Below, one piece after another: positions 1 through 64,000 of a stretch of DNA of 64,000 bases. The position numbers and the translations under genes are program-made. The DNA is from Sphingomonadaceae bacterium 3R27C6 (GTDB lineage: Bacteria > Pseudomonadota > Alphaproteobacteria > Sphingomonadales > Sphingomonadaceae), in NCBI GenBank assembly GCA_005503215.1, contig SCNS01000007.1:124001-188000 (forward strand). The letters are read 5' to 3'. Below the pieces are notes generated by a model. That model ran no database searches. It saw only the letters and a program-made list of their open reading frames with translations, and was not told the DNA's origin. Within the stretch, counting starts at the first letter, position 1. The number at the start of each line of letters is the position of its first letter.

Positions 1-1269
1 TTCGACCATGGCAAGACCGATTTTCCGATCCACGGCAAGCATCGCGGCGTCGCCTGCGCGAACTGCCATAAGTCCGGAACGAAGTTTCGTGCCGCGCCCG
101 CCGCCTGCGTTGCCTGCCATGTCAAAGACGACGTCCATCAAACCCGTTTCGGCAAGAACTGCGCCAGCTGCCACAGCGAAAGCGGCTGGAAGATCATCCA
201 TAAGTTCGATCACGCGGCGACCGGCTTTCAATTGGTCGGCGCGCATCAGACGGTTGCTTGCGCCGATTGCCATGTCGGCAATCGCTTCGCCGGGACGCCG
301 AAACAATGCGTCGCCTGCCACCTGGCGGACGATGTCCACAAGGGGCGCAACGGAACCGACTGTGCCAGCTGCCATTCGCAGCTGAGCTGGAAAGGCGCCC
401 TGTTCGACCATGAACGGACGCGTTTTCCGCTCGTCGGCCAGCATCGCACGGTTACCTGCACCGCCTGTCACGGCGCGCAGAACGAGCGGCTGCGTCCGCC
501 GATGCAGTGCGCCGCCTGTCACCGCAAGGACGATGTCCACAAGGGCGTCAACGGCAGTAACTGCGCCACCTGCCATTCGCCCGCGAGCTGGAAAGGCGCG
601 TTTTTCGATCACAACAAGGCGACGCGTTTTCCGCTGCTCGGTGCGCACAAGCGGGTGCGCTGCGCCACCTGCCACATCAAGCCTGTGCATAGCTTCAAAC
701 CATCGCGCGAATGCGCCGGGTGCCATGTCCGCCAGGATCCCCACCAGGGCAAGCTGGGGCGAAATTGCGCGGCGTGCCACACCCAGGACCGCTGGCGGCC
801 GGCGCCGGGCTTTCATCATGCCGCAACGCGCTTTCCGCTGACCGGCGCCCACAGCCGCGTCGCGTGCGCCGATTGCCACCGGAATATGCAATATCGCGCC
901 GCGGGTGTCACATGCGCCAGTTGCCACGCCGACATCGCGCACAAGGGCCGGTTCGGCACGCCAGCGAGGTGCGAGACATGCCACACGACCGCGCGCTGGA
1001 CCGGCGCGCGGTTCAACCATGATCGCACGGGTTTTTCGCTGACCGGCCGCCATGCCCGGCTCGCCTGCAACAGCTGCCACACCAGGCCGGCGGCGACCGC
1101 GCGGCTGCCGGTGGGCTGTTACGGCTGCCACAAGGCCGACGATCATCACGAAGGCCGTTTCGGCACGAAATGCGAAACCTGCCATGTCGGGGGCGACAGC
1201 TTCAAGACGGTGCGCGTCCCCGCGAACGCGCGCCGCCATCCGGATTTCGACGGGAGGCACCTGCGATGA
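1..1269 (+). CDS. Multiheme c-type cytochrome, at least 18 hemes (5' end outside window)
   Basis: The frame is open from base 1, so the N-terminus and signal peptide lie upstream. The visible 422 residues hold 18 CXXCH heme-binding motifs and almost no other structure. The motifs recur in a unit of about 60 residues: CxxCH, then DDVHKG-like, then CxxCH, then a W..(F)DH..T.FPL.G.H..V.C..CH stretch, roughly three hemes per unit, with extra histidines that could be distal ligands. Such proteins carry electrons in the periplasm or across the outer membrane. The stop overlaps the start of the next cytochrome (ATGA), which argues for one operon with the beta-barrel gene further down. The electron donor and acceptor cannot be read from the sequence. 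The call as a multiheme cytochrome is firm; the physiological role is inference. Confidence 0.93.
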   Translation, partial: FDHGKTDFPIHGKHRGVACANCHKSGTKFRAAPAACVACHVKDDVHQTRFGKNCASCHSESGWKIIHKFDHAATGFQLVGAHQTVACADCHVGNRFAGTPKQCVACHLADDVHKGRNGTDCASCHSQLSWKGALFDHERTRFPLVGQHRTVTCTACHGAQNERLRPPMQCAACHRKDDVHKGVNGSNCATCHSPASWKGAFFDHNKATRFPLLGAHKRVRCATCHIKPVHSFKPSRECAGCHVRQDPHQGKLGRNCAACHTQDRWRPAPGFHHAATRFPLTGAHSRVACADCHRNMQYRAAGVTCASCHADIAHKGRFGTPARCETCHTTARWTGARFNHDRTGFSLTGRHARLACNSCHTRPAATARLPVGCYGCHKADDHHEGRFGTKCETCHVGGDSFKTVRVPANARRHPDFDGRHLR

Positions 1270-1733
1270 TCAAAGCCTGGATCGCCCTGCTGGGCTGTTT
1301 CCTTGTCGCCGCGCTGGCGGCCGCGGCGACGTCCGATCCGCCGCCGATCAAGGTCATCGACCGCTATGACCATATCTCGACGGGGTTCGTGCTCGACGGG
1401 CGGCATGCCGAAATCGGCTGCGACACCTGTCACGCCAAGGCGGTGTTCCGCGGCACGCCGCGCACCTGCGCCGCCTGTCACAACAATGTCCGCGCCGAGG
1501 GCAAGACATTTCGCCACATCCCCACGACCGATGCGTGCGAAAGCTGCCATACCACCAAGGACTGGCTGACCGCGCGCTTCGACCACAGCGGCGTCGTGAC
1601 CAACTGCGTCAGCTGCCACAATAATTTCCAGGCCCCCGGCAAGACCGCCAACCACCCGCCGACCAGCAATCAATGCCAGGATTGCCACCGGGCGATCCAT
1701 TGGAACCAGCTGTTGCCGGGAGCGGCATTATGA
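1266..1733 (+). CDS. Small pentaheme c-type cytochrome, exported
   Basis: A 155-residue protein with an N-terminal signal peptide (hydrophobic residues about 4-21 ending in A-rich sequence) and five CXXCH motifs (CDTCH, CAACH, CESCH, CVSCH, CQDCH). It keeps the same H..I.TGF.L.G.H..I.C..CH grammar as the larger cytochrome upstream, so the two are probably related by partial duplication. Its ATG overlaps the stop of that gene by four bases, and its own stop overlaps the start of the beta-barrel gene, so translation is probably coupled. A periplasmic electron shuttle or the inner partner of an outer-membrane conduit is plausible. No catalytic motif beyond heme binding is visible. Confidence 0.88.
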   Translation: MIKAWIALLGCFLVAALAAAATSDPPPIKVIDRYDHISTGFVLDGRHAEIGCDTCHAKAVFRGTPRTCAACHNNVRAEGKTFRHIPTTDACESCHTTKDWLTARFDHSGVVTNCVSCHNNFQAPGKTANHPPTSNQCQDCHRAIHWNQLLPGAAL

Positions 1734-3886
1734 GCGCGCATGCCGCCTTCGAAGCCTTGCTCAAGATCGCGCTCGCGCTGTTACTGCTGTTTTGGGCGAG
1801 CCATGCCGGGGCACAGCGCGGCGGCGACAAGGTGTTGGCCGACGCGAGCGCCGCGGGCACCATCGACTGCCCGACCGTGACGATCCATTTCACGGGCCCG
1901 ATCCGTTACAGCGGCGCGGCCCCGACCGACCAGGGAATGGACGTGCGGCTGCGGGTCGAGATGGTGCAGCCCGGCGTTCGACCTAACCGCGATTTCCTGC
2001 CCGTGCCGGGCGGTACGCCGCTGGTCCGCTCTATTGTCTACGAGGCCGACGCCGTCGGCGGACCGGTGCTCGCGATCACTTTTCGCACGCTCACCCGCTT
2101 CGAAATCGCCTTGGGGCATGACTCGCAAAGCTTGGTGCTGTCGCTGCGCAACATCGCCCTTCAAGGCGGCTGTCCGGTCGAGCAGGCGGTGGACGGCGCC
2201 GTCGCGCCGCTGGACGGCGACGAATTGCGCCGCCTCCAGACCGTGGCCGAAGAGGCGGTGGCGGCGGGCCAATATGAAGCCGCCAGCGACGCGCTCGACC
2301 GCATCCTTGGCCAAGGCGACACCGATTATGCACCGCGCGCGCTGGAACTCAGCGGCATGATCCACGAACGCCGCGGCGAACGCGGGCCGGCGCGGCTGCG
2401 CTATGAGGAATATCTGCGGCGTTTTCCGGGCTCGCCGGGCGCCGATCGGGTCGAGCAGCGGCTGGCGGCGCTGGGCCGGGGCGGCGGGGGCGAGCCCGCA
2501 CGGCCGAGCGTGGAGGGGCGCGAATGGCGCACCACCTTCTCGGGCGGTCTTTCGCAATTTTATTCGCGCGATACCAGCCGCAATGTTTTCGTCGATGCGC
2601 GCCGGCCCGATCCGATCGAGGAGATCGACCGGCGCGTCAACATCGACCAGTTGCTGACCGCGATCGACATCAACATGGCGGCGACCAACGGCGAAATGCG
2701 GTTCAGCGCGCGCGCCGCCGGCAGCTATACGCTCGATTGGCGGCCGGTCACGCTTGTCGGCTCCTCGCGCAGCTCGGGCGACGACACCCAGCGCATCGCC
2801 GCGCTGTACATCGACACCCAGCATTATCGGCTTGGCCTTTCGGCGCGGATCGGGCGGCAGTCGCTGTTCGGTTCGGGGGTGTTCGGCCGGTTCGACGGCA
2901 TCCGTGCGGGATGGGAGATCGATCCGTCGTGGACGCTCCACGCGCAGGCGGGGCGCCCGGTCTTTTCGACCCGCACCGACCGGATCGAGCGGGACCGACG
3001 TTTCTACGGTTTCACGCTGGGCTATGCGCCGCGCGACAAGCCGTTCGAGCTCAACGCCTATTGGTTCGACCAGAAAAGCGGCGGGCTGACCGACCGGCAG
3101 GCGGTGGGCCTAGAGACGCGCTATAGCACGCCGGGCGTCGCTTTGTGGGGGCTGGTCGACTTCGACGTCGGCTTGGGCAAGCTCAGCCATGCCTTTCTGA
3201 ACGCCACCGTGCCGCTGCGGGGCGGGGGTAGCCTGGGCGTGCAATTCGACCAGCAATATTATCCCCGGCTCTCGCTCACCAACAGCGTGATCGGCCAGTC
3301 AGCGCACCGCCTCGGCGAGCTCAAGCGGCTGTTCACGCGCCAGACGCTGGAACAATGGGCGCGCGACCGGTCGGCACGAAGCCGCAGCTTGTCGGTGGTT
3401 TATACCCAGCCGCTGACACCAAAATGGCAGGCCAATCTCGACCTGGTCCTGTCGCGTACCGGCAGCACCCCGGCATCGGGCGGGGTCGATGCGATCGCGG
3501 GCAGCGGCACCGAAACTTATCTGGGCGTGCAGATGACGGGAAACGGCATCGTCAGGAAAGGCGACACGGTCATCTTCGGGCTGCGCCATGCGCGGACGGC
3601 TCGTTTCAACATCATTTCGCTCGATTCGGCGGCGCGCTTCCCCGTGGGGCCGGTCAGCGTCGAGCCGCGATTCCGCTTCGCGCGGCGCACCGATCGCTTT
3701 GGTCCGGGCCACCAAAATGCCTATCGCCCCAGCCTGCGCGTCACTTACGCCGCGTCGACGAAGGTCGCGCTGGACGCCGAAATCGGCTTCACCTTCCTCG
3801 ATGAACGATGGTCCGACGGGGCGTTCGTCGGCAAAAGCGAAGAGCGCGCGACGATCTTAAACCTTGGCTATCGTTTTTCGTTCTAG
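1730..3886 (+). CDS. TPR-containing outer-membrane beta-barrel protein next to multiheme cytochromes
   Basis: The 718-residue protein has a signal peptide (LLKIALALLLLFWASHAGAQ region), then an N-terminal periplasmic-looking domain. A helical TPR-like stretch follows at about residues 165-240 (the E..V.AGQYE.A...LD..L and R.RYEEYLRRFP.SP segments). From about 260 onward, alternating polar/apolar strands end in YRFSF, a typical outer-membrane terminal aromatic. I chose the ATG at 1730 because it overlaps the upstream stop as ATGA and precedes the signal peptide. Fixed linkage to two multiheme cytochromes suggests the barrel sheathes or docks a cytochrome, as MtrB/PioB-type porins do, but I see no clear MtrB signature. 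A role in exopolysaccharide export, which also uses TPR-barrel proteins, is the main alternative. Confidence 0.72.
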   Translation: MSAHAAFEALLKIALALLLLFWASHAGAQRGGDKVLADASAAGTIDCPTVTIHFTGPIRYSGAAPTDQGMDVRLRVEMVQPGVRPNRDFLPVPGGTPLVRSIVYEADAVGGPVLAITFRTLTRFEIALGHDSQSLVLSLRNIALQGGCPVEQAVDGAVAPLDGDELRRLQTVAEEAVAAGQYEAASDALDRILGQGDTDYAPRALELSGMIHERRGERGPARLRYEEYLRRFPGSPGADRVEQRLAALGRGGGGEPARPSVEGREWRTTFSGGLSQFYSRDTSRNVFVDARRPDPIEEIDRRVNIDQLLTAIDINMAATNGEMRFSARAAGSYTLDWRPVTLVGSSRSSGDDTQRIAALYIDTQHYRLGLSARIGRQSLFGSGVFGRFDGIRAGWEIDPSWTLHAQAGRPVFSTRTDRIERDRRFYGFTLGYAPRDKPFELNAYWFDQKSGGLTDRQAVGLETRYSTPGVALWGLVDFDVGLGKLSHAFLNATVPLRGGGSLGVQFDQQYYPRLSLTNSVIGQSAHRLGELKRLFTRQTLEQWARDRSARSRSLSVVYTQPLTPKWQANLDLVLSRTGSTPASGGVDAIAGSGTETYLGVQMTGNGIVRKGDTVIFGLRHARTARFNIISLDSAARFPVGPVSVEPRFRFARRTDRFGPGHQNAYRPSLRVTYAASTKVALDAEIGFTFLDERWSDGAFVGKSEERATILNLGYRFSF

Positions 3887-4032
3887 CGGCGACGAATAAT
3901 GGCGAGCGATGGCAGGCGAACATAGGCTGGCCGGCGTCTGCTTTTCACGAACTGCACCCAGAAGCCGACAATCCGCTACCGGTCAATGAAGGTGATCAGC
4001 GAACGCCGGTTCGCGCCAATCTGTCACGCCGC

Positions 4033-4167
4033 CTAGCAGTTGCCTTTAACCCCATCGGCACAGTCTGCAGCGGATTCAACGTCTTTTCCAGCTCCTTCAA
4101 CTGTGTTGCAAGCCGACAGAATCAACAGCGAGCTGCTGATTGCGAAAATTGTCAGAAGCTTTTTCAT
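4033..4167 (-). CDS. Entericidin-like small lipoprotein
   Basis: A 44-residue peptide: MKKLL start, a hydrophobic stretch and a lipobox LILSAC with the acylated cysteine at 19. A short N-T-V-E-G-A-G-K-D tail and two further cysteines follow. This is the pattern of the entericidin EcnA/EcnB family of membrane lipoproteins linked to stress and stationary phase. I chose the internal ATG at 4167, preceded by GGAGAGAGAGA, over an upstream ATG because it directly begins the signal peptide. It stands alone between the cytochrome cluster and a tRNA-like sequence, on the opposite strand. A possible general-stress (EcfG) promoter lies upstream at 4225-4249. Confidence 0.8.
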   Translation of the reverse strand: MKKLLTIFAISSSLLILSACNTVEGAGKDVESAADCADGVKGNC

Positions 4168-4224
4168 TCTCTCTCTCCGACGGCGAGGGCGAACCACCCT
4201 CCATTTGAGTTTCACTATTTTGAC

Positions 4225-4249
4225 AACAGCTGTTCGCAACGATCGTTCC
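4225..4249 (-). promoter_or_regulatory. Possible EcfG-type general stress promoter of the entericidin-like gene
   Basis: On the minus strand GGAAC (4249-4245) is followed after 16 bases by TGTTG. The alphaproteobacterial EcfG consensus, as known for the family, is GGAAC-N16/17-CGTT. The box lies about 60 bases upstream of the entericidin-like start codon. One base of the -10 element deviates, so this is a suggestion only. Confidence 0.35.
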
Positions 4250-4394
4250 GTTGCATCGGCGTCAAGCTGGCCGAAGCGTTCAAAATGATCGCTAGGCTGG
4301 GGGAGAATGAAAAGATCGGATGATATATTTGGCGGCGTTGATTTTCATCTTTTCGGCGTAATACCAGTGGCTTGGATAAGAAAGGCGGGCTCTG

Positions 4395-4469
4395 GCATTG
4401 AATGGCATAGCCTGTTAGTACCCGCTCCGAAGGCGGAGGCCAGGGGGTCGAATCCCTTTGGATGCGCCA
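4395..4469 (+). pseudogene. Degenerate tRNA-Arg-like sequence (tRNA remnant, possible attachment site)
   Basis: The 75-base segment ends in a convincing tRNA 3' half: a T-arm (AGGGG-GTCGAAT-CCCTT), a 3' acceptor strand TGGATGC and an encoded GCCA end. The 5' acceptor GCATTGA pairs with it at six of seven positions, one of them a G-U. The D-arm cannot fold properly. The anticodon arm (CCGC..CCGAAG..GCGG) looks like a tRNA-Arg(CCG) arm that has lost a base. It is therefore more likely a decayed or partial copy than a working tRNA. Partial tRNA 3' copies commonly mark integrase attachment sites; no integrase is visible in the window. Confidence 0.45.
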
Positions 4470-4534
4470 GATAGCTTCCTGCGGCCGTTGAGGCCGGGGA
4501 TTTCGCGAGAGGCTCTCGGGGGGATTGGCGCCGG

Positions 4535-5731
4535 ATGTACGACCTGCTGGCCGGCCTGTCGGTGATCGAAGCCTCGTCCTTCGTCGCCTCTCCGACCGCC
4601 GGGCTTTATTGCGCGCAAATGGGCGCCGAGGTGATCCGCGTCGACCAGGTCGGCGGCGGCCCCGATTTTCGCCGTTGGCCGGTGACCGACGCCAATGATT
4701 CGCTCTATTGGGAAAATCTCAACCGCGCGAAGAAATCGGTCGCGCTCGATCTGGCGCGGCCCGAGGGGCGCGAGCTGCTGCAGGCGCTGGTGCGCGCGAC
4801 GGGGCAGTTCGTCACCAATTTTCCGGTGGGCGGCTTCCTGTCGCATGAAAAGCTGGCCGAAGGACGGCACGACCTCATCACCATACGCGTGATGGGCTGG
4901 GCCGACGGTTCGCCCGCGCTCGATTACACCGTGAACAACAGCGTCGGTTATCCGATGCTGACGGGCGCGGGCCCCGAGCCGGTCAACCATGTGCTGCCCG
5001 CGTGGGATCTGCTGACGGGCGCCTATGCCGCCTTTGCGCTGCTCGCGGCGATCCAGCGGCGCAGCGTCACGGGCGAGGGCGGCGAAGTGCGTCTGCCGCT
5101 CTCCGACGTCGCGATCGGCACCGTCGCCAATCTCGGCGGGGTCGCCGAAATGCTCTATTCGGGTGCGAACCGCCCGCGCCTCGGCAACGCCGTTTACGGC
5201 CTGTTCGGGCGCGACTTCGTCACGGCGGACGGCCGGCGCACGATGATTGTCGTCGTCACGCCGCGCCAATGGGCCAATCTGATCGCCGCGCTGGGTCTCG
5301 CCGAGGCGATCGCGGCGATCGAGGTTGCGCGCGGGGTGTCGTTCGCGACCGATGACGGGCTGCGCTTCACGCATCGCGATGCGCTCTATCCGCTGTTCGA
5401 GGCGGCGATTGCAAGCCGCGATCATGCCGATCTCGCCGCCGCCTTCGACGCGGGCGGGATCGTCCATTCGCCCTATCGCACGATGCACGACGCGGTGCAG
5501 GACCCGGCGCTGGTCGGCAACAATCCGATCTTCGGGCACGCCGACAACCCTAGCGGTTTCGCTTATCCCGCCGCGGGCGCCTTTGCGACATTGCCGCAGG
5601 CGGAACGCCAGCCGCCGCGCGCCGCACCACGCAATGGGCAGCATAGCGAGGAAATCTTGAGCGAGCGCCTGTCGCTTTCATCGGGGGAGCTTGCCCGCCT
5701 GATCGATGCCGGTATCGTCGGTATCGCCTGA
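4535..5731 (+). CDS. CaiB/BaiF family (class III) CoA-transferase
   Basis: A 398-residue cytoplasmic protein with the class III CoA-transferase N-terminus (L.GL.V.E..SFVA.P.AGLY.AQMGAEVI.V) and N..KKS..LDL...EG. A catalytic Asp is predicted at 191 in the VRLPLSD segment, equivalent to Asp169 of formyl-CoA transferase. The family moves CoA from one acyl-CoA to another carboxylate through a mixed anhydride. It is followed 18 bases later by a thiolase and then an acyl-CoA dehydrogenase on the same strand, suggesting activation and beta-oxidation-like breakdown of one carboxylic acid. The substrate cannot be identified. A Racemase-type family member (AMACR) is a less likely alternative. Confidence 0.87.
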   Translation: MYDLLAGLSVIEASSFVASPTAGLYCAQMGAEVIRVDQVGGGPDFRRWPVTDANDSLYWENLNRAKKSVALDLARPEGRELLQALVRATGQFVTNFPVGGFLSHEKLAEGRHDLITIRVMGWADGSPALDYTVNNSVGYPMLTGAGPEPVNHVLPAWDLLTGAYAAFALLAAIQRRSVTGEGGEVRLPLSDVAIGTVANLGGVAEMLYSGANRPRLGNAVYGLFGRDFVTADGRRTMIVVVTPRQWANLIAALGLAEAIAAIEVARGVSFATDDGLRFTHRDALYPLFEAAIASRDHADLAAAFDAGGIVHSPYRTMHDAVQDPALVGNNPIFGHADNPSGFAYPAAGAFATLPQAERQPPRAAPRNGQHSEEILSERLSLSSGELARLIDAGIVGIA

Positions 5732-5749
5732 CCATGGAGAAATGAAGAC

Positions 5750-6964
5750 ATGACCCTGCGCCGCGCCGCCATCGTCGCCCCGATCCGCACCGCCGTCGGC
5801 AAGTTCGGTGGCTCGCTGTCCTCGATGACCGCGGGCGAACTCGGCGCGGTGATCCTGAAGGCGCTGGTCGAGCGGACGCAGATCGACCCGGCGCGCGTCG
5901 ACGACGTCGTCTTTTCGCAAGGCTATGGCAATGGCGAGGCGCCGAGCATCGGCCACTGGTCGTGGCTCGCCGCGGGGCTGCCGCTCGAAGTGCCGGGATA
6001 TCAGCTCGATCGCCGCTGCGGCTCGGGGCTGCAGGCGGTGATCAACGCCGCGATGATGGTCCAGACGGGCATGTCCGACGTCGTTGTTGCGGGCGGGGTC
6101 GAATCGATGTCGAACGTCGAACATTATTCGACCGACATTCGCAAGGGCGTGCGCGCGGGCAACCTCACGCTCCACGACCGGCTGACGCGCGGGCGGCTGA
6201 TGTCGCAGCCGGTCGAGCGCTTCGGCGTCATCACGGGCATGATCGAGACCGCCGAAAATCTGGCGAAGGACTATGATATCGGCCGTGAGGCGTGCGACGC
6301 CTATGCGGTGCGCAGCCACCAGCGCGCCGCCGCGGCATGGGCCAACGGCCTGTTCGACGACGAGCTGGTGCCGGTATCGGTGCCGCAAAAGAAGGGCGAC
6401 CCGGTCGTGTTCGCGCATGACGAGGGTTATCGCGCCGACGCGACGCTCGAAACTCTGGGCAAGCTGCGCCCGCTCGAAGGCGGCGTCGTCACCGCGGGCA
6501 ATGCGAGCCAGCAGAATGACGCCGCGGCGGCATGCCTTGTCGTCGCCGAGGACAAGCTCGACGAACTCGGATTGGAACCGATCGCCTGGTATCACAGCTC
6601 GGCGGCGGCGGGCTGTGATCCGAGCCGTATGGGTATCGGGCCGGTGCCCGCGGTCGAGCGGCTGTTCGCGCGCAGCGGGCTCGGCTGGGACGACATCGAC
6701 CTTGTCGAATTGAACGAAGCCTTCGCGCCGCAGGTGCTCGCGGTGCTGAAGGGCTGGGGCTGGTCGGATGACGACAGCCGGAACGAGATCCTCAACGTCA
6801 ATGGATCGGGCATCTCGCTCGGCCACCCGATCGGCGCGACGGGCGGGCGCATCCTCGCGAACCTGACGCGCGAGCTGGTGCGCCGCGACGGACGTTACGG
6901 GCTCGAGACGATGTGCATCGGCGGCGGGCAGGGCATCGCCGCGATCTTCGAGCGCGCCGCCTGA
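5750..6964 (+). CDS. Acetyl-CoA acetyltransferase / thiolase family protein
   Basis: A 404-residue protein with the three thiolase signatures. The nucleophilic Cys90 lies in RRCGSGLQA, the His loop in NVNGSGISLGHPIGATG, and the C-terminal CIGGGQG carries the general-base Cys near residue 392. Thiolases either cleave a 3-ketoacyl-CoA or condense two acyl-CoAs. Sitting between a CoA-transferase and an acyl-CoA dehydrogenase, the degradative direction is more likely. An ATGAAG-rich leader with GGAGAAATGAAGAC precedes the ATG. Its length matches the family norm. Chain-length preference is not predictable. Confidence 0.93.
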   Translation: MTLRRAAIVAPIRTAVGKFGGSLSSMTAGELGAVILKALVERTQIDPARVDDVVFSQGYGNGEAPSIGHWSWLAAGLPLEVPGYQLDRRCGSGLQAVINAAMMVQTGMSDVVVAGGVESMSNVEHYSTDIRKGVRAGNLTLHDRLTRGRLMSQPVERFGVITGMIETAENLAKDYDIGREACDAYAVRSHQRAAAAWANGLFDDELVPVSVPQKKGDPVVFAHDEGYRADATLETLGKLRPLEGGVVTAGNASQQNDAAAACLVVAEDKLDELGLEPIAWYHSSAAAGCDPSRMGIGPVPAVERLFARSGLGWDDIDLVELNEAFAPQVLAVLKGWGWSDDDSRNEILNVNGSGISLGHPIGATGGRILANLTRELVRRDGRYGLETMCIGGGQGIAAIFERAA

Positions 6965-6966
6965 GT

Positions 6967-8559
6967 ATGATCGACCTGCGGAAGGCACTGGCGGCGGCGC
7001 AGGCCTATCGCGCCGCGGCCGAGGCGGCGCTTGCCGAACGGCTGGCGCAGGCGCCGATCGACCGCGAGCAGCGTGCGGCGCACGGCTTTGCGTGGGTCGC
7101 GACGACGGTCGCGGCGCTCGACGCTGTGCTGAGCTGGTGCGAGTCCGGCCGGGCGACGAACCCGCTCGATGCGAAGGTCGCGGTGCTCGCCTTTGCCGAG
7201 GGGATCGGCCAACTCGTCGGCGGGCTGCCGATGGGGCAGAATGAGATTTTCCGTCCGGCCGACCTTGGGGTGGGTGTCGAGGCGCGCGCGCTCGCCGGCG
7301 CCTGCGCCGGGTTGCTCGACGCTGATCATGCGGCGACGCGCGCCGATGTCGCGGCCGCGCTCGCCGAGGGGCATTGGCCAAGCGAGACGTTGCACGACGC
7401 CGATCTCGATTCGATCCGCGACCAGTTTCGCCGCTTCACCGATGCCGAGATCGTTCCGCACGCGCATGGCTGGCACCTCGCGAACGACCTGATCCCCGAC
7501 GACACCGTGCAGGCGATGGCCGACCTCGGCACCTTCGGCGTATGCATTCCCGAGGCGTTCGGCGGGCTGGGGCTGTCGAAGCTGGTGATGTGCATCGTCA
7601 CCGAGGAATTGTCGCGCGGCTGGATCGGCGCGGGCTCGCTCGGCACGCGGTCCGAGATCGCGGGCGAACTGATCGCGACGGGGGGCACCGACGCGCAAAA
7701 GGCCGAGTGGCTGCCGCGGATCGCGAGCGGCGAGATACTGCCGACCGCGGTGTTTACCGAGCCCGATGTCGGATCGGACCTCGGCTCGCTCCAGACGCGC
7801 GCGCGCCGCGACGGCGATCATTGGGTGATCGACGGCGCGAAGACCTGGATCACCCACGCCGCGCGCTCGGACCTGATGACGCTGCTCGCGCGCACCATGC
7901 CCGACGCCAAGGGCTATGCCGGCCTGTCAATGCTGCTCGTCCCCAAGCCGCGCGGCACCGACGACAATCCCTTCCCCGCCGCCGGGATGAGCGGCAGCGA
8001 GATCGAGGTGCTCGGCTATCGCGGGATGCGCGAATATGCGTTGCAGTTCGACGCGATGACGGCACCCGCCGACGCGCTGCTCGGCGGCGAAGAGGGGCAG
8101 GGGTTCAAGCAGCTCATGCGCACCTTCGAGGGCGCGCGCATCCAGACCGCCGCGCGTGCGGTCGGGGTGGCGCGGCGCGCGCTCGAGCTCGGGCTGGACT
8201 ATGCGCTCAGCCGCAAGCAGTTCGGCAAGGCGATCGTCCATTTCCCGCGCGTCGCCGACAAGCTCGCGATGAGCCTCGTCGATTTCGTCGTCGCGCGCGA
8301 GCTCAGCTATGCCGCGGCGCGCGCGAAGGACAGCGGCAAGCGCTGCGATATCGAGGCGGGGATGGCGAAGCTGCTCGCCGCGCGCGCCGCCTGGTCGAGC
8401 GCCGACGCCAGCCTGCAGATCCATGGCGGCAACGGCTATGCGCTCGAATATGAGATCAGCCGCGTGCTGTGCGACGCGCGCATCCTCAATATCTTCGAGG
8501 GCGCAGCCGAGATTCAGGCGCAGGTGATCGCGCGCGGGCTGGTCGCCGGGCGCAACTAG
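6967..8559 (+). CDS. Acyl-CoA dehydrogenase family protein with N-terminal extension
   Basis: The ATG at 6967, two bases after the thiolase stop, gives 530 residues; an upstream in-frame ATG would sit inside the thiolase gene. About 130 residues of Ala-rich helical sequence precede the ACAD core. The core shows the N-domain (F.VCIPEAFGG.GLSKL), the flavin-binding FTEPDVGSDL and W.I.GAKTWITHA, and the C-domain ending NIFEGAAEIQAQVIA, whose Glu is the expected catalytic base. It oxidises an acyl-CoA thioester with FAD and passes electrons to ETF. The stop overlaps the convergent lyase gene in a shared CTAG. Extended ACADs of this type are known, but the substrate is unassigned. Confidence 0.9.
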   Translation: MIDLRKALAAAQAYRAAAEAALAERLAQAPIDREQRAAHGFAWVATTVAALDAVLSWCESGRATNPLDAKVAVLAFAEGIGQLVGGLPMGQNEIFRPADLGVGVEARALAGACAGLLDADHAATRADVAAALAEGHWPSETLHDADLDSIRDQFRRFTDAEIVPHAHGWHLANDLIPDDTVQAMADLGTFGVCIPEAFGGLGLSKLVMCIVTEELSRGWIGAGSLGTRSEIAGELIATGGTDAQKAEWLPRIASGEILPTAVFTEPDVGSDLGSLQTRARRDGDHWVIDGAKTWITHAARSDLMTLLARTMPDAKGYAGLSMLLVPKPRGTDDNPFPAAGMSGSEIEVLGYRGMREYALQFDAMTAPADALLGGEEGQGFKQLMRTFEGARIQTAARAVGVARRALELGLDYALSRKQFGKAIVHFPRVADKLAMSLVDFVVARELSYAAARAKDSGKRCDIEAGMAKLLAARAAWSSADASLQIHGGNGYALEYEISRVLCDARILNIFEGAAEIQAQVIARGLVAGRN

Positions 8560-9719
8560 AGCCAGAGCAAGGGCTGGCGCACCGGGAAGTTGCGCACGAC
8601 CTCGCCGATCGTCGGATCGGGGTTGAGGCGCTGCCACAGGTCCAGCCAGTCGCTACGTTTCTGCGCCATCCCGCCAAAGAGCAGGCTCGGCTGGCGCACC
8701 GGGAAGCCGTCCCAATATTCGATGTCGGGCGGCAGCGGCCATTGGCTCTTGTCGGCGATGAACGGCGCCATCCACGCGATCGCGCCGCCGATTGAGCGGC
8801 CGTCGGGGGTCTTCCAGCCGATCAGTTCGCTGCCCCCAAGCAGCCACGCCGACGCGGCGAGCACGTCGAGATTGAAGAGCGAATAGGCATAGGGCTTGGT
8901 GCGCGCGAGTTCGAGCGGCTGGCGGCCATCGGGCTCGATCTGCGTCGGGATGATCACGGTCTGGAGCCGGCCCCGCGCATCGGCGAGGACGTCGGTGCGG
9001 CCGAGCAATGCAGCGAAGGACGCCGCCTGCAGCAGCCAGCAGGTGCCGTGGTTGTTCTTTTCGTCGCGTTCCTCGGTGCCGAAGCGCGAGGTGGTGAGCC
9101 AGTCCAGATAGGCGGCGAACCAGCCCTCGACGCCCGCGCGGATCGCCGCATAGCCCGGCGCGCCTTTACGAGCGAACAGTGCGGCGGCGCGCGCGACCTC
9201 GACGATCTGCAGCGTGTCGATCACGCCGATCGCGCGGCCGCGGTTCACGCCGATGATCGCCTGCGCGTGGTCGAGGTTCGGGTTCATCCGCGTCTTCGCA
9301 TCGACGAGCCACGCGTGGAGGTGGCGCATCGCGGCGTCCGCGAAGCGCGCTTGGCCGGTGAGGTCCCACAGCGCCGCCAGCGCGGGGACGGTGCGGCCGA
9401 AGGCGATCAGCGCGTCGCGGTGGCCGTCGAACTTGTCGGGGTTCGAGCGGCCGTCGCGGCGCACATAGGGACCGCCGGGGTGCGCCGGGTCGGGCCACCA
9501 ATAATCGCCCTCCGAATAATAGTCGTGCGGCCCCGCCGGGCTGCGCGGCGCGGGGATTGCCGCGATGGTACGCGGTTTAGCGCCGAGCAGCGCTGCGGCT
9601 TGCGGCAGCAGGCGGCGGCGCTCGATCGCGCGGATGTCGAGCGCGCCGGGCCGCTGGCGTGCCCATGCTGCGGGCGCCATCAGCAGTGCGGTAAGGAGCA
9701 GGGAACGGCGCGCGATCAT
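8556..9719 (-). CDS. Alginate lyase family (PF05426-like) polysaccharide lyase, exported (1)
   Basis: A 387-residue protein with a twin-Arg-like/Sec signal (MIARRSLLLTALLMAPAAWA) and the hallmark YYSEGDYWWPDP motif at 67-78, a GGPYVRRDG segment and NNHGTCW at 222-228. The Asn-His pair corresponds to the catalytic region of alginate-lyase A1-III-type (alpha/alpha) toroid folds. These enzymes cleave beta-1,4-linked uronic acid polymers by beta-elimination. The sequence style resembles PL38 glucuronan lyases as much as true alginate lyases, so alginate versus glucuronan is open. It is the last gene of the TonB receptor-lyase-lyase operon, 9 bases after the paralogue. Confidence 0.85.
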   Translation of the reverse strand: MIARRSLLLTALLMAPAAWARQRPGALDIRAIERRRLLPQAAALLGAKPRTIAAIPAPRSPAGPHDYYSEGDYWWPDPAHPGGPYVRRDGRSNPDKFDGHRDALIAFGRTVPALAALWDLTGQARFADAAMRHLHAWLVDAKTRMNPNLDHAQAIIGVNRGRAIGVIDTLQIVEVARAAALFARKGAPGYAAIRAGVEGWFAAYLDWLTTSRFGTEERDEKNNHGTCWLLQAASFAALLGRTDVLADARGRLQTVIIPTQIEPDGRQPLELARTKPYAYSLFNLDVLAASAWLLGGSELIGWKTPDGRSIGGAIAWMAPFIADKSQWPLPPDIEYWDGFPVRQPSLLFGGMAQKRSDWLDLWQRLNPDPTIGEVVRNFPVRQPLLWL

Positions 9720-9728
9720 TGGTTGTGC

Positions 9729-10964
9729 TTACCGGCTGCGATGGCGCAGCAACAGATCGCCGCCGATGCTGCGCGGATAGGCGCCGGGACCCCAGGCGTC
9801 GTCGGCGCGCACGAGCAGCGCGTCGAGCGTGTCGGCGGGCCAGCCTTGCTCCTTATACGGCCAGTCGGCGGCGCGGCGGCGCCAGGCGGCGACATAGTCG
9901 GTCGCCCCCCGCAGCGAGCGGCCCTTTTCCTCCGCGCGGTAGAGATCGATGCCGAGGCACGCCGCACTATCCGCGACCGTATAGGCGGCACCCAGCGCAT
10001 AAAGCGAATAATGGAAACTGCGCGTGCGGGTCAATTCCTCGGGCAGCGCACCCGATGCGTCGACCTGCAGCGCGAGCCGGACCTTGGGAAAGGCCGTGAC
10101 GATCTTGCGCGCGATCTCGGGGCGCCGCGCGAATAGCGCAAAGCGTGCGACTTGCGCATCGTACCAGAGGCCGTGATTGTTCGAGGCCTTGCCCTCGGCC
10201 TTGCCGTTCGGGCTTTTCAGCATCCAGTCGAGATAGCGCGAAAACCAGCCTTCGAGCCCGGCCGTTTCTGCTGTCGTCAGCGCCCCCGACGGCGCGACCA
10301 ACCCCGCAGCGTCGATCACGCCGATAAAGCTCGCGCCGTCGAGCACGCCCTCCGGCCGGCCGTTCGATACCCCGGGCACCGCTTGCGCAAAATTCATGTT
10401 CGGGTTCATGCGCGTGGCGGGATCGAGGAACCACGTGCGGATCACCCGCGCCGCGCCCTCGGCATATTTACGCTCGCCGCTGTAATAAAAGGCAAGCGCG
10501 AGCGTGTCGGCGTCGCGCGCCATGCGGCTGAGCGCCGAGCGGTCGAAGCGGTTGCTTTCGATGTCGGGATTGGTGTCGCCGTCGCGGCGCACATAGGCGC
10601 CCTTCGGATTGGCGGGGTTCGGCCACCAATAGCGCGCAAGGCTGACATAATCGTGGCGGTCGCCCGACACGGGAATGCCGCGCTTGTCCATCACCGACGC
10701 GGGCTTTGCCGCAAGCGCCTTGTCGGCGCGCGCGATCAACTCGCGGTAGGCGGCGCCGATCGCCGGATCGGTGGGCAGCGCCGCCTTGATCGCCTCGAGA
10801 TCGGCGGGGCGCAGCGTGAAGGTGCGGCGCCCGTCGAACGAGGCTGAATAACCCTCGCTCGCATCGCATGCGGGCGCCGGGGAAAAAGCCGCCGCCGCGG
10901 ACGGAAATGACGCGGCGGCGGCCAGTATAGCCCAAGGGAGTCGGGCTAAAGTCGCTGGCTTCAC
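9729..10964 (-). CDS. Alginate lyase family (PF05426-like) polysaccharide lyase, exported (2)
   Basis: I chose a GTG start at 10964 because it overlaps the TonB receptor stop as GTGA and leads straight into a signal peptide (LPWAILAAAASFPSAAAAF). That gives 411 residues. It carries RYWWPNP (111-117), KGAYVRRDGDTNPD, RMNPNMNFAQAVPG and NNHGLWYD (262-269), the same active-site landmarks as its neighbour. The two paralogues are clearly diverged, so they may split endo and exo roles or act on different linkages. Product would be unsaturated uronate oligosaccharides, the substrate type of the GH105-like hydrolase encoded upstream. Polymer specificity is inferred only from context. Confidence 0.86.
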   Translation of the reverse strand: MKPATLARLPWAILAAAASFPSAAAAFSPAPACDASEGYSASFDGRRTFTLRPADLEAIKAALPTDPAIGAAYRELIARADKALAAKPASVMDKRGIPVSGDRHDYVSLARYWWPNPANPKGAYVRRDGDTNPDIESNRFDRSALSRMARDADTLALAFYYSGERKYAEGAARVIRTWFLDPATRMNPNMNFAQAVPGVSNGRPEGVLDGASFIGVIDAAGLVAPSGALTTAETAGLEGWFSRYLDWMLKSPNGKAEGKASNNHGLWYDAQVARFALFARRPEIARKIVTAFPKVRLALQVDASGALPEELTRTRSFHYSLYALGAAYTVADSAACLGIDLYRAEEKGRSLRGATDYVAAWRRRAADWPYKEQGWPADTLDALLVRADDAWGPGAYPRSIGGDLLLRHRSR

Positions 10965-13891
10965 AGGCGGACCCGGAAGCCGAAGAAATATTGCGGGCCG
11001 CTGCGCGACACCTCCGCGATGCTGTCGTATCCGCCCTTGTACATGATATCCTGCGTGTTCGTGACGTTGAGCGCCTGCAGCTTGACCTGAACATTCTTGG
11101 TAAGGTCGTACTGCGCCGACAGGTTGAGATAGGTGCCACCGCGGATCTCGCGGTTGGTGCCGCCGTTCGGCTTGTAATAACCCGAGCGGTAACGGAGGTT
11201 CGCGCGGAGCGAGAGGCCCCATTTTTCGAACCACAAAGATCCGCTCGCGGTCCATTTCGACAGCCCGATCAGGTTTGCCGGATCGACATAGTCTGCGATC
11301 GGCGAGGTGTCGGGATATTCGAAATTGGCGAAGGCACGGTTAACCGATCCCTGCACGCCGAAGCCGTCGAGCGGATCGGGAAGCCAGGTGAAGGCATGGC
11401 TCGCGGTGGCCTCGACCCCATAGAGATGGCGTGTTTCGGTGTCGTTCGTCGGGGCCACCGGCGCGATGGTGACGGTTTCGGTCACCGGCGCGCCGCCGTC
11501 GCGGATCGTCGTGATCGTGACGTCGGTGGGGATCGGCTCTTCGGCGCTGATGACCGTGCCCTTTGCCCATTTATAATAGCCCGCGACCGAGATCAGCGTG
11601 TCCTGCGAGGCGTACAGCTCGAGGCTGGCGTCGAGGTTCCACGCGCGCAGCGGCTTGAGGTTCGGGTTGCCCGTCGTCGCGTTGAAGATGATGTTGTCGA
11701 CCCCCGTCGCCGAGGTCGTCGGGTTGAGGCTCACCCCCGCGCCGAAGCTTTCGATCCCCGATCGCGCGATGGCGCGATAGGCGGCGAGGCGCAATTTGAC
11801 CTCTTGCGAAAGGTCGAAGGCGATGTTCGCCGACGGCAGGAAATAATTATAGCTGCCCTTCACGCGGTTCGTTTCGAGCGGGCGGGTCGGGTCGACACCG
11901 ATCGAATAGGTGTCGCCCGCGGTGTCGATGGTGATGCGATAGGGCTGGCGGAAACCGATCGACGTGATGTCGGTCTTGACCCAGCGCAGCCCGACGTTGC
12001 CGCTGAACGGCACGTTGCCCATGTCGGACTCGAAATTCGCCATCGCATAGGCGGCGTAGATGCGTTCGGTGACGTCGATGTCGCTTGGGTCGCGGCCGTC
12101 CTCGGGCGTGGGCAGGGCATCGTCGCTGCCGGTGAAGGTCCGGAACAGGCAGTCGTTGTCGAACGTTGCCCAGCGCGTCACATTTGTCCCCATGCCCTTC
12201 ATGTAAGAGGTGGTGGTGAAGGGGACGCGGCACTGCTGGTTCGCCTGCGCAATCAGCTGCGCCGGCGTCTGGCCGTTGATCGCGGCCAGCGTATTGAGGT
12301 CGTTGTTGCGCGCATTGTCGTTGGTGCGATTGTGGTCGGAGACGCGGCCCCCGAACTTCACGCTGGTGATAAAGCCGTCGAACTCGCGGTCGATGTCGAG
12401 CCGCGCGGCCCAGATCCGGTCGGTGCGGTCGGTGACGAAGCGCCGCCGCGCATAGACCGCGTTGGCTGCGTTCGCGAGGAAAAGGTCCGGGTCGGTGATG
12501 TCGAAATTGTCGAACGCGACCACCGGCACGACATCGTCGTCCATATAGGTCAGCGTATAGCCGACGCGGCGCGTCGAGCGCATGCGCGTCTGTTTCTGCA
12601 TCTCGGTGCGGTGGCTGTTCGAATAGGAGGCGTCGAACGCGACGTTCCAGCGGTCGGGCGACCAGATCAGGCTCAAGCCGCCGCCCAGATATTCCTCGAC
12701 GCGCCGCCGCGTTTCGAGCTGGTTTTCGAGGTTCGAATTGCCGCGATAGCTCATCAGCGCGCCGGGCGAATAGCCGTTGTCGCCGTTGCCGATGACCAGC
12801 GGCTGGACCCCGCGGAGCCCTTCGGTGATGCCGAGCACGTTGCGGTCCTCGAGGCTGTTGCGCTTCGAATATTGGCCGTCGATCGCGATTTCGAACTCGG
12901 GCGAAGGGCGCCACTGGATCGCGCCGATCAGCCCGTCGCGGACTTCGGACGTTTGTTGGGTGCGGAAGCTGCGCGAGGTATTGGCGAAATAGGCGGGTCC
13001 GCGCGTTTCGCCGACGACGACGGGCGGGGTGCCGGCGCTGCGCGGACCGGTGGCGAAGGTGCAATTCTGGTTGGCACCCGCACCCGTCTGCACAGCGGTC
13101 GAACCCGTCAGCTGGAAGGGATTGTTCGCCGAGGTGTTGCAGAGCTGGAAGGTCGAATTGGCGTTATAATAATCCTCGGGCGCGGTCGTGTCCTGCCGCT
13201 GGTAACCGATCGACACGCCGATATCGCCGAGCCCGGTTTCGAACTGGTCGGTATAGGAAAAATTGGCGCGATAGCCGAGCCCGTCGTGCTGATAGACGTC
13301 ATTGTCCTGCGGCTGGAAATCGCCGCGCACCTCGAACTGGATGCGGCGCTTGCCATAATCGAGCGGCTTCATCGACCGGAGTTCGATTACCCCGCCGACG
13401 CCGCCTTCGAGGAAATCGGCGCGCTGGGTTTTGTAGACGAGCACGCCGTTGACGAGTTCGGACGGGAATTGCTGGAAGGCGACCGAACGGTCGGGGCCCG
13501 CGGTCGACACCTCACGCCCGTTGAAGGTCGAAAAGCTCAGGGTCGGGCCAAGGCCGCGCACCGACAGTTCGTTGGCGTTGCCCTTGAAGCGGTCGGCCGA
13601 GACGCCGACGATGCGTTCGAGCGTGTCGCCGACCGAATTGTCGGGGGTCGCGCCGATTTCGTCGCTGACGAGGCCGTCGACGACGACGTCGGCGGCGCGC
13701 TTGAATTCGATAGAGCTGCGCTGCGTCGCGCGGGTGCCGGTGACGAGGATTTCGTCGCCGTCATCGACCGCCGCCGCCTGTTCGCTTTCGATTTCGGCGG
13801 GGGCTTCCTGCGCCCACGCCGGCATCGCAGTAAATAGCGCAGCGGACGCCAGCAGGGCGGCGCGGGTCGGCAAGGCCGATGGTGACTTCAT
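10961..13891 (-). CDS. TonB-dependent outer-membrane receptor for uronate oligosaccharides
   Basis: A 976-residue receptor with a signal peptide cut near AWAQ and a TonB-box-like EILVTGTR. A plug domain (SVGDTLERIVGVSADRFKGNANELSVRGLGP) and a 22-strand-type barrel follow, ending in FGFRVRL. The long plug-to-barrel style fits the Caulobacter/Sphingomonas subfamily of large TonB receptors. It heads an operon with two polysaccharide lyases and so probably imports their oligosaccharides. SD GAGAGGGAA precedes the ATG. Its upstream region has two GntR-type half-palindromes and one LacI-like palindrome overlapping a TTGACA -35 element, so it looks doubly controlled. Confidence 0.93.
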   Translation of the reverse strand: MKSPSALPTRAALLASAALFTAMPAWAQEAPAEIESEQAAAVDDGDEILVTGTRATQRSSIEFKRAADVVVDGLVSDEIGATPDNSVGDTLERIVGVSADRFKGNANELSVRGLGPTLSFSTFNGREVSTAGPDRSVAFQQFPSELVNGVLVYKTQRADFLEGGVGGVIELRSMKPLDYGKRRIQFEVRGDFQPQDNDVYQHDGLGYRANFSYTDQFETGLGDIGVSIGYQRQDTTAPEDYYNANSTFQLCNTSANNPFQLTGSTAVQTGAGANQNCTFATGPRSAGTPPVVVGETRGPAYFANTSRSFRTQQTSEVRDGLIGAIQWRPSPEFEIAIDGQYSKRNSLEDRNVLGITEGLRGVQPLVIGNGDNGYSPGALMSYRGNSNLENQLETRRRVEEYLGGGLSLIWSPDRWNVAFDASYSNSHRTEMQKQTRMRSTRRVGYTLTYMDDDVVPVVAFDNFDITDPDLFLANAANAVYARRRFVTDRTDRIWAARLDIDREFDGFITSVKFGGRVSDHNRTNDNARNNDLNTLAAINGQTPAQLIAQANQQCRVPFTTTSYMKGMGTNVTRWATFDNDCLFRTFTGSDDALPTPEDGRDPSDIDVTERIYAAYAMANFESDMGNVPFSGNVGLRWVKTDITSIGFRQPYRITIDTAGDTYSIGVDPTRPLETNRVKGSYNYFLPSANIAFDLSQEVKLRLAAYRAIARSGIESFGAGVSLNPTTSATGVDNIIFNATTGNPNLKPLRAWNLDASLELYASQDTLISVAGYYKWAKGTVISAEEPIPTDVTITTIRDGGAPVTETVTIAPVAPTNDTETRHLYGVEATASHAFTWLPDPLDGFGVQGSVNRAFANFEYPDTSPIADYVDPANLIGLSKWTASGSLWFEKWGLSLRANLRYRSGYYKPNGGTNREIRGGTYLNLSAQYDLTKNVQVKLQALNVTNTQDIMYKGGYDSIAEVSRSGPQYFFGFRVRL

Positions 13892-13937
13892 TTCCCTCTC
13901 CTTTTTTTACGCCGCTTCTGGCGACGGCGACCCGGCG

Positions 13938-13951
13938 TGATACCGGTGTCA
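13938..13951. promoter_or_regulatory. LacI-type palindromic operator candidate upstream of TonB receptor
   Basis: TGATACCGGTGTCA is palindromic except for one position, with a central CpG as in LacI/GalR-family operators. On the minus strand it reads TTGACACCGGTATCA, so it overlaps a consensus -35 hexamer 47-62 bases upstream of the receptor start. Similar boxes occur at 15336 and 63519. Confidence 0.5.
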
Positions 13952-13958
13952 ATTTTAG

Positions 13959-13989
13959 ATGTCATACAACTTACGAGATGTATTACAAC
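13959..13989. promoter_or_regulatory. Tandem GntR-type operator candidates upstream of TonB receptor
   Basis: ATGTCATACAAC (centre 13964) and ATGTATTACAAC (centre 13983) each carry the TGT-N3-ACA core typical of FadR/UxuR-subfamily operators. They are spaced 19 bases apart, about two helical turns. The same core, with better flanks, recurs at 15383, 63449 and 63469. The local FCD regulator at 17573 is the natural candidate ligand. Confidence 0.5.
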
Positions 13990-14029
13990 TTTAAGAAGGC
14001 AAGTCAATCGCCCGCGGTGTGGGGCGGAT

Positions 14030-14057
14030 ACGGGCCGGTCAAGGTGGACCGGCCCGT
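14030..14057 (-). terminator. GC-rich hairpin after the GH105-like gene
   Basis: An 11-bp perfect stem (ACGGGCCGGTC / GACCGGCCCGT) with a 6-base loop sits just beyond the stop at 14064. It lies between two genes transcribed in the same direction. There is no T-run after it, so it may be a Rho-assisted or partial terminator. Confidence 0.5.
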
Positions 14058-14063
14058 TCTATA

Positions 14064-15215
14064 TCAACGCTTTACGCGCTTTTTCGACAAGTCGTACATC
14101 GCGGTGCCGGCGAGCAGATAGGCACCGCTTCCGTAAAATTGCGTCTCTTTCGCCGAGACGCTGTCGGGACGGTCGCCGACTTGCTGGACCCAGCCGAGCA
14201 TCCCGTCGGGCTGCACCGCGCGCTGCAGCGCATCCCATCCGCGCACCGCGGCGGGCTCGTATGTCGCGCGGTCGAGCAGGCCGTTGTCGACGCCCCACGC
14301 AAAGGCATAGGTGAAGAAGGCGGTGCCGCTCGATTCGGGCGGGGTGCCGGGATCCTGGTCGAGCAGCGAGGCCGGCCAATAGCCGTCGGCCTTTTGCAGC
14401 GTGACCAGCTTTGCCGACATGTCCCTGAACAATTTCTCGTAGATGGGCCGCTTCGGATCCTTCTTGTCGATCACCTGCAGCATCCGCACGAGGCCGCCCA
14501 TCACCCAGCCGTTGCCGCGGCTCCAGAACAGCTTGCGCCCCTTGGCGTCGCGCATGTCGAAAAAGCGGCTGTCGCGGAAATAGAGATTTTCCGACGGGTC
14601 GAAGAGATAGTCGGTCGTCGCCTTGAATTCCTCATGCGCGAAATCGGCATAGCGCTTGTCGCCGGTCGCCGTCGACAGCCGCAGCAGGGTCGGCGGCGCC
14701 ATGAACAGCGCGTCGCACCAGCACCAGCGGTCGGTGCATGTCGACGTGTTCTTGCCCGGCGCGACGGGGATGAATTCGAGGCCGATCGTCGGCCGATTGG
14801 CGAGGACGTTGTCGAAATACGCCTTCGTCGGGGCGATCGCGTCCTTGCCCGCGCCGCTCTGCGCCGCCCACAGCCACGCCTGCCCGATGAGCTGGTCGTC
14901 GGCGTGATAGGCGAGGTCGCCGAGCTGCCATTTCTCGGCGCGGCCGAGATCGAGCAGTGGCTGCGCATATTTTTTGTCGCGGCTCGCGAGTTCGGTCAGC
15001 GCGACCCAGAAGGTCGCCTGCTGCCAGTCGCGCACTTCCTGCACGCTCTTGCGCGCCGCGGGCATCGTCGCCCAGTTGGTGCGGTTCGCGAGCTGCCAGT
15101 CGGCGACGCGGCGCGTCTGCGCGAGGATCGCCGCGGGCTGGGGCATCGCGGGTTCGGCGGGCGCCACCGCGGCGGCGGGGGCGGTCATCATCAGGGCAAA
15201 AAGGCTCAGCGGCAT
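14064..15215 (-). CDS. GH105/GH88-type unsaturated uronyl hydrolase, exported
   Basis: A 383-residue alpha6/alpha6-barrel hydrolase. The ATG at 15215 is preceded by GAAGGAAACGCC and opens a signal peptide (residues 1-19); an upstream ATG at 15350 would overlap the promoter region and give a non-signal start. Landmarks are HADDQLIGQAW (104-113), WCWCDALFMAPP (164-175, Asp168 the likely proton donor), RGNGWV and SSGTAFFTYAFAWG. The family hydrates the double bond of unsaturated uronyl residues left by lyases, releasing them from oligosaccharides. It is divergent from manD and upstream of the receptor-lyase operon, so it fits as the step after the lyases. GH88 versus GH105 is not settled by motif alone. 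Confidence 0.88.
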   Translation of the reverse strand: MPLSLFALMMTAPAAAVAPAEPAMPQPAAILAQTRRVADWQLANRTNWATMPAARKSVQEVRDWQQATFWVALTELASRDKKYAQPLLDLGRAEKWQLGDLAYHADDQLIGQAWLWAAQSGAGKDAIAPTKAYFDNVLANRPTIGLEFIPVAPGKNTSTCTDRWCWCDALFMAPPTLLRLSTATGDKRYADFAHEEFKATTDYLFDPSENLYFRDSRFFDMRDAKGRKLFWSRGNGWVMGGLVRMLQVIDKKDPKRPIYEKLFRDMSAKLVTLQKADGYWPASLLDQDPGTPPESSGTAFFTYAFAWGVDNGLLDRATYEPAAVRGWDALQRAVQPDGMLGWVQQVGDRPDSVSAKETQFYGSGAYLLAGTAMYDLSKKRVKR

Positions 15216-15335
15216 GGCGTTTCCTTCACGGCAACAAGGGGCGACCAGCGAAAGGAGGCACGCTTGCGGCAAGCGGGATGCATCTGGCGCTGCGCATCGC
15301 GTTTCCTCTCCCATGGAGGTGTCGGCCTTTTGCCT

Positions 15336-15349
15336 TGACACCGGTGACA
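15336..15349. promoter_or_regulatory. LacI-type palindromic operator candidate in manD/GH105 divergent region
   Basis: TGACACCGGTGACA is palindromic but for one base and overlaps a TTGACA hexamer (15335-15340) facing manD. It matches the box upstream of the first TonB receptor. The 207-base divergent region is otherwise non-coding. Confidence 0.5.
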
Positions 15350-15382
15350 TATGTCTTTCCTTTTGGATCGAGTGTCAATAAG

Positions 15383-15395
15383 GTTGTCACACAAC
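15383..15395. promoter_or_regulatory. GntR-type operator candidate upstream of manD
   Basis: GTTGTCACACAAC has perfect 5-base half sites (GTTGT / ACAAC) around CAC. It lies 27 bases before the manD ATG, where a repressor would block transcription. It is the best-conserved copy of the motif found upstream of both TonB receptors. Confidence 0.55.
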
Positions 15396-15422
15396 TAAGC
15401 CATGCGGCGATGAGGGGATGGA

Positions 15423-16634
15423 ATGCCGAAGATCGTGTCAGCCCGGGTGATATTGACCGCGCCGGGCCGCAATTTCACGACGTTGAAGATCGAGTGCGAC
15501 GACGGGACGACCGGCGTCGGCGATGCGACGCTCAATGGCCGCGAGCTCGCGGTCGCGGCTTATCTGTCGGAGCATGTCGTCCCCTGCCTGATCGGGCGCG
15601 ACGCGCACCGCATCGAGGATATCTGGCAATATCTCTACAAGGGTGCGTACTGGCGGCGCGGCCCGGTGACGATGGCGGCGATCGCCGCGGTCGACATGGC
15701 GCTGTGGGATATCAAGGGCAAGGTCGCCGGACTGCCGGTCTATCAGCTGCTCGGCGGTGCCGCGCGCGAGGGCTGCATGGTCTATGGCCACGCCAATGGC
15801 ACGACGATCGACGACACGATCGAGGCGGCGCTCGATTACCAGCGGCAGGGATATAAGGCGATCCGCCTGCAATGCGGCGTGCCCGGAATGGCATCGACCT
15901 ATGGCGTCAGCAAGGACCGCTATTTCTACGAGCCCGCCGACAATGACCTGCCGACCGAAAATGTCTGGTCGACCGCGAAATATATGCGAATCGTCCCCGA
16001 ACTGTTCGCGGCGGCGCGCGAGGCGCTCGGCTGGGATGTCCACCTGCTTCACGACGTCCACCACCGCCTGACCCCGATAGAGGCGGCGCGGCTTGGCAAG
16101 GATCTCGAGCCCTGGCGTCCCTTCTGGATCGAGGATGCGACCCCGGCCGAGGATCAGGAGGCGTTCCGCCTGATCCGCCAGCATACGACGACGCCGCTCG
16201 CGGTCGGCGAAATCTTCAGCTCGATCTGGGACTGCAAGGCGCTGATCGAAAACCGGCTGATCGACTATATCCGCGCCACCGTGCTCCACGCGGGCGGCAT
16301 CACGCATATGCGGCAGATCGCCTCGCTCGCCGATCTCCACCAGGTCCGCACCGGTTGCCACGGCGCGACCGACCTGTCGCCGGTGACGATGGCGGCGGCG
16401 CTGCACCTTGGGCTTTCGATCCCCAATTTCGGGATCCAGGAATATATGCGCCACACGGACGAGACCGACGCGGTCTTTCCGCACGCTTATCGCTTTGCGG
16501 ACGGCATGCTCCATCCGGGCGACGCACCCGGCCTCGGCGTCGATATCGACGAGGCGCTCGCCGAATCCTTTCCTTATGCCCGCGCCTATCTGCCGGTGAA
16601 CCGGCTCGAGGACGGAACGATGTGGAGTTGGTAA
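15423..16634 (+). CDS. manD: D-mannonate dehydratase, enolase superfamily (ManD)
   Basis: A 403-residue cytoplasmic enzyme whose landmarks align one-for-one (offset +1) with the characterised Novosphingobium ManD as I recall it. Metal ligands are Asp211, Glu237 and Glu263; acid/base residues are His213 (HDVHH), Tyr160 and His313 ([11 protein letters not shown]). It dehydrates D-mannonate to 2-keto-3-deoxygluconate in the glucuronate branch of hexuronate catabolism. Its presence argues that the polymer of this locus contains glucuronate rather than only mannuronate/guluronate. It is first in an operon with the DUF4861 gene (stop and start overlap as TAATG), under predicted GntR and LacI-type boxes. 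The related D-gluconate dehydratase activity is an alternative. Confidence 0.9.
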
Positions 16635-17539
16635 TGCGTTTGACCTTCCTTGCCCTTGCTTTGCTCGCCGCGCCGCTGGGCGCCCAAGAGCCCAAACCAC
16701 AGCATAAACCGCTCCGGCCCCCGACCGCGGACGAGCAAAAGGCGCGCGCGGCGGTAGTGATCGCCGATTATCGCTTCGACGACCTGCTCTGGGAAAATGA
16801 CCGCATCGCGTACCGTATCTATGGTCGCGCGCTCGAGAAGGCCGAACCGCCCTCCTCGTCGGGGATTGATGCGTGGGGCAAACGCGTCCGCTGGCCCTTC
16901 ATGGACCGCCAGCTCCGCACCGGCGACCAGCACGCCGATCATGGCGAAGGGATCGACTTCTATAATGTCGGGACGGGGCGCGGCACCGGCGGGCTCGGCA
17001 TCTGGTACGACAACAAGCTGTGGACCTCGCGCAACTATGTGCGGCCGCGCATCCTGCAATCGGGACCCGACGTCGCCGACTTCACCGTCGATTACGAGCC
17101 GTGGCCGGTCGATACACTGCGCACCGTGCGCGAGACACGTCGCTTCACGTTGCCGGCGGGGACGAATTTCACCCGGATGACCTCGACCATCGCATCGAGC
17201 AGCGATGCCGAATTGATCGTCGGCATCGGCATTTCGAAACGGCCGATAAATGGGAACAAGCTGGGCGAGGTCCGCAAGGATGCCGCCGCCGCGCGGCTGA
17301 GCTGGTGGGGACCCGCCGATGGCGAAAAAGGACGGATGGCGGCGGCGGTGATCGTCGATCCGGCCGCCTTCGCGGGCTTTGCCGAGGACGGGGACAATTA
17401 TCTGATCCTCATCCGCGTCCGGCCGGGGCAGCCCTTTGTCTATTACAGCGGCTCGGCGTGGGATCGCGGGGGCGACTTTGCGGCAGAGGGCGACTGGAAT
17501 AGCTATGTCGACGCGCAGCGACCCGATTTCCGGCCCTAG
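16634..17539 (+). CDS. DUF4861 family exported protein
   Basis: A 301-residue protein starting at the ATG that overlaps the manD stop by one base; the signal peptide is about residues 1-17 (LALALLAAPLGAQ). The body has the DUF4861 pattern: FDDLLWENDRIAYRIYG, a WP.MD.Q...GD.HA.HGEGID.Y.VG stretch, GLGIWYD, and later FT..AGTNFTR. Members recur in polysaccharide utilisation loci for uronic-acid-containing pectic or algal polymers, but no reaction is firmly known to me. Secretion suggests action on the polymer or its oligomers in the periplasm. It is followed 33 bases later by the GntR regulator. Confidence 0.8.
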   Translation: MRLTFLALALLAAPLGAQEPKPQHKPLRPPTADEQKARAAVVIADYRFDDLLWENDRIAYRIYGRALEKAEPPSSSGIDAWGKRVRWPFMDRQLRTGDQHADHGEGIDFYNVGTGRGTGGLGIWYDNKLWTSRNYVRPRILQSGPDVADFTVDYEPWPVDTLRTVRETRRFTLPAGTNFTRMTSTIASSSDAELIVGIGISKRPINGNKLGEVRKDAAAARLSWWGPADGEKGRMAAAVIVDPAAFAGFAEDGDNYLILIRVRPGQPFVYYSGSAWDRGGDFAAEGDWNSYVDAQRPDFRP

Positions 17540-17572
17540 CCAGCTTCGCGGCGCGATGATAACGCAGCATCC

Positions 17573-18280
17573 ATGGCGGTAACCAAGGCGGCGTCGCTGG
17601 CGGATGATCTGGTCCAGCGCTTCGAGGAACAGATCGAAACGGGCGAAATGCCCGTCGGATCGCGTTTCCCGACCGAAAAAGAGATCACCGAGACGTTCGG
17701 CGTCAGCCGAACCGTCGTGCGCGAAGCTTATTCGCGCCTCGCCGCGCGTGGCCTGCTCGTGTCGCGGCGCGGGTCGGGCGCTTACGTCCCCGACGGCGCG
17801 CAATATCGCGCTTTCCAGGTCACCGCCGAGGAAATCGGCGAGATCGACGATGTGCTCAAGCTGCTCGAAATGCGCATGGGGTTCGAGGCCGAGATGGCCG
17901 ATCTCGCCGCGCGGCGGCGCACCGACGCCGATCTGGCGGCGCTGCGCAGCGCGCTCGACGCGATGGAGGAAGGCAGCGACGTCGACGCATCGGTCGCGGC
18001 CGACGCCGCCTTTCACGCCGCGATCGCGCGCGCGACGGGTAATCCCTATTTCCTGCGCTTTACCCAGTTTCTCGGCGTGCGGCTCGTCCCCTCGCGGCGG
18101 CTGTACCTGCAAGGCGACGATCCGGTCCTGCATCAACGCTATGCGCATACGATCAACCGCGACCATGAGGCGATCGTCGTCGCGATCGAGGCGGGCGATC
18201 CGGCCGCCGCGCGCCGCGCCGCGCGACGGCATATCGAAAAATCGATCCTGCGCTATCGCACGCTCAAGGAGAGCCGGTAG
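17573..18280 (+). CDS. GntR-family transcriptional regulator with FCD domain
   Basis: A 235-residue regulator. Residues about 12-75 form the winged helix (G.RFPTEKEITETFGVSRTVVREAYSRLAARGLL...GSGAYV). Residues about 90-225 form an FCD ligand domain with the usual metal-site residues (D..FH..I, the DHEAI His and the RRHIE His). FadR/UxuR-type proteins of this kind sense organic acids such as uronate intermediates and bind TTGT-N3-ACAA palindromes. Palindromes of that form occur before the TonB receptor, manD and the second TonB receptor, which makes this gene the likely local repressor. The ligand is inferred only. Confidence 0.9.
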   Translation: MAVTKAASLADDLVQRFEEQIETGEMPVGSRFPTEKEITETFGVSRTVVREAYSRLAARGLLVSRRGSGAYVPDGAQYRAFQVTAEEIGEIDDVLKLLEMRMGFEAEMADLAARRRTDADLAALRSALDAMEEGSDVDASVAADAAFHAAIARATGNPYFLRFTQFLGVRLVPSRRLYLQGDDPVLHQRYAHTINRDHEAIVVAIEAGDPAAARRAARRHIEKSILRYRTLKESR

Positions 18281-18392
18281 CCGCCTGCCCGATATTGCGC
18301 GCTATTGATCGGTGCGATTGGGTGCCGAACGCGTGCCCCAGAACGGGCCGCGCAGGAAATTAGCTATCTACTGACCTTGATTTCGACTCGTG

Positions 18393-18890
18393 ATGCTCTA
18401 TTCCAACCCCGTGCAAGGCGACCCCGACAATTACATAAGCCTGCTGTCTGCCGCGCAGATCGAAACGCTGCGGCACGTTTACGAGCACAAAAATTCCAAG
18501 CAGATCGCGCGGCTGATGAACGTTTCGCCGCACACCGTCGACGAACGCGTGCGTCGCGTGTTAAAAAAACTTAATGTTTCCAACAGAATAGAAGCGGCGC
18601 GCATCCTTGCTGTTAACGGTGTCTTCGATCATGTTACCCCTTATCAGCCTTTGACATATCAATTGATCGACCTTGGCGACGTATCTCCGCCCCCCGATGC
18701 GGAAGCGGGGCGCAGTTCGTTTCGGCGATTTTTCGATATAGGTTCGCCATTTCCTACCGCGTCCCAGCCGGCCAACCGGCATGGGTTGATGGAAAGGATA
18801 ATCTGGCCGATTTTGATCGCTTTTGCGACAATCCTGGCCTTCTCCGCCCTCTATTCGATCCTTGTCGGACTCGGTCGTGTTCTGACCTGA
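18393..18890 (+). CDS. LuxR-type HTH protein with C-terminal membrane segment
   Basis: A 165-residue protein: residues 18-75 form a LuxR/GerE helix-turn-helix (LSAAQIETLRHVYEHKNSKQIARLMNVS.HTVDERV..VLKKL.V.NR.EAAR). A Pro-rich linker follows, then one hydrophobic helix at about 133-160 near the end. A GTG directly before the ATG is an alternative start. There is no receiver domain. A DNA-binding head tethered to the membrane by a C-terminal tail is unusual but recurs in sphingomonads and related groups as far as I know. Target genes are unknown; the four-gene stretch 18393-20293 may act together. Confidence 0.78.
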   Translation: MLYSNPVQGDPDNYISLLSAAQIETLRHVYEHKNSKQIARLMNVSPHTVDERVRRVLKKLNVSNRIEAARILAVNGVFDHVTPYQPLTYQLIDLGDVSPPPDAEAGRSSFRRFFDIGSPFPTASQPANRHGLMERIIWPILIAFATILAFSALYSILVGLGRVLT

Positions 18891-18899
18891 TGTTCGAAC

Positions 18900-18934
18900 G
18901 AATGCTGCGGGGGGGAACCGGTAGCATTCTTTTT
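18900..18934 (+). terminator. Rho-independent-like terminator after the LuxR-type gene
   Basis: GAATGCT pairs with AGCATTC across a 16-base G-rich loop, followed by CTTTTTC. It lies ten bases after the stop at 18890 and just before the ribosome-binding site of the next gene, so it would isolate the two units. Confidence 0.45.
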
Positions 18935-18945
18935 CAAGGAAAAAG

Positions 18946-19323
18946 ATGATGCTGAATCAACGAGTTTCTGCGGCGAAGAAGATCGCTTCCGACCTGCACC
19001 TGGCCGAAGATGCGATCGACGAAGCGATGATCCGCATCGCCCAGCTCGCCGCGACGCTGCCCACTGCGCGCCGCGAAACCAACATGTCGGCGATCGTCGG
19101 CCAGGAAGCGATGGCAAAGGTCGCGCATGCGCTCGCCGCCGCGGGCGAAGTCCGCCAGCTTCTGACCGACGCGCATCTGGCGCTGACCGTGACGCAGAAG
19201 GAAGTCGGCCTCGGAACGCGGATGTTCGGCGCGGGCGTCAAGCCGGCCGCCGCGAAGCTGGTCGACGAAGGCAGCAACGATCGCTCGGGCGATGGTGCTG
19301 CTACGTTCGCGAAGGCCGGTTGA
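18946..19323 (+). CDS. Conserved hypothetical protein, Ala-rich helical
   Basis: A 125-residue protein (or 124 from the second ATG) preceded by AAGGAAAAAG. It is almost wholly predicted helix: VSAAKKIASDLHLAEDAIDEAM, then IAQLAATLP and VAHALAAAGEVRQLLTDAHLAL. No signal peptide, membrane segment or known motif is visible. The pattern resembles short coiled-coil proteins that associate with phasin-like or chemotaxis/flagellar accessory loci, but I cannot assign a function. The next gene starts 26 bases after its stop. Confidence 0.7.
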   Translation: MMLNQRVSAAKKIASDLHLAEDAIDEAMIRIAQLAATLPTARRETNMSAIVGQEAMAKVAHALAAAGEVRQLLTDAHLALTVTQKEVGLGTRMFGAGVKPAAAKLVDEGSNDRSGDGAATFAKAG

Positions 19324-19348
19324 TCCGCAAGAAAGGTTGACTGCCACA

Positions 19349-19762
19349 ATGTGGTCCGTGGCGATTTATTATGCTGTCTTGCTCATCACGGTGGCCGTCG
19401 CGATCCAACGCGGCGGGCCATTGGAACGTTGGGCGGCCTATACAGCATTGATCGCCTCGGTCCTCACCAGTGCCCTGACGCCTTTTCCGACCTGGACCGA
19501 TATTGAACTGAATATCTTCATCATCGACATGTTCGTTCTGCTGAGCTTCTGGTTCATTGCCATGCGCACGCAGAGTTTCTGGCCCTACTGGATTACCGGT
19601 TGGCAGCTGATCGCTATTTTCGGTCATATCCAGAAGTTCATGTTTTCGGAGATATTGGCGCGACCCTATTCGCTCCTCTCAGTCTATATATCGTACCCGA
19701 TCCTGTTGCTGATCATCTATGCATCGGGTTCGTCCAGCCGGCGGGAAAACGTCACGGCCTGA
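19349..19762 (+). CDS. Small polytopic membrane protein of unknown function
   Basis: A 137-residue protein with about four hydrophobic helices (around 3-20, 30-47, 52-69 and 100-127) and short loops. I chose the ATG at 19349 because the first helix begins at once; a longer in-frame start at 19292 would overlap the previous gene and add an Arg-rich non-hydrophobic leader. It ends with SSSRRENVTA in the cytoplasm. No family is recognised. It lies between a helical unknown and a winged-helix protein, all on the same strand. Confidence 0.65.
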   Translation: MWSVAIYYAVLLITVAVAIQRGGPLERWAAYTALIASVLTSALTPFPTWTDIELNIFIIDMFVLLSFWFIAMRTQSFWPYWITGWQLIAIFGHIQKFMFSEILARPYSLLSVYISYPILLLIIYASGSSSRRENVTA

Positions 19763-19789
19763 TATGTGGCTCCCCAGGGGCATCGTCAC

Positions 19790-20293
19790 ATGCAGCAATT
19801 TTCGAACCAAGAAATTGCCGAGCTGAAATCGCGGGTCGACCAGATCCACGAACTGCTGGCGAGCCGCGGCGAGGAATCGCCGGGCGCGTCCGTACGCGCC
19901 ATCGACAGCGCGCGCGGCAACACGGCCTCGAACGCGGCGCTGCTCGACCAGCTGTCGTTCAGCATCCAGGTCCGGCGCATCCGCCGCAGCCATTTCGGCA
20001 CCGCCGAAATGTCGGGTCCGACGTGGGACATGATGCTCGACCTGATGCTCGCGGGCGCGCACGGCCGCGTGCTCAGCGCCAGCGATCTTGCGACCGGCGC
20101 GGGCGTTCCGCTATCGTCGGGGCTGCGCATGATCGCTGCGCTCGAACGTCGCGGGCTGTTGCACCGCTCGATCGACGAGCGCGACCGGCGCCGGACGATC
20201 GTCCGGCTGACCGATATCGGGACCGAGCGCATGGCCAGCTATTTCGAGAAAATCGGGGCGGCCTGGCAGAACGGGCAAACGCTCGCCGCCTAG
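19790..20293 (+). CDS. MarR-like winged-helix protein with N-terminal coiled coil
   Basis: A 167-residue protein. Residues 5-28 look like a short coiled coil (NQEIAELKSRVDQIHELLAS). Residues about 75-160 form a MarR-type winged helix (WDMMLDLMLAG..GRVLSASDLATGAGVPLSSGLRMIAALERRGLL.RSIDERDRRRTIVRLT). An in-frame GTG at 19766 is an alternative start, but the ATG at 19790 has a usable CAGGGG. Proteins of this type are common in sphingomonads and act as small-molecule-responsive or cell-cycle-linked regulators. Targets are not evident. It converges with fliA. Confidence 0.78.
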   Translation: MQQFSNQEIAELKSRVDQIHELLASRGEESPGASVRAIDSARGNTASNAALLDQLSFSIQVRRIRRSHFGTAEMSGPTWDMMLDLMLAGAHGRVLSASDLATGAGVPLSSGLRMIAALERRGLLHRSIDERDRRRTIVRLTDIGTERMASYFEKIGAAWQNGQTLAA

Positions 20294-20301
20294 CTTCCCA
20301 A

Positions 20302-20341
20302 ACCGGGTGCGGGCCGACTGGTAGCGCGCACTGCACCCGGT
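20302..20341. terminator. Hairpin between convergent winged-helix gene and fliA
   Basis: ACCGGGTGC pairs with GCACCCGGT over a 22-base loop in the 52-base gap between two converging genes. There is no T-tract, so bidirectional Rho-assisted termination is the most that can be said. Confidence 0.4.
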
Positions 20342-20345
20342 ACTG

Positions 20346-21092
20346 CTATTCGGTCATTTCCTTCATCATGCGATCGACCTTGATCATCGCCTCGCGCTTG
20401 ATCTGGCAAATGCGCGCGGCGCTGACGTCGAGCGTCAGGCCGATTTCGTGCAGGTTGAGCTCTTCGAAGAAATAGAGCTGGAGCACCATCTGTTCGCGGT
20501 GCGACAGGCGGCCGACGCACTGGCGCAGTGCGCCCATCAGATCCTCCTGTTCGCACCGTTCGTCGGCGCCGGCATCCTCGTCGGCCGCGAGGAAGGCGCC
20601 GATGTCGGTGAGTTCGTCGAGCGAGGTCGACCGGCCGTGCGTCGCGTTGCGCTCGAGCGCGAAATAATCCTCGGCCGACATGTCGAACGCGACCGCCATT
20701 TCGGCCGTCGTCGGCGCGCGCATCAATTGCTGCTCAAGCGCGGCGCGCATCGCGTGGATCCGCTTTGCCGCGACCATCGCCGAGCGGCCGACATCGGCCT
20801 CGCGGCGCAGCTGGTCGATCATCGCCCCGCGGATGCGCGTCGTCGCATAGGTGGCAAAGGCAAAACCGCGCTCTTCATAATTGCGGCTCGCCTCGATCAG
20901 CGCGATCAGTCCCGTCTGGATCAAATCGTCGAGCTCGCTCGTCCGCGACACGCGCGAAAACACCTGCCACGCGATCTTGCGGACCAGCGGCGAATATTCC
21001 TCGACCAGCGCCTCGACGCTTTCGCCGTAACCGTGTGCGCGCGGCGCGCGGCCGGCGGTCCCGGCAAATTGCTCGGCGGCCTCAATTCTCAT
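20346..21092 (-). CDS. fliA: Flagellar sigma factor FliA (sigma-28)
   Basis: A 248-residue sigma-70-family factor lacking region 1: region 2 (YSPLVRKIAWQVFSR...ELDDLIQTGLIALIEASRNYEERGFAFATYATTRIRGAMIDQLRR), region 3, and region 4 (LSHREQMVLQLYFFEELNLHEIG.TLDVSAARICQIKREAM). This is the FliA pattern. It directs RNA polymerase to late flagellar promoters and is held by FlgM, encoded nearby. The start overlaps the flhA stop by 11 bases, so the lytic transglycosylase-flhA-fliA group is one unit, probably from the sigma-54 box at 24061. Its own targets are predicted at 24764, 33398, 38756 and 50674. Confidence 0.95.
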   Translation of the reverse strand: MRIEAAEQFAGTAGRAPRAHGYGESVEALVEEYSPLVRKIAWQVFSRVSRTSELDDLIQTGLIALIEASRNYEERGFAFATYATTRIRGAMIDQLRREADVGRSAMVAAKRIHAMRAALEQQLMRAPTTAEMAVAFDMSAEDYFALERNATHGRSTSLDELTDIGAFLAADEDAGADERCEQEDLMGALRQCVGRLSHREQMVLQLYFFEELNLHEIGLTLDVSAARICQIKREAMIKVDRMMKEMTE

Positions 21093-23205
21093 GCGGTTGG
21101 TCCTCCATGTGGGCCTCGGGCCCGGACGCGAGACGGGGCACTTCGGCGCCGATCGTCGCGACGATTTCGGTCTGCTTGGTCGCCGGAATCTCGAGGTACG
21201 AGATGACGGCGACGTCGGGGAAAGTCGCGCGCACGAGGCGCGAGAGGGCGGAGCGGCAGATCGGCGAGGCGACGAGCGCGAAGCTGCGCGTCTGGAGCAG
21301 CAACGGTTCGACCGCCTGGCCGACCTGGTCGATGATCGTCATCGCCATGCCATGCTCGAACGGCCATTCGGCGGCGGGATTGGCGCGCACCGCCTGGTTG
21401 AGCAGCACCTCGACTTCGGGACTGAAGGTGACGACGGGAAGCGGCATCCGGCTCGGCACGATCGTCTGGACGATCAGCGCGCCGATGCGCTGACGCACCG
21501 CTTCGATCAGGTCGATCTCGCCGAGCTGCTGCGGCGACAGCGCCACCATCGCCTCGGCGATCTTGCGGAAATCGCGCAGCGGGACGCGCTCGACGAGCAG
21601 CGATTTGCACAGGCTCGCGACGCGCGGCAGCGAATAGCCTTGGGGCGACAGATTCTGCGCGAGCTGCGGATAATGCGTCTTGAGATTGTCGATCAGCGCC
21701 TGCGCGTCGTCGATCCCGAACAGCTCGGCGGCGGCGCCGACGATGCTGTTGTTGAGGTGCGTCGCGACGACGGTCGCCGGATCGACGACGGTATAGCCCG
21801 CGGCGATCGCGTCATTCTGCATCGCCTTTGGAATCCACAGCGCGTCGAGGCCGAAGGTCGGATCCTTGCACGGGCGGCCGACGACCTTGGTCACAAGGTC
21901 GCCCGAATCGAGCGCGAGCATTTCGTTGGGGAAGACCTCATCCTCGCCGACGATCACCCCGGCAACCGAGATGCGATAGACGTTGCCGGGCAGCGACAGG
22001 TCGTCGGTGACCTTCACCGGCGGTATGACGAAACCGAGTTCCTTCGACAACTGGCGGCGGATGCCCGTGATGCGCGTCATCAGCGGCGAACCCTTGCGTT
22101 CGTCGACAAGGGTGACGAGCGCGTAGCCGATCTCGAGCTGGCACGCGCTCGCGTCGCTGACGTCGGCCCATTCGATCAGCGAAGGGTCGGGCGCGGGGGC
22201 GGCGGGTTCGGGCAGGTCGGCGACCGCGGCGGCGCTGCGGCGCAGCTGCCAGCCGATAGCGAAGGAGAGCGCGGCGGCGGGCAGGATCAGCATCTGCGGC
22301 ATTGCGGGGACGATCCCCAGGATGAAGAGGATGCCGCCGACCGCCATCCAGATCGCGGGCGAGGCGAACTGGCTGCCGATCTGGCCGCTGAGGTCGAAGG
22401 GCGAAGCGACGCGGGTGACGATCGCCGCGGCGGCGATCGACAGCAGCAGCGCCGGAATCTGCGCGACGAGCGCGTCGCCGATCGCCAGCGTGACATAGGT
22501 GCTGCCGGCTTCGGAGAAGCTCAGCCCATGGCTGAAGATGCCGAGGATCAACCCGCCGACGATATTGACGAACAGGATCAAGAGGCCGGCGACGGCGTCG
22601 CCCTTCACGAATTTCGACGCGCCGTCCATCGAGCCATAGAAATCGGCTTCGGTCGCGACTTCGACGCGGCGCGCCTTGGCTTCTTCGGGGCTGAGCAGCC
22701 CGGCGTTGAGATCGGCGTCGATCGCCATCTGCTTGCCCGGCAAGGCGTCGAGGGTGAAGCGCGCCGACACTTCGGACACGCGGCCCGCGCCCTTGGTGAT
22801 CACGATCAGGTTGATGATCATCAGCACGAAAAAGACGAACAGCCCGACGACATAGTCGCCGCCGATCAGCACCTGGCCGAACGCCTCGATCACATGACCC
22901 GCCGCCGCGGTGCCTTCGTGGCCGTGGACGAGCACGACGCGTGTCGAGGCGACGTTGAGCGCGAGGCGGAACAGGGTCGCGAGCAGCAAGACGGTCGGGA
23001 AGGCCGAGAAATCGAGCGGTTTCGACGCCTGCAGCGCGACCATCAGGATGAGCAGGCTGATCATGATGTTCGCGACAAAACTGATGTCGAGGATCAGCGG
23101 CGAAACCGGGATCACCATGAGCCCGACGAGGATCAGCATCCCCGCGGGCAGCGCCGATACCCCGGCGATGCGGCCGATGTTGCTAAGGTTGAAACCGGCG
23201 GTCAT
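21082..23205 (-). CDS. flhA: Flagellar type III export gate protein FlhA
   Basis: A 707-residue protein with about eight transmembrane helices in the first 320 residues and the FHIPEP-like conserved loop (FTLDALPGKQMAIDADLNAGLLSPEEAKARR..V..EADFYGSMDGASKFVKGD). A large cytoplasmic domain (about 350-700) follows and binds export chaperone-substrate complexes. It is part of the export gate with FlhB and FliPQR. Length is normal. The ATG overlaps the stop of the lytic transglycosylase (ATGA). It is encoded apart from flhB-fliRQPO, which lies 16 kb away. Confidence 0.97.
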   Translation of the reverse strand: MTAGFNLSNIGRIAGVSALPAGMLILVGLMVIPVSPLILDISFVANIMISLLILMVALQASKPLDFSAFPTVLLLATLFRLALNVASTRVVLVHGHEGTAAAGHVIEAFGQVLIGGDYVVGLFVFFVLMIINLIVITKGAGRVSEVSARFTLDALPGKQMAIDADLNAGLLSPEEAKARRVEVATEADFYGSMDGASKFVKGDAVAGLLILFVNIVGGLILGIFSHGLSFSEAGSTYVTLAIGDALVAQIPALLLSIAAAAIVTRVASPFDLSGQIGSQFASPAIWMAVGGILFILGIVPAMPQMLILPAAALSFAIGWQLRRSAAAVADLPEPAAPAPDPSLIEWADVSDASACQLEIGYALVTLVDERKGSPLMTRITGIRRQLSKELGFVIPPVKVTDDLSLPGNVYRISVAGVIVGEDEVFPNEMLALDSGDLVTKVVGRPCKDPTFGLDALWIPKAMQNDAIAAGYTVVDPATVVATHLNNSIVGAAAELFGIDDAQALIDNLKTHYPQLAQNLSPQGYSLPRVASLCKSLLVERVPLRDFRKIAEAMVALSPQQLGEIDLIEAVRQRIGALIVQTIVPSRMPLPVVTFSPEVEVLLNQAVRANPAAEWPFEHGMAMTIIDQVGQAVEPLLLQTRSFALVASPICRSALSRLVRATFPDVAVISYLEIPATKQTEIVATIGAEVPRLASGPEAHMEDQPHEN

Positions 23206-24029
23206 GCCGCGCCTCCCGAAAGCGACGCGAGCCGCCGATAGGCATCGGCGGCAAAGCCCATCGAGAGCTTCCTGGGCATAGGTTGGATATCCATCATCTG
23301 TAAGGGCGGGCGTCCGCCGCCATTGTTCGCGAGGCCGCTCGAACTGCTCGCCTCAGCGTGCCAGCCCGAGGGGGCGAAGGGCTTCATATTTTCGATCTTG
23401 CCGCCCTCTTCGAGCTTCACGCGAAAGCGTTCGCGGATCTCGGCGAGGCTGCGCATGCTGCCGTCGGGGGCGTAAAAGACCGACCGGTTCGCGGCCGCGG
23501 CCTCGGGCATCATCGACGCCCCCGGTTGGTCGGGGTTGGTTTCGAGTGCCGTCAGGAATTTGGCGGCGCCGCCCGACCCGAGGAAATGCGCGAGATAAAG
23601 GTCAACGGGTTCGGCGCTGCGGCCGATCCGGCTTTCGATATAGTCGCGATTGTCGCCGGTCAGCGCGGCGGCCATGTTCGACGACGCCGTCGGGTCGTCG
23701 CGGAGGTCGAGAATCTGCTGGCGGAGCGCGGGATCGGCGACCGTCAGCCGGCCCGACGCGTCGCGGCCGATCGCATCGGCGGCCCAGGCGAGGCCATGGT
23801 TCGCGCCATGGCGGTCGAGCGTCGCGAGCCAGGTCTGCTTGGTGAACTGATAGAGGCCGCGCGCCGAAGAGGTCTGCGCTTTCGCGGTCGGATTATAGCC
23901 GCTTTCGACGCGCGCGACGTCGAACAGATAATCGAAATCGATTCCCGAACGCGCCGACGCATTCTGCACCGCATCCATGACGGGAGCGGCGATGCGGGTC
24001 GAACCCCGGGGATTGTTGATTGCGTTCAT
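23202..24029 (-). CDS. Lytic transglycosylase (SLT-like) of the flagellar cluster
   Basis: A 275-residue protein with a goose-type/SLT lysozyme core: catalytic Glu in DVARVESGYNPTAKA (about residue 42), SSARGLYQFTKQTW, a DP..N..AA segment and YLAHFLGSGGA. It should cut peptidoglycan glycan strands so that the rod can cross the wall. The FlgJ gene in this window (30906) has only the rod-binding half, so this separate enzyme probably supplies the missing hydrolase. No signal peptide is visible, so it may leave through the flagellar export apparatus as FlgJ does. It heads the operon with flhA and fliA. Confidence 0.82.
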   Translation of the reverse strand: MNAINNPRGSTRIAAPVMDAVQNASARSGIDFDYLFDVARVESGYNPTAKAQTSSARGLYQFTKQTWLATLDRHGANHGLAWAADAIGRDASGRLTVADPALRQQILDLRDDPTASSNMAAALTGDNRDYIESRIGRSAEPVDLYLAHFLGSGGAAKFLTALETNPDQPGASMMPEAAAANRSVFYAPDGSMRSLAEIRERFRVKLEEGGKIENMKPFAPSGWHAEASSSSGLANNGGGRPPLQMMDIQPMPRKLSMGFAADAYRRLASLSGGAA

Positions 24030-24060
24030 ACTGTTGGTTCCGCTTGTTCAGCAGACCAAA

Positions 24061-24076
24061 AGCAATCATCGTGCCA
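24061..24076 (-). promoter_or_regulatory. Sigma-54 promoter of lytic transglycosylase-flhA-fliA
   Basis: On the minus strand TGGCACGATGATTGCT matches the sigma-54 consensus TGGCACG-N4-TTGCW at every fixed position. It ends 32 bases upstream of the start codon at 24029. Confidence 0.85.
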
Positions 24077-24108
24077 TTTCGTGGAAACGGCTGGAAATTA
24101 TTTGGTTA

Positions 24109-24417
24109 TCAGTAGCTTAAAGCCGCCCCACGCGGACGAGTGCCGCGGATTTCGTGGTTCTTGTCAATCCTCTGACGCGTCCAGTTCTTCAGGATATTGA
24201 CGCGCATCGCTGCGGCTTCGAGCTGACCGAGCGTCTTGCCGATCAGCGCGCGGGCGCGATGTTCGCTGCCCGCGGGGATGCTCGCGCCGCGAAAGAGGAT
24301 CACCGCGGTCGCCAGCTCCTCGGTCGCCGCGATGATCGCGCCGGCGTCATGCCCGTCGAGCGCGCCGACCAATATTTCCAGTCGCGATTCAATTTCTTCC
24401 ATCTGCGCCAGCATCAT
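24109..24417 (-). CDS. FlgN-like flagellar export chaperone candidate
   Basis: A 102-residue, mostly helical protein (QMEEIESRLEILVGALDGHDAGAIIAATEELATAVILF...ALIGKTLGQLEAAAMRVNILKNWTRQRID). The size, helical pattern and coupling to flgM (ATGA overlap) match FlgN, the chaperone of hook-associated proteins FlgK and FlgL. Sequence identity to FlgN is too weak to see directly, so the name rests on gene order. A second ATG at 24414 is an alternative start. Confidence 0.6.
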   Translation of the reverse strand: MMLAQMEEIESRLEILVGALDGHDAGAIIAATEELATAVILFRGASIPAGSEHRARALIGKTLGQLEAAAMRVNILKNWTRQRIDKNHEIRGTRPRGAALSY

Positions 24418-24710
24418 TCGGCCCCGCCGTGGAAATCGAGCATCGCGCTCGCAATGATCGCGGGATGCACGCCATAGCTGCCATTGGCGATCGCGGTGCG
24501 CAGCGATGCGACGCGTGCGATGTCGACTGGCGGCGCCTGGTCGGCGAGGCTGCCCGCGAGGCGGGTCAGGCGCGCGGTCGGCAGATTGTCCTGCGCCGGC
24601 TGGAGCTGCGCCGGGGCGCGCATCGCGGTCGCCGCTTCGCTGGCGACCCTGCGCAGCGGGCCGGCACGGCCGATGCCGCCGACTGGTCCGATCTTGCTGT
24701 CACCCGACAT
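24414..24710 (-). CDS. flgM: Anti-sigma-28 factor FlgM
   Basis: A 98-residue protein whose C-terminal half (VDIARVASLRTAIANGSYGV followed by HPAIIASAMLDF) is the sigma-binding region of FlgM. The N-terminal half is disordered and Ala-rich, as expected for a protein that passes through the export channel. I chose the ATG at 24710, which has GGAGGC at ideal spacing, over the ATG at 24722. It keeps FliA inactive until the hook is complete. Its predicted sigma-28 promoter (24764) would give negative feedback. Confidence 0.88.
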   Translation of the reverse strand: MSGDSKIGPVGGIGRAGPLRRVASEAATAMRAPAQLQPAQDNLPTARLTRLAGSLADQAPPVDIARVASLRTAIANGSYGVHPAIIASAMLDFHGGAE

Positions 24711-24763
24711 AAAAGCCTCCATCCGGTGCCGTCAGAAAAGTGACGACGCGGTTCACGAAGGCT

Positions 24764-24790
24764 TTAACGGATCGTGTATGGGGCGATTAA
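24764..24790 (-). promoter_or_regulatory. Predicted sigma-28 promoter of flgM-flgN
   Basis: Minus strand TTAATCGC-N11-TCCGTTAA, matching the TYAA-N15-KCCGTTAM pattern shared by motA, fliC and fliD promoters in this window. It lies about 54 bases upstream of the flgM ATG. Confidence 0.6.
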
Positions 24791-24803
24791 GGCGACCGGT
24801 CGC

Positions 24804-24856
24804 AAAAAAGACAAAAGAAAGGCCCGGCGCCGTCGGAAAGCCGACAGCCCGGGCCC
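24804..24856 (-). terminator. Rho-independent terminator of flgA
   Basis: On the minus strand a long GC-rich stem (GGCCCGGGCTGTCGG with CCGACGGCGCCGGGCC) is followed by TTTCTTTTGTCTTTTTT. It sits 25 bases after the flgA stop and before the flgM promoter. Confidence 0.85.
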
Positions 24857-24881
24857 AGTGGGTGGGTAAGCGAGGGTGAAA

Positions 24882-25403
24882 TCAGTCGTGCAGGGTCGCG
24901 CGGCCAGCCCCGGTGACGGTGGCGCTCAGCGTCGATTTGGCGTCGGCACCGCGGAGTGCAATCGTCTCGCCGACGCGGCCGTCCTGCGTCGCGATGGCGG
25001 CGTAGCTGATCGAATAGGTTTCGGTTTCGATCGTCACGCGGACATTGTCGCCGCGGCGGATGACAGGCGCGCTTGCCGCGGGGCGGGCGAAGCTCGCCGC
25101 GACCGGCGATGCGCCGGCGGGGGCGGTCATCGGCACGCGCAGGCGCCAGCCGAGCGACGCGCAGCGGACCGCGAGCGTCTGGGCGTCGAGTGCGGTCACC
25201 GATGCCTGTTCGGGGCAGCGCGCCAGCTTGATGCGGCGATCGACCGGGGTCGCGTTCCGCCCCATGGCATTGGCGACCATGTCGGTCAGCACGTCGATCG
25301 TCTGCCAATCCTCATTGCCCTGCTGCGCCTCTGCCGCGATCGGGGCGGCGAGCGAGAGGGTGACGGCGCACGCGGCGAGGCGCGTGAGAATGTTACGAGA
25401 CAA
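24882..25403 (-). CDS. flgA: Flagellar P-ring assembly chaperone FlgA
   Basis: The likely TTG start at 25403, with GGAGATGGACC before it, gives 173 residues beginning with a signal peptide (AACAVTLSLAAPIAAEAQQ). A longer TTG start at 25424 would bury that SD inside the gene. The SAF-like domain at the C-terminus (PVIRRGDNVRVTIETETYSISYAAIATQDGRVGETIALR) is typical of FlgA, which helps FlgI polymerise around the rod in the periplasm. The N-terminal half is shorter than in enteric FlgA. It is divergent from flgB and transcribed from its own sigma-54 box at 25443. Confidence 0.85.
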   Translation of the reverse strand: MSRNILTRLAACAVTLSLAAPIAAEAQQGNEDWQTIDVLTDMVANAMGRNATPVDRRIKLARCPEQASVTALDAQTLAVRCASLGWRLRVPMTAPAGASPVAASFARPAASAPVIRRGDNVRVTIETETYSISYAAIATQDGRVGETIALRGADAKSTLSATVTGAGRATLHD

Positions 25404-25442
25404 GGTCCATCTCCTTCGGTCCAAAATGGTCGCCCGACAAAT

Positions 25443-25458
25443 TGCAGGAAGCGTGCCA
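25443..25458 (-). promoter_or_regulatory. Sigma-54 promoter of flgA
   Basis: Minus strand TGGCACGCTTCCTGCA matches TGGCACG-N4-TTGCA except C for T at the first -12 base. It lies 40 bases upstream of the TTG start at 25403. Confidence 0.75.
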
Positions 25459-25579
25459 GTCGCGGTTTGATGCGCGGTTTCGCGAGGCTGCGCGCGGCGT
25501 CGTCAGATTTTTGACGAGCCAAGTGCGCCACAATCACGGTTCCGTATTAAATAGCTGAGAAATATAGATAAATATTGTT

Positions 25580-25595
25580 TGGCACGGCCATTGCA
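25580..25595 (+). promoter_or_regulatory. Sigma-54 promoter of the flgBCDEFGHIJKL operon
   Basis: TGGCACGGCCATTGCA is a perfect match to the sigma-54 consensus. It lies 63 bases upstream of flgB, in an AT-rich stretch that contrasts with the surrounding GC. FlbD-like activator encoded at 35657 is the expected partner. Confidence 0.9.
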
Positions 25596-25658
25596 TCATG
25601 CCTTGGTGTTTTTCCGCGCGTCCGTGCCAACCGGCCGGATCCCGGCGAAAGGAAGTTG

Positions 25659-26000
25659 ATGATGGCATCCGAGAAACTCTTTGGCCTGCATGCCACCGCG
25701 CTGCAGCTGCGCAGCCAGCGCATGATGATGCTCGCGTCGAACATCGCGAACTCCGCGACGCCGGGCTACAAGGCGCGCGATCTCGATTTCGCCAAGGCGC
25801 TCGACCTGGCGCAGCAGGGCGGCTCGACCGAAGGCGCGATCAGCTATCGCGTTCCTGTCCAGGCATCGCTCGACGGCAATACCGTCGAGATGGCGACCGA
25901 GCAGACCGCCTATGCCGAAAACGCGCTCGCCTATCGCTCGAGCCTGTCGTTCCTCAGCGGGCGTATCAACACGCTGTCGCGCGCGCTCAAGGGCGAATGA
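25659..26000 (+). CDS. flgB: Flagellar proximal rod protein FlgB
   Basis: A 113-residue protein with the rod signature LRSQRMMMLASNIANSATPGYKARDLDF and a C-terminal helix ending SFLSGRINTLSRALKGE. I chose the first ATG after AAAGGAAG. FlgB forms the lowest rod section with FlgC and FliE. It is the first gene of a 7.7-kb operon running to flgL, with the next start overlapping its stop (ATGA). Confidence 0.94.
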   Translation: MMASEKLFGLHATALQLRSQRMMMLASNIANSATPGYKARDLDFAKALDLAQQGGSTEGAISYRVPVQASLDGNTVEMATEQTAYAENALAYRSSLSFLSGRINTLSRALKGE

Positions 26001-26407
26001 CGATGAACGGCAATTTCTCCGTCTTCGACATCAGCGGCCGCGCAATGTCGGCGCAGCTCGTCCGATTGAACACCACCGCGTCGAACCTCGCCAATGCGGG
26101 AACGGTCGCGGGCAGCGAGGCGGGCGCCTTCCGCTCGCTGAAGCCCGTCTTTCGCACCGTGATGGACGATCATGGCCGCGCGACGGTTCAGATCGACCAG
26201 GTCACGACCTCGAAAATGGCGCCCTCGAAACGCCACGATCCGTCGAATCCATTGGCCGATGCCGACGGCAACGTCTGGGAAGCCGCGGTCGATAGCGCCG
26301 CCGAGCTGGTCGAGATGGTCGAGACCGCACGCCAGTATCAAAACAACGTCCAGGTCCTCGAAACCGCGAAGGGCCTGATCAACGAAACCCTCAGGATGGG
26401 ACAGTAA
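25997..26407 (+). CDS. flgC: Flagellar proximal rod protein FlgC
   Basis: A 136-residue rod protein with FDISGRAMSAQLVRLNTTASNLANAGTV near the N-terminus and VDSAAELVEMVETARQYQNNVQVLETAKGLI at the C-terminus, the coiled-coil ends that build the rod core. The ATG overlaps the flgB stop. Length is the family norm. It polymerises above FlgB in the periplasmic rod. Confidence 0.95.
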   Translation: MTMNGNFSVFDISGRAMSAQLVRLNTTASNLANAGTVAGSEAGAFRSLKPVFRTVMDDHGRATVQIDQVTTSKMAPSKRHDPSNPLADADGNVWEAAVDSAAELVEMVETARQYQNNVQVLETAKGLINETLRMGQ

Positions 26408-26408
26408 A

Positions 26409-26711
26409 ATGAGCGTCAACAGCATCACCAACAATAGCAACCCGGTGTTCCAGCCCAAGGGCGGCAAGCAGATGGATCAGGGCGACTTCATGCGCCTGAT
26501 GACTGCGCAGCTGTCGCAGCAGGATCCGTTCAACCCGGTCGATAACCAGCAGATGGTTGCCCAGATGGCGCAATTCTCGAGCCTCGCCGGGATCAGCGAG
26601 ACGAACACGGTGCTCTCGAAGATTTCGGAGCAGCTCACGGCGCAGACCCAGCTGCTCAAGGACATCAAGGCGGCAACGCCGGCGCCCACGCCGACGCCGC
26701 CCACCACTTAA
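26409..26711 (+). CDS. flgD: Hook-capping protein FlgD, short form
   Basis: Only 100 residues: the conserved N-terminal region (MDQGDFMRLMTAQLSQQDPFNPVDNQQMVAQMAQFSSLAGI) and a helix, then a Pro/Thr-rich tail. Enteric FlgD is about 230 residues and adds Tudor-like and Ig-like domains, both absent here. No frameshift is visible and the next gene follows 29 bases later with a good SD, so the short form looks genuine. It should still cap the growing hook. The equally small FlgE next door suggests the pair shrank together. Confidence 0.9.
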   Translation: MSVNSITNNSNPVFQPKGGKQMDQGDFMRLMTAQLSQQDPFNPVDNQQMVAQMAQFSSLAGISETNTVLSKISEQLTAQTQLLKDIKAATPAPTPTPPTT

Positions 26712-26740
26712 GCTCCCCATCTTTCAGGAAGGATTAGTCC

Positions 26741-27568
26741 ATGTCATTCTACACTTCGCTTTCGGGCCTCAAGGGCGCGCAGACCGACATGTCGGTCATC
26801 TCGAACAATATCGCGAACGCCGGCGCGATCGGCTTCAAGCGCAGCAAGGCGCAGTTCGGCGATATCTTCGCCTCGTCGCCGACGCAGTCGACGAAGATGA
26901 TCGCGGGTCAGGGCACGCGCCTCAACGGCATCACCCAGCAGTTCACGCAGGGCTCGTACGAAGCGAGCGAAAAGACGCTCGACCTCGCGATCGTCGGCGA
27001 GGGCATGTTCATCGTGAAGGGCGAACCGCCGCGCGAGGCGATCAGCTATACGCGTAACGGCTCGTTCGAACCGACCCCCGACCGCTATGTCATCGATTCG
27101 ACGGGCGCGAAGCTTCAACTTCTTCCGATCGATGCGAACGGCAATGTCACGAACAACACGCTCGCCGGCGCCTTCGACCTCCGCCTGCCCGCGGGTGCGC
27201 CGACCGATCCGGCCTCGGGTCTCGTCAACGTCACGATCGGCCTCGACGGCCTCGTCACCGCGACCTTTGCAAACGGTGAAGACCAGAAGCTCGGCAAGGT
27301 CGCGATGGCGACCTTCCCGACGATGTCGGGCCTGCGCCCGACCGGCGACGCGCACTGGCAGTCGACGGGCGAAAGCGGCCCGCCGACGATCGACGCCGCG
27401 ACCAACGGCCCGATGGGCGCGGTCCGCTCGGGCGCGCTCGAACGCTCGAACGTCGATATCACCGAGGAACTGGTGATGCTGATGGCCGCGCAGCGCAATT
27501 TCCAGGCGAATGCCAAGGCGATCGAGGGCGCGTCGCAGCTGACCCAGACGATCATCGGCATGCGCTGA
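26741..27568 (+). CDS. flgE: Flagellar hook protein FlgE, compact form
   Basis: A 275-residue protein with the FlgE-type N-terminus (FYTSLSGLKGAQTDMSVISNNIANAGAIGFKRSKAQFGDIF) and the C-terminal coil (NVDITEELVMLMAAQRNFQANAKAIEGASQLTQTIIG). Typical hooks are about 400 residues or more; the outer domain between is cut down to the size of the rod protein FlgG. Position between flgD and flgF supports the FlgE name. It forms the universal joint outside the cell. SD AGGAAGGA precedes the ATG. Confidence 0.88.
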   Translation: MSFYTSLSGLKGAQTDMSVISNNIANAGAIGFKRSKAQFGDIFASSPTQSTKMIAGQGTRLNGITQQFTQGSYEASEKTLDLAIVGEGMFIVKGEPPREAISYTRNGSFEPTPDRYVIDSTGAKLQLLPIDANGNVTNNTLAGAFDLRLPAGAPTDPASGLVNVTIGLDGLVTATFANGEDQKLGKVAMATFPTMSGLRPTGDAHWQSTGESGPPTIDAATNGPMGAVRSGALERSNVDITEELVMLMAAQRNFQANAKAIEGASQLTQTIIGMR

Positions 27569-27603
27569 CGCACCGCTGACCGCCGCCTGCCGGGAGATTA
27601 TCG

Positions 27604-28347
27604 ATGGACCGCCTTATCTATACCAGCCTCGCCGCGATGCGGGGCAGCATGTCCCGGCAGACGGCGATCGCCAACAATCTGGCGAACGCCCAGACGCCGG
27701 GCTTCCGCGCCGACATGGCGAGCGCGCAGTCGCTGTGGCTCGACGGCAGCGGGCTCGATGCGCGCGCCATGTCGTCCGAGGAAGTGCTCGGTGCCGATAT
27801 GAAGGCGGGCACCGTCACCCAGACGGGGCGCGACCTCGACATCGCGATGCAGGGCGATGCGCTGCTCGTCGTGCAGGCGAAAAATGGCGAAGAAGCCTAT
27901 ACGCGGCGCGGCGATCTGCAGGTTTCGCCGAGCGGGCTCCTCACCACCGGTGACGGCAATCCCGTGCAGGGCGGCCAGGGGCCGGTGACGATCCCGCCCG
28001 CCGACGCGATCAGCATCGACCAGGAAGGCCGTGTGTGGATCGTGCCGCAGGGGGGCGATCCGGAAAATCCGCAGGAGATCGACCGGCTGCGGCTCGCGAC
28101 CCCGGCGGGGTCGGACATCGCCAAGGGGCTCGACGGCCTGTTCCGCGTCAAGGGCGGGGGCATCCTGCCCGACGATCCCGAAGCGCGGCTTCTGACCCGC
28201 TCGATCGAAGGATCGAATGTCACCGCCACCGCCGCGCTCGTCGAGATGATCGAGGCGAGCCGCAGCTGGGACACCCAATTGAAGATGATCGGCGACGTCC
28301 GCGACATGGACAGCGCGACCGCCAATCTGATGCAGCTTCCCCGTTAA
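27604..28347 (+). CDS. flgF: Flagellar proximal rod protein FlgF
   Basis: A 247-residue member of the rod/hook family starting MDRLIYTSLAAMRGSMSRQTAIANNLANAQTPGFRADMA, the FlgF version of the signature. A C-terminal coil follows (GSNVTATAALVEMIEASRSWDTQLKMI). It forms the rod section between FlgC and FlgG. Length is normal. SD GGGAG is well placed. Confidence 0.94.
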   Translation: MDRLIYTSLAAMRGSMSRQTAIANNLANAQTPGFRADMASAQSLWLDGSGLDARAMSSEEVLGADMKAGTVTQTGRDLDIAMQGDALLVVQAKNGEEAYTRRGDLQVSPSGLLTTGDGNPVQGGQGPVTIPPADAISIDQEGRVWIVPQGGDPENPQEIDRLRLATPAGSDIAKGLDGLFRVKGGGILPDDPEARLLTRSIEGSNVTATAALVEMIEASRSWDTQLKMIGDVRDMDSATANLMQLPR

Positions 28348-28359
28348 GGAGATTATGAA

Positions 28360-29145
28360 ATGAGTATCGGTGCCTTGCACGTCGCGCGGACCGGTCTGGA
28401 TGCCCAGGGCTTCCGGATGCAGGTGATCGCCAACAACCTCGCCAACGTCAACACCACGGGCTTCAAGCGCGACCGCGCGAGCTTTGAGACATTGAGCTAT
28501 CAATTGATGACCGCGCCCGGCGCGCCGTCGACAGCGGAAAACCGCTATGCGACCGGCCTCAACCTCGGCACCGGCGTCGCGCTGAACGGCACCGCGCGCA
28601 TGGATACGCAGGGCAGTTTCCAGACGACGGGCAACGGGCTCGACGTCGCGATCGACGGCGCCGGCTATTTCCAGGTCGAAATGCCCGACGGGCGCACCGG
28701 CTATACCCGTGCGGGCAATTTCGGCCGCTCGCCCGACGGGACGATCGTGACCTCGGACGGCAAGCCGATGACGCCGGCGATCCAGATTCCCGAAGATGCC
28801 AGCAACGTGACGATCGGGCTCGACGGCACCGTTTCGGCGACCGGCGCCGACGGCACCGCGCTCGACCTCGGGCGGATCGAGATCGCGCGCTTCGCCAACC
28901 CGGCGGGCTTGCAGGCGATCGGCGGCAATCTGCTCGTCGAGACGCAGGCATCGGGCGCGCCGCTGGTCGGCGGCGCGGGCGAGGAAGGCCGCGGCACGCT
29001 GCGCGGCGGGATGCTCGAAGGGTCGAACGTCAATGTCGTCGAGGAACTCGTCGACATGATCGAGACGCAGCGCGCTTATGAGGTCAATTCGAAGATGATC
29101 TCGGCCACCGACGAGATGATGAAAAATGCCTCGCAGACTCTCTAA
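28360..29145 (+). CDS. flgG: Flagellar distal rod protein FlgG
   Basis: A 261-residue distal rod protein with LHVARTGLDAQGFRMQVIANNLANVNTTGFKRDRASFE, then the GLDVAIDGAGYFQV segment and the C-terminal NVNVVEELVDMIETQRAYEVNSKMISATDEM. All are diagnostic for FlgG. It builds the drive shaft through the P and L rings. The last 20 bases overlap flgH. Confidence 0.97.
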   Translation: MSIGALHVARTGLDAQGFRMQVIANNLANVNTTGFKRDRASFETLSYQLMTAPGAPSTAENRYATGLNLGTGVALNGTARMDTQGSFQTTGNGLDVAIDGAGYFQVEMPDGRTGYTRAGNFGRSPDGTIVTSDGKPMTPAIQIPEDASNVTIGLDGTVSATGADGTALDLGRIEIARFANPAGLQAIGGNLLVETQASGAPLVGGAGEEGRGTLRGGMLEGSNVNVVEELVDMIETQRAYEVNSKMISATDEMMKNASQTL

Positions 29146-29785
29146 ACTGGCGATGCTGGCCCTTGCGCTCGCGCCCGCCACGGCGCTCGCGAAGGACAAG
29201 CTGCCGCCCGACGCCTTTTCGGTTTCGATGCCGCCGCCGCCGCCATCGGCGCCGGCGAACGGCTCGATCTTTCAGGGCAGCTATGTCGCGCTCACCTCGG
29301 GCGGGCGCGCAGGCGCCGTCGGCGATATCGTCACGATCCAGCTCGTCGAGCGCACCGCCGCGACGAAAAGCAACGCCGCGGGCACGCAGCGCGACGGCGA
29401 TATCGGCCTGACGCCGCCGACCACCGGCCCGCTGTCGCTGTTCAACCCCAGCGATATCGCGATGGGCGGCAGCCAGGCGTTCAAGGGCAAGGGCGATGCG
29501 TCGCAATCGAACGCGCTGTCGGGCGAAGTCAGCGTGACGATCGCCGCCGTCTATCCGAACGGGACGATGTTCGTGCGCGGCGAAAAGCTGCTCACGCTCA
29601 ATCGCGGCGACGAACGCGTCCAGATTTCGGGGATCATTCGCGCGATCGACATCAGCCCCGACAACCGCATCCTGTCGACGCGCGTCGCCGATGCCAAGAT
29701 CCGTTACGTCGGCAAGGGCGAGATCGCCCGCGCGAGCCAGCAAGGCTGGCTGCAGCGCTTCTTCTCGATCATCAGCCCGTTCTAA
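29126..29785 (+). CDS. flgH: Flagellar L-ring protein FlgH without lipobox cysteine
   Basis: A 219-residue protein with the FlgH core (SYVALTSGGRAGAVGDIVTIQLVERTAATKSNA, later GEVSVTIAAVYPNGTMFVRGEKLLTLNRGDERVQISGIIRAIDI). The signal-like N-terminus is LAMLALALAPATALAK with no cysteine; the whole protein has none. FlgH is normally an outer-membrane lipoprotein acylated at a conserved Cys, so here the L ring must be anchored differently. The start overlaps flgG by 20 bases; no nearby in-frame start would add a lipobox, since upstream sequence is flgG coding. Confidence 0.92.
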   Translation: MPRRLSKLAMLALALAPATALAKDKLPPDAFSVSMPPPPPSAPANGSIFQGSYVALTSGGRAGAVGDIVTIQLVERTAATKSNAAGTQRDGDIGLTPPTTGPLSLFNPSDIAMGGSQAFKGKGDASQSNALSGEVSVTIAAVYPNGTMFVRGEKLLTLNRGDERVQISGIIRAIDISPDNRILSTRVADAKIRYVGKGEIARASQQGWLQRFFSIISPF

Positions 29786-29799
29786 CAGAGGAATTTGAA

Positions 29800-30909
29800 G
29801 TGACCCAGCGTCCGACCCTGTTCACCCTTTTTGCGCTCCTGCTCGCGAGCTTCGCCTTTGCGGCGCCCGCGCACGCCGAGCGCATCAAGGACATGGGCCA
29901 GTTCCAGGGCCTGCGCGCCAACCAATTGACGGGGTATGGCATCGTCGTCGGGCTCGCGGGCACGGGCGACGACAGCCTCGACTATTCGACGCTGGGCATG
30001 AAGGGCGCGGTCTCGCGCTTCGGGCTGACGCTGCCGCCGGGGGTCAATCCGGCGCTGAAGAATGCCGCGGCGGTGATGATCACCGCCGAACTGCCGCCCT
30101 TCGCCAAACCCGGCCAGCGGCTCGACGTCACCGTGTCGGCGATCGGCAAGTCCAAAAGCCTGCGCGGCGGCACGCTCGTGCTCGCGCCGCTTTATGGCGC
30201 CGACGGACAGATTTATGCGATGGTGCAGGGCAATCTCGTCATCGGCGGCCTTGGCGTCGATGCCGCCGACGGTTCGAAGCTGACGGTCAATGTGCCGTCG
30301 AGCGGCCGCATCGCGGGCGGCGCGACGGTCGAACGCGCGGTCGACACCGGCTTTGCGACGTCGAGCTATCTGACCTTCAACCTCCACCAGTTCGATGCGA
30401 CCAATGCCAAGCGGGTGACCGACGTGATCAACGCCGCGCTGCCCGGCTCGGCATCGATGATCGACGGCGCCAGCATCGCGATCCGCACGGGCGGCAACGG
30501 CGACGAACGCATCCGGCTGATCTCGCAGATCGAAAATCTGGGCGTCCAGCGCGCCGAGCCGCCCGCGAAGGTCATCGTCAATGCCCGCACCGGCACCGTC
30601 GTGATCAACGGCGCGGTCCGCGTCGGCACCGCCGCGGTGACGCAGGGCAAGCTCACCGTCTCGATCAAGGAATCGCCGATGGTCGTGCAGCCCGCGCCGT
30701 TCAGCCGCGGCCAGACCGCGGTCGAAGAGTCGAGCGAGATCAGCGTCGAGCAGGACTATCGTCCGGTGATGCTGGTCAAGCCGACCGCCTCGCTTTCCGA
30801 ACTCGTCGATGCGATCAATCGCATGGGCGTTCCCCCGGGCGACCTCGTCGCCATCCTCGAAGCGCTGAGCCAGGCTGGCGCGCTCACTGCGGAACTGGTG
30901 ATCATATGA
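29800..30909 (+). CDS. flgI: Flagellar P-ring protein FlgI
   Basis: A 369-residue periplasmic protein with a GTG start preceded by AGAGGAATTTGAA. The signal peptide is cleaved around APAHAE, then come the hallmark RIKDMGQFQGLRANQLTGYGIVVGLAGTGDD and AVSRFGLTLPPGVNP. It forms the P ring around the distal rod in the peptidoglycan layer, with FlgA as chaperone. Length is standard. The stop overlaps the flgJ start. Confidence 0.97.
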   Translation: MTQRPTLFTLFALLLASFAFAAPAHAERIKDMGQFQGLRANQLTGYGIVVGLAGTGDDSLDYSTLGMKGAVSRFGLTLPPGVNPALKNAAAVMITAELPPFAKPGQRLDVTVSAIGKSKSLRGGTLVLAPLYGADGQIYAMVQGNLVIGGLGVDAADGSKLTVNVPSSGRIAGGATVERAVDTGFATSSYLTFNLHQFDATNAKRVTDVINAALPGSASMIDGASIAIRTGGNGDERIRLISQIENLGVQRAEPPAKVIVNARTGTVVINGAVRVGTAAVTQGKLTVSIKESPMVVQPAPFSRGQTAVEESSEISVEQDYRPVMLVKPTASLSELVDAINRMGVPPGDLVAILEALSQAGALTAELVII

Positions 30910-31223
30910 CGAGCCCTATTTCTTCGATCGGCGCCACCCCCACGCCTGCCGCCGCTGGTGGCGGCGATGGTGGGCTGCGCAAGGCTGCCGAAGCCTTTGA
31001 AGCCGTGATCCTGCGCCAGCTGATGGCGTCGATGCGGCAGGCCAAGCTCGGCGACGATATATTGGGATCGAGCGCGACCGACAATTTCCGCGAAATGGCC
31101 GACGCGCGCACCGCCGACAGCCTTGCCGCGATGCGCCAGTTCGGGATCGCCGACATGGTCGAGCGGCAGTTTCGCGGTCAGCTCGGCGGGCACGCCGGTC
31201 GCATTGGCGGAGGCGTGCAATGA
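30906..31223 (+). CDS. flgJ: Rod-binding protein, FlgJ N-terminal domain only
   Basis: A 105-residue protein matching the rod-binding half of FlgJ (LRKAAEAFEAVILRQLMASMRQAKLG and DNFREMADARTADSLAAMRQFGIADMVERQF). The C-terminal muramidase half of enteric FlgJ is missing, as in many alphaproteobacteria. The lytic transglycosylase encoded at 23202 probably does that job. Start and stop overlap flgI and flgK by four bases each. Confidence 0.9.
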   Translation: MTSPISSIGATPTPAAAGGGDGGLRKAAEAFEAVILRQLMASMRQAKLGDDILGSSATDNFREMADARTADSLAAMRQFGIADMVERQFRGQLGGHAGRIGGGVQ

Positions 31224-32545
31224 GCGACCTGCTCGGCATCGGCTATAGCGGGCTCAAGGCCTATTCGCGTGCGCTCTCGACGATCGGCGACAATATCGCC
31301 AACGCCCAGACCCCCGGATATGCGCGGCGCCGGCTCGAGATGATGGAAGCCGTCGGCGGCGGCAATTCGATCTTCTACCGCGGCAATACCAACCCCGGCG
31401 GCGTCGACATTCGCGGCATCGACCGCTCGGTCGACGGATGGCTGATCGAGGATTCGCGGATTACCTCGGGCGACGCCGAACGCTCGGCGACGAAGCTCGG
31501 CTGGCTCGGCAAGACCGAGGATGCGCTGAGCGACGAAACCAACGGCATCAAGACGGGGCTGACCAAGCTTTACACGACCGCCGACCAGCTCACCGCCGAT
31601 CCGACGAACCGCACGCTGCGTGCGCAGTTCCTGCAATCGGTCGACGATATCGCGTCGGGCTTTCGCACCGCGGCGGGCCAGCTCGACAAGATGGGCGAGG
31701 GGATCGAGGGCGCTGCAGCGAGCACGGTCGACCAGTTCAACAGCAATCTGAATGCGCTTGAACAGATCAACATCGGGCTGCGCAAGGCGCGGCCGGGCTC
31801 GACCAACGAGGCGAGCCTGCTCGACGAGCGCGACCGGCTGCTCGACAAATTGTCGTCGCAGGCCGGCGTCAGCCCGACCTTCGACAATAATGGCGCGGTG
31901 ACGCTGCGCGCGGCCGGATCGGGCGACCTGCTCGTCGGCGGCGGCGTGGTGAACCCGATTTCGGTCACCGCCGCCCCCGACGGGCGCCTGTCGTACAGCG
32001 TCGGCGGTTCGCCGCTTGCGATCTCGACGGGCTCGCTTGCCGGCCTTGCCGAAGGTGCGAACCATGTCGCCGACCAGCGCGCATCGCTCGACACGATGGC
32101 GACGCAGTTTGCGAGCCAGCTCAACGCCGCGCACCAGGCGGGCACCGACGCCAATGGCAATCCGGGCCAGCCGCTGTTCACCGGCACGAGCGCGGCAACG
32201 CTGACCGCCGCGACGCTGACCCCCGATCAGGTGGCGGCGGCGAACGCGTCGGGCAGCAACGGCAATATGCTCGCGCTCGGTGCGATGCGCGGGGCGAACG
32301 ATCCCGAAGCGCGCTGGTCGGGCCATCTGGCGACGCAGGCGCAGGCCGTGTCGTCGGCGCGGGCGCAGGACGCCGCCGCGGCGACGCGTGCCGATGCCTC
32401 GGCCGCAGCGCGCGACGGCGTCAGCCAGGTCGATCTCGACACCGAAGCCGCCGAACTGCTGCGCTTCCAGCAGGCCTATTCGGCCGCCGCGCGCACGATC
32501 CAGGTCGCGCGCGAAACCATGCAAACATTGCTCAGCTCGCTCTAA
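31220..32545 (+). CDS. flgK: Hook-filament junction protein FlgK (HAP1)
   Basis: A 441-residue protein with the N-terminal flagellar rod/hook signature (LLGIGYSGLKAYSRALSTIGDNIANAQTPGYARRRLEM) and the C-terminal coil (VSQVDLDTEAAELLRFQQAYSAAARTIQVARETMQTLLSSL). It joins hook and filament. It is somewhat shorter than enteric FlgK (about 550), again reflecting trimmed outer domains. The predicted chaperone is the FlgN-like protein at 24109. Confidence 0.95.
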   Translation: MSDLLGIGYSGLKAYSRALSTIGDNIANAQTPGYARRRLEMMEAVGGGNSIFYRGNTNPGGVDIRGIDRSVDGWLIEDSRITSGDAERSATKLGWLGKTEDALSDETNGIKTGLTKLYTTADQLTADPTNRTLRAQFLQSVDDIASGFRTAAGQLDKMGEGIEGAAASTVDQFNSNLNALEQINIGLRKARPGSTNEASLLDERDRLLDKLSSQAGVSPTFDNNGAVTLRAAGSGDLLVGGGVVNPISVTAAPDGRLSYSVGGSPLAISTGSLAGLAEGANHVADQRASLDTMATQFASQLNAAHQAGTDANGNPGQPLFTGTSAATLTAATLTPDQVAAANASGSNGNMLALGAMRGANDPEARWSGHLATQAQAVSSARAQDAAAATRADASAAARDGVSQVDLDTEAAELLRFQQAYSAAARTIQVARETMQTLLSSL

Positions 32546-32560
32546 GGAAGGGTCAGGATC

Positions 32561-33391
32561 ATGATCAACGCCGTGGGCAACCGCATGACGCGCGAAATCG
32601 CGCGCCAACAGAAACTCGCCGACGCGCTCGAGCGGACGCAGATCCAGATATCGGGCGGGAAAAAGCTGCTGCGCATGTCCGACGATCCCGTCGCGGCGCG
32701 GCGGATCGCGACGATCGGCACGACGCAGGCGAGCATGACCGCCTGGTCGGCCAATGTGAACGCGGCCGACGCGCTGGTTTCGCAGGCCGATGGCGTTATG
32801 AAATCGGTCAGCAACCTGATGACCCGCGCGCGCGAGCTGACGCTTTCGGCAGCGAGCGATACGACAAATCCCGCCGACCGCGCGACCATCGCCGCCGAAC
32901 TCGGCACGATCGCCGACGAACTCGACGCGCTTGCCGCGACGCGCGATTCGAACGGCGAGCCCGTGTTCGCGACCGGCACCGCGCGCGTGATGCGCTTTGA
33001 TTCGGATCTCAGCTTCGCGCCGGTTCCATCGGCGGCCGACGTTTTCGTCGTCGGCGGAAACAGCCTGTCGACCGGTATTCGCGATGCGGCCGCCGCGGTT
33101 GCGGCGGGCGACAAGGCGATGATGGGAGCGTCGATCACGGCGCTCGACACCGCGATCAGCCATGCCGCCGATAAACATGCCGAAATCGGCCTGTCGGGCG
33201 GGCGGCTCGACCGCATCGCCGATGGGCTCGCGGCGCGCGGGATCACGCTCAAGGATGAGCGGTCGTCGGTCGAGGACACCGACCTCGATGTGGCGATCGC
33301 GCAGCTCAATGCCCAGGATCTGACGCTGCAGGCGGCGCAGGCGGCCTTTGCGAAGATCAACCGGCAGAGCTTGTTCGATATTTTGAACTGA
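32561..33391 (+). CDS. flgL: Hook-filament junction protein FlgL (HAP3)
   Basis: A 276-residue flagellin-like protein with the N-terminal coil (NRMTREIARQQKLADALERTQIQISGGKKLLRMSDDPVAARRIA) and a C-terminal coil (LDVAIAQLNAQDLTLQAAQAAFAKINRQSLFDIL). It sits between FlgK and the filament. It is the last gene of the flg operon; the motA promoter follows at once, overlapping its stop region. Confidence 0.94.
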   Translation: MINAVGNRMTREIARQQKLADALERTQIQISGGKKLLRMSDDPVAARRIATIGTTQASMTAWSANVNAADALVSQADGVMKSVSNLMTRARELTLSAASDTTNPADRATIAAELGTIADELDALAATRDSNGEPVFATGTARVMRFDSDLSFAPVPSAADVFVVGGNSLSTGIRDAAAAVAAGDKAMMGASITALDTAISHAADKHAEIGLSGGRLDRIADGLAARGITLKDERSSVEDTDLDVAIAQLNAQDLTLQAAQAAFAKINRQSLFDILN

Positions 33392-33397
33392 CGCCCC

Positions 33398-33424
33398 TCA
33401 ATTTTCCGGCGCCGCTGCCGTTAC
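33398..33424 (+). promoter_or_regulatory. Predicted sigma-28 promoter of motA-motB
   Basis: TCAATTTT-N11-GCCGTTAC fits the FliA layout (E. coli TAAAGTTT-N11-GCCGATAA) with correct 11-base spacing. It begins seven bases after the flgL stop and 70 bases before motA. Confidence 0.65.
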
Positions 33425-33493
33425 TCATCAAGACGTCCCTGAATTTGCGGGGGCCGGCTTCGACAGCCGGGTCCGAATGGAGTTTGCTCGCAC

Positions 33494-34357
33494 ATGTTTC
33501 CCGTTGTCGGCATTGTCGTACTGATCCTGCTGGTCTTCGGGGGCTTCGCGCTGACCGGCGGCAATCTGGGTCCCGTCATGCACGCGCTGCCGCACGAAAT
33601 GTTGATCATCGGCGGTGCGGCACTCGGCTCGCTGATCATCGGCAATTCGGGTGCCGACCTGAAGGCGCTCGGCGGCGGGCTCGCCAAGGTGTTCAAGGGA
33701 CCGAAGTATAAGAAGCAGGATTATCTCGACTGCATCCTGCTCGTCTCGACCTTGATGAAGATGATGCGCACCGAAGGACCGGTTGCCGTCGAGCCGCACA
33801 TCGAGGATCCGAAAAACTCGACGATCTTTCAGCAATATCCCAAGCTTTTGAAGGACGACACGCTCGTCCACCTGATCTGCGACACGCTGCGCCTCGTCGT
33901 CGTGTCGTCGGGTACGCTCGATCCGCACGCGGTCGAAGAGGTGATGGATAATGCGCTGAAGAGCCACCATCATCATTCGATGAAGCCCGCCGAAGGTCTG
34001 CAGAGCCTTGCCGACGCGCTTCCCGCGCTCGGCATCGTCGCCGCGGTGCTCGGCGTCGTGAAGACGATGGGCTCGATCGACAAGCCGCCGGCGATCCTCG
34101 GCGCGATGATCGGCTCGGCGCTCGTCGGCACCTTCCTCGGCGTGCTCCTCGCTTATGGCCTTGTCGGCCCGTTCGCGACGCGCGCCAAGGCGGTGATCGA
34201 AAGCGACGCCGCCATCTATCATACGGTCAAACAGCTGATCATCGCGTCGCTCCACGGCCATCCGCAGCCGCTGGTGATCGAGGCGGCGCGGTCGGGCGTC
34301 GACCATCATAACCAGCCGAGCTTTGCTGAAGTATTCGACGGAATGCGGGGCCGTTAG
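33494..34357 (+). CDS. motA: Flagellar motor stator protein MotA
   Basis: A 287-residue inner-membrane protein with four predicted helices (about 1-20, 30-50, 168-190, 200-225) and a charged cytoplasmic loop between helices 2 and 3. It has the MotA P-P region (DALPALGIVAAVLGVVKTMGSIDKPPAILGAMIGSALVGTFLGVLLAYG). With MotB it conducts protons and generates torque on FliG. The stop codon TAG is formed across the junction with an inserted inverted-repeat element: TA is chromosomal and G is the first base of the element. Confidence 0.95.
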   Translation: MFPVVGIVVLILLVFGGFALTGGNLGPVMHALPHEMLIIGGAALGSLIIGNSGADLKALGGGLAKVFKGPKYKKQDYLDCILLVSTLMKMMRTEGPVAVEPHIEDPKNSTIFQQYPKLLKDDTLVHLICDTLRLVVVSSGTLDPHAVEEVMDNALKSHHHHSMKPAEGLQSLADALPALGIVAAVLGVVKTMGSIDKPPAILGAMIGSALVGTFLGVLLAYGLVGPFATRAKAVIESDAAIYHTVKQLIIASLHGHPQPLVIEAARSGVDHHNQPSFAEVFDGMRGR

Positions 34358-34620
34358 GGTCTGGCTCCGCTCTTAACGGGACCGAGGTTTGAAGCGATTT
34401 TGTTCAGGGCAAGGAAGCAAGGCGAAGTAATATGTTGATATTTCAAGGCTTGCTGACGCAGCCATGGGCAAAATCGATCAAATCCCGAAGGGACGCCGAA
34501 ATGGCTTCGATCTTGGGCATGTGCAGTCTTGCGGGTAGCGATGCTACCCGCGGCGCCCGCCCAAGCCCAATATCTTTGCCATTTCGACGCCTCGGTCCCG
34601 TTAAGAGCGGAGCCAGACCC
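34357..34620. mobile_element. 264-bp MITE-like element between motA and motB
   Basis: Perfect 31-bp terminal inverted repeats (34357-34387 and 34590-34620) bound a non-coding core that has further nested inverted repeats (TTTGA..CGATTTTG 34388-34402 with its complement near 34470-34483; CGAAATGGC 34497-34505 with GCCATTTCG 34578-34586). The element is flanked by TA on both sides, as expected for target duplication by an IS630/Tc1-mariner transposase. There is no transposase gene inside or nearby. Removing the element and one TA gives CGT-TAA-ATG, a motA TAA stop directly abutting the motB ATG. Neither reading frame is damaged. Confidence 0.82.
34609..34612 (+). promoter_or_regulatory. Ribosome-binding site of motB supplied by the inserted element
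   Basis: GGAG in the right terminal repeat of the element lies 11 bases before the motB ATG at 34624 and is the only SD-like sequence there. Before insertion the GGGG inside the motA 3' end would have been at similar distance. Confidence 0.45.
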
Positions 34621-34623
34621 TAA

Positions 34624-35472
34624 ATGGCCGCGCGTCCCAACATGCCGCGGCCGATCATCGTCAAGAAGGTGATCCAGCAGGCGCACGGCGGCCATCACGG
34701 CGGCGCGTGGAAGGTCGCCTATGCCGACTTCGTCACCGCGATGATGGCCTTCTTCCTTTTGATGTGGCTGCTCGGTGCGACGAACGAGGCGCAGCGCAAG
34801 GCGCTCGCCGACTATTTCGCGCCGACGATCGTCCAGACCAAGACCGAGACCGCCGGGTCGACGGGCCTGTTCGGTGGCGACTCGCTGGTCGCGGCGGACA
34901 AATACCCACATGGCGCGGCGCAGACGGGCACGCGCGCCATGACGATTCCGCGCGACGCCACGGGCGGACCGCGCGAAGCGTCGGGGCGCGAGCGCGCGAG
35001 CGACAAGGAGCAGTTCAAGAAGCTCGCCCAGACGCTGATGGATCAATTGCAGGCAAAGGGCGACCTCAAGCGTCTCGCGCCGAACCTGCGCTTTACCGAA
35101 ACGCTCGAGGGGCTGCGGATCGACGTCATCGACGATGCGAATCTTTCGATGTTCGTGATGGGCACCAGCCAGCTCACCCCCGATGGCGCGCGGCTGTTCC
35201 GCGAGATCGCGAAACCGATCGCGGCCGTGTCGAACCAGGTGATGGTGCGCGGTCACACCGACGCCGCGCCCTGGTCGGCGAAATCGGGCACGAACAACTG
35301 GCGCCTGTCGGTCGACCGGGCCGAGGTCACGCGCCACTATCTGGAGTTCCGCGGCATCGCCACGAATCGCTTTTCGCGAATCGAAGGGGTCGCCGATCGC
35401 GAGCCCTATGTCCCCTCCGACCGATTCGATCCGCGCAACCGCCGCATCTCGATCACGCTGGGCTGGCGCTAG
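34624..35472 (+). CDS. motB: Flagellar motor stator protein MotB
   Basis: A 282-residue protein: cytoplasmic N-terminus, one membrane helix with the proton-carrying Asp35 (AYADFVTAMMAFFLLMWLL), a plug region and a C-terminal OmpA-like peptidoglycan-binding domain (about 160-282). That domain carries VRGHTDAAPW, NNWRLSVDRAEVTRHYL and FDPRNRRISITL. It anchors the stator to the wall. The ATG is three bases after the inserted element, so its translation and level may differ from an intact motAB operon. Confidence 0.95.
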   Translation: MAARPNMPRPIIVKKVIQQAHGGHHGGAWKVAYADFVTAMMAFFLLMWLLGATNEAQRKALADYFAPTIVQTKTETAGSTGLFGGDSLVAADKYPHGAAQTGTRAMTIPRDATGGPREASGRERASDKEQFKKLAQTLMDQLQAKGDLKRLAPNLRFTETLEGLRIDVIDDANLSMFVMGTSQLTPDGARLFREIAKPIAAVSNQVMVRGHTDAAPWSAKSGTNNWRLSVDRAEVTRHYLEFRGIATNRFSRIEGVADREPYVPSDRFDPRNRRISITLGWR

Positions 35473-35495
35473 CCGCATGGCAATTAGTGCCAGTT

Positions 35496-35558
35496 TGGCA
35501 GCATCTTGGAGATAGTTAACGCGATTGCGCGTTAATTACTTCCAATCTGGCAATATCT
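35496..35558 (+). promoter_or_regulatory. Direct TGGCANNATCT repeats and an inverted repeat upstream of the sigma-54 activator gene
   Basis: TGGCAGCATCT (35496) and TGGCAATATCT (35548) are spaced 52 bases apart, about five helical turns. Between them is an 8-bp inverted repeat TTAACGCG-N4-CGCGTTAA (35516-35535). The 184-base gap is AT-richer than its surroundings. Binding sites for the activator itself or for a cell-cycle regulator are possible; the -12 GC of a sigma-54 promoter is absent. Confidence 0.35.
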
Positions 35559-35656
35559 CTTTGTTTTGAATGAGTTAGCTAACGGCTGATAAGCTTTTGT
35601 TTACCAGTTTCGTCAATTCCTGAATCCATCGAAGGGGGCACCGAGCGGGCGGTGCG

Positions 35657-36727
35657 GTGGAGACTGAAATGACACTGGGGCAGAACAACAATGCAGCGCT
35701 CGAAGCGCTGATCATCGGAACGAGCCCGGCGACCTGCCGGCTGCGCGAGATGATCCGCCGCGTGGCGCGCTCGAACGCCTCGGTGATGCTTTGCGGCCCG
35801 TCGGGCTCGGGCAAGGAACTCGTTGCCCGTGCCATCCACGACGAAGGCGCCCGTGCCGGCAAGGCTTTTTCGGCCATCAACTGCGGTGCGATCCCCGGCG
35901 AACTCATCGAATCCGAACTCTTCGGGCATGAAAAGGGCAGCTTCACCGGCGCCCACGCCCGCCGCATCGGCCATTTCGAAGCGACCGAGGGCGGCACGCT
36001 CTTCCTCGACGAAATCGGCGACATGCGTTTCGACATGCAGGTCAAACTGCTCCGCGTGCTCGAAGACCGGACGATCGTCCGCGTCGGCAGCAGCGACGTG
36101 AAGGCCGTCGACGTCCGCGTCATTTCGGCCACCCACCAGGATCTCGGCGCCGCGATCGCCGATGGCAAATTCCGCGAAGACCTGTTCTTCCGGCTCGGCG
36201 TGGTTGTGCTCCAGGTCCCCAGCCTTGCCAACCGCGTCGAGGATATTCCGGCGCTCATCCGCCATTTCCAGCGCCAGATGCCCGCTGACGCCAAATGCCG
36301 TTTCGACGATGCGGCGATGACGCTGCTGATGCAGCATGCATGGCCGGGCAATGTCCGCGAACTCAGGAATTTTGTGGAGCGCGCCAGCGTTCTCCATGGC
36401 GGCGAGACGCTCGGTCTCGATGACGTCGCCATGCTTTTGAACCCCACCGCAGCGCTAGCACCGCGACAGGCTGTCCCCAGCAGCCCCGTCGCGGTGCCGG
36501 CCAGCGCGGAAGAGGTGGCCCCGGCCGCGCCGCACGCCAAGACGCCGGCGCCGGGCCGCCCGATCGACCTCAAGCGCGAGATCGAAACGATCGAACTCGA
36601 ACAAATCCACGTCGCGCTCGACCTTGCCGACGGCATCATCTCCGAAGCGGCGCGCCTGCTGACGCTGAAGCGCACGACGCTGATCGAAAAGATGCGCAAG
36701 TACGGCGTTCACCAGCAGGCCGCCTGA
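35657..36727 (+). CDS. FlbD-like sigma-54-dependent activator lacking a receiver domain
   Basis: A 356-residue AAA+ activator: Walker A GPSGSGKE (47-54), sigma-54 contact loop GSFTGA (94-99, Ser in place of the usual Ala), Walker B GTLFLDEIGD, R-fingers and WPGNVRELRNF. A Pro/Ala linker and a Fis-type HTH (ISEAARLLTLKRTTLIEKMRKYG) close the protein. FlbD and FleQ normally carry an N-terminal receiver or REC-like domain; only about 20 residues precede the AAA+ core here. Position amid flagellar genes and four sigma-54 boxes make it the likely activator of the hook-basal-body operons. An ATG at 35669 is an alternative start. Confidence 0.88.
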   Translation: METEMTLGQNNNAALEALIIGTSPATCRLREMIRRVARSNASVMLCGPSGSGKELVARAIHDEGARAGKAFSAINCGAIPGELIESELFGHEKGSFTGAHARRIGHFEATEGGTLFLDEIGDMRFDMQVKLLRVLEDRTIVRVGSSDVKAVDVRVISATHQDLGAAIADGKFREDLFFRLGVVVLQVPSLANRVEDIPALIRHFQRQMPADAKCRFDDAAMTLLMQHAWPGNVRELRNFVERASVLHGGETLGLDDVAMLLNPTAALAPRQAVPSSPVAVPASAEEVAPAAPHAKTPAPGRPIDLKREIETIELEQIHVALDLADGIISEAARLLTLKRTTLIEKMRKYGVHQQAA

Positions 36728-36848
36728 CCGGCCGCGATACAAGTTTCAGCACCCGCTGAAAAAGGGAGCTCTGGTCCGCTCCCGCACCACCCGGCCGCCC
36801 GTCCCCACCATGGGCGGCCGGGTAACCAGCGGGCATTTGAATGAATGC

Positions 36849-36925
36849 GGCACCGGCCCGCTCCCCCACCCAGCCTCCCGACATAGTATTCTATGGGAGG
36901 CTGGGTGGGGGAGCGGGCCGGTGCC
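36849..36925. repeat. Long palindromic repeat, 31-bp perfect stem (copy 1)
   Basis: Arms 36849-36879 and 36895-36925 are perfectly complementary with a 15-base loop GACATAGTATTCTAT. It lies between the converging sigma-54 activator and fliS genes, followed by GTTCC. A second copy with compensated base changes is at 51719. It would fold into a very stable hairpin in either transcript and may end both. Confidence 0.9.
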
Positions 36926-36947
36926 GTTCCACGTCAGTGGAAAAACT

Positions 36948-37337
36948 CTATCGAAGCTGACGCCAGGCCGCGCTGATCGTCAAAATTCCCTCGAGCAGCT
37001 CGGCAAGACCCTCGGCGCTATTCGCGGCCACGGCATCGTCGAGCTTGCGGCGCATGCTGCGATAGACGCGCGACAGTGCGATCGCGACATCGCCGCCTTT
37101 GTCGCGGTCGAGCCCCGCGTCGAGCCCGATCAGGATCGCGCGCGCGCGGTGCGCGGGCTCGGTCGCCGACACGCGCTGCCCCTGCCGGATCATCGCGCCC
37201 AGCACGCCCACCGCGGTCTCCAGCTCGTCATAGAGCATGGTGACCAGCTCGACGGGGTCGGCGGCGGCGGCGCGGCTTTCATGCTGCAATCGGCGATAAA
37301 GCCCGGTCGCCCGGACGGTCGAGGCGGTAGCGTTCAC
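36948..37337 (-). CDS. fliS: Flagellin export chaperone FliS
   Basis: About 129 residues, helical, with the FliS pattern (ADPVELVTMLYDELETAVGVLGAMI and IALSRVYRSMRRKLDDAVAAN). FliS binds flagellin in the cytoplasm and hands it to FlhA. No ATG is available: I prefer the GTG at 37337, which has GGGGA upstream; TTG at 37352 is the alternative. It follows fliD by about 25 bases and so shares its sigma-28 promoter. Confidence 0.85.
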   Translation of the reverse strand: MNATASTVRATGLYRRLQHESRAAAADPVELVTMLYDELETAVGVLGAMIRQGQRVSATEPAHRARAILIGLDAGLDRDKGGDVAIALSRVYRSMRRKLDDAVAANSAEGLAELLEGILTISAAWRQLR

Positions 37338-37362
37338 GGCGGCGGTCCCCAAGTCCTAGTAT

Positions 37363-38733
37363 TTAGTCGTTACCCTGGTTCGTCCAGAGTTTGATTTGCT
37401 GTTCGAGATAGGTCTGCGTCGCCTTGAACGCCGCGAGCTTGGCTTCGAGCGTGCCATATTGCTTCTCGAGCCGCGCCTTATAGGCACTCTCGCGCTCCTC
37501 GATCTTCTCGAGCTGATCGAGGAGATTTTCCTTTTTTGCGTCGAGCGTTTTCGAGACGCGATCGATCGCCCCATTGACGCCGACCGCCTTGTCGCGGATC
37601 GCGTCGAGCGCGAAGGCGATGCCGGGATCGCTCATTTCGGTATGCGTCGCATCGCGCCGCGGATTGAACAGCGCCTCGACCGCGCCGGCATCGCTGGCGA
37701 GCACCTTGTCGAGCTTGGCGTTGTCGACCGAAAGCAGGCCGTCCTTCGTCGACGAGATCCCGATGTCGGACAGCTTGTTGATGCTGCCGTGGCTCGAAAG
37801 CACCTTGTTGACCAGGCCGGACAGTTCGCGTTCGATCTCGCGGAGCGAGGTGGTCGCGCCCGACATGCTGGAGGCCGCGACAAGGCTTTTCTTGAGCTGG
37901 TTATAGACCGAGACAAAATCACCGACGGTCTGCTTGATCATGTCGAGCGGGCGGCTCGCGCCGATGTCGACGCCTTGTCCGGGCGCCGCCTTTTTCAGCG
38001 TGAGCGACATGCCCGGGATCACATCGTCGATGATATTGTTCGCGCGGCTGAATGCCACGCCGTCGATGGTGAATTCGGCGTTGGCGGCGCTCTGACCCTC
38101 GGTCATCCCGCCCGCCGTCGCAAAAGCGGAGAGGCCGGGATCGGCGCCGGCGTCGGCGGCCAGCGTGAAGGCACCCGTTTCGCCCGTCGGGCCTTTCAGG
38201 ATCAGCCGGTGGCCGCCCTCATCGGCGATGATCGACGCGGTCACGCCGGCGCCGCTCGCGTTGATCGCATTGGCCAGCCCCTCGAGGCTGTTGTTCGTGG
38301 CACCGATGGTGATCGTCTTGGCGACGCCGCCGACGGTCAGCGTCATCGTGCCCGCGCCGATCGCGGCGGTACGGTCGGCGACGACGGCGGAATAATTGGT
38401 TTGCGCGCGCGCGAGTTGGTTCACGACGACGGTCGCGGCGAAGCTGTCGGCCGACAAGCCGGCGCGGCTGGTGGCGCCGAGCACGCTTTCGTCGGAAACG
38501 GTCGGCGTGCTGCGCAAGGTGCCGTCGCTGACCATCTGGCCCAGCGAATCGGCGAAGCCGTCGAGATTCGATCGCGCCTGCGCCAGCGCGCTGATCCGCG
38601 TCTGGTTCGCCTGGTTGAGCGAGTTCATGCGCGCAATCTTCGGATCGCGCGACGCGTTCGACAGGTCGGTGACGAGCTGTTTGACGTCGAGGCCCGACCC
38701 GAAGCCGAGGCTGTTGGCGATTGAACTGACCAT
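37363..38733 (-). CDS. fliD: Filament cap protein FliD (HAP2)
   Basis: A 456-residue protein with the FliD N-terminal coil (LGFGSGLDVKQLVTDLSNASRDPKIARMNSLNQANQTRISAL), the SADSFAATVVVNQLARAQTNYS segment and a C-terminal coil (ERESAYKARLEKQYGTLEAKLAAFKATQTYLEQQIKLW). It caps the growing filament and folds incoming flagellin. The ATG lies 23 bases downstream of a predicted sigma-28 box, so the leader is very short. Confidence 0.95.
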   Translation of the reverse strand: MVSSIANSLGFGSGLDVKQLVTDLSNASRDPKIARMNSLNQANQTRISALAQARSNLDGFADSLGQMVSDGTLRSTPTVSDESVLGATSRAGLSADSFAATVVVNQLARAQTNYSAVVADRTAAIGAGTMTLTVGGVAKTITIGATNNSLEGLANAINASGAGVTASIIADEGGHRLILKGPTGETGAFTLAADAGADPGLSAFATAGGMTEGQSAANAEFTIDGVAFSRANNIIDDVIPGMSLTLKKAAPGQGVDIGASRPLDMIKQTVGDFVSVYNQLKKSLVAASSMSGATTSLREIERELSGLVNKVLSSHGSINKLSDIGISSTKDGLLSVDNAKLDKVLASDAGAVEALFNPRRDATHTEMSDPGIAFALDAIRDKAVGVNGAIDRVSKTLDAKKENLLDQLEKIEERESAYKARLEKQYGTLEAKLAAFKATQTYLEQQIKLWTNQGND

Positions 38734-38755
38734 GGCAAAATATCCTTCGAACCCC

Positions 38756-38782
38756 TTAACGGCGGCGCGCGGACAAGTTTAA
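38756..38782 (-). promoter_or_regulatory. Predicted sigma-28 promoter of fliD-fliS
   Basis: Minus strand TTAAACTT-N11-GCCGTTAA, the closest match in the window to the FliA consensus. It overlaps the last codons of the upstream flhB gene, allowing late genes to be switched apart from the flhB operon. Confidence 0.75.
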
Positions 38783-39918
38783 GCCTGACGGCGCCCTTCG
38801 GGATCGAAACGATGCGAAGGCGGCACGTCGACCGCGGGCGGCGCCGTGCCTTCGGCGGCCGCGCGTTCGAGCTGAAAGACGAAGGCGAGCACGGTGGCGA
38901 CCGCGACGAACAATTCTTCGGGGATCACACGGCCGGCGCGCGCGGTGAAATAGATGGCGCGCGTGAGCGCCGGATATTCGAGCAGCGGGACATTGGCGCC
39001 GCGCGCCAGCTCGCGGATCGACAGCGCGACATCGCCGCGCCCGCGCGCGACGACGACGGGCGCCGCATCGACCCCGGGACGATAGCGCAGCGCGACCGAG
39101 AAATGCGTCGGGTTGGTCAGGACGACGGTCGCGTCGGACACCGCCTTGCGCGCCGAACCGCTCAATATGTCGTGCGCGCGCTGGCGCTGCGCCTGCTTGA
39201 GTTCGGGGGCGCCGTCGGACTGGCGCATTTCCTCTTTCACTTCCTGCTTGCTCATCATCAGCCGCTGGTTGCGCTGGAACCATTGCACCGGCACGTCGAT
39301 CAGCGCGATGACGACCAGCCCGCCGGCGAGCGTCAGCATCGCATGGCCGATTTCCTTTCCGGCCAATCCGATCGCGGCGATCAGGTCGGTCGAGGCCATC
39401 GTCATGATCGCGGGCAGGCTGTTCAGGACGAGCCAGTAGCCGATGGTGCCGAGCAGCAGCACTTTGGCGAGCGCCTTGCCGAGCTCGGTGACGCCCTGCA
39501 TCCCGAACATGCGCTTGAGCCCGGCCATCGGGCTCATGCGATTGCCCTTGAAGTGAAGCGCCTTGCCGCGCCAGCCCATCGAACCGAGCATCGCGGGACC
39601 GGCGACCGCGGCGCCGAGCGCGAGCGCGAACAGGCTCGCGAGCGGCAGCAGGATTTCGGCGCCGTTGCGCATCAGCGCCTCGGCGGGCGCAAAATCGGCG
39701 ACGTCGGCGGCGGTCAGGGTCAGACCGCGGCGCACGAGGTCGCCCGCCGACTGGACGAACCATCCCCCCGCGGCGACCATCCAGCCCGCGGCGGCGAGCA
39801 TCATCAGCGCGGTGGCGAGTTCGCGCGACATCAGCACATCGCCCTCGCGCGCCGAGTCCGACAGCTTCTTCGCCGTCGGCTGTTCGGTTTTCTGGTCCTT
39901 CTCGGTCGTGCCCGCCAT
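38779..39918 (-). CDS. flhB: Flagellar export gate switch protein FlhB
   Basis: A 379-residue protein with four membrane helices in the first 210 residues and a cytoplasmic tail with the autocleavage motif NPTH at 269-272, the same numbering as in enteric FlhB. Cleavage there switches export from rod/hook to filament substrates. TEQPTAKKLSDSAREGDV at the N-terminus is also typical. It is last in the fliE-to-flhB gene string, three bases after fliR. Confidence 0.97.
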   Translation of the reverse strand: MAGTTEKDQKTEQPTAKKLSDSAREGDVLMSRELATALMMLAAAGWMVAAGGWFVQSAGDLVRRGLTLTAADVADFAPAEALMRNGAEILLPLASLFALALGAAVAGPAMLGSMGWRGKALHFKGNRMSPMAGLKRMFGMQGVTELGKALAKVLLLGTIGYWLVLNSLPAIMTMASTDLIAAIGLAGKEIGHAMLTLAGGLVVIALIDVPVQWFQRNQRLMMSKQEVKEEMRQSDGAPELKQAQRQRAHDILSGSARKAVSDATVVLTNPTHFSVALRYRPGVDAAPVVVARGRGDVALSIRELARGANVPLLEYPALTRAIYFTARAGRVIPEELFVAVATVLAFVFQLERAAAEGTAPPAVDVPPSHRFDPEGRRQA

Positions 39919-39921
39919 CGC

Positions 39922-40701
39922 TCAGATTCCCGCGACCATGCGCGCGGCGTCGAGCGCGTCGGACAGGATGCGCGCGATCGCCTCGGCCATCGCCGGCGTC
40001 GCGACGCCGAGCAGCACGATCCCGGCGAGCAGGGTCGCCGGAATGCCGACCGCGAACAGGTTCAGCGCCGGCGCCGAGCGGCCGATGACCCCCATGATGA
40101 TCTGGACGAGGATCAGCACGAAGCCGACCGGCATCGCGATGGTGAGCCCCGCCGCGAACATCAGGCTGCCGAAACGGATCAGCCCGCCGATCGCGTCCCA
40201 CGACGGAAAGGCGTTGCCGGGGGGGAGCGCGGTGTAGCTGCTCACGATGATGTCGATCAGCACGAGGTGGCCGTCGGCGGCGAGGAAGAGCGCGGTGGCC
40301 ATCATCGACAGGAACTGGCCGATCGCCGAACTCGATGCGCCGCTCAGCGGGTCGACCATCGATGCGAAGCCGAGCCCCATCGCGTTGCTGATCGCCTCGC
40401 CCGCGAGCAAGGCGGCGGCGAGACCCATCTGGAGCACGAAGCCCATCGCGAGGCCGATCACAACCTCGCCAATGATGAGGAAAAAGCCCGGGACCGACAC
40501 GATCCCTTCGGGCGGCAGCGCCATGCCCGACGCCGCGACCGCGGGCACCCCGACCGCGAGCGCGATCACCAGCCGCAACTGCACCGGCACGCTCGTCGCG
40601 CCGAACACCGGCGCGGCGATGAAGGCGGCGCCGGGACGGATCATCCCCAGCATCCACAGCTGGAGCATCGCCTCGATATTCGGGATGTCGGCGGGATTCA
40701 T
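39922..40701 (-). CDS. fliR: Flagellar export gate protein FliR
   Basis: A 259-residue membrane protein with several hydrophobic helices and the FliR-type sequence (MIRPGAAFIAAPVFGATSVPVQLRLVIALAVGV; EAISNAMGLGFASMVDPLSGASSSAIGQF; PVGFVLILVQIIMGVIGRSAPALNLFAVGIPA). It forms the core gate with FliP and FliQ. Length is normal. Starts seven bases after fliQ. Confidence 0.96.
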   Translation of the reverse strand: MNPADIPNIEAMLQLWMLGMIRPGAAFIAAPVFGATSVPVQLRLVIALAVGVPAVAASGMALPPEGIVSVPGFFLIIGEVVIGLAMGFVLQMGLAAALLAGEAISNAMGLGFASMVDPLSGASSSAIGQFLSMMATALFLAADGHLVLIDIIVSSYTALPPGNAFPSWDAIGGLIRFGSLMFAAGLTIAMPVGFVLILVQIIMGVIGRSAPALNLFAVGIPATLLAGIVLLGVATPAMAEAIARILSDALDAARMVAGI

Positions 40702-40708
40702 TCCCGGA

Positions 40709-40978
40709 TTACTTCACCAGGCTGGGGATTTGGGCGAAGATTTCGCGGGTGAAATCGGTGAGCAGAACAAGGATACTGCCCCCGAAGATCGCGAGGCAGA
40801 TCGCCGCGACGATCAGCTTGGGCACAAAGGTCAGCGTCTGTTCGTTGATCGACGTCGCCGCCTGCACCATGCCGAGCAGCACGCCGATGACGAGCACGGG
40901 CAGCAGCAAAGGCGCCGAGGCGAGCGCGAGAATCCACAGCGATTGCTGCGCGACCCCGATGAAATAGTCGGCCTCCAC
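40709..40978 (-). CDS. fliQ: Flagellar export gate protein FliQ
   Basis: An 89-residue protein with two membrane helices (about 14-38 and 52-74) and the FliQ pattern (LLLPVLVIGVLLGMVQAATSINEQTLTFVPKLI). It begins with GTG. It packs around the FliP/FliR core of the export gate in the inner membrane. It follows fliP by four bases. Confidence 0.95.
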   Translation of the reverse strand: MEADYFIGVAQQSLWILALASAPLLLPVLVIGVLLGMVQAATSINEQTLTFVPKLIVAAICLAIFGGSILVLLTDFTREIFAQIPSLVK

Positions 40979-40982
40979 CGCG

Positions 40983-41753
40983 TTAACTCACGAAAGAGGA
41001 AGCGAGCGAGCCCATCGTCAATGCCCAGCCGTCGACGAGAACGAAGAGCAAGAGCTTGAACGGCATCGATATGATCGTCGGCGACAACATCATCATACCG
41101 AGCGACATCAGTGCCGAAGCGACGATCAGGTCGATGACGAGGAAGGGCAGGAAGATCAGGAAGCCGATCTGGAACGCGGTCTTGAGCTCGCTGGTGACAA
41201 AAGCGGGCAGCAGGATCGAGAAGGGCACGTCCTTCGGGCTCGCATAGGTCGGCGCCTTGGCGATCTTGGCGAACATCATCAGGTCGGTCTTGCGCGTCTG
41301 CTTCATCATAAAGCCGTGGAGCGCGACGCCCGAGCGCGATACCGCCTCGCCGATATCGATCTGTTCCTGGCCATAAGGTTCGATCGCGACGCGATTCACT
41401 TCGCTGATCACCGGCGCCATCACGAACAGCGAGAGGAAGAGGCTCAAACCGACGAGCACCTGGTTCGGCGGCGTTTGCTGCAGACCCAGCGCGTGGCGCA
41501 GGATCGACAGCACGATGATGATGCGCGTGAAGCTCGTCATCATCAGCAGCAGCGACGGCAGCACCGTCAGCAGGCTCATCAGGACAAGAATCTGGAGCGA
41601 CAGGCTCAAGGGACGGCCATCGCCGCCGATTTCGCCGACCGCGCGGCTCAGCCCGTCGGCGGCCTGCGCATAGGCGGCGGGCGCGGCACAGAGCAGCGCG
41701 GCGCCGCCGGCGAGCGCCGCGGCGCGCAGCCAGAAGCGGCGATCAGTCCGCAT
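40983..41753 (-). CDS. fliP: Flagellar export gate protein FliP
   Basis: A 256-residue protein with a cleavable signal peptide (about 1-29, ending AAYAQA) and four later helices. It shows FliP signatures TVLPSLLLMMTSFTRIIIVLSILRHALGLQQTPPNQVLVGLSLFL and LLPAFVTSELKTAFQIGFLIFLPFLVIDLIVASALMSLGMMML. FliP forms the pentameric ring of the export gate. The start overlaps the fliO stop by 11 bases. Confidence 0.97.
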   Translation of the reverse strand: MRTDRRFWLRAAALAGGAALLCAAPAAYAQAADGLSRAVGEIGGDGRPLSLSLQILVLMSLLTVLPSLLLMMTSFTRIIIVLSILRHALGLQQTPPNQVLVGLSLFLSLFVMAPVISEVNRVAIEPYGQEQIDIGEAVSRSGVALHGFMMKQTRKTDLMMFAKIAKAPTYASPKDVPFSILLPAFVTSELKTAFQIGFLIFLPFLVIDLIVASALMSLGMMMLSPTIISMPFKLLLFVLVDGWALTMGSLASSFVS

Positions 41754-42021
41754 GGAAGTCGCCTTGGCTGTCGTCGGCGATCCGCGTGATGCCGTTGCGC
41801 GACACCGCGATCAGCACGCGCTGTCCGGCAAATTCGACGACCGCGAGCTTCGATCCCGGACCGAGCGGCAGCACATCGATCATTTCGACGGCGCGCGCCT
41901 TGGCTGCGCCGCCGCCAAACGGCACGCCCATCTGGACGCGCTTCCACAGCCACAGGCTGCCCCACGCCATGCCGCCGACAAGCGGCAGCAGGATGAGCAG
42001 GCGGAGGATATATTCGAACAT
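41743..42021 (-). CDS. fliO: Flagellar biosynthesis protein FliO
   Basis: A 92-residue protein with one N-terminal membrane helix (about 5-25, LLILLPLVGGMAWGSLWLW) and a short cytoplasmic domain with KARAVEMIDVLPLGPGSKLAVVEFAGQRVLIAVSRNGI. That stretch is the FliO core. It assists assembly of the FliP ring. It lies between fliN and fliP and overlaps both. Confidence 0.9.
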   Translation of the reverse strand: MFEYILRLLILLPLVGGMAWGSLWLWKRVQMGVPFGGGAAKARAVEMIDVLPLGPGSKLAVVEFAGQRVLIAVSRNGITRIADDSQGDFHAD

Positions 42022-42356
42022 CAGGCTCTCCGCTCGAAACCTTCGAGCCCGCGCGCCGGCGCGACGACTTCGGCGACCTGGATGCCATAACGGCCGTCGA
42101 TGCTGACGATCTCGCCCTTCGCGATGAGGGTGCCGTTCGCATAGATGTCGAGCAGATCGGTCGCGGCGCGGTCGAGTTCGATCACACTGCCTTCGTCGAT
42201 CGCGAGCAGTTCGGAGAGCGTCATCGAGGTCGACCCGACCTCGACCGACACGCGCAGCGAAACGCCGGCGAGCAGGTCGAAATTGGGCGCGGCGGCGATG
42301 CTCTTGTCGCGCCGGTCGGCGCGCGCGACCTTCGGGGCGTCGCTGATATCAGTCAT
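42021..42356 (-). CDS. fliN: Flagellar switch protein FliN
   Basis: A 111-residue protein with a variable N-terminus and the SpoA domain (DLLAGVSLRVSVEVGSTSMTLSELLAIDEGSVIELDRAATDLLDIYANGTLIAKGEIVSIDGRYGIQVAEV). It forms the lower C ring and docks FliH. The start overlaps fliM by 8 bases; the stop overlaps the fliO start by one. Confidence 0.95.
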   Translation of the reverse strand: MTDISDAPKVARADRRDKSIAAAPNFDLLAGVSLRVSVEVGSTSMTLSELLAIDEGSVIELDRAATDLLDIYANGTLIAKGEIVSIDGRYGIQVAEVVAPARGLEGFERRA

Positions 42357-43299
42357 GGTCCGGTCCTTTTTCGATATGTTCGATCATGATTGCGGCGTTG
42401 CCATTGGCTTCGCCGATGCTGCCGAGCGCGAAGCTGCGCCCGGCGACGGTCACCGGCACATGGCGCGGCATATTGAGCGGAATGATGTCGCCAACCTCGA
42501 GCGCGAGCAGCTTGACGAGGCTGATCTCAGGACGCGCGAGCACCGAGCGGACGGGCATGCGCACGTCGCGCAGTGCCTTGTCGAGCGCGCCCGACCAGGC
42601 CGGATCGGCGCCGCCACTACCCGGCATGTCGGGAAGCAGTTCGTCGCCCGCGATCCCGCGCAGCGCGGCGACCGGGTAAGCGCACATGATCGTCCGGCCC
42701 TCGAACGGGGCACCGCGCAGCGTGAAGCGCTGGACGAACAATTCATCGTCGGCGCGCACCGCGGCGAGCTTGGCGGGGTCGGCGGTGACGCAATCGAGTT
42801 CGGGTTCGATGGCGAGCTTGCCGCGCCATGCGGCGGCGAGCTGCATCCCGATGTCGCGGCCGAGGCGCGCCGCGAAGCGATCCTCGGCATCGGTCAGTTC
42901 CTCGCGCTCGGCGGCGAGCTGGCCGCGGCCGCCATAAAAGATATCGACGAGCTGGAGCAGCAGCGAGCGCGAGCCCGCGAGCATCACCGGGCCCTTGAGC
43001 GGCGGCGCGTGATAGCGCCAGAAGATCGCCGGGGCCGCCGACGCGCTCCACTCGGCAAAGCTGATCTGTTCGGCGCCCGACCGTTCGATCTGAATCGCCG
43101 GCGCGCCGAGCGCGCGGACGAGGTCGCGCAGGCTGCGCGCAAACTGGTTCGCCACGCCCTCGAGCGCGGGAAAGGCATAGCCGTCCGCTGCCCTGCGCAG
43201 CAGCAGCGACTCCTTCGTCTCCGCGGGCGCGGCCGCAGCTGCGGGTGCAGGTGCGGCCGGTGCCTTCACGGCTTTGACGGTTTTCGTGCTGGTGGTCAC
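42349..43299 (-). CDS. fliM: Flagellar switch protein FliM
   Basis: A 316-residue protein starting with GTG, overlapping the fliL stop as GTGA. The middle CheC-like domain and the C-terminal SpoA domain (about 235-310) are recognisable. The N-terminal region is an Ala/Pro/Lys-rich linker (KAVKAPAAPAPAAAAAP). The EIDDLL-type CheY-binding motif found in enteric FliM is not visible. No chemotaxis genes occur in this window, so how CheY-P reaches this motor is open. Confidence 0.92.
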   Translation of the reverse strand: MTTSTKTVKAVKAPAAPAPAAAAAPAETKESLLLRRAADGYAFPALEGVANQFARSLRDLVRALGAPAIQIERSGAEQISFAEWSASAAPAIFWRYHAPPLKGPVMLAGSRSLLLQLVDIFYGGRGQLAAEREELTDAEDRFAARLGRDIGMQLAAAWRGKLAIEPELDCVTADPAKLAAVRADDELFVQRFTLRGAPFEGRTIMCAYPVAALRGIAGDELLPDMPGSGGADPAWSGALDKALRDVRMPVRSVLARPEISLVKLLALEVGDIIPLNMPRHVPVTVAGRSFALGSIGEANGNAAIMIEHIEKGPDHD

Positions 43300-43901
43300 T
43301 GAATCACCAGGCTCGTGAAATAAACATTGTCGATGCCCCCGAAACCTTCCTTGTCGCGCAGCACATCGTTGATCGCGGCCGTCAACTGACGCTGCAGCCG
43401 CTGTTTCCCCTGCGATGTGGAGAGCAATGCCGGATCCTGTTCGGCGAGCACCATAAGCACGACCGAACGGATCGGAACAGCCTGCCGTTTGATATTATTG
43501 ATAACCTTGCCGTCGTAGAAGGTCGACAGGCTGATACCGACCTGCAGGAACCCCGACCCGTCGGCGAGGTTCGTCGTAAAGCTGTCGGCGATCGGGTAAT
43601 AGGTGATCTCATATTTCTTGGCGTCGACCTTATACTTGTCGTTCGGGACCGACACCGTGCCGACCTTTGGCGGGGCTTCCTTGTCGTCGCCTTCGGCGGC
43701 GGGTTCGGGGTCATCCTTGCTGCGCACGACGAGCTTGGGATAATTATCCTCGGGCTTCGCTTCGTGCGCCTGCAGCGCGCCGAAATAGATACCCGCACCC
43801 GCGCCCGCGCCGATCAGCGCGATCGCGGCGACGCTGATCAGCAGCAGCTTCTTGAACTTGCCCTTTTTCTTGGGGGCGCCTTCGACAATATCCTTGGCCA
43901 T
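43296..43901 (-). CDS. fliL: Flagellar basal body-associated protein FliL
   Basis: A 201-residue protein: Lys-rich cytoplasmic N-terminus (KKKGKFKK), one membrane helix (about 18-38) and a periplasmic domain with YPIADSFTTNLADGSGFLQVGISLSTFYD. That domain is the FliL stomatin-like fold. It forms a ring around the stator and helps activate it. It follows fliK by 17 bases. Confidence 0.93.
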   Translation of the reverse strand: MAKDIVEGAPKKKGKFKKLLLISVAAIALIGAGAGAGIYFGALQAHEAKPEDNYPKLVVRSKDDPEPAAEGDDKEAPPKVGTVSVPNDKYKVDAKKYEITYYPIADSFTTNLADGSGFLQVGISLSTFYDGKVINNIKRQAVPIRSVVLMVLAEQDPALLSTSQGKQRLQRQLTAAINDVLRDKEGFGGIDNVYFTSLVIQ

Positions 43902-43918
43902 GGTGGGACCCTTTCTGA

Positions 43919-45115
43919 TCAGGCGAAGCGGCCGCGGCGGTCGGCGGCGCGGTCTTCGTCACGCGGCTCGGCGCGTTCGGTGGCGGTTTCGATAAGATGT
44001 GCGGGGTCGGCCGCGGCGGCGCGGCCCTGGCCCTGGCTTTGGGACTGGCGTCCGGTCTCGCCCGGCGTGCAGGTCACTTCGGCGCCGGCGACGCGGACGC
44101 CCTGCTGGCGGAGTTCGTCGACGAGGCGGCCCTGCGCGGCGGTAACGATCGTTGCGGTCGCTTCGTGACGCGTGTCCATCTTCAGCGACACGCCCTCGTC
44201 GCCCATCTGCATCGCGACATCGAGACGGCCGAGATGCTTCGGCATCAGACGAAAGCTGATGTCGCCGCTCTCCGACTTGGTCGCGGCGATGTCGCGCGCG
44301 AGCTGGTCGATCCATGCACCGTCGCTGTCCATGTCGAGCACGCGTTCGGCGATCACCACGGGCGCGGCTGCTTCGGCGAGCGTCGCGGCACCCTGTGCGG
44401 CGGGCTGCGCGAAGAGGATCGTCATCGACGGCGCCGTTTCGACGGGCTTGGCGACGGGTGCCTCGGCTCCGGGGAGGATCGGCATCGCGGCATCGCGCGG
44501 GCGCGCGGCAACGGGAAGCGCGGGGGCGCTGGTGTCGGCCGGAACCGCCGCGGCTTCCGCCGGTTTCGCGGGTTTTGCGGCGGCAGGGATCGTGGAGGCG
44601 GCTTTTGCGGCGGCAGGGGTTGCGGCGGGAATTGCGGCCGCGACGATCGCGGCCCAATTCGTGGCCGGCGCAGCCGCCACAGACTCGCCGGGCGCCGCCG
44701 TGTCGGGCGATGCGGCATCCGCTTCGGGCTTGGCCGCAACGGGCTTGCCAGACGTCTGTGCGGGCGCGGCGCCGGGGATGCTGCCGTTCAGCGCGATCAG
44801 CAAGTTCGCGGCCAGCGCTGCGGGATCGGCTTTGGCCGGCTCGGCCTTCACCGCGGGGGTTTCGACGGTGACGCCCGTTTCGACGGGGGCTTCGACCTGC
44901 GGGGCCGCGGCATCGACGGCCGGCGCGGGATCGATTTTGATCGTCGCGACGGCAGCATTCGCGACCGGCGCGACGGCGACCGGAGCGGCGGCGAGCAGCT
45001 GGTCGAAACCGCCTTCGCCGCCACCCTCGGGAAGCTGCCCGATGTTGGCGAGGAAGGTCGCGAAGCCCGCGGGCATGGCGCCCTGTGCGGAGGGGAGGGA
45101 GGGCGCACTCATCAT
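43919..45115 (-). CDS. fliK: Flagellar hook-length control protein FliK
   Basis: A 398-residue protein starting at the ATGATG that overlaps the fliJ stop. The long Ala/Pro-rich disordered middle acts as the molecular ruler. The C-terminal globular domain (SGDISFRLMPKHLGRLDVAMQMGDEGVSLKMDTRHEATATIVTAAQGRLVDELRQQGVRV) interacts with FlhB. It measures the hook and triggers the FlhB switch. The low-complexity middle explains the poor conservation of this gene. Confidence 0.93.
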   Translation of the reverse strand: MMSAPSLPSAQGAMPAGFATFLANIGQLPEGGGEGGFDQLLAAAPVAVAPVANAAVATIKIDPAPAVDAAAPQVEAPVETGVTVETPAVKAEPAKADPAALAANLLIALNGSIPGAAPAQTSGKPVAAKPEADAASPDTAAPGESVAAAPATNWAAIVAAAIPAATPAAAKAASTIPAAAKPAKPAEAAAVPADTSAPALPVAARPRDAAMPILPGAEAPVAKPVETAPSMTILFAQPAAQGAATLAEAAAPVVIAERVLDMDSDGAWIDQLARDIAATKSESGDISFRLMPKHLGRLDVAMQMGDEGVSLKMDTRHEATATIVTAAQGRLVDELRQQGVRVAGAEVTCTPGETGRQSQSQGQGRAAAADPAHLIETATERAEPRDEDRAADRRGRFA

Positions 45116-45558
45116 ACCGCGCCACCTTCGATCAGGCGCAGGCGCATGCCGGTGCGCGGGCGGTGCGGGCGGTTGGCGTCGTCGCGGCGTTCCTGCTCGA
45201 CCTGCGCCGCCTTGCGGCTGCGTTCGTACAGGCGGACCGCCGATTCTTCCCTGACCATCGCGCTCTGCGCCAGCGCGCCGGCCTGGTCGCGGCGCTCGCT
45301 CGCACCCGCCAGCGGCGCGGTCAGGCTTTCCTGCGCGATGTCGAGCCGCATCGCGAGTTCGCCGATCGTGTTGAGCGCGCGGCCGGCGACGGCACCCTTC
45401 GCCATCGCGAGGTCGACGCGCAGCGTTTCGAGCCGCTTTGCCAGTTCGACGAGGTTCGCGAGTTCGCCATTGGCGCGCGCCAGATTGGCCTCCGCCTGCT
45501 GATGTTCGACGGAGCGCACGCGGATGATACGTTTGCGGCGTGCGGTACGGGCGTTCAT
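45112..45558 (-). CDS. fliJ: Flagellar export protein FliJ
   Basis: A 148-residue all-helical protein with two long coiled-coil stretches (VEHQQAEANLARANGELANLVELAKRLETLRVDLAMAKG and REESAVRLYERSRKAAQVEQERRDDANR). It is the stalk of the FliI ATPase complex and links it to FlhA. The name rests on length, coiled coils and position between fliI and fliK. The start overlaps the fliI stop. Confidence 0.85.
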   Translation of the reverse strand: MNARTARRKRIIRVRSVEHQQAEANLARANGELANLVELAKRLETLRVDLAMAKGAVAGRALNTIGELAMRLDIAQESLTAPLAGASERRDQAGALAQSAMVREESAVRLYERSRKAAQVEQERRDDANRPHRPRTGMRLRLIEGGAV

Positions 45559-46886
45559 GCGGAATATCCTTCAATCAGGGCTTGGCGGGAAATATCGAAA
45601 TCGACCTGCGCCTTGGCAGGCTGCGAAACATAGGCGAGCTGGTCGGCGTGGCGCGCGATCGCGGTGTCGAGCACCGGATCGGCGCCGGCGACGTACGCGC
45701 CCATCAGCATCAGATCGCGATTCTCTTCATAGAGCGACCAGAGCTGGCGGAAGCGCGCGGCGGCGGCGGCATGTTCGGGATCGACCGAATCGACCATCGT
45801 GCGCGACAGCGAGCGCGCGACGTCGATCGCCGGATAGACGCCCTGTTCGGCGAGCTGGCGCGACAGGATGATATGGCCGTCGACGATCGCGCGCGCGCTG
45901 TCGACGACGGGGTCGTCGATGTCGCCGCCATCGGCGAGCACGGTGTAGAGCGCGGTGACCGATCCGCCGGTTTCGCGGTCGATGCCGGCGCGTTCGCACA
46001 GCGAGGGGATGAGCGCGAACACCGACGGCGGATAACCCTTCATCGTCGGCGGCTCGCCCAAGGTCAGCCCGATCTCGCGCTGCGCATGCGCGACGCGGGT
46101 CAGGCTGTCGATCAGCAGCAGCACCTTCTTGCCCTCGGCGCGAAAGGCTTCGGCGATTGCGGTCGCGCGCATCGCGGCGCGCAGGCGGAGGAGGGGCGGA
46201 TGGTCGGCGGGAACCGCGACGACGACCGATTTCTTGCGGACTTCGGGGGGCAGCTTGGTCTCGACGAAGTCGCTGACCTCGCGGCTGCGCTCGCCGATCA
46301 GCCCGACGACGATGACGTCGCATTCGGTGCCGGCGATCATCTGGCCCATCAGGACCGACTTGCCGACGCCCGAGCCCGCGATGATCGCGACGCGCTGGCC
46401 TTCGCCGACGGTGAGCAGGCCGTTGATCGCGCGCACGCCCATGTTGAGCGGCTTGGTGACACGCCCGCGGCGCAGCGGGTTGACCTTGCGGCCGGCGAGC
46501 GGCCACTGGAATTGCGACTTGATCGCGGGGCGGCCGTCGAGCGGATTGCCCTGCGCATCCATGATGCGGCCGAGCAGCGCCTTGCCGACGGGGACCATCG
46601 AGCTGGCGCCGTGCGGCTCGACCGGCGCGCCGGTGACGAGCGGCTTGTTCATGTCGAAGGGCAGGACGAGGCTGCGGTGACCGCGAAAGCCGACGACCTC
46701 GCCATAGACATAGTCGTTGTCGGCCGACTTGATGCGGACGTTGCTGCCCAGCGGCTGGGGGAAACCCGAGACTTCGAGCATGATCCCCTCGTGCGCGACG
46801 AGCGTGCCGATGCGGCGCGGGCTGGCGCCCGCGAGGTCGACGGGGTCGAGCAGCTGCTGCGCGCTCATGGCGAGGCGGCGCGTCAT
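45555..46886 (-). CDS. fliI: Flagellar export ATPase FliI
   Basis: A 443-residue ATPase with Walker A GSGVGKS (171-177), Walker B (VLLLIDSLTR), the catalytic Glu in GERSREV and the F1-beta-like C-terminal domain. I chose the ATG at 46886, which overlaps the fliH stop (ATGA). It powers unfolding and delivery of export substrates. Length and motifs are standard. Confidence 0.97.
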   Translation of the reverse strand: MTRRLAMSAQQLLDPVDLAGASPRRIGTLVAHEGIMLEVSGFPQPLGSNVRIKSADNDYVYGEVVGFRGHRSLVLPFDMNKPLVTGAPVEPHGASSMVPVGKALLGRIMDAQGNPLDGRPAIKSQFQWPLAGRKVNPLRRGRVTKPLNMGVRAINGLLTVGEGQRVAIIAGSGVGKSVLMGQMIAGTECDVIVVGLIGERSREVSDFVETKLPPEVRKKSVVVAVPADHPPLLRLRAAMRATAIAEAFRAEGKKVLLLIDSLTRVAHAQREIGLTLGEPPTMKGYPPSVFALIPSLCERAGIDRETGGSVTALYTVLADGGDIDDPVVDSARAIVDGHIILSRQLAEQGVYPAIDVARSLSRTMVDSVDPEHAAAAARFRQLWSLYEENRDLMLMGAYVAGADPVLDTAIARHADQLAYVSQPAKAQVDFDISRQALIEGYSA

Positions 46887-47485
46887 GCGGCGTGTTCCGT
46901 ACCGAGCGCGGTGCGCAGTTCGTCGAGATAGACGGCGCGGCCATGTTCGATCCAGCCGGTCGAGGTTTCGAGCCGGACGGTGCCGCGCATCATCGCGGGA
47001 TCGCTCTCGACCGCCATCGCCAGCGGAGCGTCGGCGAGCAGCGCGGCGTCTTCGGGATGAACCCACAGGGTGCGCGCCTTGTCGGCGTCGGCGACCATCG
47101 CGGCGGCGGTTTCGGCCTGCGCCTGCAGCCATTCGGCGTCGATCGGCGCCGTATCGACGATCTGGCGGACCAGCCGTTCGACGGTTTCGGCGATCAGCTG
47201 CGCGAGTTCTTCGCTCGGCTCGTCCTGCAGCGCTTCGGCCCCGGCGAGCAATGCGAGCAGTTGGTGACGCTCGGCAACAAAGGCGGCTTCGGCAAGGCGC
47301 TGGCCTTCGGCGAGCCCGAGCGCGAAGGGGTCTTCGAGGTCGAGTTCGTCGATGCTTTCCTGTTCGATCGCCTGCGCCGTGTAGACCGCCGGCGCGAAGG
47401 ACATCGGGCGAAAGCCGCTGCCGCGCGCCATCGCCTCGGTGAGCGAGACGGGGGCGAAGCCGGCCTGGGCGGCGCGATCAGACAT
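46883..47485 (-). CDS. fliH: Flagellar export regulator FliH
   Basis: A 200-residue protein; the acidic helical middle (ESIDELDLEDPFALGLAEGQRLAEAAFVAERHQLLALLAGAEAL) and the C-terminal domain (TVRLETSTGWIEHGRAVYLDELRTAL) fit FliH. It binds FliI and tethers it to FliN. Position between fliG and fliI supports the call. Overlaps fliG by 8 bases. Confidence 0.88.
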   Translation of the reverse strand: MSDRAAQAGFAPVSLTEAMARGSGFRPMSFAPAVYTAQAIEQESIDELDLEDPFALGLAEGQRLAEAAFVAERHQLLALLAGAEALQDEPSEELAQLIAETVERLVRQIVDTAPIDAEWLQAQAETAAAMVADADKARTLWVHPEDAALLADAPLAMAVESDPAMMRGTVRLETSTGWIEHGRAVYLDELRTALGTEHAA

Positions 47486-48509
47486 AGTCGTCGCCTCCGC
47501 CCGCGATCATGATTTCGCCGGCGGCGGCCATCTGGCGGACGATCTGCATCACGCTCTTTTGCGCATCGTCGACGTCGGCGCGCTTGACCATCGTCATTTC
47601 GGCCATTTCGTCGCGGATCGTTTCGGCGGCACGCTGCGACATGGTCGCGAGGCACATGTCGACCATCTCGTCGTCGGCACCCTTGAGCGCGATCGCGAGC
47701 TGGGCGGCGTCGACCGAGCGCAGCACGCTGCTGAGGCTCTTCTTGTCGAGGTCGCGCAGATTTTCGAAGATGAACATTTCTTCCTCGATCGTCTGGGCGA
47801 GCACGCGGTCGTGCTTTTTCAGCGAGCGGAGCGTGCGCTCCGAAAGCTGCTTCGGCATCTTCTTCATGATCTTGGCGACGTCGCTCGGGCCGCCGATCGC
47901 CTGCTTGGCGACGCGCTGGCCATCGACATTGGCGCTCGCGAGCACCGCTTCGAGATCCTCGATCGCCGCGGCGGGGACCGAGGTCAGCATCGCGGCGCGC
48001 AGCACCAGATCGGCCTGCAGCACTTCGTCGAGAGTCTCGATCGCACGCGCGGCGACATCGGGGACGAGGACCGAGAGGATCAGCGCGCCGACTTGCGGAT
48101 GCTCGCTGGCGAGCAGCCCGCTGATTGCGTCGACGTCCATCCAGCGCAGCATTTCGAGCGACGCGGCGCTCCGCTGCGGCGCGACGGCGGCGAGGATATT
48201 GTCGGCGCGGACGTTGCCTACGGCTTCGTTTATCACGGTGCGGATGCGCGTGTCGGCGCCGATCGCGAGCGCGCTGACGTCGCGGCTGCGCGTCACGAAA
48301 CGGTCGAGCGCCTGCCCGATCTGCTGCTCGCTGGCATTCGCGGTGTCGAACATCGCTTTCGCCAGCTGGCGGACTTCTTCGGGACCCAGCTGTTTCAGGA
48401 TCGTCGCGGCTTCGCTTTCGTCGAGCAGCATCAGCAGGATGGCGGCGGCGGCCGATCCTTCGATCGCGGGCATGACGGGTGCGTTATCGAGTTCGGCGAC
48501 TTCAGGCAC
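47478..48509 (-). CDS. fliG: Flagellar switch protein FliG
   Basis: A 343-residue protein starting with GTG. It has LDESEAATILKQLGPEEVRQLAKAMF in the N-domain, EHPQVGALILSVLVPDVAARAIETL in the middle domain, and the C-terminal charged torque helix region (FENLRDLDKKSLSSVLRSVDAAQLAIALKGADDEMVD). It sits on the FliF ring and interacts with MotA. Normal length. Confidence 0.97.
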   Translation of the reverse strand: MPEVAELDNAPVMPAIEGSAAAAILLMLLDESEAATILKQLGPEEVRQLAKAMFDTANASEQQIGQALDRFVTRSRDVSALAIGADTRIRTVINEAVGNVRADNILAAVAPQRSAASLEMLRWMDVDAISGLLASEHPQVGALILSVLVPDVAARAIETLDEVLQADLVLRAAMLTSVPAAAIEDLEAVLASANVDGQRVAKQAIGGPSDVAKIMKKMPKQLSERTLRSLKKHDRVLAQTIEEEMFIFENLRDLDKKSLSSVLRSVDAAQLAIALKGADDEMVDMCLATMSQRAAETIRDEMAEMTMVKRADVDDAQKSVMQIVRQMAAAGEIMIAGGGDDYV

Positions 48510-50166
48510 GGGCGCCCTCCTGCATCAGGTGGCGGACGACGAGCGCGGCGCGCGCCGAATCCTGGCGGACGAAGGCGCGGACGAGGTTGGCGCGCGCTTC
48601 ATAGCTTGGCGCCTGCTCGATCATTTCGAGGGTGATTTCGCGGCCGCCCTGACCGCTGGCGAGCGCCGGGCGGTCGGTGGCGGCGAGCAGCGACGCTTCG
48701 AGTTCCTGATTCTGCGCGATGCGCTTCGCGGCGCGTTCCTTGGCGGCGCGGATCATCGGGCGGCCGATGAACAGGAAAGCGAGCAGCGCGGCGAGGATCG
48801 CGCCGACCTGCTGGACCAGCGGCATGAACCAGCCCTGGTCGTAAAAGGCGGGCGCGGTGTCTTCGACCTGCACGAACGGACGCTGGTTGATCGCGACCAG
48901 ATCGCCGCGGGTCGCGTCGAAACCGATCGCGCCCTTTACCAGATTGTCGATCTTGGTGAGATCGGCCTGCGTCAGCGCCTTCTTGCCCTGATTGAGCGCG
49001 ACCGCGACCGAGACGCGGCGCAGCTTGCCCTGCGGCGAGTGCGTCACCGAAATTTCGCGGCCGACTTCATAGGCGCGCGCGGCGTTTTCGTTGCTTTCGG
49101 TGCCGGACGCCGGGGCGCCGGGCGGGACCGGCTGCGGACCGGTCGCGGTGACCGTCGTCGCCTGCGGCGGCTGGTTCGACAACGCGCCGGGGATGCCGAC
49201 CGCCGGCGCGCTCGTGCCGCTGGTCGAGCGCGTGATCTGCTCGCTGGTCAGCGCGCGGTCGTTCTCGGGGAAGCTTTCGCGCGTCGCCTGGCTTTCGGAC
49301 ATGTCGACATCGGCGTGAACTTCGACGCTATAATTGCCGGCGCCGAGCATCGGGCCGAGCAAGGTGTCGAGCGCGCGGCGGAAGCGGTCTTCGACCTGCA
49401 GCTGGAGCTGGAACGCTTTCATGTCACTGCCCGACGCGGTGTCGGAGAGCAAGGCGCCGCGCTGGTCGATCACCGATACCTGGTCGGCGTTCATGCCGGG
49501 AATCGACGAGGCGACGAGGAAGCGGATCGCCTGCACCTGACCGTCGGAAAGCGAACGGCCGTTCTGCAGCGTCAGCATCACCGATGCGGTGGCGGGCTTG
49601 TCTTCGCGGACGAACAGGCTGGGTTCGGCGGCGGCGACATGGACGCGCGCGCTCTTGACCGCGTCGATCGTTTCGATCGTGCGCGACAGGTCGGCCTCGC
49701 GCGCCGAGCGCAACGCTTCGCCCTCGATCGCGCGGCTCGACCCCATGGGCAGTGCGGCGATCAGGCTGTCGCCGCTCGGGGCCGCCTTGGGCAGGCCTTG
49801 CCCCGCGAGCGCGATGCGCGCCTGATGGAGCTTGTCGGCGTCGACCGTCAGCGCGCCCGTTGTCGGGTCGATGCTGTGGCCGATGCCCTGCGTCTGCAGC
49901 GCGTCGGCGACCGCCGCCTTGTCGGTGTCGTCGAGCCCGGCGAACAGCTGCGCCTGCGGCGCCGCCTGCATCGTGAAATAGGCGAGCGCGGCGATACCGA
50001 TCGCCGACGTCATCGCGATCGCGGGCAGCGCGCGCTGCACCGCCGGCTGGCGCATGAACTGGGTGAACGGCGCGAGCCGGCCGCCCAGGACGGGGGCGGG
50101 AAGGCGGTTCGCGTTACCGTCGTTCACAGAGTTGGGGACGGGGGTAAGGATCTGGGTCTCGGCCAT
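48502..50166 (-). CDS. fliF: Flagellar MS-ring protein FliF
   Basis: A 554-residue protein with a membrane helix near residue 50 and another near 450, flanking a periplasmic domain with YscJ-like (ALQTQGIGHSIDPTTGALTVDADKLHQARIALAGQGLP) and ring-building motifs. The C-terminal tail binds FliG. It is the founding ring of the basal body. It follows fliE by three bases. Confidence 0.97.
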   Translation of the reverse strand: MAETQILTPVPNSVNDGNANRLPAPVLGGRLAPFTQFMRQPAVQRALPAIAMTSAIGIAALAYFTMQAAPQAQLFAGLDDTDKAAVADALQTQGIGHSIDPTTGALTVDADKLHQARIALAGQGLPKAAPSGDSLIAALPMGSSRAIEGEALRSAREADLSRTIETIDAVKSARVHVAAAEPSLFVREDKPATASVMLTLQNGRSLSDGQVQAIRFLVASSIPGMNADQVSVIDQRGALLSDTASGSDMKAFQLQLQVEDRFRRALDTLLGPMLGAGNYSVEVHADVDMSESQATRESFPENDRALTSEQITRSTSGTSAPAVGIPGALSNQPPQATTVTATGPQPVPPGAPASGTESNENAARAYEVGREISVTHSPQGKLRRVSVAVALNQGKKALTQADLTKIDNLVKGAIGFDATRGDLVAINQRPFVQVEDTAPAFYDQGWFMPLVQQVGAILAALLAFLFIGRPMIRAAKERAAKRIAQNQELEASLLAATDRPALASGQGGREITLEMIEQAPSYEARANLVRAFVRQDSARAALVVRHLMQEGARA

Positions 50167-50169
50167 GGA

Positions 50170-50523
50170 TTACACCGGCATGTTCATGATGTCGCGGTAC
50201 GCGGACAGCAGCTTGTTGCGGACTTGCAGCGTGGTTTCGAAGCCGAGCGAGGCTTTCTGGCGCTCGATCATCACGCTGACGATGTCGTGCGTGTCGCCGC
50301 GCTCATAGGCTTCGGTGATCTGGCTCGCCTTCGACTGCTGCGCGTTGACCTGTTGCAGCGCATTGTTGATCGCGGCGCCGAAATCGGGGGTTCCCGCTGC
50401 ACCGCCGACGCCGCCTTCGGCCGCGCCGATGCCGCCGCGGCCCGCGGCGCGCTGCAGCGCCTGGTTCTGATTGAGGATCGAACTGCGCATCTGCAGCAGC
50501 CGGCTCGGGTCAATCGTGCTCAT
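50170..50523 (-). CDS. fliE: Hook-basal body adaptor protein FliE
   Basis: A 117-residue protein starting MSTIDPSRLL. The conserved C-terminus (ASQITEAYERGDTHDIVSVMIERQKASLGFETTLQVRNKLLSAYRDIMNMPV) is diagnostic. FliE joins the MS ring to the rod. I chose the ATG at 50523 over one at 50667 because the sigma-54 promoter lies between them. It is first in the minus-strand string fliEFGHIJK-LMNOPQR-flhB. Confidence 0.95.
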   Translation of the reverse strand: MSTIDPSRLLQMRSSILNQNQALQRAAGRGGIGAAEGGVGGAAGTPDFGAAINNALQQVNAQQSKASQITEAYERGDTHDIVSVMIERQKASLGFETTLQVRNKLLSAYRDIMNMPV

Positions 50524-50572
50524 TGCTTTCCATCCGTCCTGACGGCGGCGATGTGCCGCACGCAAAGAACAA

Positions 50573-50588
50573 TGCAAAGCGCGTGCCA
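50573..50588 (-). promoter_or_regulatory. Sigma-54 promoter of the fliE operon
   Basis: Minus strand TGGCACGCGCTTTGCA is a perfect consensus match, 49 bases before the fliE ATG. It could drive about 12 kb of overlapping genes to flhB. Confidence 0.9.
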
Positions 50589-50673
50589 AAAAAATTAATG
50601 GCTTATTTTCAGTATATTGATCTGGATTGCCGGTGCCCGTCGGGCCGTTTCGGCATTTTTTTGACACGCGGGC

Positions 50674-50700
50674 TTAAGCGCCGCCGACGCCCGCCGTTAC
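50674..50700 (+). promoter_or_regulatory. Predicted sigma-28 promoter of fliC
   Basis: TTAAGCGC-N11-GCCGTTAC, with the same GCCGTTAC -10 element and TYAA -35 core as the motA box. It starts 95 bases before the flagellin ATG. Confidence 0.6.
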
Positions 50701-50768
50701 TGCTTTCGTGACCGCTCCTCGAGCCCTCACATCACGGGAATGGCCATCGAGGCCGGAAAGGAACAAAG

Positions 50769-51599
50769 ATGACTGTCATCAACACCAATGTGAGCGCGCT
50801 TCGCGCCCAGAACAACTCGCGTGTCGCCAGCCAGGCGCAGTCGCAGGCGATGGAACGCCTGTCGAGCGGCAAGCGCATCAACGCCGCGAAGGACGACGCC
50901 GCCGGCCTCGCCATCGCAACCCGCATGGAGGCCGCATCGCGCGGTTTCACGCAGGCTATCCGCAACGCCAACGACGGCATTTCGCTCGCCCAGACCGCCG
51001 ACAGCGCCGCCGGCAGCATCTCGGACATCCTCGTCCGTATGCGCGACCTGTCGATGCAGGCATCGACCGGCACGCTCAGCGATCCCGATCGTGTGCTGGT
51101 GCAGAAGGAAGTCACCGCGCTGATCGCGCAGATCGGCGACGTCGTCGGTCAGACCACCTTCAACGGCAACAAGCTGCTCGACGGCAGCGCCGCAACCGGT
51201 TTTGATATCCAGACCGGCATCAACGATACCGAGGTCGTGAACATCACCATCGCGAGCCTCGCCACGGGCGGCACGGCGCTTACCGGCGTCGGCGCAATCA
51301 ACGTCGGCACGCAGGCCGGTGCCACGGCTGCGCTGTCGGTGCTTGACACGGCGATCGACAATGTCGCCGCCGAACGCGCCAATCTCGGTGCGCAGCAGAA
51401 CCGCCTGACCTCGGCTGTCGATAATTTGACGTCGCGTGTCACGAATCTGGACGAAGCCAAGTCGCGCATCGAAGACGCCGATTTCTCGGTCGAATCGACG
51501 AACCTCGCGGCTGCCGGCATTCTGGCACAGGCATCGACCGCGATGCTTGCCCAGGCGAACCAGAGCTCGCAGGGCGTGATGAACCTGCTCCGCGGCTAA
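50769..51599 (+). CDS. fliC: Flagellin FliC, short form
   Basis: A 276-residue flagellin with the conserved D0/D1 N-terminus ([52 protein letters not shown]) and C-terminus ([45 protein letters not shown]). There is almost nothing of the surface-exposed D2/D3 domains. Short flagellins are common in alphaproteobacteria. It is expressed from a predicted sigma-28 promoter and ends before a strong terminator. SD AAAGGAACAAAG. Confidence 0.96.
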
Positions 51600-51654
51600 A
51601 CTTCGCCGACAAATTTCAGGCTATATTCGGTTGGTCCCTTAGATAGCCTGATCC

Positions 51655-51691
51655 GATGCCCCGGCCCCCACAGCCGGGGCATCATCTTTTT
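51655..51691 (+). terminator. Rho-independent terminator of fliC
   Basis: GATGCCCCGGC and GCCGGGGCATC form an 11-bp stem with a 7-base loop, followed by ATCTTTTT, 55 bases after the fliC stop. A second hairpin CTGTTTCGGC-N3-GCCGAAACAG follows at 51692-51714. Confidence 0.9.
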
Positions 51692-51718
51692 CTGTTTCGG
51701 CAAAGCCGAAACAGGCGC

Positions 51719-51795
51719 GGTTCCAGCCCACTCCCCCTCCCAGCCTCCCGACACGGTATCCTATGGGAGGCTGGGAGGGGGAGTGGGCTGGAACC
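51719..51795. repeat. Long palindromic repeat, 31-bp perfect stem (copy 2)
   Basis: Arms 51719-51749 and 51765-51795, loop GACACGGTATCCTAT. It differs from the copy at 36849 at five stem positions, each compensated on the opposite arm, and at three loop positions. It again sits between converging genes (fliC and dnaE2) and is followed by GTTCC. Confidence 0.9.
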
Positions 51796-51824
51796 GTTCC
51801 CGGCGTCAGCCGGGACAAAAGCGC

Positions 51825-54800
51825 TCAATGAAAATCCCGCGACTTGGGCAGGATGCGGACGTTGCGCGGGTGGCCATGCTTTGCCGCATAGCCGCGGGGT
51901 AGCTGCGGATGCTTGACCTCGTCGGCGCGGCAGACGTCGGGGTCGAAGCGCCGGTCGCTGCCCAGCGTGTCGAGCATCGCGGTGCGATCGACGATGCGCG
52001 TCGCCATCAGGTGGATGACGCCTTCCTTGCTCCGCTGCACCTCGCCCTCGGCGAGCATCAGCCGCGACGCCATGACGGCGCGCCGATAGCGTTCGAAATG
52101 CCGCGCCCAGAGCAATATGTTGACGATCCCGCCTTCGTCCTCGAGCGTGATGAAGATCGCATTGCCCTTGCCGGGGCGCTGGCGGATCAGCACGACGCCC
52201 GCGGTGCGGATGATCGAGCCGTTCTTTGCCGCCGCGACTTGCGTAGCGCTCAGCACGCCTTCGCGTTCGAAATCGCGACGCAGGAACGCCATCGGATGGC
52301 CTTTGAGCGACAGCCGCGTCGTCTGATAATCGGTGAGCACATGCTCGACCATCGGCGTCGGCGGCAGCTCCGCATCCTCCTCGGCGCCGAGCTCGTCGGT
52401 GTCGGCAGCCCCGAATAGCGGCAGCACGCCCTGCCGAACGCGCCGCGCGTCCCACAGCGCCGGCCGCCGTTCGAGCCCCATCGACCGGCACGCATCGGCC
52501 TCGGCGAGCAGGCGCAGCGCGCGCGATGGCAGATTCGCACGGCGTGCAAGCTCCTCGACCGAGGCGAAGGGGGTGGTGCTGCGGGCTTTGACGATCTCAT
52601 TCGCCCATTCCTCGCGAAACCCGTCGACCTGCCGGAACCCAAGCCGCAGCGCGAGACTGCCGTCGCCCTTCCGTTCGAGACTGTTGTCCCAGCCGCTGGC
52701 GTTCACATCGATCTCGCGCACCTCGACCCCATGCTCGCGCGCGTCGCGCACAAGCTGCGCGGGGGCATAGAAGCCCATCGGCTGCGAATTGAGGATGCCG
52801 CACGCGAAGACCGCGGGGTGATGGCATTTCAGCCACGACGACACATAGACGAGCTTGGCGAACGACTGGGCGTGGCTTTCGGGAAAGCCGTAGCTGCCGA
52901 AACCTTCGATCTGTTTGAAGCAGCGGGCTGCGAAATCGGCTTCATAGCCGCGGCGTATCATGCCGCCGATCATCTTCTCCTTATATTGATGGATCGTCCC
53001 GGCATTGCGGAAGGTCGCCATGGCGCGCCGCAGGCCGTTGGCTTCGTCGGGGGTAAATTCTGCGGCGACGATGGCGAGTTTCATCGCCTGTTCCTGAAAC
53101 AGTGGAACGCCGCATGTCCTGCGAAGCAGATTGAATAGTTCCTCGGGATCGTGTGGCGGTGCCGGCGAAGGATAGTCGACCGCTTCTTCCCCGCTGCGCC
53201 GCTTCAGATACGGATGGACCATATCCCCCTCAATCGGACCGGGGCGAACGATCGCCACCTGGATGACCAAATCGTAGAGTTCCCTTGGGCGCAGGCGTGG
53301 CAGCATGTTGATTTGGGCGCGGCTTTCGACCTGAAAGACGCCGATGCTGTCTCCCTCGCACAGCATGTCGTAAACGTCCGAATCTTCCTCCGGAACGTTC
53401 CGGAGGTCATGATCGCCCAGATCGTGGAGCCGCATCAGGTCGAAGCATTTGCGAATGCAGGTCAGCATCCCGAGCGCGAGCACGTCGACCTTCATCAGTC
53501 GCAGTTCGTCGATGTCGTCCTTGTCCCATTCGATGAAGGTGCGATCCTCCATCGCGGCATTGTGGATCGGCACCGTTTCGTCGAGCCGGTCCTCGGTCAG
53601 CACATAGCCGCCGACATGCTGCGACAGGTGGCGCGGGAAAGTGAGCAACTGCGCGACGATCCATTGCAGGCGTGCGATATCGTCCAGCTCGGGGTCGAGG
53701 CCCGCTTCGACGAAGCGCTCGATGGGCATCTCGCTCCCCCAGCTGCCCCAGGTCGTGTCGGCGAGCCGCTGGGTGACATCCTCGCTGAGTCCCAGTGCCT
53801 TCCCGACCTCGCGCACCGCGCTGCGCGGGCGGTAATGAATCACCGTCGCGGCAATGCCCGCGCGCCGCCGCGTGTAGCGACGATAGACATATTGCATCAC
53901 CTCCTCGCGCCGTTCGTGCTCGAAATCGACGTCGATATCGGGCGGCTCGCGACGTTCTTCGGACAGGAAGCGCGTGAAGAGCAGGTTGTTGGCGATGGGG
54001 TCGATCGAGGTGATTTCGAGCAGATAGCAGACGAGCGAATTCGCCGCCGACCCGCGGCCCTGGCAAAGGATGGGGGGATCGCGTGTGCGTGCATGATTCA
54101 CGATGTCATGGACGGTCAGGAAATAGCAGGCGAAATTGCATTTGCGGATGAGGGTGAGTTCTTCATCGAGCACTGCCTGCCAACGTTCGGGCAGTCCGCC
54201 CGGATGGAGCTTGTTCGCAGCTTCCATCACCATATGTTCGAGCCAGCTTTGGGGCTCCCAGCCTTCAGGGACCGGCTCGTGCGGATATTCATACTCCAGA
54301 TCTCGCAGCGAAAAAGTGATGCGATCGAGTATCTTGCTGCTTTCATCGACCGCTTCGGGGCAGGTCCGAAACAAGCGCCGCATTTCCTGCGGTGGCTTCA
54401 GGTGGCGCTCGCCATTGGCGCGCAGCAGGCGGCCGGCATCGCTGAGGTTCGTGCCTTCGCGAATGCAGGTGATGACATCGTGGAGCGGGCGCTGCTCGCG
54501 CGTGGCATAAAGCGCGTCGTTGGTCGCGAGCATCGGAATGCCGACGCGGTCGGCCAAGGCGCTCAGCCGGAAGAGGCGGCGGCGATCGCTGCCGCCTCTT
54601 GGCATCGTCGCACCCAGCCATAGCGAGCCCGGTGCGACCTCGGCCAGGCGGTGCAGGACCGCTTCATCCTTCTCGGACGCCATCGCGATCAGGATCATAT
54701 CCTCGCAATGAATCAGCAGATTCTTGAGCTTCATCACGCAATCGCCCTTTGTGGTGCGGCGGTTGCCGATGGTGAGCATCCGGGTGAGTCGGCCCCAGCC

Positions 54801-55118
54801 ATGGCGCGTGGTCGGATAGGCGATGATATCGGGCGTGCCGTCGTCGAAAACCAGCCGGGCACCGACGACGAGCTTTATGTCGGGGAGAACTATCCCTTCC
54901 TCTGCGGCGTCCTCGCGCAGCTTGCGCAGCCCGGTCAGCGCCCGCACCACCCCCGCGACGCTGTTGCGGTCCGCGATGCCGATGCCGGTCATGCCGAGGG
55001 CGATCGCCTCCGCCACCATCTCGGCGGGATGCGAGGCGCCGCGAAGGAAGCTGTAGTTGGTCGCGGCGACCAGTTCGGCGAAGCCGGATTCTGGGCCGGT
55101 TTCGGGCGTCTCGTTCAT
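51825..55118 (-). CDS. dnaE2: Error-prone DNA polymerase III alpha subunit DnaE2 (ImuC)
   Basis: A 1097-residue C-family polymerase. The N-terminal PHP region (YSFLRGASHPAEMVAEAIALGMTGIGIADRNSVAGVVR) lacks the polymerase-holoenzyme tail of DnaE1. It has the PDIDVDFEHERREEVMQYVY active-site region, FQEQAM...A and the C-terminal OB-like segment (GVVLIRQRPGKGNAIFITLEDEGGIVNILLW). It performs translesion synthesis with ImuA and ImuB during the SOS response. I chose the ATG at 55118, which overlaps the imuB stop (ATGA). Confidence 0.95.
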   Translation of the reverse strand: MNETPETGPESGFAELVAATNYSFLRGASHPAEMVAEAIALGMTGIGIADRNSVAGVVRALTGLRKLREDAAEEGIVLPDIKLVVGARLVFDDGTPDIIAYPTTRHGWGRLTRMLTIGNRRTTKGDCVMKLKNLLIHCEDMILIAMASEKDEAVLHRLAEVAPGSLWLGATMPRGGSDRRRLFRLSALADRVGIPMLATNDALYATREQRPLHDVITCIREGTNLSDAGRLLRANGERHLKPPQEMRRLFRTCPEAVDESSKILDRITFSLRDLEYEYPHEPVPEGWEPQSWLEHMVMEAANKLHPGGLPERWQAVLDEELTLIRKCNFACYFLTVHDIVNHARTRDPPILCQGRGSAANSLVCYLLEITSIDPIANNLLFTRFLSEERREPPDIDVDFEHERREEVMQYVYRRYTRRRAGIAATVIHYRPRSAVREVGKALGLSEDVTQRLADTTWGSWGSEMPIERFVEAGLDPELDDIARLQWIVAQLLTFPRHLSQHVGGYVLTEDRLDETVPIHNAAMEDRTFIEWDKDDIDELRLMKVDVLALGMLTCIRKCFDLMRLHDLGDHDLRNVPEEDSDVYDMLCEGDSIGVFQVESRAQINMLPRLRPRELYDLVIQVAIVRPGPIEGDMVHPYLKRRSGEEAVDYPSPAPPHDPEELFNLLRRTCGVPLFQEQAMKLAIVAAEFTPDEANGLRRAMATFRNAGTIHQYKEKMIGGMIRRGYEADFAARCFKQIEGFGSYGFPESHAQSFAKLVYVSSWLKCHHPAVFACGILNSQPMGFYAPAQLVRDAREHGVEVREIDVNASGWDNSLERKGDGSLALRLGFRQVDGFREEWANEIVKARSTTPFASVEELARRANLPSRALRLLAEADACRSMGLERRPALWDARRVRQGVLPLFGAADTDELGAEEDAELPPTPMVEHVLTDYQTTRLSLKGHPMAFLRRDFEREGVLSATQVAAAKNGSIIRTAGVVLIRQRPGKGNAIFITLEDEGGIVNILLWARHFERYRRAVMASRLMLAEGEVQRSKEGVIHLMATRIVDRTAMLDTLGSDRRFDPDVCRADEVKHPQLPRGYAAKHGHPRNVRILPKSRDFH

Positions 55119-56665
55119 GCGAAGACGCCGTGAATATACCAGCGCGGGTCGGGCTTTTCGTCGTAGAGGCCGTGGCGGAAGAGCCAGAAGCGGCGGCCCT
55201 GCGCATCTTCGACGCGGTAATAGTCGCGCGTCAGCCCGCCATTGTCGCGGCGCCGCCACCATTCGGCGGCGATGCGCTCGGGGCCCTCGTAGCGGCGGAT
55301 CGCGTGCGTCGCGCGGCGCCAGCGGAAATGGTGCGGGGGGCCGTCGGGGACTTCGGCGATCACCTCGATCGGTTGCGGCGGATCGAAAAGGTGAAAGGGG
55401 CGCGTCGGCGGCTCGCCCGGTTCGGGTTCCTGCCAGAGCAAGGGTGCGGGCGCGTCGATAGCAGGCAGTTCGAGCTGCGCCTGCTCGGGAATATGCGTAT
55501 CGGCGGGGCGGAGCCGCCGCACGCGGCCGCGGCCGAGCCGCGTCGTCAGCCGGTCAGCGAGTTCGTCCATTGCCGCGCCTTCGTTCGCCGCGCGGACCGC
55601 GCCGCCCTCGAGCTTCAATTGCGTCGCGCCGAGCGCTTCGAGCCGCGGCACGGCGAGGCGGATCATGTCGAAGCCGAAGCCAGGGTCGAGCGGGTCGGCG
55701 AGGCTGTCCATACGCTCGGTGAACAGGCGCATCACCAGCCCCGCGTCGCGCGTCGGGTGGCCGGTTTCGATCGCGATGCTGCGCGCGAGGCCGTCGCTGC
55801 GAAAGAAGGTCGCGCGGAAATGGCGTCCGCCCTTGCCGCGTTCGCCAAGCTCCTCGATCGCTTCGCCCACGAGTTCGGCCAGCACTTTGGTGGCGTGCGC
55901 CGTGCTGCCGAGCGGCTCGGCAAAGCGGCGTTCGGTGACCACGGGCGGCAGCGCGATGCGCGGGTCGAGCGGGCTCGGCGCATCGCCGAGCAGGCGGCGC
56001 AATGCCATCGCGGCGTCGGCGCCGAAGCGCGCGGCGATATTCGCCATCGGGCGGCTCGCAAGGTCGCCGATCGTCTTGAGCCCTGCGCGAACGAGCGCGG
56101 TGGTCGCCTCGGCTTCGAGTTCGAGCGCGGCGACCGGCAGGCGGCGGATCGCTTGGCCTTCGTCGGGGGCGGGGCGCGTCTGGTAGCGCGCGAGCGCGCG
56201 CGCGGCGTCGGCGGTCGGGCCGAGCGCGTGACGCAAGGTCATGCCGAGCCGCGCCAGGCGCCTTTCGACATCGCGCACGAGCTCCGCTTCGCCGCCGTAC
56301 AGATGTTCGGCGCCCGCGATGTCGAGGATCAGCCCGTCAGGCGCGTCGAGCGCGACGAGCGGCGAGTAGCGCGCGCAGCCCTGTGCGAGCCGGTCGAGCC
56401 AGTCCTGGTCGAGCACCGGGTCGTGCGGCACGACGGTAAGCTCGCCGATCTGTGCGCGCGCATCGGCGAGCGGCATGCCGACGCGCAACCCGACGCCCAG
56501 CGCCGCGGCATCGACACTGGCAAGGCGCATCGCGCCGCGCTGCTTCTCGGCGAAGACGAGCGGGGCGTCAGGCGGCCGCGGCGCCGTGCGAAGCCATCGC
56601 TCGGCGGGCAGGAAGGGGAAGAAGAGCGCCAGATAGCGCCGCTTCCCGGAAAGATTGTTCGTCAT
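55115..56665 (-). CDS. imuB: Y-family polymerase-like protein ImuB
   Basis: A 516-residue protein with the Y-polymerase-like core (RYLALFFPFLPAERWLR...) and the DILDIAGAEHLYGGEAELVRDVERRLARLG segment. The acidic catalytic pair of true Pol IV/V is not evident, as expected of ImuB, which acts as a scaffold. QAQLELP near residue 420 could be the beta-clamp-binding motif. I chose the ATG at 56665; it lies inside the 3' end of imuA (98-base overlap). Together with ImuA and DnaE2 it forms the mutasome. Confidence 0.88.
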   Translation of the reverse strand: MTNNLSGKRRYLALFFPFLPAERWLRTAPRPPDAPLVFAEKQRGAMRLASVDAAALGVGLRVGMPLADARAQIGELTVVPHDPVLDQDWLDRLAQGCARYSPLVALDAPDGLILDIAGAEHLYGGEAELVRDVERRLARLGMTLRHALGPTADAARALARYQTRPAPDEGQAIRRLPVAALELEAEATTALVRAGLKTIGDLASRPMANIAARFGADAAMALRRLLGDAPSPLDPRIALPPVVTERRFAEPLGSTAHATKVLAELVGEAIEELGERGKGGRHFRATFFRSDGLARSIAIETGHPTRDAGLVMRLFTERMDSLADPLDPGFGFDMIRLAVPRLEALGATQLKLEGGAVRAANEGAAMDELADRLTTRLGRGRVRRLRPADTHIPEQAQLELPAIDAPAPLLWQEPEPGEPPTRPFHLFDPPQPIEVIAEVPDGPPHHFRWRRATHAIRRYEGPERIAAEWWRRRDNGGLTRDYYRVEDAQGRRFWLFRHGLYDEKPDPRWYIHGVFA

Positions 56666-57359
56666 GGTTCCAGTCCAGTCGCCAGCGGGCGGGCGCCGCG
56701 CCGCCGCGCCAGCGCAGCAATTCAAGGTCGAAGGCGGGCGCGCCGGGGGCGTTCGCTTCGAGCGCGTGCGAGGCGGCGGCGGCGACGCTCCAGCGCGTCT
56801 CGGCGACGCTCGGCGCCGGCGCGGCATTGAGCCGGAGCATCAGCAACGTGGTGCCCGCATCACGCGCGCCGAGCGCGAGGCGGCGGCCCGCGGTGAGATC
56901 GAGCAAAGGGAATTTTCCCCAGCTTTCGACGATCACCGCCGCCGATCCCGCGCAGCGGATCGCATCGTTCGCGCAGGCGAGCAGCATCTTCGGATCGGCG
57001 GTTTCGACGAGCAAAAGCCGGTCGGGGTCGCCGCCGAGCTCGGCAATCCCGGGCGCGTAGATGTGGCCGCACCGCTTGTCGGCATCGCTCGTGCGCAGCC
57101 AGATCAGCGGCGCTTTGCCCGGCGTGCGCAGCGCGATCAGCGCGGCAAAGGCGGCGGCGTTCGTCGCGTCGAGTGCATCGGCGGCGAAAAATTCATGGCA
57201 TCGCCCGATCGCGAGGCCGCCGCCGATCGCCGCGTCGAAGGACGCGTGTCCGCTCGCCAGCCAGCCCTCGGTCCGGCGGCTTTCGAAACCGCCATCGGCG
57301 GCCAGCCGGGCGATGCGTTTCCGCAGCCCGGCGAGTTGGGAAGACGACTCGCGCATCAT
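56568..57359 (-). CDS. imuA: ImuA, RecA-like SOS mutagenesis protein
   Basis: A 263-residue RecA/SulA-like protein with a degenerate ATPase core (SFDAAIGGGLAIGRCHEFFA in place of a Walker A, then LIWLRTSD and AVIVESWGKF). ATG at 57359 is directly preceded by GAACAA, the end of a LexA box; a second ATG at 57356 is possible. It recruits the ImuB-DnaE2 polymerase pair to damaged DNA. It is first in the imuA-imuB-dnaE2 operon. Confidence 0.88.
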   Translation of the reverse strand: MMRESSSQLAGLRKRIARLAADGGFESRRTEGWLASGHASFDAAIGGGLAIGRCHEFFAADALDATNAAAFAALIALRTPGKAPLIWLRTSDADKRCGHIYAPGIAELGGDPDRLLLVETADPKMLLACANDAIRCAGSAAVIVESWGKFPLLDLTAGRRLALGARDAGTTLLMLRLNAAPAPSVAETRWSVAAAASHALEANAPGAPAFDLELLRWRGGAAPARWRLDWNHDEQSFREAALSGALLPLPARRAMASHGAAAA

Positions 57360-57361
57360 TT

Positions 57362-57376
57362 GTTCCTGATATGTTC
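57362..57376. promoter_or_regulatory. LexA box of the imuA-imuB-dnaE2 operon
   Basis: GTTC-N7-GTTC (read as GAAC-N7-GAAC on the coding strand) is the exact alphaproteobacterial LexA direct repeat. It ends two bases before the imuA ATG, so LexA would block both transcription and access to the start. Confidence 0.8.
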
Positions 57377-57402
57377 TATTAGCGCGCGAGCGGGGGCGAT
57401 TG

Positions 57403-58908
57403 TCAAGATGAGTCGGAAGATGCCCTTTTCGTCATGCCGGACTTGATCCGGCATCCATTCCGGCGGCGTGGTCGTGGACCCCGGATCAAGTCCGGGGTGA
57501 CGAGCTGTTGGGGTGTGGCCGAGCCCGCGCTGCTGTCGCCGCCGAGCGTACGGAATAACGCGATTCGCGTGCTGACGAGCAAAAGCTGCGTCCCGACCTC
57601 GCTCCGCCGCGCCGAATAGAGGCTGCGCTGCGCGTCGAGGCTCGACAGGAAGCTGTCGACGCCGCCCTTGTAACGCGCGTCGGCGAGCGTCGCGGTGTCG
57701 GCGGCGGCTTCGGTGTTCGCCGCCGCGGCGCGGGCGCGCTCGGAAATCGTGCCCTGCACCGCGAGCGCGTCGGCGACTTCGCGGAACGCGGTCTGGATCG
57801 CGCCTTCATAGCCCGCGAGCGCCGCGTCGCGCTGCGCTTCGCTGACTGCGACACCCGCGCGGCGGCCGCCGGCGTCGAAGATCGTCGCGGTGGCATCGCC
57901 GCCCGCCGACCAGCTGAACGATCCGCTGTCGAACAGGCTGCCCAGCGCATTGCTGGCAAAGCCGAGCAGCCCGGTGAGCGAGATCGACGGGAAGAGCCGC
58001 GCGCGCGCGACGCCGATATCGGCGTTGGCGGCACGCAGGCCATATTCGGCCTCGATCACGTCGGGACGGCGGAGCAATATTTCGGAGCTGACCCCGGCGG
58101 GCAGCGCCACGATCGCGGGCGTCACTTCGGTCAGGCTCGCGGGAAGCAGCGTCCGGTCGACATCGCCGCCAACAAGCAGGCGGATCAGATTCTCGTCCTG
58201 TGCGAGCGCGGTCCTTTGCTGCGCGATCGAATCCTCGGCGGTCGCGAGGATCTGCTCGGCTTGGCGCAGGTCGGTGCGTGGCGCGACGCCGCCGTCGAGG
58301 CGGGCCTGGGTCAGCCGCACGCTTTCGCGCGCATTGGCGGCGGTGTCCTCGGCGATTTTCAGCAGGTCGCGATCGGCGCCATAGGTCGCCCATGCGTCGG
58401 CGAGGTTCGCGATCAGCGCGAGCCGCACCGTGCGCGACGCCGCCTCGGTGCCAAGCGCACGGTTGCGGTCGGCCTCGGTCGCGTTGGCGAGCTTGCCGAA
58501 CAGGTCGAGTTCGAACGCGGTGATGCCGCCGCGCAGCGAGAAATCGCCGGCGCCGTTGCCAGTCCCCCCATTATCCGAATAGCCCGCGCCCGCGTTGATC
58601 CCGAGCTCCGGGAATTGCCCCGATCGCGTGACGCGCACCTGCGCACGCGCCGCGGCGACATTGGCGTAAGCGACGCGGAGGTCGCGGTTGTTCGCGAGCG
58701 CCTGATCGGTCAGCGATTGCAGTCGCGGATCGGTGAAGACGCTTTTGTACGAGAGGACCGGCAGCGCCGCTTCGCTTGCAAGCAGATAGGCGTCGCCGGC
58801 GGGCCAGCTTTGCGGCACCGGCGGCGTCGGCAGCACCGTTTTCGGTGCGAGCGAGCAGCCGGCGAGCGCGAGCGTGCTCGCCATCAACAGGGCGCGAGTG
58901 CCGATCAT
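57403..58908 (-). CDS. RND efflux outer-membrane lipoprotein (NodT/OprM family)
   Basis: A 501-residue TolC-like factor with lipobox LALAGC (acylated Cys18), two OEP repeats and the LLRRPDVIEAEYGLRAANADIGVARARLFPSISLTG motif. It forms the outer-membrane channel of the tripartite pump encoded with it. The last ~35 residues (PDLIRGP...GCRIKSGMT...) come from a genomic palindromic repeat and are not family sequence. Start overlaps the pump stop by four bases. Confidence 0.9.
   Translation of the reverse strand: MIGTRALLMASTLALAGCSLAPKTVLPTPPVPQSWPAGDAYLLASEAALPVLSYKSVFTDPRLQSLTDQALANNRDLRVAYANVAAARAQVRVTRSGQFPELGINAGAGYSDNGGTGNGAGDFSLRGGITAFELDLFGKLANATEADRNRALGTEAASRTVRLALIANLADAWATYGADRDLLKIAEDTAANARESVRLTQARLDGGVAPRTDLRQAEQILATAEDSIAQQRTALAQDENLIRLLVGGDVDRTLLPASLTEVTPAIVALPAGVSSEILLRRPDVIEAEYGLRAANADIGVARARLFPSISLTGLLGFASNALGSLFDSGSFSWSAGGDATATIFDAGGRRAGVAVSEAQRDAALAGYEGAIQTAFREVADALAVQGTISERARAAAANTEAAADTATLADARYKGGVDSFLSSLDAQRSLYSARRSEVGTQLLLVSTRIALFRTLGGDSSAGSATPQQLVTPDLIRGPRPRRRNGCRIKSGMTKRASSDSS
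57431..57501. repeat. Alphaproteobacterial palindromic repeat inside the outer-membrane factor gene
   Basis: GTCATGCCGGACTTGATCC (57431) and the inverse CCCCGGATCAAGTCCGGGGTGAC (57479-57501) form a paired repeat around 22 bases. CCGGACTTGATCCGG repeats of this kind are widespread in sphingomonad genomes, as I recall. It encodes the C-terminal tail of the lipoprotein. The original stop was probably upstream of it. Confidence 0.75.
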
Positions 58909-61900
58909 GCCGGCACCTCCGCCGCGCCTTCATCCTTGCCCCCATCCGTGTTCTTGCCGAACCGCGCGCGCACCGCCGCAAGACCGTCGCGCACGCCGCG
59001 GCGGACGAGGACGAAGAAGAGTGGGATGAAGAAGATCGCGAGGAAGGCGGCGGTGAGCATGCCGCCGATCACCGAGGTGCCGATCGCGACGCGGCTGTTC
59101 GCACCCGCGCCGGTCGCGATCGCGAGCGGCAGCACGCCGAAGATGAAGGCGAAGCTCGTCATAAGGATCGGGCGCAGGCGGATGCGCGCCGCGGCGATCG
59201 CCGCCTCGATCACGCGCTTGCCCTTGCGCTCTTCCTGCTCGGCGAATTCGATCATCAGGATCGCGTTTTTCGCAGCTAACCCCATCGTCGTGAGCAGCCC
59301 GATCTGGAGATAGACGTCGTTTTCGAGCCCGCGCAGATTGACGGCAAAGATCGCGCCGATCAGCCCGAGCGGAATGACGAGGATCACCGCGAGCGGGATC
59401 GACCAGCTTTCGTAAAGCGCCGCGAGGCAGAGGAAGACGACGAGCAGCGACAGGCCATAGAGCAAGGGCGCCTGCCCCGAGGAGAGGCGTTCCTGATAGG
59501 AGGAGCCCGACCAGGCGACGCTGGTCCCGGGGATTTCGCCCGCCATCCGCTCCATCTCGTCCATCGCCTCGCCCGAACTGGTGCCCGGCGCGGGCTGGCC
59601 CGAGATTTCGAACGCGGGCACGCCCTGGAAGCGCGAGCTGCTGCTCGGCGTCGTCGACCAGCCGGTCTTGGCAAAGGCGGAAAAGGGCGACATTTCGCCG
59701 TCGGCGGACCGGACATACCATTGGCCGAGGTCTTCGGGGCGCGCGCGATAGGGGGCGTCGCCCTGGACATAGACGCGCTTGACGCGGCCCTTGTCGATGA
59801 AGTCGTTGACGTAGCGGCCGCCCCACGCGGTCGCGAGGGTCGAATTCACATCGGCATTGTCGATGCCATATGCCGTCAGCCGCTGCGTATCGACGTCGAT
59901 CTTCAGTGTCGCGACGTCGGGCAGGTCGGACAGGCGCACCGAGGTCAGCTTGGGATTCGCATTCGCTGCGGCGAGCAATTTTTCGCGCGCTTCGGCGAAT
60001 TCGGCGCGGCTCATCCCGCTGCGGTTCTGGAACTGCATCGTGAAGCCCGACGAATCGCCGAGCCCGCGCACCGCGCCGGGGACGAGCGCGAAAATCTGGG
60101 CATCGCGAAGGCCGCTCAGCGCCTTGCGCGCGCGTTCGGCGATCGCATCGGCGGTATTTTCCTTGCCCGGCCGGTCGTCCCAATGGGTGAGGTTGACAAA
60201 GCCCTGCCCGGTATTCTGGCCCGCCGCCGCACCGCCGCCACCGCCCGCGATCAGGAACAAGGCCTGCACATTGGCCTTTTCCGCGGTCATCATATATTTT
60301 TCGATTTCATCGCGCACTTCGAGCGTGCGCGCCTGCGTCGCGCCGGCGGGCAGGCGGAACTGCACCGAAACGCGCCCCTGATCCTCATTGGGCAGGAAGC
60401 CGCTGGGCAGGCGCAGGAACAGGACGACGAGCAGGGCGAGCAGCACGGCGTAGATGCCGAGGAACAGCCATTTGCGGTCGACCACCTTGGTCACACTGCC
60501 GACATAGCGGTCGACCGAGCGGTCGAAGCGCGTGTTGAAGCCGTTCTTCGCGCGTTCCAGAAACGCGTGAATGCGCGGGAAGCGTCCCCCGTTGGTGGCC
60601 GCGTCGCCGTGCGCCTTGGGCTTGAGCAAGGTCGAGGTCAGCGCGGGGCTGAGGATCAGCGCGACGAGCACCGACAGCGCCATCGCCGAGACGATGGTGA
60701 CCGAGAATTGGCGATAGATGACGCCGGTCGAGCCGCCAAAAAAGGCCATCGGCATGAACACCGCCGACAGCACAAGCGCGATCGCGATCAGCGCGACCTG
60801 CAGCTCCTTCATCGACTGGATCGTCGCGTCGCGCGCCGACATGCCCGGATTTTCTTCCATCAATCGCTCGACATTCTCGACCACGACGATCGCGTCGTCG
60901 ACGAGCAGGCCGATCGCGAGCGTCAGCCCGAACAGCGTCAGCGTATTGATGCTGAACCCCAGCATATAGAAGATCGCGAAGGTGCCGAGCAGCACGACGG
61001 GCACCGCGATCGCGGGGATCAGCACCGCGCGCCAGCTCTGCAGGAAGACGAACATCACGAGGATGACGAGCAGGATCGCTTCGAACAGCGACTTCTGCAC
61101 TTCGCTGACCGACAGCTTGATGAAGGCGGTCGAATCATTGGCGTAGCTGTAGGTGAGCCCATCGGGGAAATCGGCGGCGAGCTCCTCCATCCGCGCCTTG
61201 ACCCGGTCGGCGGTCTCGAGCGCGTCCGACCCCGGCGACAGCGAAATCGACATGCCCGCGCCCGGATGGCCGTTGATCCGGCTGACGACGGCATAGCTTT
61301 CGGCGCCGATCTCGACGCGCGCGACATCCTTGATGCGCACGGTCGACCCGTCGGGCAGGGTCTTCAGCACGATATTCTCGAACTCGGGGACGGTCTGCAT
61401 CCGCGACTGCGCGGTGACCGTCGCGTTGAGCATCTGTCCCTGCGGCGCGGGCAGGCCGCCGACGTCGCCCGCCGCGACTTCGCTGTTCTGCGCGGTGATC
61501 GCCGAAATCACGTCGCTCGGCATCAGCGATACCGCGGCGAGCCGCTGCGGATTGAGCCAGATGCGCATCGCGTGCGGCGCGCCGAAGATATTGACCTCGC
61601 CGACCCCCTCGACGCGCGACAGCGGATCCTGGATGTTCGACGCCATATAGTCGGACACGTCCTGGTTCACGCGCGTGTTCGTCTCGTCATAAACGCCGAC
61701 GAGCAGCAGCGTGTCCGAGTTCGACTTGGTGACGCGCACGCCCTGTTGCTGGACCTGTTGCGGCAGGCGCGAGACGGCCGATGCGATCTTGTTCTGGACC
61801 TGCACCTGCGCGATGTCGGGGTCGGTGCCCTTTTCGAAGATCGCGGTGATATTCGCCTGTCCGCGCGAGCTCGACTGCGAGCTGAAATAGAGCAGGCCGT

Positions 61901-62117
61901 CGATCCCGGTCAGCTGCTGTTCGAGCACCTGCGTGACGCTGTTCTCGATCGTTTCGGCCGACGCGCCCGGATAGGAGGCGCGGATATTGACCTGCGCCGG
62001 GGCGATGTCGGGATATTGCTCGATCGGCAGCGAAAAGAGCGCGCCCGCGCCGCCGAGCATGACGATGATCGCCAGCACCCAGGCGAAGATCGGCCGGTCG
62101 ATGAAAAGGCGCGACAT
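58905..62117 (-). CDS. RND multidrug efflux pump inner-membrane transporter (AcrB/MexB type)
   Basis: A 1070-residue HAE1-type transporter with 12 membrane helices. It has the N-terminal FIDRPIFAWVLAIIVMLGGAGALFSLPIEQYPDIAPAQV and the proton-relay region in helix 4 (LTLAIGLLVDDAIVVVENVERLMEE) with the two Asp residues. Two large periplasmic domains and a second helix bundle (GLAAKNAILMIEFAEQ) follow. It takes up drugs or solvents from the periplasm and outer leaflet. It lies between the adaptor and the outer-membrane factor as one operon. Confidence 0.96.
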   Translation of the reverse strand: MSRLFIDRPIFAWVLAIIVMLGGAGALFSLPIEQYPDIAPAQVNIRASYPGASAETIENSVTQVLEQQLTGIDGLLYFSSQSSSRGQANITAIFEKGTDPDIAQVQVQNKIASAVSRLPQQVQQQGVRVTKSNSDTLLLVGVYDETNTRVNQDVSDYMASNIQDPLSRVEGVGEVNIFGAPHAMRIWLNPQRLAAVSLMPSDVISAITAQNSEVAAGDVGGLPAPQGQMLNATVTAQSRMQTVPEFENIVLKTLPDGSTVRIKDVARVEIGAESYAVVSRINGHPGAGMSISLSPGSDALETADRVKARMEELAADFPDGLTYSYANDSTAFIKLSVSEVQKSLFEAILLVILVMFVFLQSWRAVLIPAIAVPVVLLGTFAIFYMLGFSINTLTLFGLTLAIGLLVDDAIVVVENVERLMEENPGMSARDATIQSMKELQVALIAIALVLSAVFMPMAFFGGSTGVIYRQFSVTIVSAMALSVLVALILSPALTSTLLKPKAHGDAATNGGRFPRIHAFLERAKNGFNTRFDRSVDRYVGSVTKVVDRKWLFLGIYAVLLALLVVLFLRLPSGFLPNEDQGRVSVQFRLPAGATQARTLEVRDEIEKYMMTAEKANVQALFLIAGGGGGAAAGQNTGQGFVNLTHWDDRPGKENTADAIAERARKALSGLRDAQIFALVPGAVRGLGDSSGFTMQFQNRSGMSRAEFAEAREKLLAAANANPKLTSVRLSDLPDVATLKIDVDTQRLTAYGIDNADVNSTLATAWGGRYVNDFIDKGRVKRVYVQGDAPYRARPEDLGQWYVRSADGEMSPFSAFAKTGWSTTPSSSSRFQGVPAFEISGQPAPGTSSGEAMDEMERMAGEIPGTSVAWSGSSYQERLSSGQAPLLYGLSLLVVFLCLAALYESWSIPLAVILVIPLGLIGAIFAVNLRGLENDVYLQIGLLTTMGLAAKNAILMIEFAEQEERKGKRVIEAAIAAARIRLRPILMTSFAFIFGVLPLAIATGAGANSRVAIGTSVIGGMLTAAFLAIFFIPLFFVLVRRGVRDGLAAVRARFGKNTDGGKDEGAAEVPA

Positions 62118-62123
62118 AAGAGG

Positions 62124-63305
62124 TTATTTGCCCTTCGCCGGGGCGTCGCCGCCCTTCGGCGCGCCGACGCGCTGCGCGCTGCTCGCGGGCACGGGGCGAA
62201 TCGGCGCCCCCTGCCGTAGATTGCCGATACCCTGCGTGATCACGCGATCGCCGGGTTTCAGCCCGTCGGTGACGACCCAGCTGGCGCCCGAGGTGCGGTC
62301 GGCGACGATCTTGCGCCGCGCCGCCTTATTGTCCTTGCCGACGAGATAGACGAAGGCCGACCCGTCGAAATCGCGCTGCACCGCGGCCTGCGGCAGCAGG
62401 ATCGCGGTCGGGTTCACCGCCTGGTCGAACAGCGCGGTCACGAACATGCCGGGCAGCAATATGCCCCTGGGATTGGGGAAGCGCGCGCGCAGCGTGATGG
62501 TGCCCGTCGCCTCGTTGACCGTGACGTCGGAAAACTGGACGACGCCGGCAAAGGGGTAGGCGCTGCCATCCTCCATGCGCAGGCGCACCGAGGTGCTGCC
62601 CGCGGTGACACCGCCGCTTTCGATCGCCTGGCGCAGCGTGGTGAGCTCGGCGCTCGACTGCTGCATGTCGACATACATCGGGTCGGTCTGCTGGATCACC
62701 GCAAGCGGGCTCGCCTGGCTCGCGCTGACGAGCGCGCCCGGGGTCGCGAGGCTGCGACCGATGCGGCCGCTGATCGGCGCGGTAATCGTCGCAAACCGCA
62801 GGTTGATCCGCGCGGTTTCGAGCGCGGCGCCATTCTGCGCGACCGCGGCGCGCGCCATCCGCGCCTGCGCCAGCGCGTCAGTGTAATCCTGCTCGGCGAC
62901 CGCCTGCATCTTGGCGAGCGGTTCGAGCCGCCGCGCGCGCTCTTCGGCGGCCTGCGCGCTCGCGCGGGCGCTCGCGAGGTTCGCGGCGGCCTGGTCGACC
63001 CCCGCTTGATAGAGGCTCGCGTCGATCTGGTAGAGCGGCTGGCCAGCGCGCACAAAGCCGCCTTCGGTGAACAGGCGGCGGCGGATCAGGCCGTTTACCT
63101 GCGGGCGCACTTCGCTCGTCTCGAACGCGACGGTGCGTCCGCCGAGCGACGAGGTCACCGGCACCGGCTCGACCTTGACGGCGACATAGCCGACCTCGGG
63201 CGCGCCGCGGCCGTTTTTGCTTTCATCCTGACCCGAGCAGGCGCCGAGCGATAGAGCCGCGGCACACAGCACTCCGGTCAGCGACAGCGACCTTTTGTCC
63301 AGCAT
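62124..63305 (-). CDS. RND periplasmic adaptor (membrane fusion) lipoprotein
   Basis: A 393-residue protein with lipobox LSLGACS (Cys23 region), a lipoyl/barrel-sandwich (GLIRRRLFTEGGFVRAGQPLYQIDASLYQ), a long alpha-hairpin and an AcrA-type beta domain (TITLRARFPNPRGILLPGMFV). I chose the ATG at 63305 because it starts the signal peptide directly. It bridges the pump and the outer channel. It is first in the efflux operon; no TetR repressor gene is visible beside it. Confidence 0.94.
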   Translation of the reverse strand: MLDKRSLSLTGVLCAAALSLGACSGQDESKNGRGAPEVGYVAVKVEPVPVTSSLGGRTVAFETSEVRPQVNGLIRRRLFTEGGFVRAGQPLYQIDASLYQAGVDQAAANLASARASAQAAEERARRLEPLAKMQAVAEQDYTDALAQARMARAAVAQNGAALETARINLRFATITAPISGRIGRSLATPGALVSASQASPLAVIQQTDPMYVDMQQSSAELTTLRQAIESGGVTAGSTSVRLRMEDGSAYPFAGVVQFSDVTVNEATGTITLRARFPNPRGILLPGMFVTALFDQAVNPTAILLPQAAVQRDFDGSAFVYLVGKDNKAARRKIVADRTSGASWVVTDGLKPGDRVITQGIGNLRQGAPIRPVPASSAQRVGAPKGGDAPAKGK

Positions 63306-63448
63306 AGTTGGTTGTTCTCGTATCGGTTCGCCGGGAGGCGGGGAGGCTTTGCGCCCTTTCAACCCATTGGATTGCCCCATGCAAGAGCAATGCAGGCGAT
63401 GCGACAAATTACGACAATTTTTATGCCGCGGCCCATCGCCCGCCCGAG

Positions 63449-63479
63449 TTGTCATACAAGAGTAAAAGTTGTCGTACAA
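63449..63479. promoter_or_regulatory. Tandem GntR-type operator candidates upstream of the second TonB receptor
   Basis: TTGTCATACAA (63449-63459) and TTGTCGTACAA (63469-63479) are near-perfect palindromes 20 bases apart. They match the manD-side box at 15383 and the two boxes near 13964, placing this receptor in the same predicted regulon. Confidence 0.6.
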
Positions 63480-63518
63480 TTATTGCTTGACACGGGCCCG
63501 GCAATTCCCGCATCATTC

Positions 63519-63533
63519 GTGACACCGGTTACC
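63519..63533. promoter_or_regulatory. LacI-type operator candidate upstream of the second TonB receptor
   Basis: TGACACCGGTTACCA has the same TGACACCGGT left half as the boxes at 13938 and 15336, with a less symmetric right half. It lies about 28 bases after a TTGACA element, near the expected start point. Confidence 0.4.
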
Positions 63534-63662
63534 AGTGCCGGGCAACGAAAAAGAAACGGGAAGGCGGCTGGCGCGGCCAGAAGGACTGGCCATCAGGCGC
63601 AATCTCCATGGGAAATCATTGGCGAGCGGGCGACAGGCCGCCGCCAGCGTGGGAGGATGAAG

Positions 63663-64000
63663 ATGGCTATTCAGGCAAGGCGGGGCGTCCGGACATTGGC
63701 GAAACTGGCAGGCGGGGCGTCGCTCGCGGTGCTGGCGCTATCGCCAGCCCATGCGCAGGATGCGGCGGCTCCGGCCGCCGATGACGCGATCGTGGTGACC
63801 GGTATCCGGGCCTCGCTCGAACGCGCGGCCGACATCAAGCGCGAAGCCGATCAGGTCATGGACGTCATTACCGCCGAAGACGTCGGCAAGCTGCCCGACG
63901 CCAACGTCGCGGAAGCGCTGCAGCGCGTCACCGGCGTCCAGATCTCCCGCGTCTTCGGCGAAGGCCAGTCGGTGTCGGTGCGCGGGCTGCAACAGGTGCG
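63663..64000 (+). CDS. TonB-dependent receptor, N-terminal part (3' end outside window)
   Basis: The first 112 residues of a receptor: a signal peptide ending SPAHAQD, a TonB-box-like DAIVVTGIR and a plug start (EADQVMDVITAEDVGKLPDANVAEALQRVTGVQISR). The reading frame runs off the window end. GGAGGATGAAG precedes the ATG. Operator motifs shared with the uronate locus suggest it imports a uronate or related oligosaccharide and opens a second gene cluster beyond the window. Confidence 0.9.
   Translation, partial: MAIQARRGVRTLAKLAGGASLAVLALSPAHAQDAAAPAADDAIVVTGIRASLERAADIKREADQVMDVITAEDVGKLPDANVAEALQRVTGVQISRVFGEGQSVSVRGLQQV

Follow-up and report, generated by a model that had tools for sequence, protein, structure and literature searches.

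A five-gene cluster in Sphingomonadaceae bacterium 3R27C6 is best explained, with a probability of about 0.75, as an electron conduit in which a flavin/iron–sulfur oxidoreductase (FeSFAD), an inner-membrane protein (IMP), a 21-heme cytochrome (MHC1), a 5-heme cytochrome (MHC2) and a TPR-porin would act jointly. We assign it with high confidence to the PCC3 type of porin–cytochrome conduit, of which it is a compact example, and electrons probably cross the outer membrane through it. The window (the whole stretch of DNA that was analysed, 64,000 nucleotides) cuts the operon, with IMP and the divergent FeSFAD gene lying upstream of its edge and MHC1 starting at G000:C51:123662, 339 bases ahead of it; the upstream half was therefore invisible to the sequence-only reading. 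The genes follow the order IMP–MHC1–MHC2–porin, all adjacent, accompanied by FeSFAD. The IMP/MHC1 junction is TGATG, and ATGA overlaps join MHC1 to MHC2 (1266–1269) and MHC2 to the porin (1730–1733). The coupled trio that the sequence-only reading described, namely a cytochrome of 18 or more hemes, a 5-heme cytochrome and a barrel with a TPR domain, is confirmed, with 21 CxxCH motifs in the complete large cytochrome, and its recognition of a porin–cytochrome architecture was right. The stretch downstream of the porin retains a single 82-residue reading frame. A search for an RNA switch gave no Rfam match in 9 kb, and the 20 kb of L002 contain no tRNA that might anchor an island. Feature coordinates are collected in Table 1.

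Table 1. Features of the cluster, in window positions unless contig coordinates are given.
Feature	Position	Strand	Remarks
FeSFAD	G000:C51:121024-122442	minus	Contig coordinates, outside window
IMP	G000:C51:122772-123662	plus	Contig coordinates, outside window
MHC1 3' part	1..1269	+	18 of 21 CxxCH within window
MHC2, 155 aa, 5 CxxCH	1266..1733	+	
TPR-porin, 718 aa	1730..3886	+	Outer-membrane barrel protein
Porin N-terminal beta domain	residues 36-141, about 1835-2152	+	AlphaFold2 model
Porin helical TPR-like domain	residues 163-250, about 2216-2479	+	AlphaFold2 model
Porin C-terminal barrel, 22 strands	residues 267-717, about 2528-3880	+	DSSP of model
Downstream stretch	3887..4328		Contains right edge of block common to four Sphingopyxis carriers

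MHC1 consists of 535 residues, begins with a hydrophobic stretch that would be a signal or an anchor, and would carry one heme per 25.5 residues, in about seven three-heme modules, if all of its motifs are loaded. Shuffling the protein 2000 times gave a mean of 0.29 CxxCH motifs and a maximum of 3, and all 21 triads are invariant in 16 aligned sequences, including those of this strain and H053. The protein matches Pfam Cytochrome_C7 at 2.4e-25 (hmmscan, with a query carrying three extra N-terminal residues). A PF14522 scan of the same genome listed two other loci and missed the 21-heme gene despite that match, and misses by that scan therefore mean little. Homologous MHC1 proteins have 21–27 hemes (24 in G821 and 21 in G530). 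Published PCC3 periplasmic cytochromes have 22–39 residues per heme, with a median of 26, and a median of 21 hemes (He et al., 2017; PMC5566968); the numbers in the Gallionellaceae are 21, 24 and 27.

MHC2 also has a hydrophobic N-terminus; the mature protein would be about 14.7 kDa, or 17.8 kDa with hemes. Its heme spacing is 16-23-23-23, and the first spacing of 16 residues is found in 16 of 16 MHC2 proteins, this one included. In each of the 15 other proteins whose N-terminus is intact, two of which come from G819, it matches the N-terminal module best, with 37–48% identity. As judged from these alignments, MHC2 is the counterpart of the N-terminal 5-heme module of its longer relatives, and the cluster a minimal PCC3. 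Heme number is tightly held in MHC1 (CV 0.06) and varies widely in MHC2 (5–62, CV 0.62), with five here against 11–62 in the 12 other intact loci. These statistics cover 13 loci and exclude G821 and G530 (clusters split over two contigs), G1074, G1066, G1099, G1001 and G354 (cut by contig ends), the near-copies H053, LC81 and G1236, and the second MHC2-like gene of G819. Such a difference is expected if MHC1 spans a periplasm of fixed width and MHC2 ends in open space. In the available text of the PCC3 literature, second cytochromes have 10–85 hemes, so that five lies under every number given there. The remarkably many hemes typical of that protein are not found here, and hence we file the cluster as a PCC3 variant; the wording of the PCC3 authors makes many hemes usual, not required. 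With so few hemes, this MHC2 might work differently or remain periplasmic.

IMP (296 residues) has five hydrophobic segments, in a scan of this strain's protein alone, and is of the di-heme-b type; all 17 aligned IMPs, three of them from Sphingopyxis, contain WX3HX13H twice and SGXXG. The PCC3 IMP is described as having about 300 residues, five helices, two WX3HX13H motifs and one SGXXG (He et al., 2017; PMC5566968). No Pfam family, PF01794 included, matched IMP at E 1, and Foldseek returned no match at 0.001. The model of IMP (pLDDT 72, middling) matches b561 and SpNOX with a Z of 8.4 and an r.m.s.d. of 2.6 Å, which is under the trust level for helical bundles and is outranked by unrelated proteins. 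A plasmid origin was rejected, as IMP has no match at 1e-5 among the PLSDB plasmids, a collection from which records very near the window's genome may be absent. Strong barrel matches (at least 188 bits) occur in six of 398 phylum genomes and strong IMP matches (at least 181 bits) in the same six; two barrel and up to six IMP candidates were scored per genome, and weak matches (barrel in four genomes, IMP in 39) were left aside.

FeSFAD lies within about 7 kb of the cluster in 16 of 22 loci (14 if the near-copies H053 and LC81 are left out), at a distance of 4–7 kb with other genes intervening in G470 and G821; in the remaining six loci the contig ends inside the cluster or, in G1056, 3 kb past it. 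Full-length matches (at least 691 bits, at most six candidates scored per genome) occur in four of 259 phylum genomes, all PCC3 carriers; since the profile was built in part from these four, what informs is that the other genomes lack such matches. The closest PDB entries to the flavoprotein part are YpdA and thioredoxin/ferredoxin-NADP reductases, and a CxxC behind residue 130 is absent in 13 of 13 rows. A histidine replaces a cysteine of the second ferredoxin motif in all 13 rows and a serine occurs in the first in nine, this strain's not among them, which leaves the types of the clusters uncertain. Nine of 13 homologs show a clear hydrophobic helix at the N-terminus; this strain's protein does not (best 19-residue mean 1.27), which makes its anchoring in the membrane doubtful. 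The combination of an FAD/Fe–S protein, an IMP and a multiheme cytochrome recurs at L007 in the same genome, where no porin gene was seen beside it. The main text of He et al. (PMC5566968) connects neither FeSFAD nor the porin TPR domain with PCC3; the figures or supplements of that paper may already show a Sphingopyxis, a member with few hemes or the gene for FeSFAD.

In the proposed path, FeSFAD would oxidise NAD(P)H at the cytoplasmic face through FAD and then two ferredoxin-like clusters, a choice of inner partner that we rate at about even odds. Electrons from FeSFAD, or from quinol, would cross the inner membrane over the two b hemes of IMP and the periplasm along MHC1, acting as a 21-heme wire, to reach MHC2, a surface-exposed plug filling the barrel; the TPR domain would dock MHC1 beneath the pore. 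In other species the extra C-terminal hemes of MHC2 would reach outwards; these are absent here, which would restrict the partners to soluble ones or ones in direct contact, such as metal ions or chelates, quinones or shuttles. Outward flow is a tentative choice, at a little under even odds. More tentatively still, PCC3 in general may be a five-part machine leading from NAD(P)H, and not from quinone only, to the surface, with FeSFAD as fifth subunit, the TPR domain as dock and the 5-heme module as plug, of which Sphingopyxis would hold the minimal form.

Electrons could instead flow inwards, as He et al. drew PCC3 (PMC5566968), from a donor outside the cell (Fe(II), Mn(II) or reduced organics) through MHC2, MHC1 and IMP to the quinone pool; FeSFAD would then form NAD(P)H through reversed electron flow or serve as a side branch. 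We regard this direction as a serious possibility, though not a favoured one. It is favoured by the prevalence of PCC3 in an iron-oxidizing family, the Gallionellaceae iron oxidisers holding 26 complete and 11 partial sets, and by the rise of one PCC3 IMP gene of Sideroxydans CL21 when the cells are able to oxidise iron (PMC12442390), whereas both PCC3 clusters of Sideroxydans lithotrophicus ES-1 go down on Fe(II) (PMC8788666), which argues against Fe(II) oxidation as a general role. A Mn(II)-oxidizing Erythrobacter sp. holds PCC3, but He et al. found it in few of their known iron oxidisers, and most of the holders are not known for metal redox reactions (PMC5566968). The cave site from which the carrier LC81 originates is extremely poor in nutrients, but the strain was not taken from the iron-/manganese-rich residue that yielded another strain (PMC4223462). 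A flavoprotein of NAD(P)H type would, moreover, run downhill outwards only, barring coupling to the proton-motive force.

The porin has a hydrophobic N-terminus and was modeled by AlphaFold2 with a mean pLDDT of 78 and a pTM of 0.56 (22 aligned sequences). The 22 strands are our count of DSSP elements, with 661–665 and 668–674 taken as one strand, and correspond to a backbone diameter of about 40 Å, calculated from a formula for which the shear number was assumed; on this model the barrel is not too narrow for a cytochrome, and at the size of a TonB receptor it could accommodate a 5-heme plug. With VIA-align, model residues 268–718 match TonB-dependent receptor barrels with Z of 16.7–18.2, and the best seven rows are all TonB-dependent or SusC-type receptors (we take 5t3r to be of the latter type). 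Porins of 18 strands and FimD-like ushers follow within 2 Z and the matches listed by Foldseek are all generic barrels (TMq 0.16–0.34), so the strand number comes from the DSSP of a single model with a pTM of 0.56. MtrB is absent among the 50 matches listed by Foldseek or VIA-align, which is not evidence against an MtrB fold.

The lack of an MtrB/PioB signature was borne out by profile (MtrB_PioB, PF11854, in none of 22 family barrels at E 0.01); the same genome gave seven weak matches, all short of the cut-off and all away from this locus. Pfam and NCBIfam yielded no barrel family for this porin, and we rejected MtrB/PioB, polysaccharide-export and other named porin families. In a profile search, generic OMP_b-brl models match four and two of the 22 porin relatives and SPOR matches four. 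The TPR domain, singled out earlier as an odd trait of this barrel, turns out to be a family-wide one: the TPR matches of this porin alone fall below the Pfam cut-off (TPR_14, 20.7 of 23.5 bits), but a search with the profile of the whole family retrieves TPR structures (CpoB, E 1.7e-6).

A multiheme gene adjoins the barrel in all 22 loci examined (four genomes with short, weak barrel-profile matches of 24–29 bits are omitted), and in these loci the barrel family does not occur without cytochromes. The same association argues against a periplasmic redox buffer or reductase, in which MHC2 would never cross the outer membrane and the barrel would admit a small substrate for MHC1 and MHC2. We consider that arrangement unlikely: solutes as large as siderophores could fit through such a barrel, its Pfam and PDB matches are generic and this MHC2 has no extra outer heme chain, but homologous second cytochromes of up to 62 hemes are hard to explain in the periplasm and the N-terminal module that they have in common with this one speaks for a single docking site.

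The cluster is carried by four of 80 genus genomes, this one counted, and by this genome alone among 119 family genomes. A porin scan of named genomes matched two Sphingopyxis and no others, Sphingopyxis sp. H053 and LC81, whose near-identical loci have barrel identities of 96 and 94%. The block common to the four carriers ends at 4314–4328, where the alignment breaks (blastn comparison of the window and L002 with the other three). The genus Erythrobacter belongs to the Sphingomonadales. Rarity among sphingomonads stands, but the trait is not unheard of there, as an Erythrobacter sp. is named as a PCC3 holder (He et al., 2017; PMC5566968). In the available text of PMC8258643, a Sphingopyxis terrae genome is mentioned in connection with acetate genes and not with a conduit. 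The cluster genes are under purifying selection, with omega of 0.04–0.24 in the 11 gap-free ones of 15 gene comparisons, each against G000 (0.04–0.11 for MHC2; the other four gave no value owing to alignment gaps). A decayed relic, with the short MHC2 as the truncated leftover of an imported, non-working PCC3, is suggested by the missing C-terminal repeats, the patchy carriage and a phage-type integrase gene adjoining the block in two of the four carriers, but is highly improbable and largely refuted by this selection pattern, by the intact heme motifs of MHC1 and by the retention in all four carriers of all five genes with identical overlaps and nearly equal lengths.

Since 2017, PCC3 has figured in lists of possible iron oxidases; the available text of the PCC3 literature, including He et al. 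(2017; PMC5566968), reports no biochemical test of its role or direction. A short natural PCC3 in cultured Sphingopyxis relatives offers a small system for expression, and the accompanying NAD(P)H-type flavoprotein a concrete, testable inner partner. If MHC2 is indeed a plug, a fixed wire of 21–27 hemes and an outer part of 5–62 would account for the unusual heme counts seen across this family. The minimal 5-heme MHC2, the proximity of FeSFAD and the 22-strand barrel model go beyond the published PCC3 accounts as available.

A new conduit class, as the sequence-only reading had considered, is not borne out: PCC3 (He et al., 2017; PMC5566968) has the same gene content and order, 21 hemes and the same IMP motifs. 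The assignment uses these features, the Slit proteins being compared by published description. The ES-1 examples of PCC3 are Slit_0867–0870 and Slit_1446–1449, the latter in the order IMP, 21/24/27-heme cytochrome, second cytochrome, porin, as here. Shared traits are the repeat-built cytochromes, the low residue-per-heme ratio, a periplasmic cytochrome of 21–27 hemes and the five-helix IMP; differences are the nearby FeSFAD, the porin TPR domain and a barrel that models with 22 strands against the printed `up to 42' transmembrane regions. PCC4 and the porinless IMP–cytochrome clusters share heme-c proteins and the IMP motifs, and an additional gene for a redox protein is present in PCC4 and in most porinless clusters (He et al., 2017; PMC5566968). 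PCC4, however, has three periplasmic cytochromes (4, 5 and 10 hemes) and no extracellular one, against two here (21 and 5), and the porinless clusters have a cousin in this genome at L007. MtrCAB, MtoAB and PioAB are alike in principle, pairing a barrel with a multiheme cytochrome thought to sit inside it, but our barrel is not homologous to MtrB/PioB by profile, and they use a decaheme cytochrome and CymA in place of 21- and 5-heme cytochromes and IMP. NADPH oxidase and the ferric reductase transmembrane domain (FRD), to which He et al. (2017; PMC5566968) likened the HX13H pairs, share the logic of NAD(P)H, flavin, two b hemes and outside, together with the weak structural match of IMP to SpNOX and b561; here, by contrast, the YpdA/FNR-like flavoprotein with its ferredoxin domain is separate, IMP has no PF01794 match and electrons would go on along c hemes.

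The left edge of the window falls within an operon. The 16 kb upstream of the window were fetched as locus L002 (L002 position minus 16000 gives the window position), and in the source genome (G000, contig C51, of which the window covers 124001-188000) a flavin/iron-sulfur oxidoreductase (FeSFAD) is followed on the opposite strand by a five-helix, di-heme-b-type inner-membrane protein (IMP), a periplasmic multiheme cytochrome (MHC1), a second cytochrome (MHC2) and a porin. The plus-strand genes overlap, in order, by TGATG, ATGA and ATGA. The sequence-only reading had described three ATGA-coupled genes ending in a TPR-barrel; the three genes, both junctions and the TPR-barrel were all correct on re-reading of the locus, as was the lower limit of 18 hemes in the first cytochrome, the window holding 18 of the 21 MHC1 motifs. 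A promoter-like site precedes FeSFAD in the stretch between the two divergent genes, and two such sites were found in the 701 bases scanned versus 0.3 expected by shuffling.

Coordinates of the cluster genes and of other features described in the text
Feature	Coordinates	Strand	Remarks
FeSFAD	L002 13024-14442	minus	472-aa oxidoreductase
IMP	L002 14772-15662	plus	296 aa
MHC1	L002 15662-17269	plus	535 aa, 21 CxxCH
MHC2	L002 17266-17733	plus	155 aa, 5 CxxCH
Porin	L002 17730-19886	plus	718 aa
Promoter-like site	L002 14692-14720	minus	ATGACA-17-TATAAT (11/12)
Phage-type integrase gene	L002 11222-12601	minus	
Block common to four Sphingopyxis carriers	about L002 12740-12975 to window 4314-4328		
CcmF-, CcmH-like and other genes	L010 3988-7015; L056 6259-10560		by eye
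Second MHC2-like gene in G819	L054 12316-13473		13 hemes
Second IMP system	L007 9176-14554		G000:C52, about 28.2-33.6 kb
L007 flavoprotein frame			848 aa; two cNMP-binding stretches, ferredoxin domains
L007 IMP			293 aa; motifs same as PCC3-locus IMP
L007 cytochrome			10 hemes; N-terminus FHA-like by eye
Further multiheme cluster	L006 6996-16716		G000:C3, about 87.0-96.7 kb
L006 10-heme protein			1430 aa; LVIVD repeats
L006 643-aa protein			outer-membrane barrel-like by eye; no Pfam match
L006 656-aa protein			lipoprotein-like
L006 4-heme protein			cytochrome c554-type
Secreted-looking protein gene	window 8556-9719	minus	
Secreted-looking protein gene	window 9729-11255	minus	
TonB-receptor-like gene	window 10961-13891		

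The cluster is a real, conserved system, PCC3 in kind, PCC3 being the set of IMP, periplasmic cytochrome, second ('extracellular') cytochrome and porin genes of He et al. (2017; PMC5566968); since it is thus already known in kind, the earlier proposal of a new conduit class was not borne out. The assignment was made by features and gene order. The gene order is that of Slit_1446-1449 of Sideroxydans lithotrophicus ES-1, and the IMP motifs described by He et al. are kept in 17 of 17 aligned IMPs. The 21 hemes of MHC1 equal the median given for PCC3 periplasmic cytochromes in the text of He et al., and its 25.5 residues per heme lie within the range of 22-39 given there (PMC5566968). None of the 22 barrel-family members matched MtrB/PioB. 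Only one usual PCC3 feature is lacking, a heme-rich second cytochrome.

In 13 intact loci, MHC2 contains 5, 11, 11, 17, 26, 27, 27, 33, 34, 54, 59, 62 and 62 CxxCH motifs, and MHC1 contains 21 (one locus), 24 (ten) or 27 (two). Values in the texts cited are 10-35 hemes for the second cytochrome of Gallionellaceae (PMC10734462), a maximum of 85 for that of PCC3 (PMC5566968) and 10-57 for the PCC3 cytochrome subunits of one Leptothrix group (PMC13386937). The Sphingopyxis MHC2 is the counterpart of the N-terminal module in longer homologs and stops shortly past the fifth heme; when it was compared with 15 further proteins whose N-terminus is intact (from 14 species), it matched this module best in every case, and 16 residues separate the first two hemes in 16/16, Sphingopyxis included. 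A search of main texts, mostly outside subscription journals, found no account in print of the short MHC2, of FeSFAD beside PCC3 or of the TPR domain. In comparison genome G819, a second MHC2-like gene lies immediately 3' of the porin.

All 21 heme triads of MHC1 are invariant over 16 aligned sequences. Between G000 and three other Sphingopyxis carriers, omega is 0.04-0.24 in 11 of 15 gene comparisons, namely those free of gaps (the four with alignment gaps were left out), and these 11 contain no internal stops. A CcmF-like gene (cytochrome c maturation) in G000 scores 560 bits, slightly below the 569-bit cut-off.

Near-identical loci with names belong to Sphingopyxis sp. H053 and LC81. With G000 counted each time, the barrel search found 4/80 genomes in the genus, 1/119 in the family and 3/385 in the class. 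The barrel profile matched strongly in 6 of 398 phylum genomes; ten pass E 1e-5, the remaining four with short matches (24-29 bits over 91-216 positions). It also matched 11/200 genomes in the order of G717 and 5/149 in the family of G470, and some genomes are common to these samples. The IMP profile found 45/398 phylum genomes at 1e-5, and only six reach at least 181 bits, the same six with strong barrel matches; the other 39 score at most 57 bits, a low range that also includes G000's porinless IMP cousin. In the barrel tree (root chosen for drawing only), the Sphingopyxis and other alphaproteobacterial sequences form one group (99/98) on a long stem. The block common to the four Sphingopyxis carriers looks like a unit gained or lost as a whole, because its flanks vary among the four and a phage-type integrase gene lies directly to its left in G000; LC81 has a stretch that matches this gene, and the left-flank sequence fetched for the other two has none.

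FeSFAD was found at 16 of the 22 loci (14 once H053 and LC81 are set aside), counted in G997 and G870 from the part within the fetched stretch. In the loci without it, the contig end falls in the cluster (G354, G1001, G1066, G1074 and G1099) or 3 kb beyond the IMP (G1056); the fetched downstream side (at least 7 kb) of G354, G1056 and G1066 contains none. The gene is mostly divergent from IMP; it follows the porin in G717 and G530, and other genes intervene in G470 and G821. Full-length homologs occur in 4/259 phylum genomes, every one a PCC3 carrier, and one further genome has a partial match (218 bits). He et al. note that PCC4 and porinless IMP clusters contain additional redox genes, and no 'oxidoreductase' passage in their main text ties one to PCC3 (PMC5566968). 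In two other species, FeSFAD is separated from the PCC3 genes by genes that by eye resemble ones for cytochrome c maturation, CcmF and CcmH among them.

The FeSFAD protein joins a ferredoxin part to a flavoprotein part, the latter nearest to YpdA and thioredoxin/ferredoxin-NADP reductases. The flavoprotein part lacks CxxC in 13/13 homologs, and 12/13 contain a stretch, YRxx(A/S)FxR, which we take to resemble HRRxxxR, the NADPH-binding stretch of thioredoxin reductase. In the second ferredoxin motif, His stands in place of one Cys in all 13 (CIGHGAC; alignment A6), and in the first motif Ser does so in nine, G000 keeping Cys; judged from these motifs, the clusters may have unusual ligands. A clear hydrophobic N-terminal helix is found in 9/13 homologs and is absent from the G000 protein.

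G000 contains a second IMP system (L007), with no porin gene seen adjoining, and a further multiheme cluster (L006), a possible electron-transfer system. Within the window, two adjoining genes with secreted-looking products, alike by eye, lie beside a TonB-receptor-like gene and perhaps form a polysaccharide-use locus with it, again by eye only.

At the inner membrane, IMP carries a di-heme b signature. Its structural model, of moderate quality, aligns over a short stretch and at low r.m.s.d. with cytochrome b561 and SpNOX (Z 8.4, 2.6 Å, 114-115 residues), a match that is below the level trusted alone and is outranked by unrelated helical proteins. NAD(P)H is a plausible inner partner, since FeSFAD is nearby and a like trio of FAD/Fe-S protein, IMP and cytochrome occurs at L007. 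The potential of NAD(P)H is low, so outward flow would be downhill, and both PCC3 clusters of ES-1 are reported to fall on Fe(II) (PMC8788666). On these two grounds we lean tentatively (probability about 0.45) towards an outward or redox-balancing role, contrary to the inward flow drawn for PCC3 by He et al. (PMC5566968). Inward flow through the conduit draws support from the PCC3 distribution described in Gallionellaceae (PMC10734462) and from transcripts reported for Sideroxydans CL21 (PMC12442390), both of which count against an outward role.

TPR_9 matches 15 of 22 barrels and a BamD-type model 17 of 22; 'TPR' and 'tetratricopeptide' are absent from the main text of He et al. (PMC5566968). 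By our own count, the barrel in the AlphaFold2 model of the porin is 22-stranded. The seven structures that match it best are receptors of the TonB-dependent or SusC type (Z 16.7-18.2, r.m.s.d. 4.2-5.7 Å, 354-386 residues), and 18-strand porins and ushers rank closely behind. In the proposed path, MHC1 would bridge the periplasm, for which 21-27 hemes have been argued to suffice (PMC10734462), and the additional hemes of other species' MHC2 would be located outside the cell. The fixed heme number of MHC1 (CV 0.06) and the free one of MHC2 (CV 0.62) fit this placement. A second cytochrome reduced to a minimum, together with the linked flavoprotein of NAD(P)H type, offers a testable mechanism for PCC3 and makes the cluster worth specialist attention. 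The five-heme module common to second cytochromes would sit inside the barrel as its plug, because the modelled barrel is 22-stranded and receptor-like and MHC2 is plug-sized: the plug in TonB-receptor barrels has about 150 residues, and mature MHC2, predicted at about 134 residues plus five hemes (17.8 kDa), is of like size.
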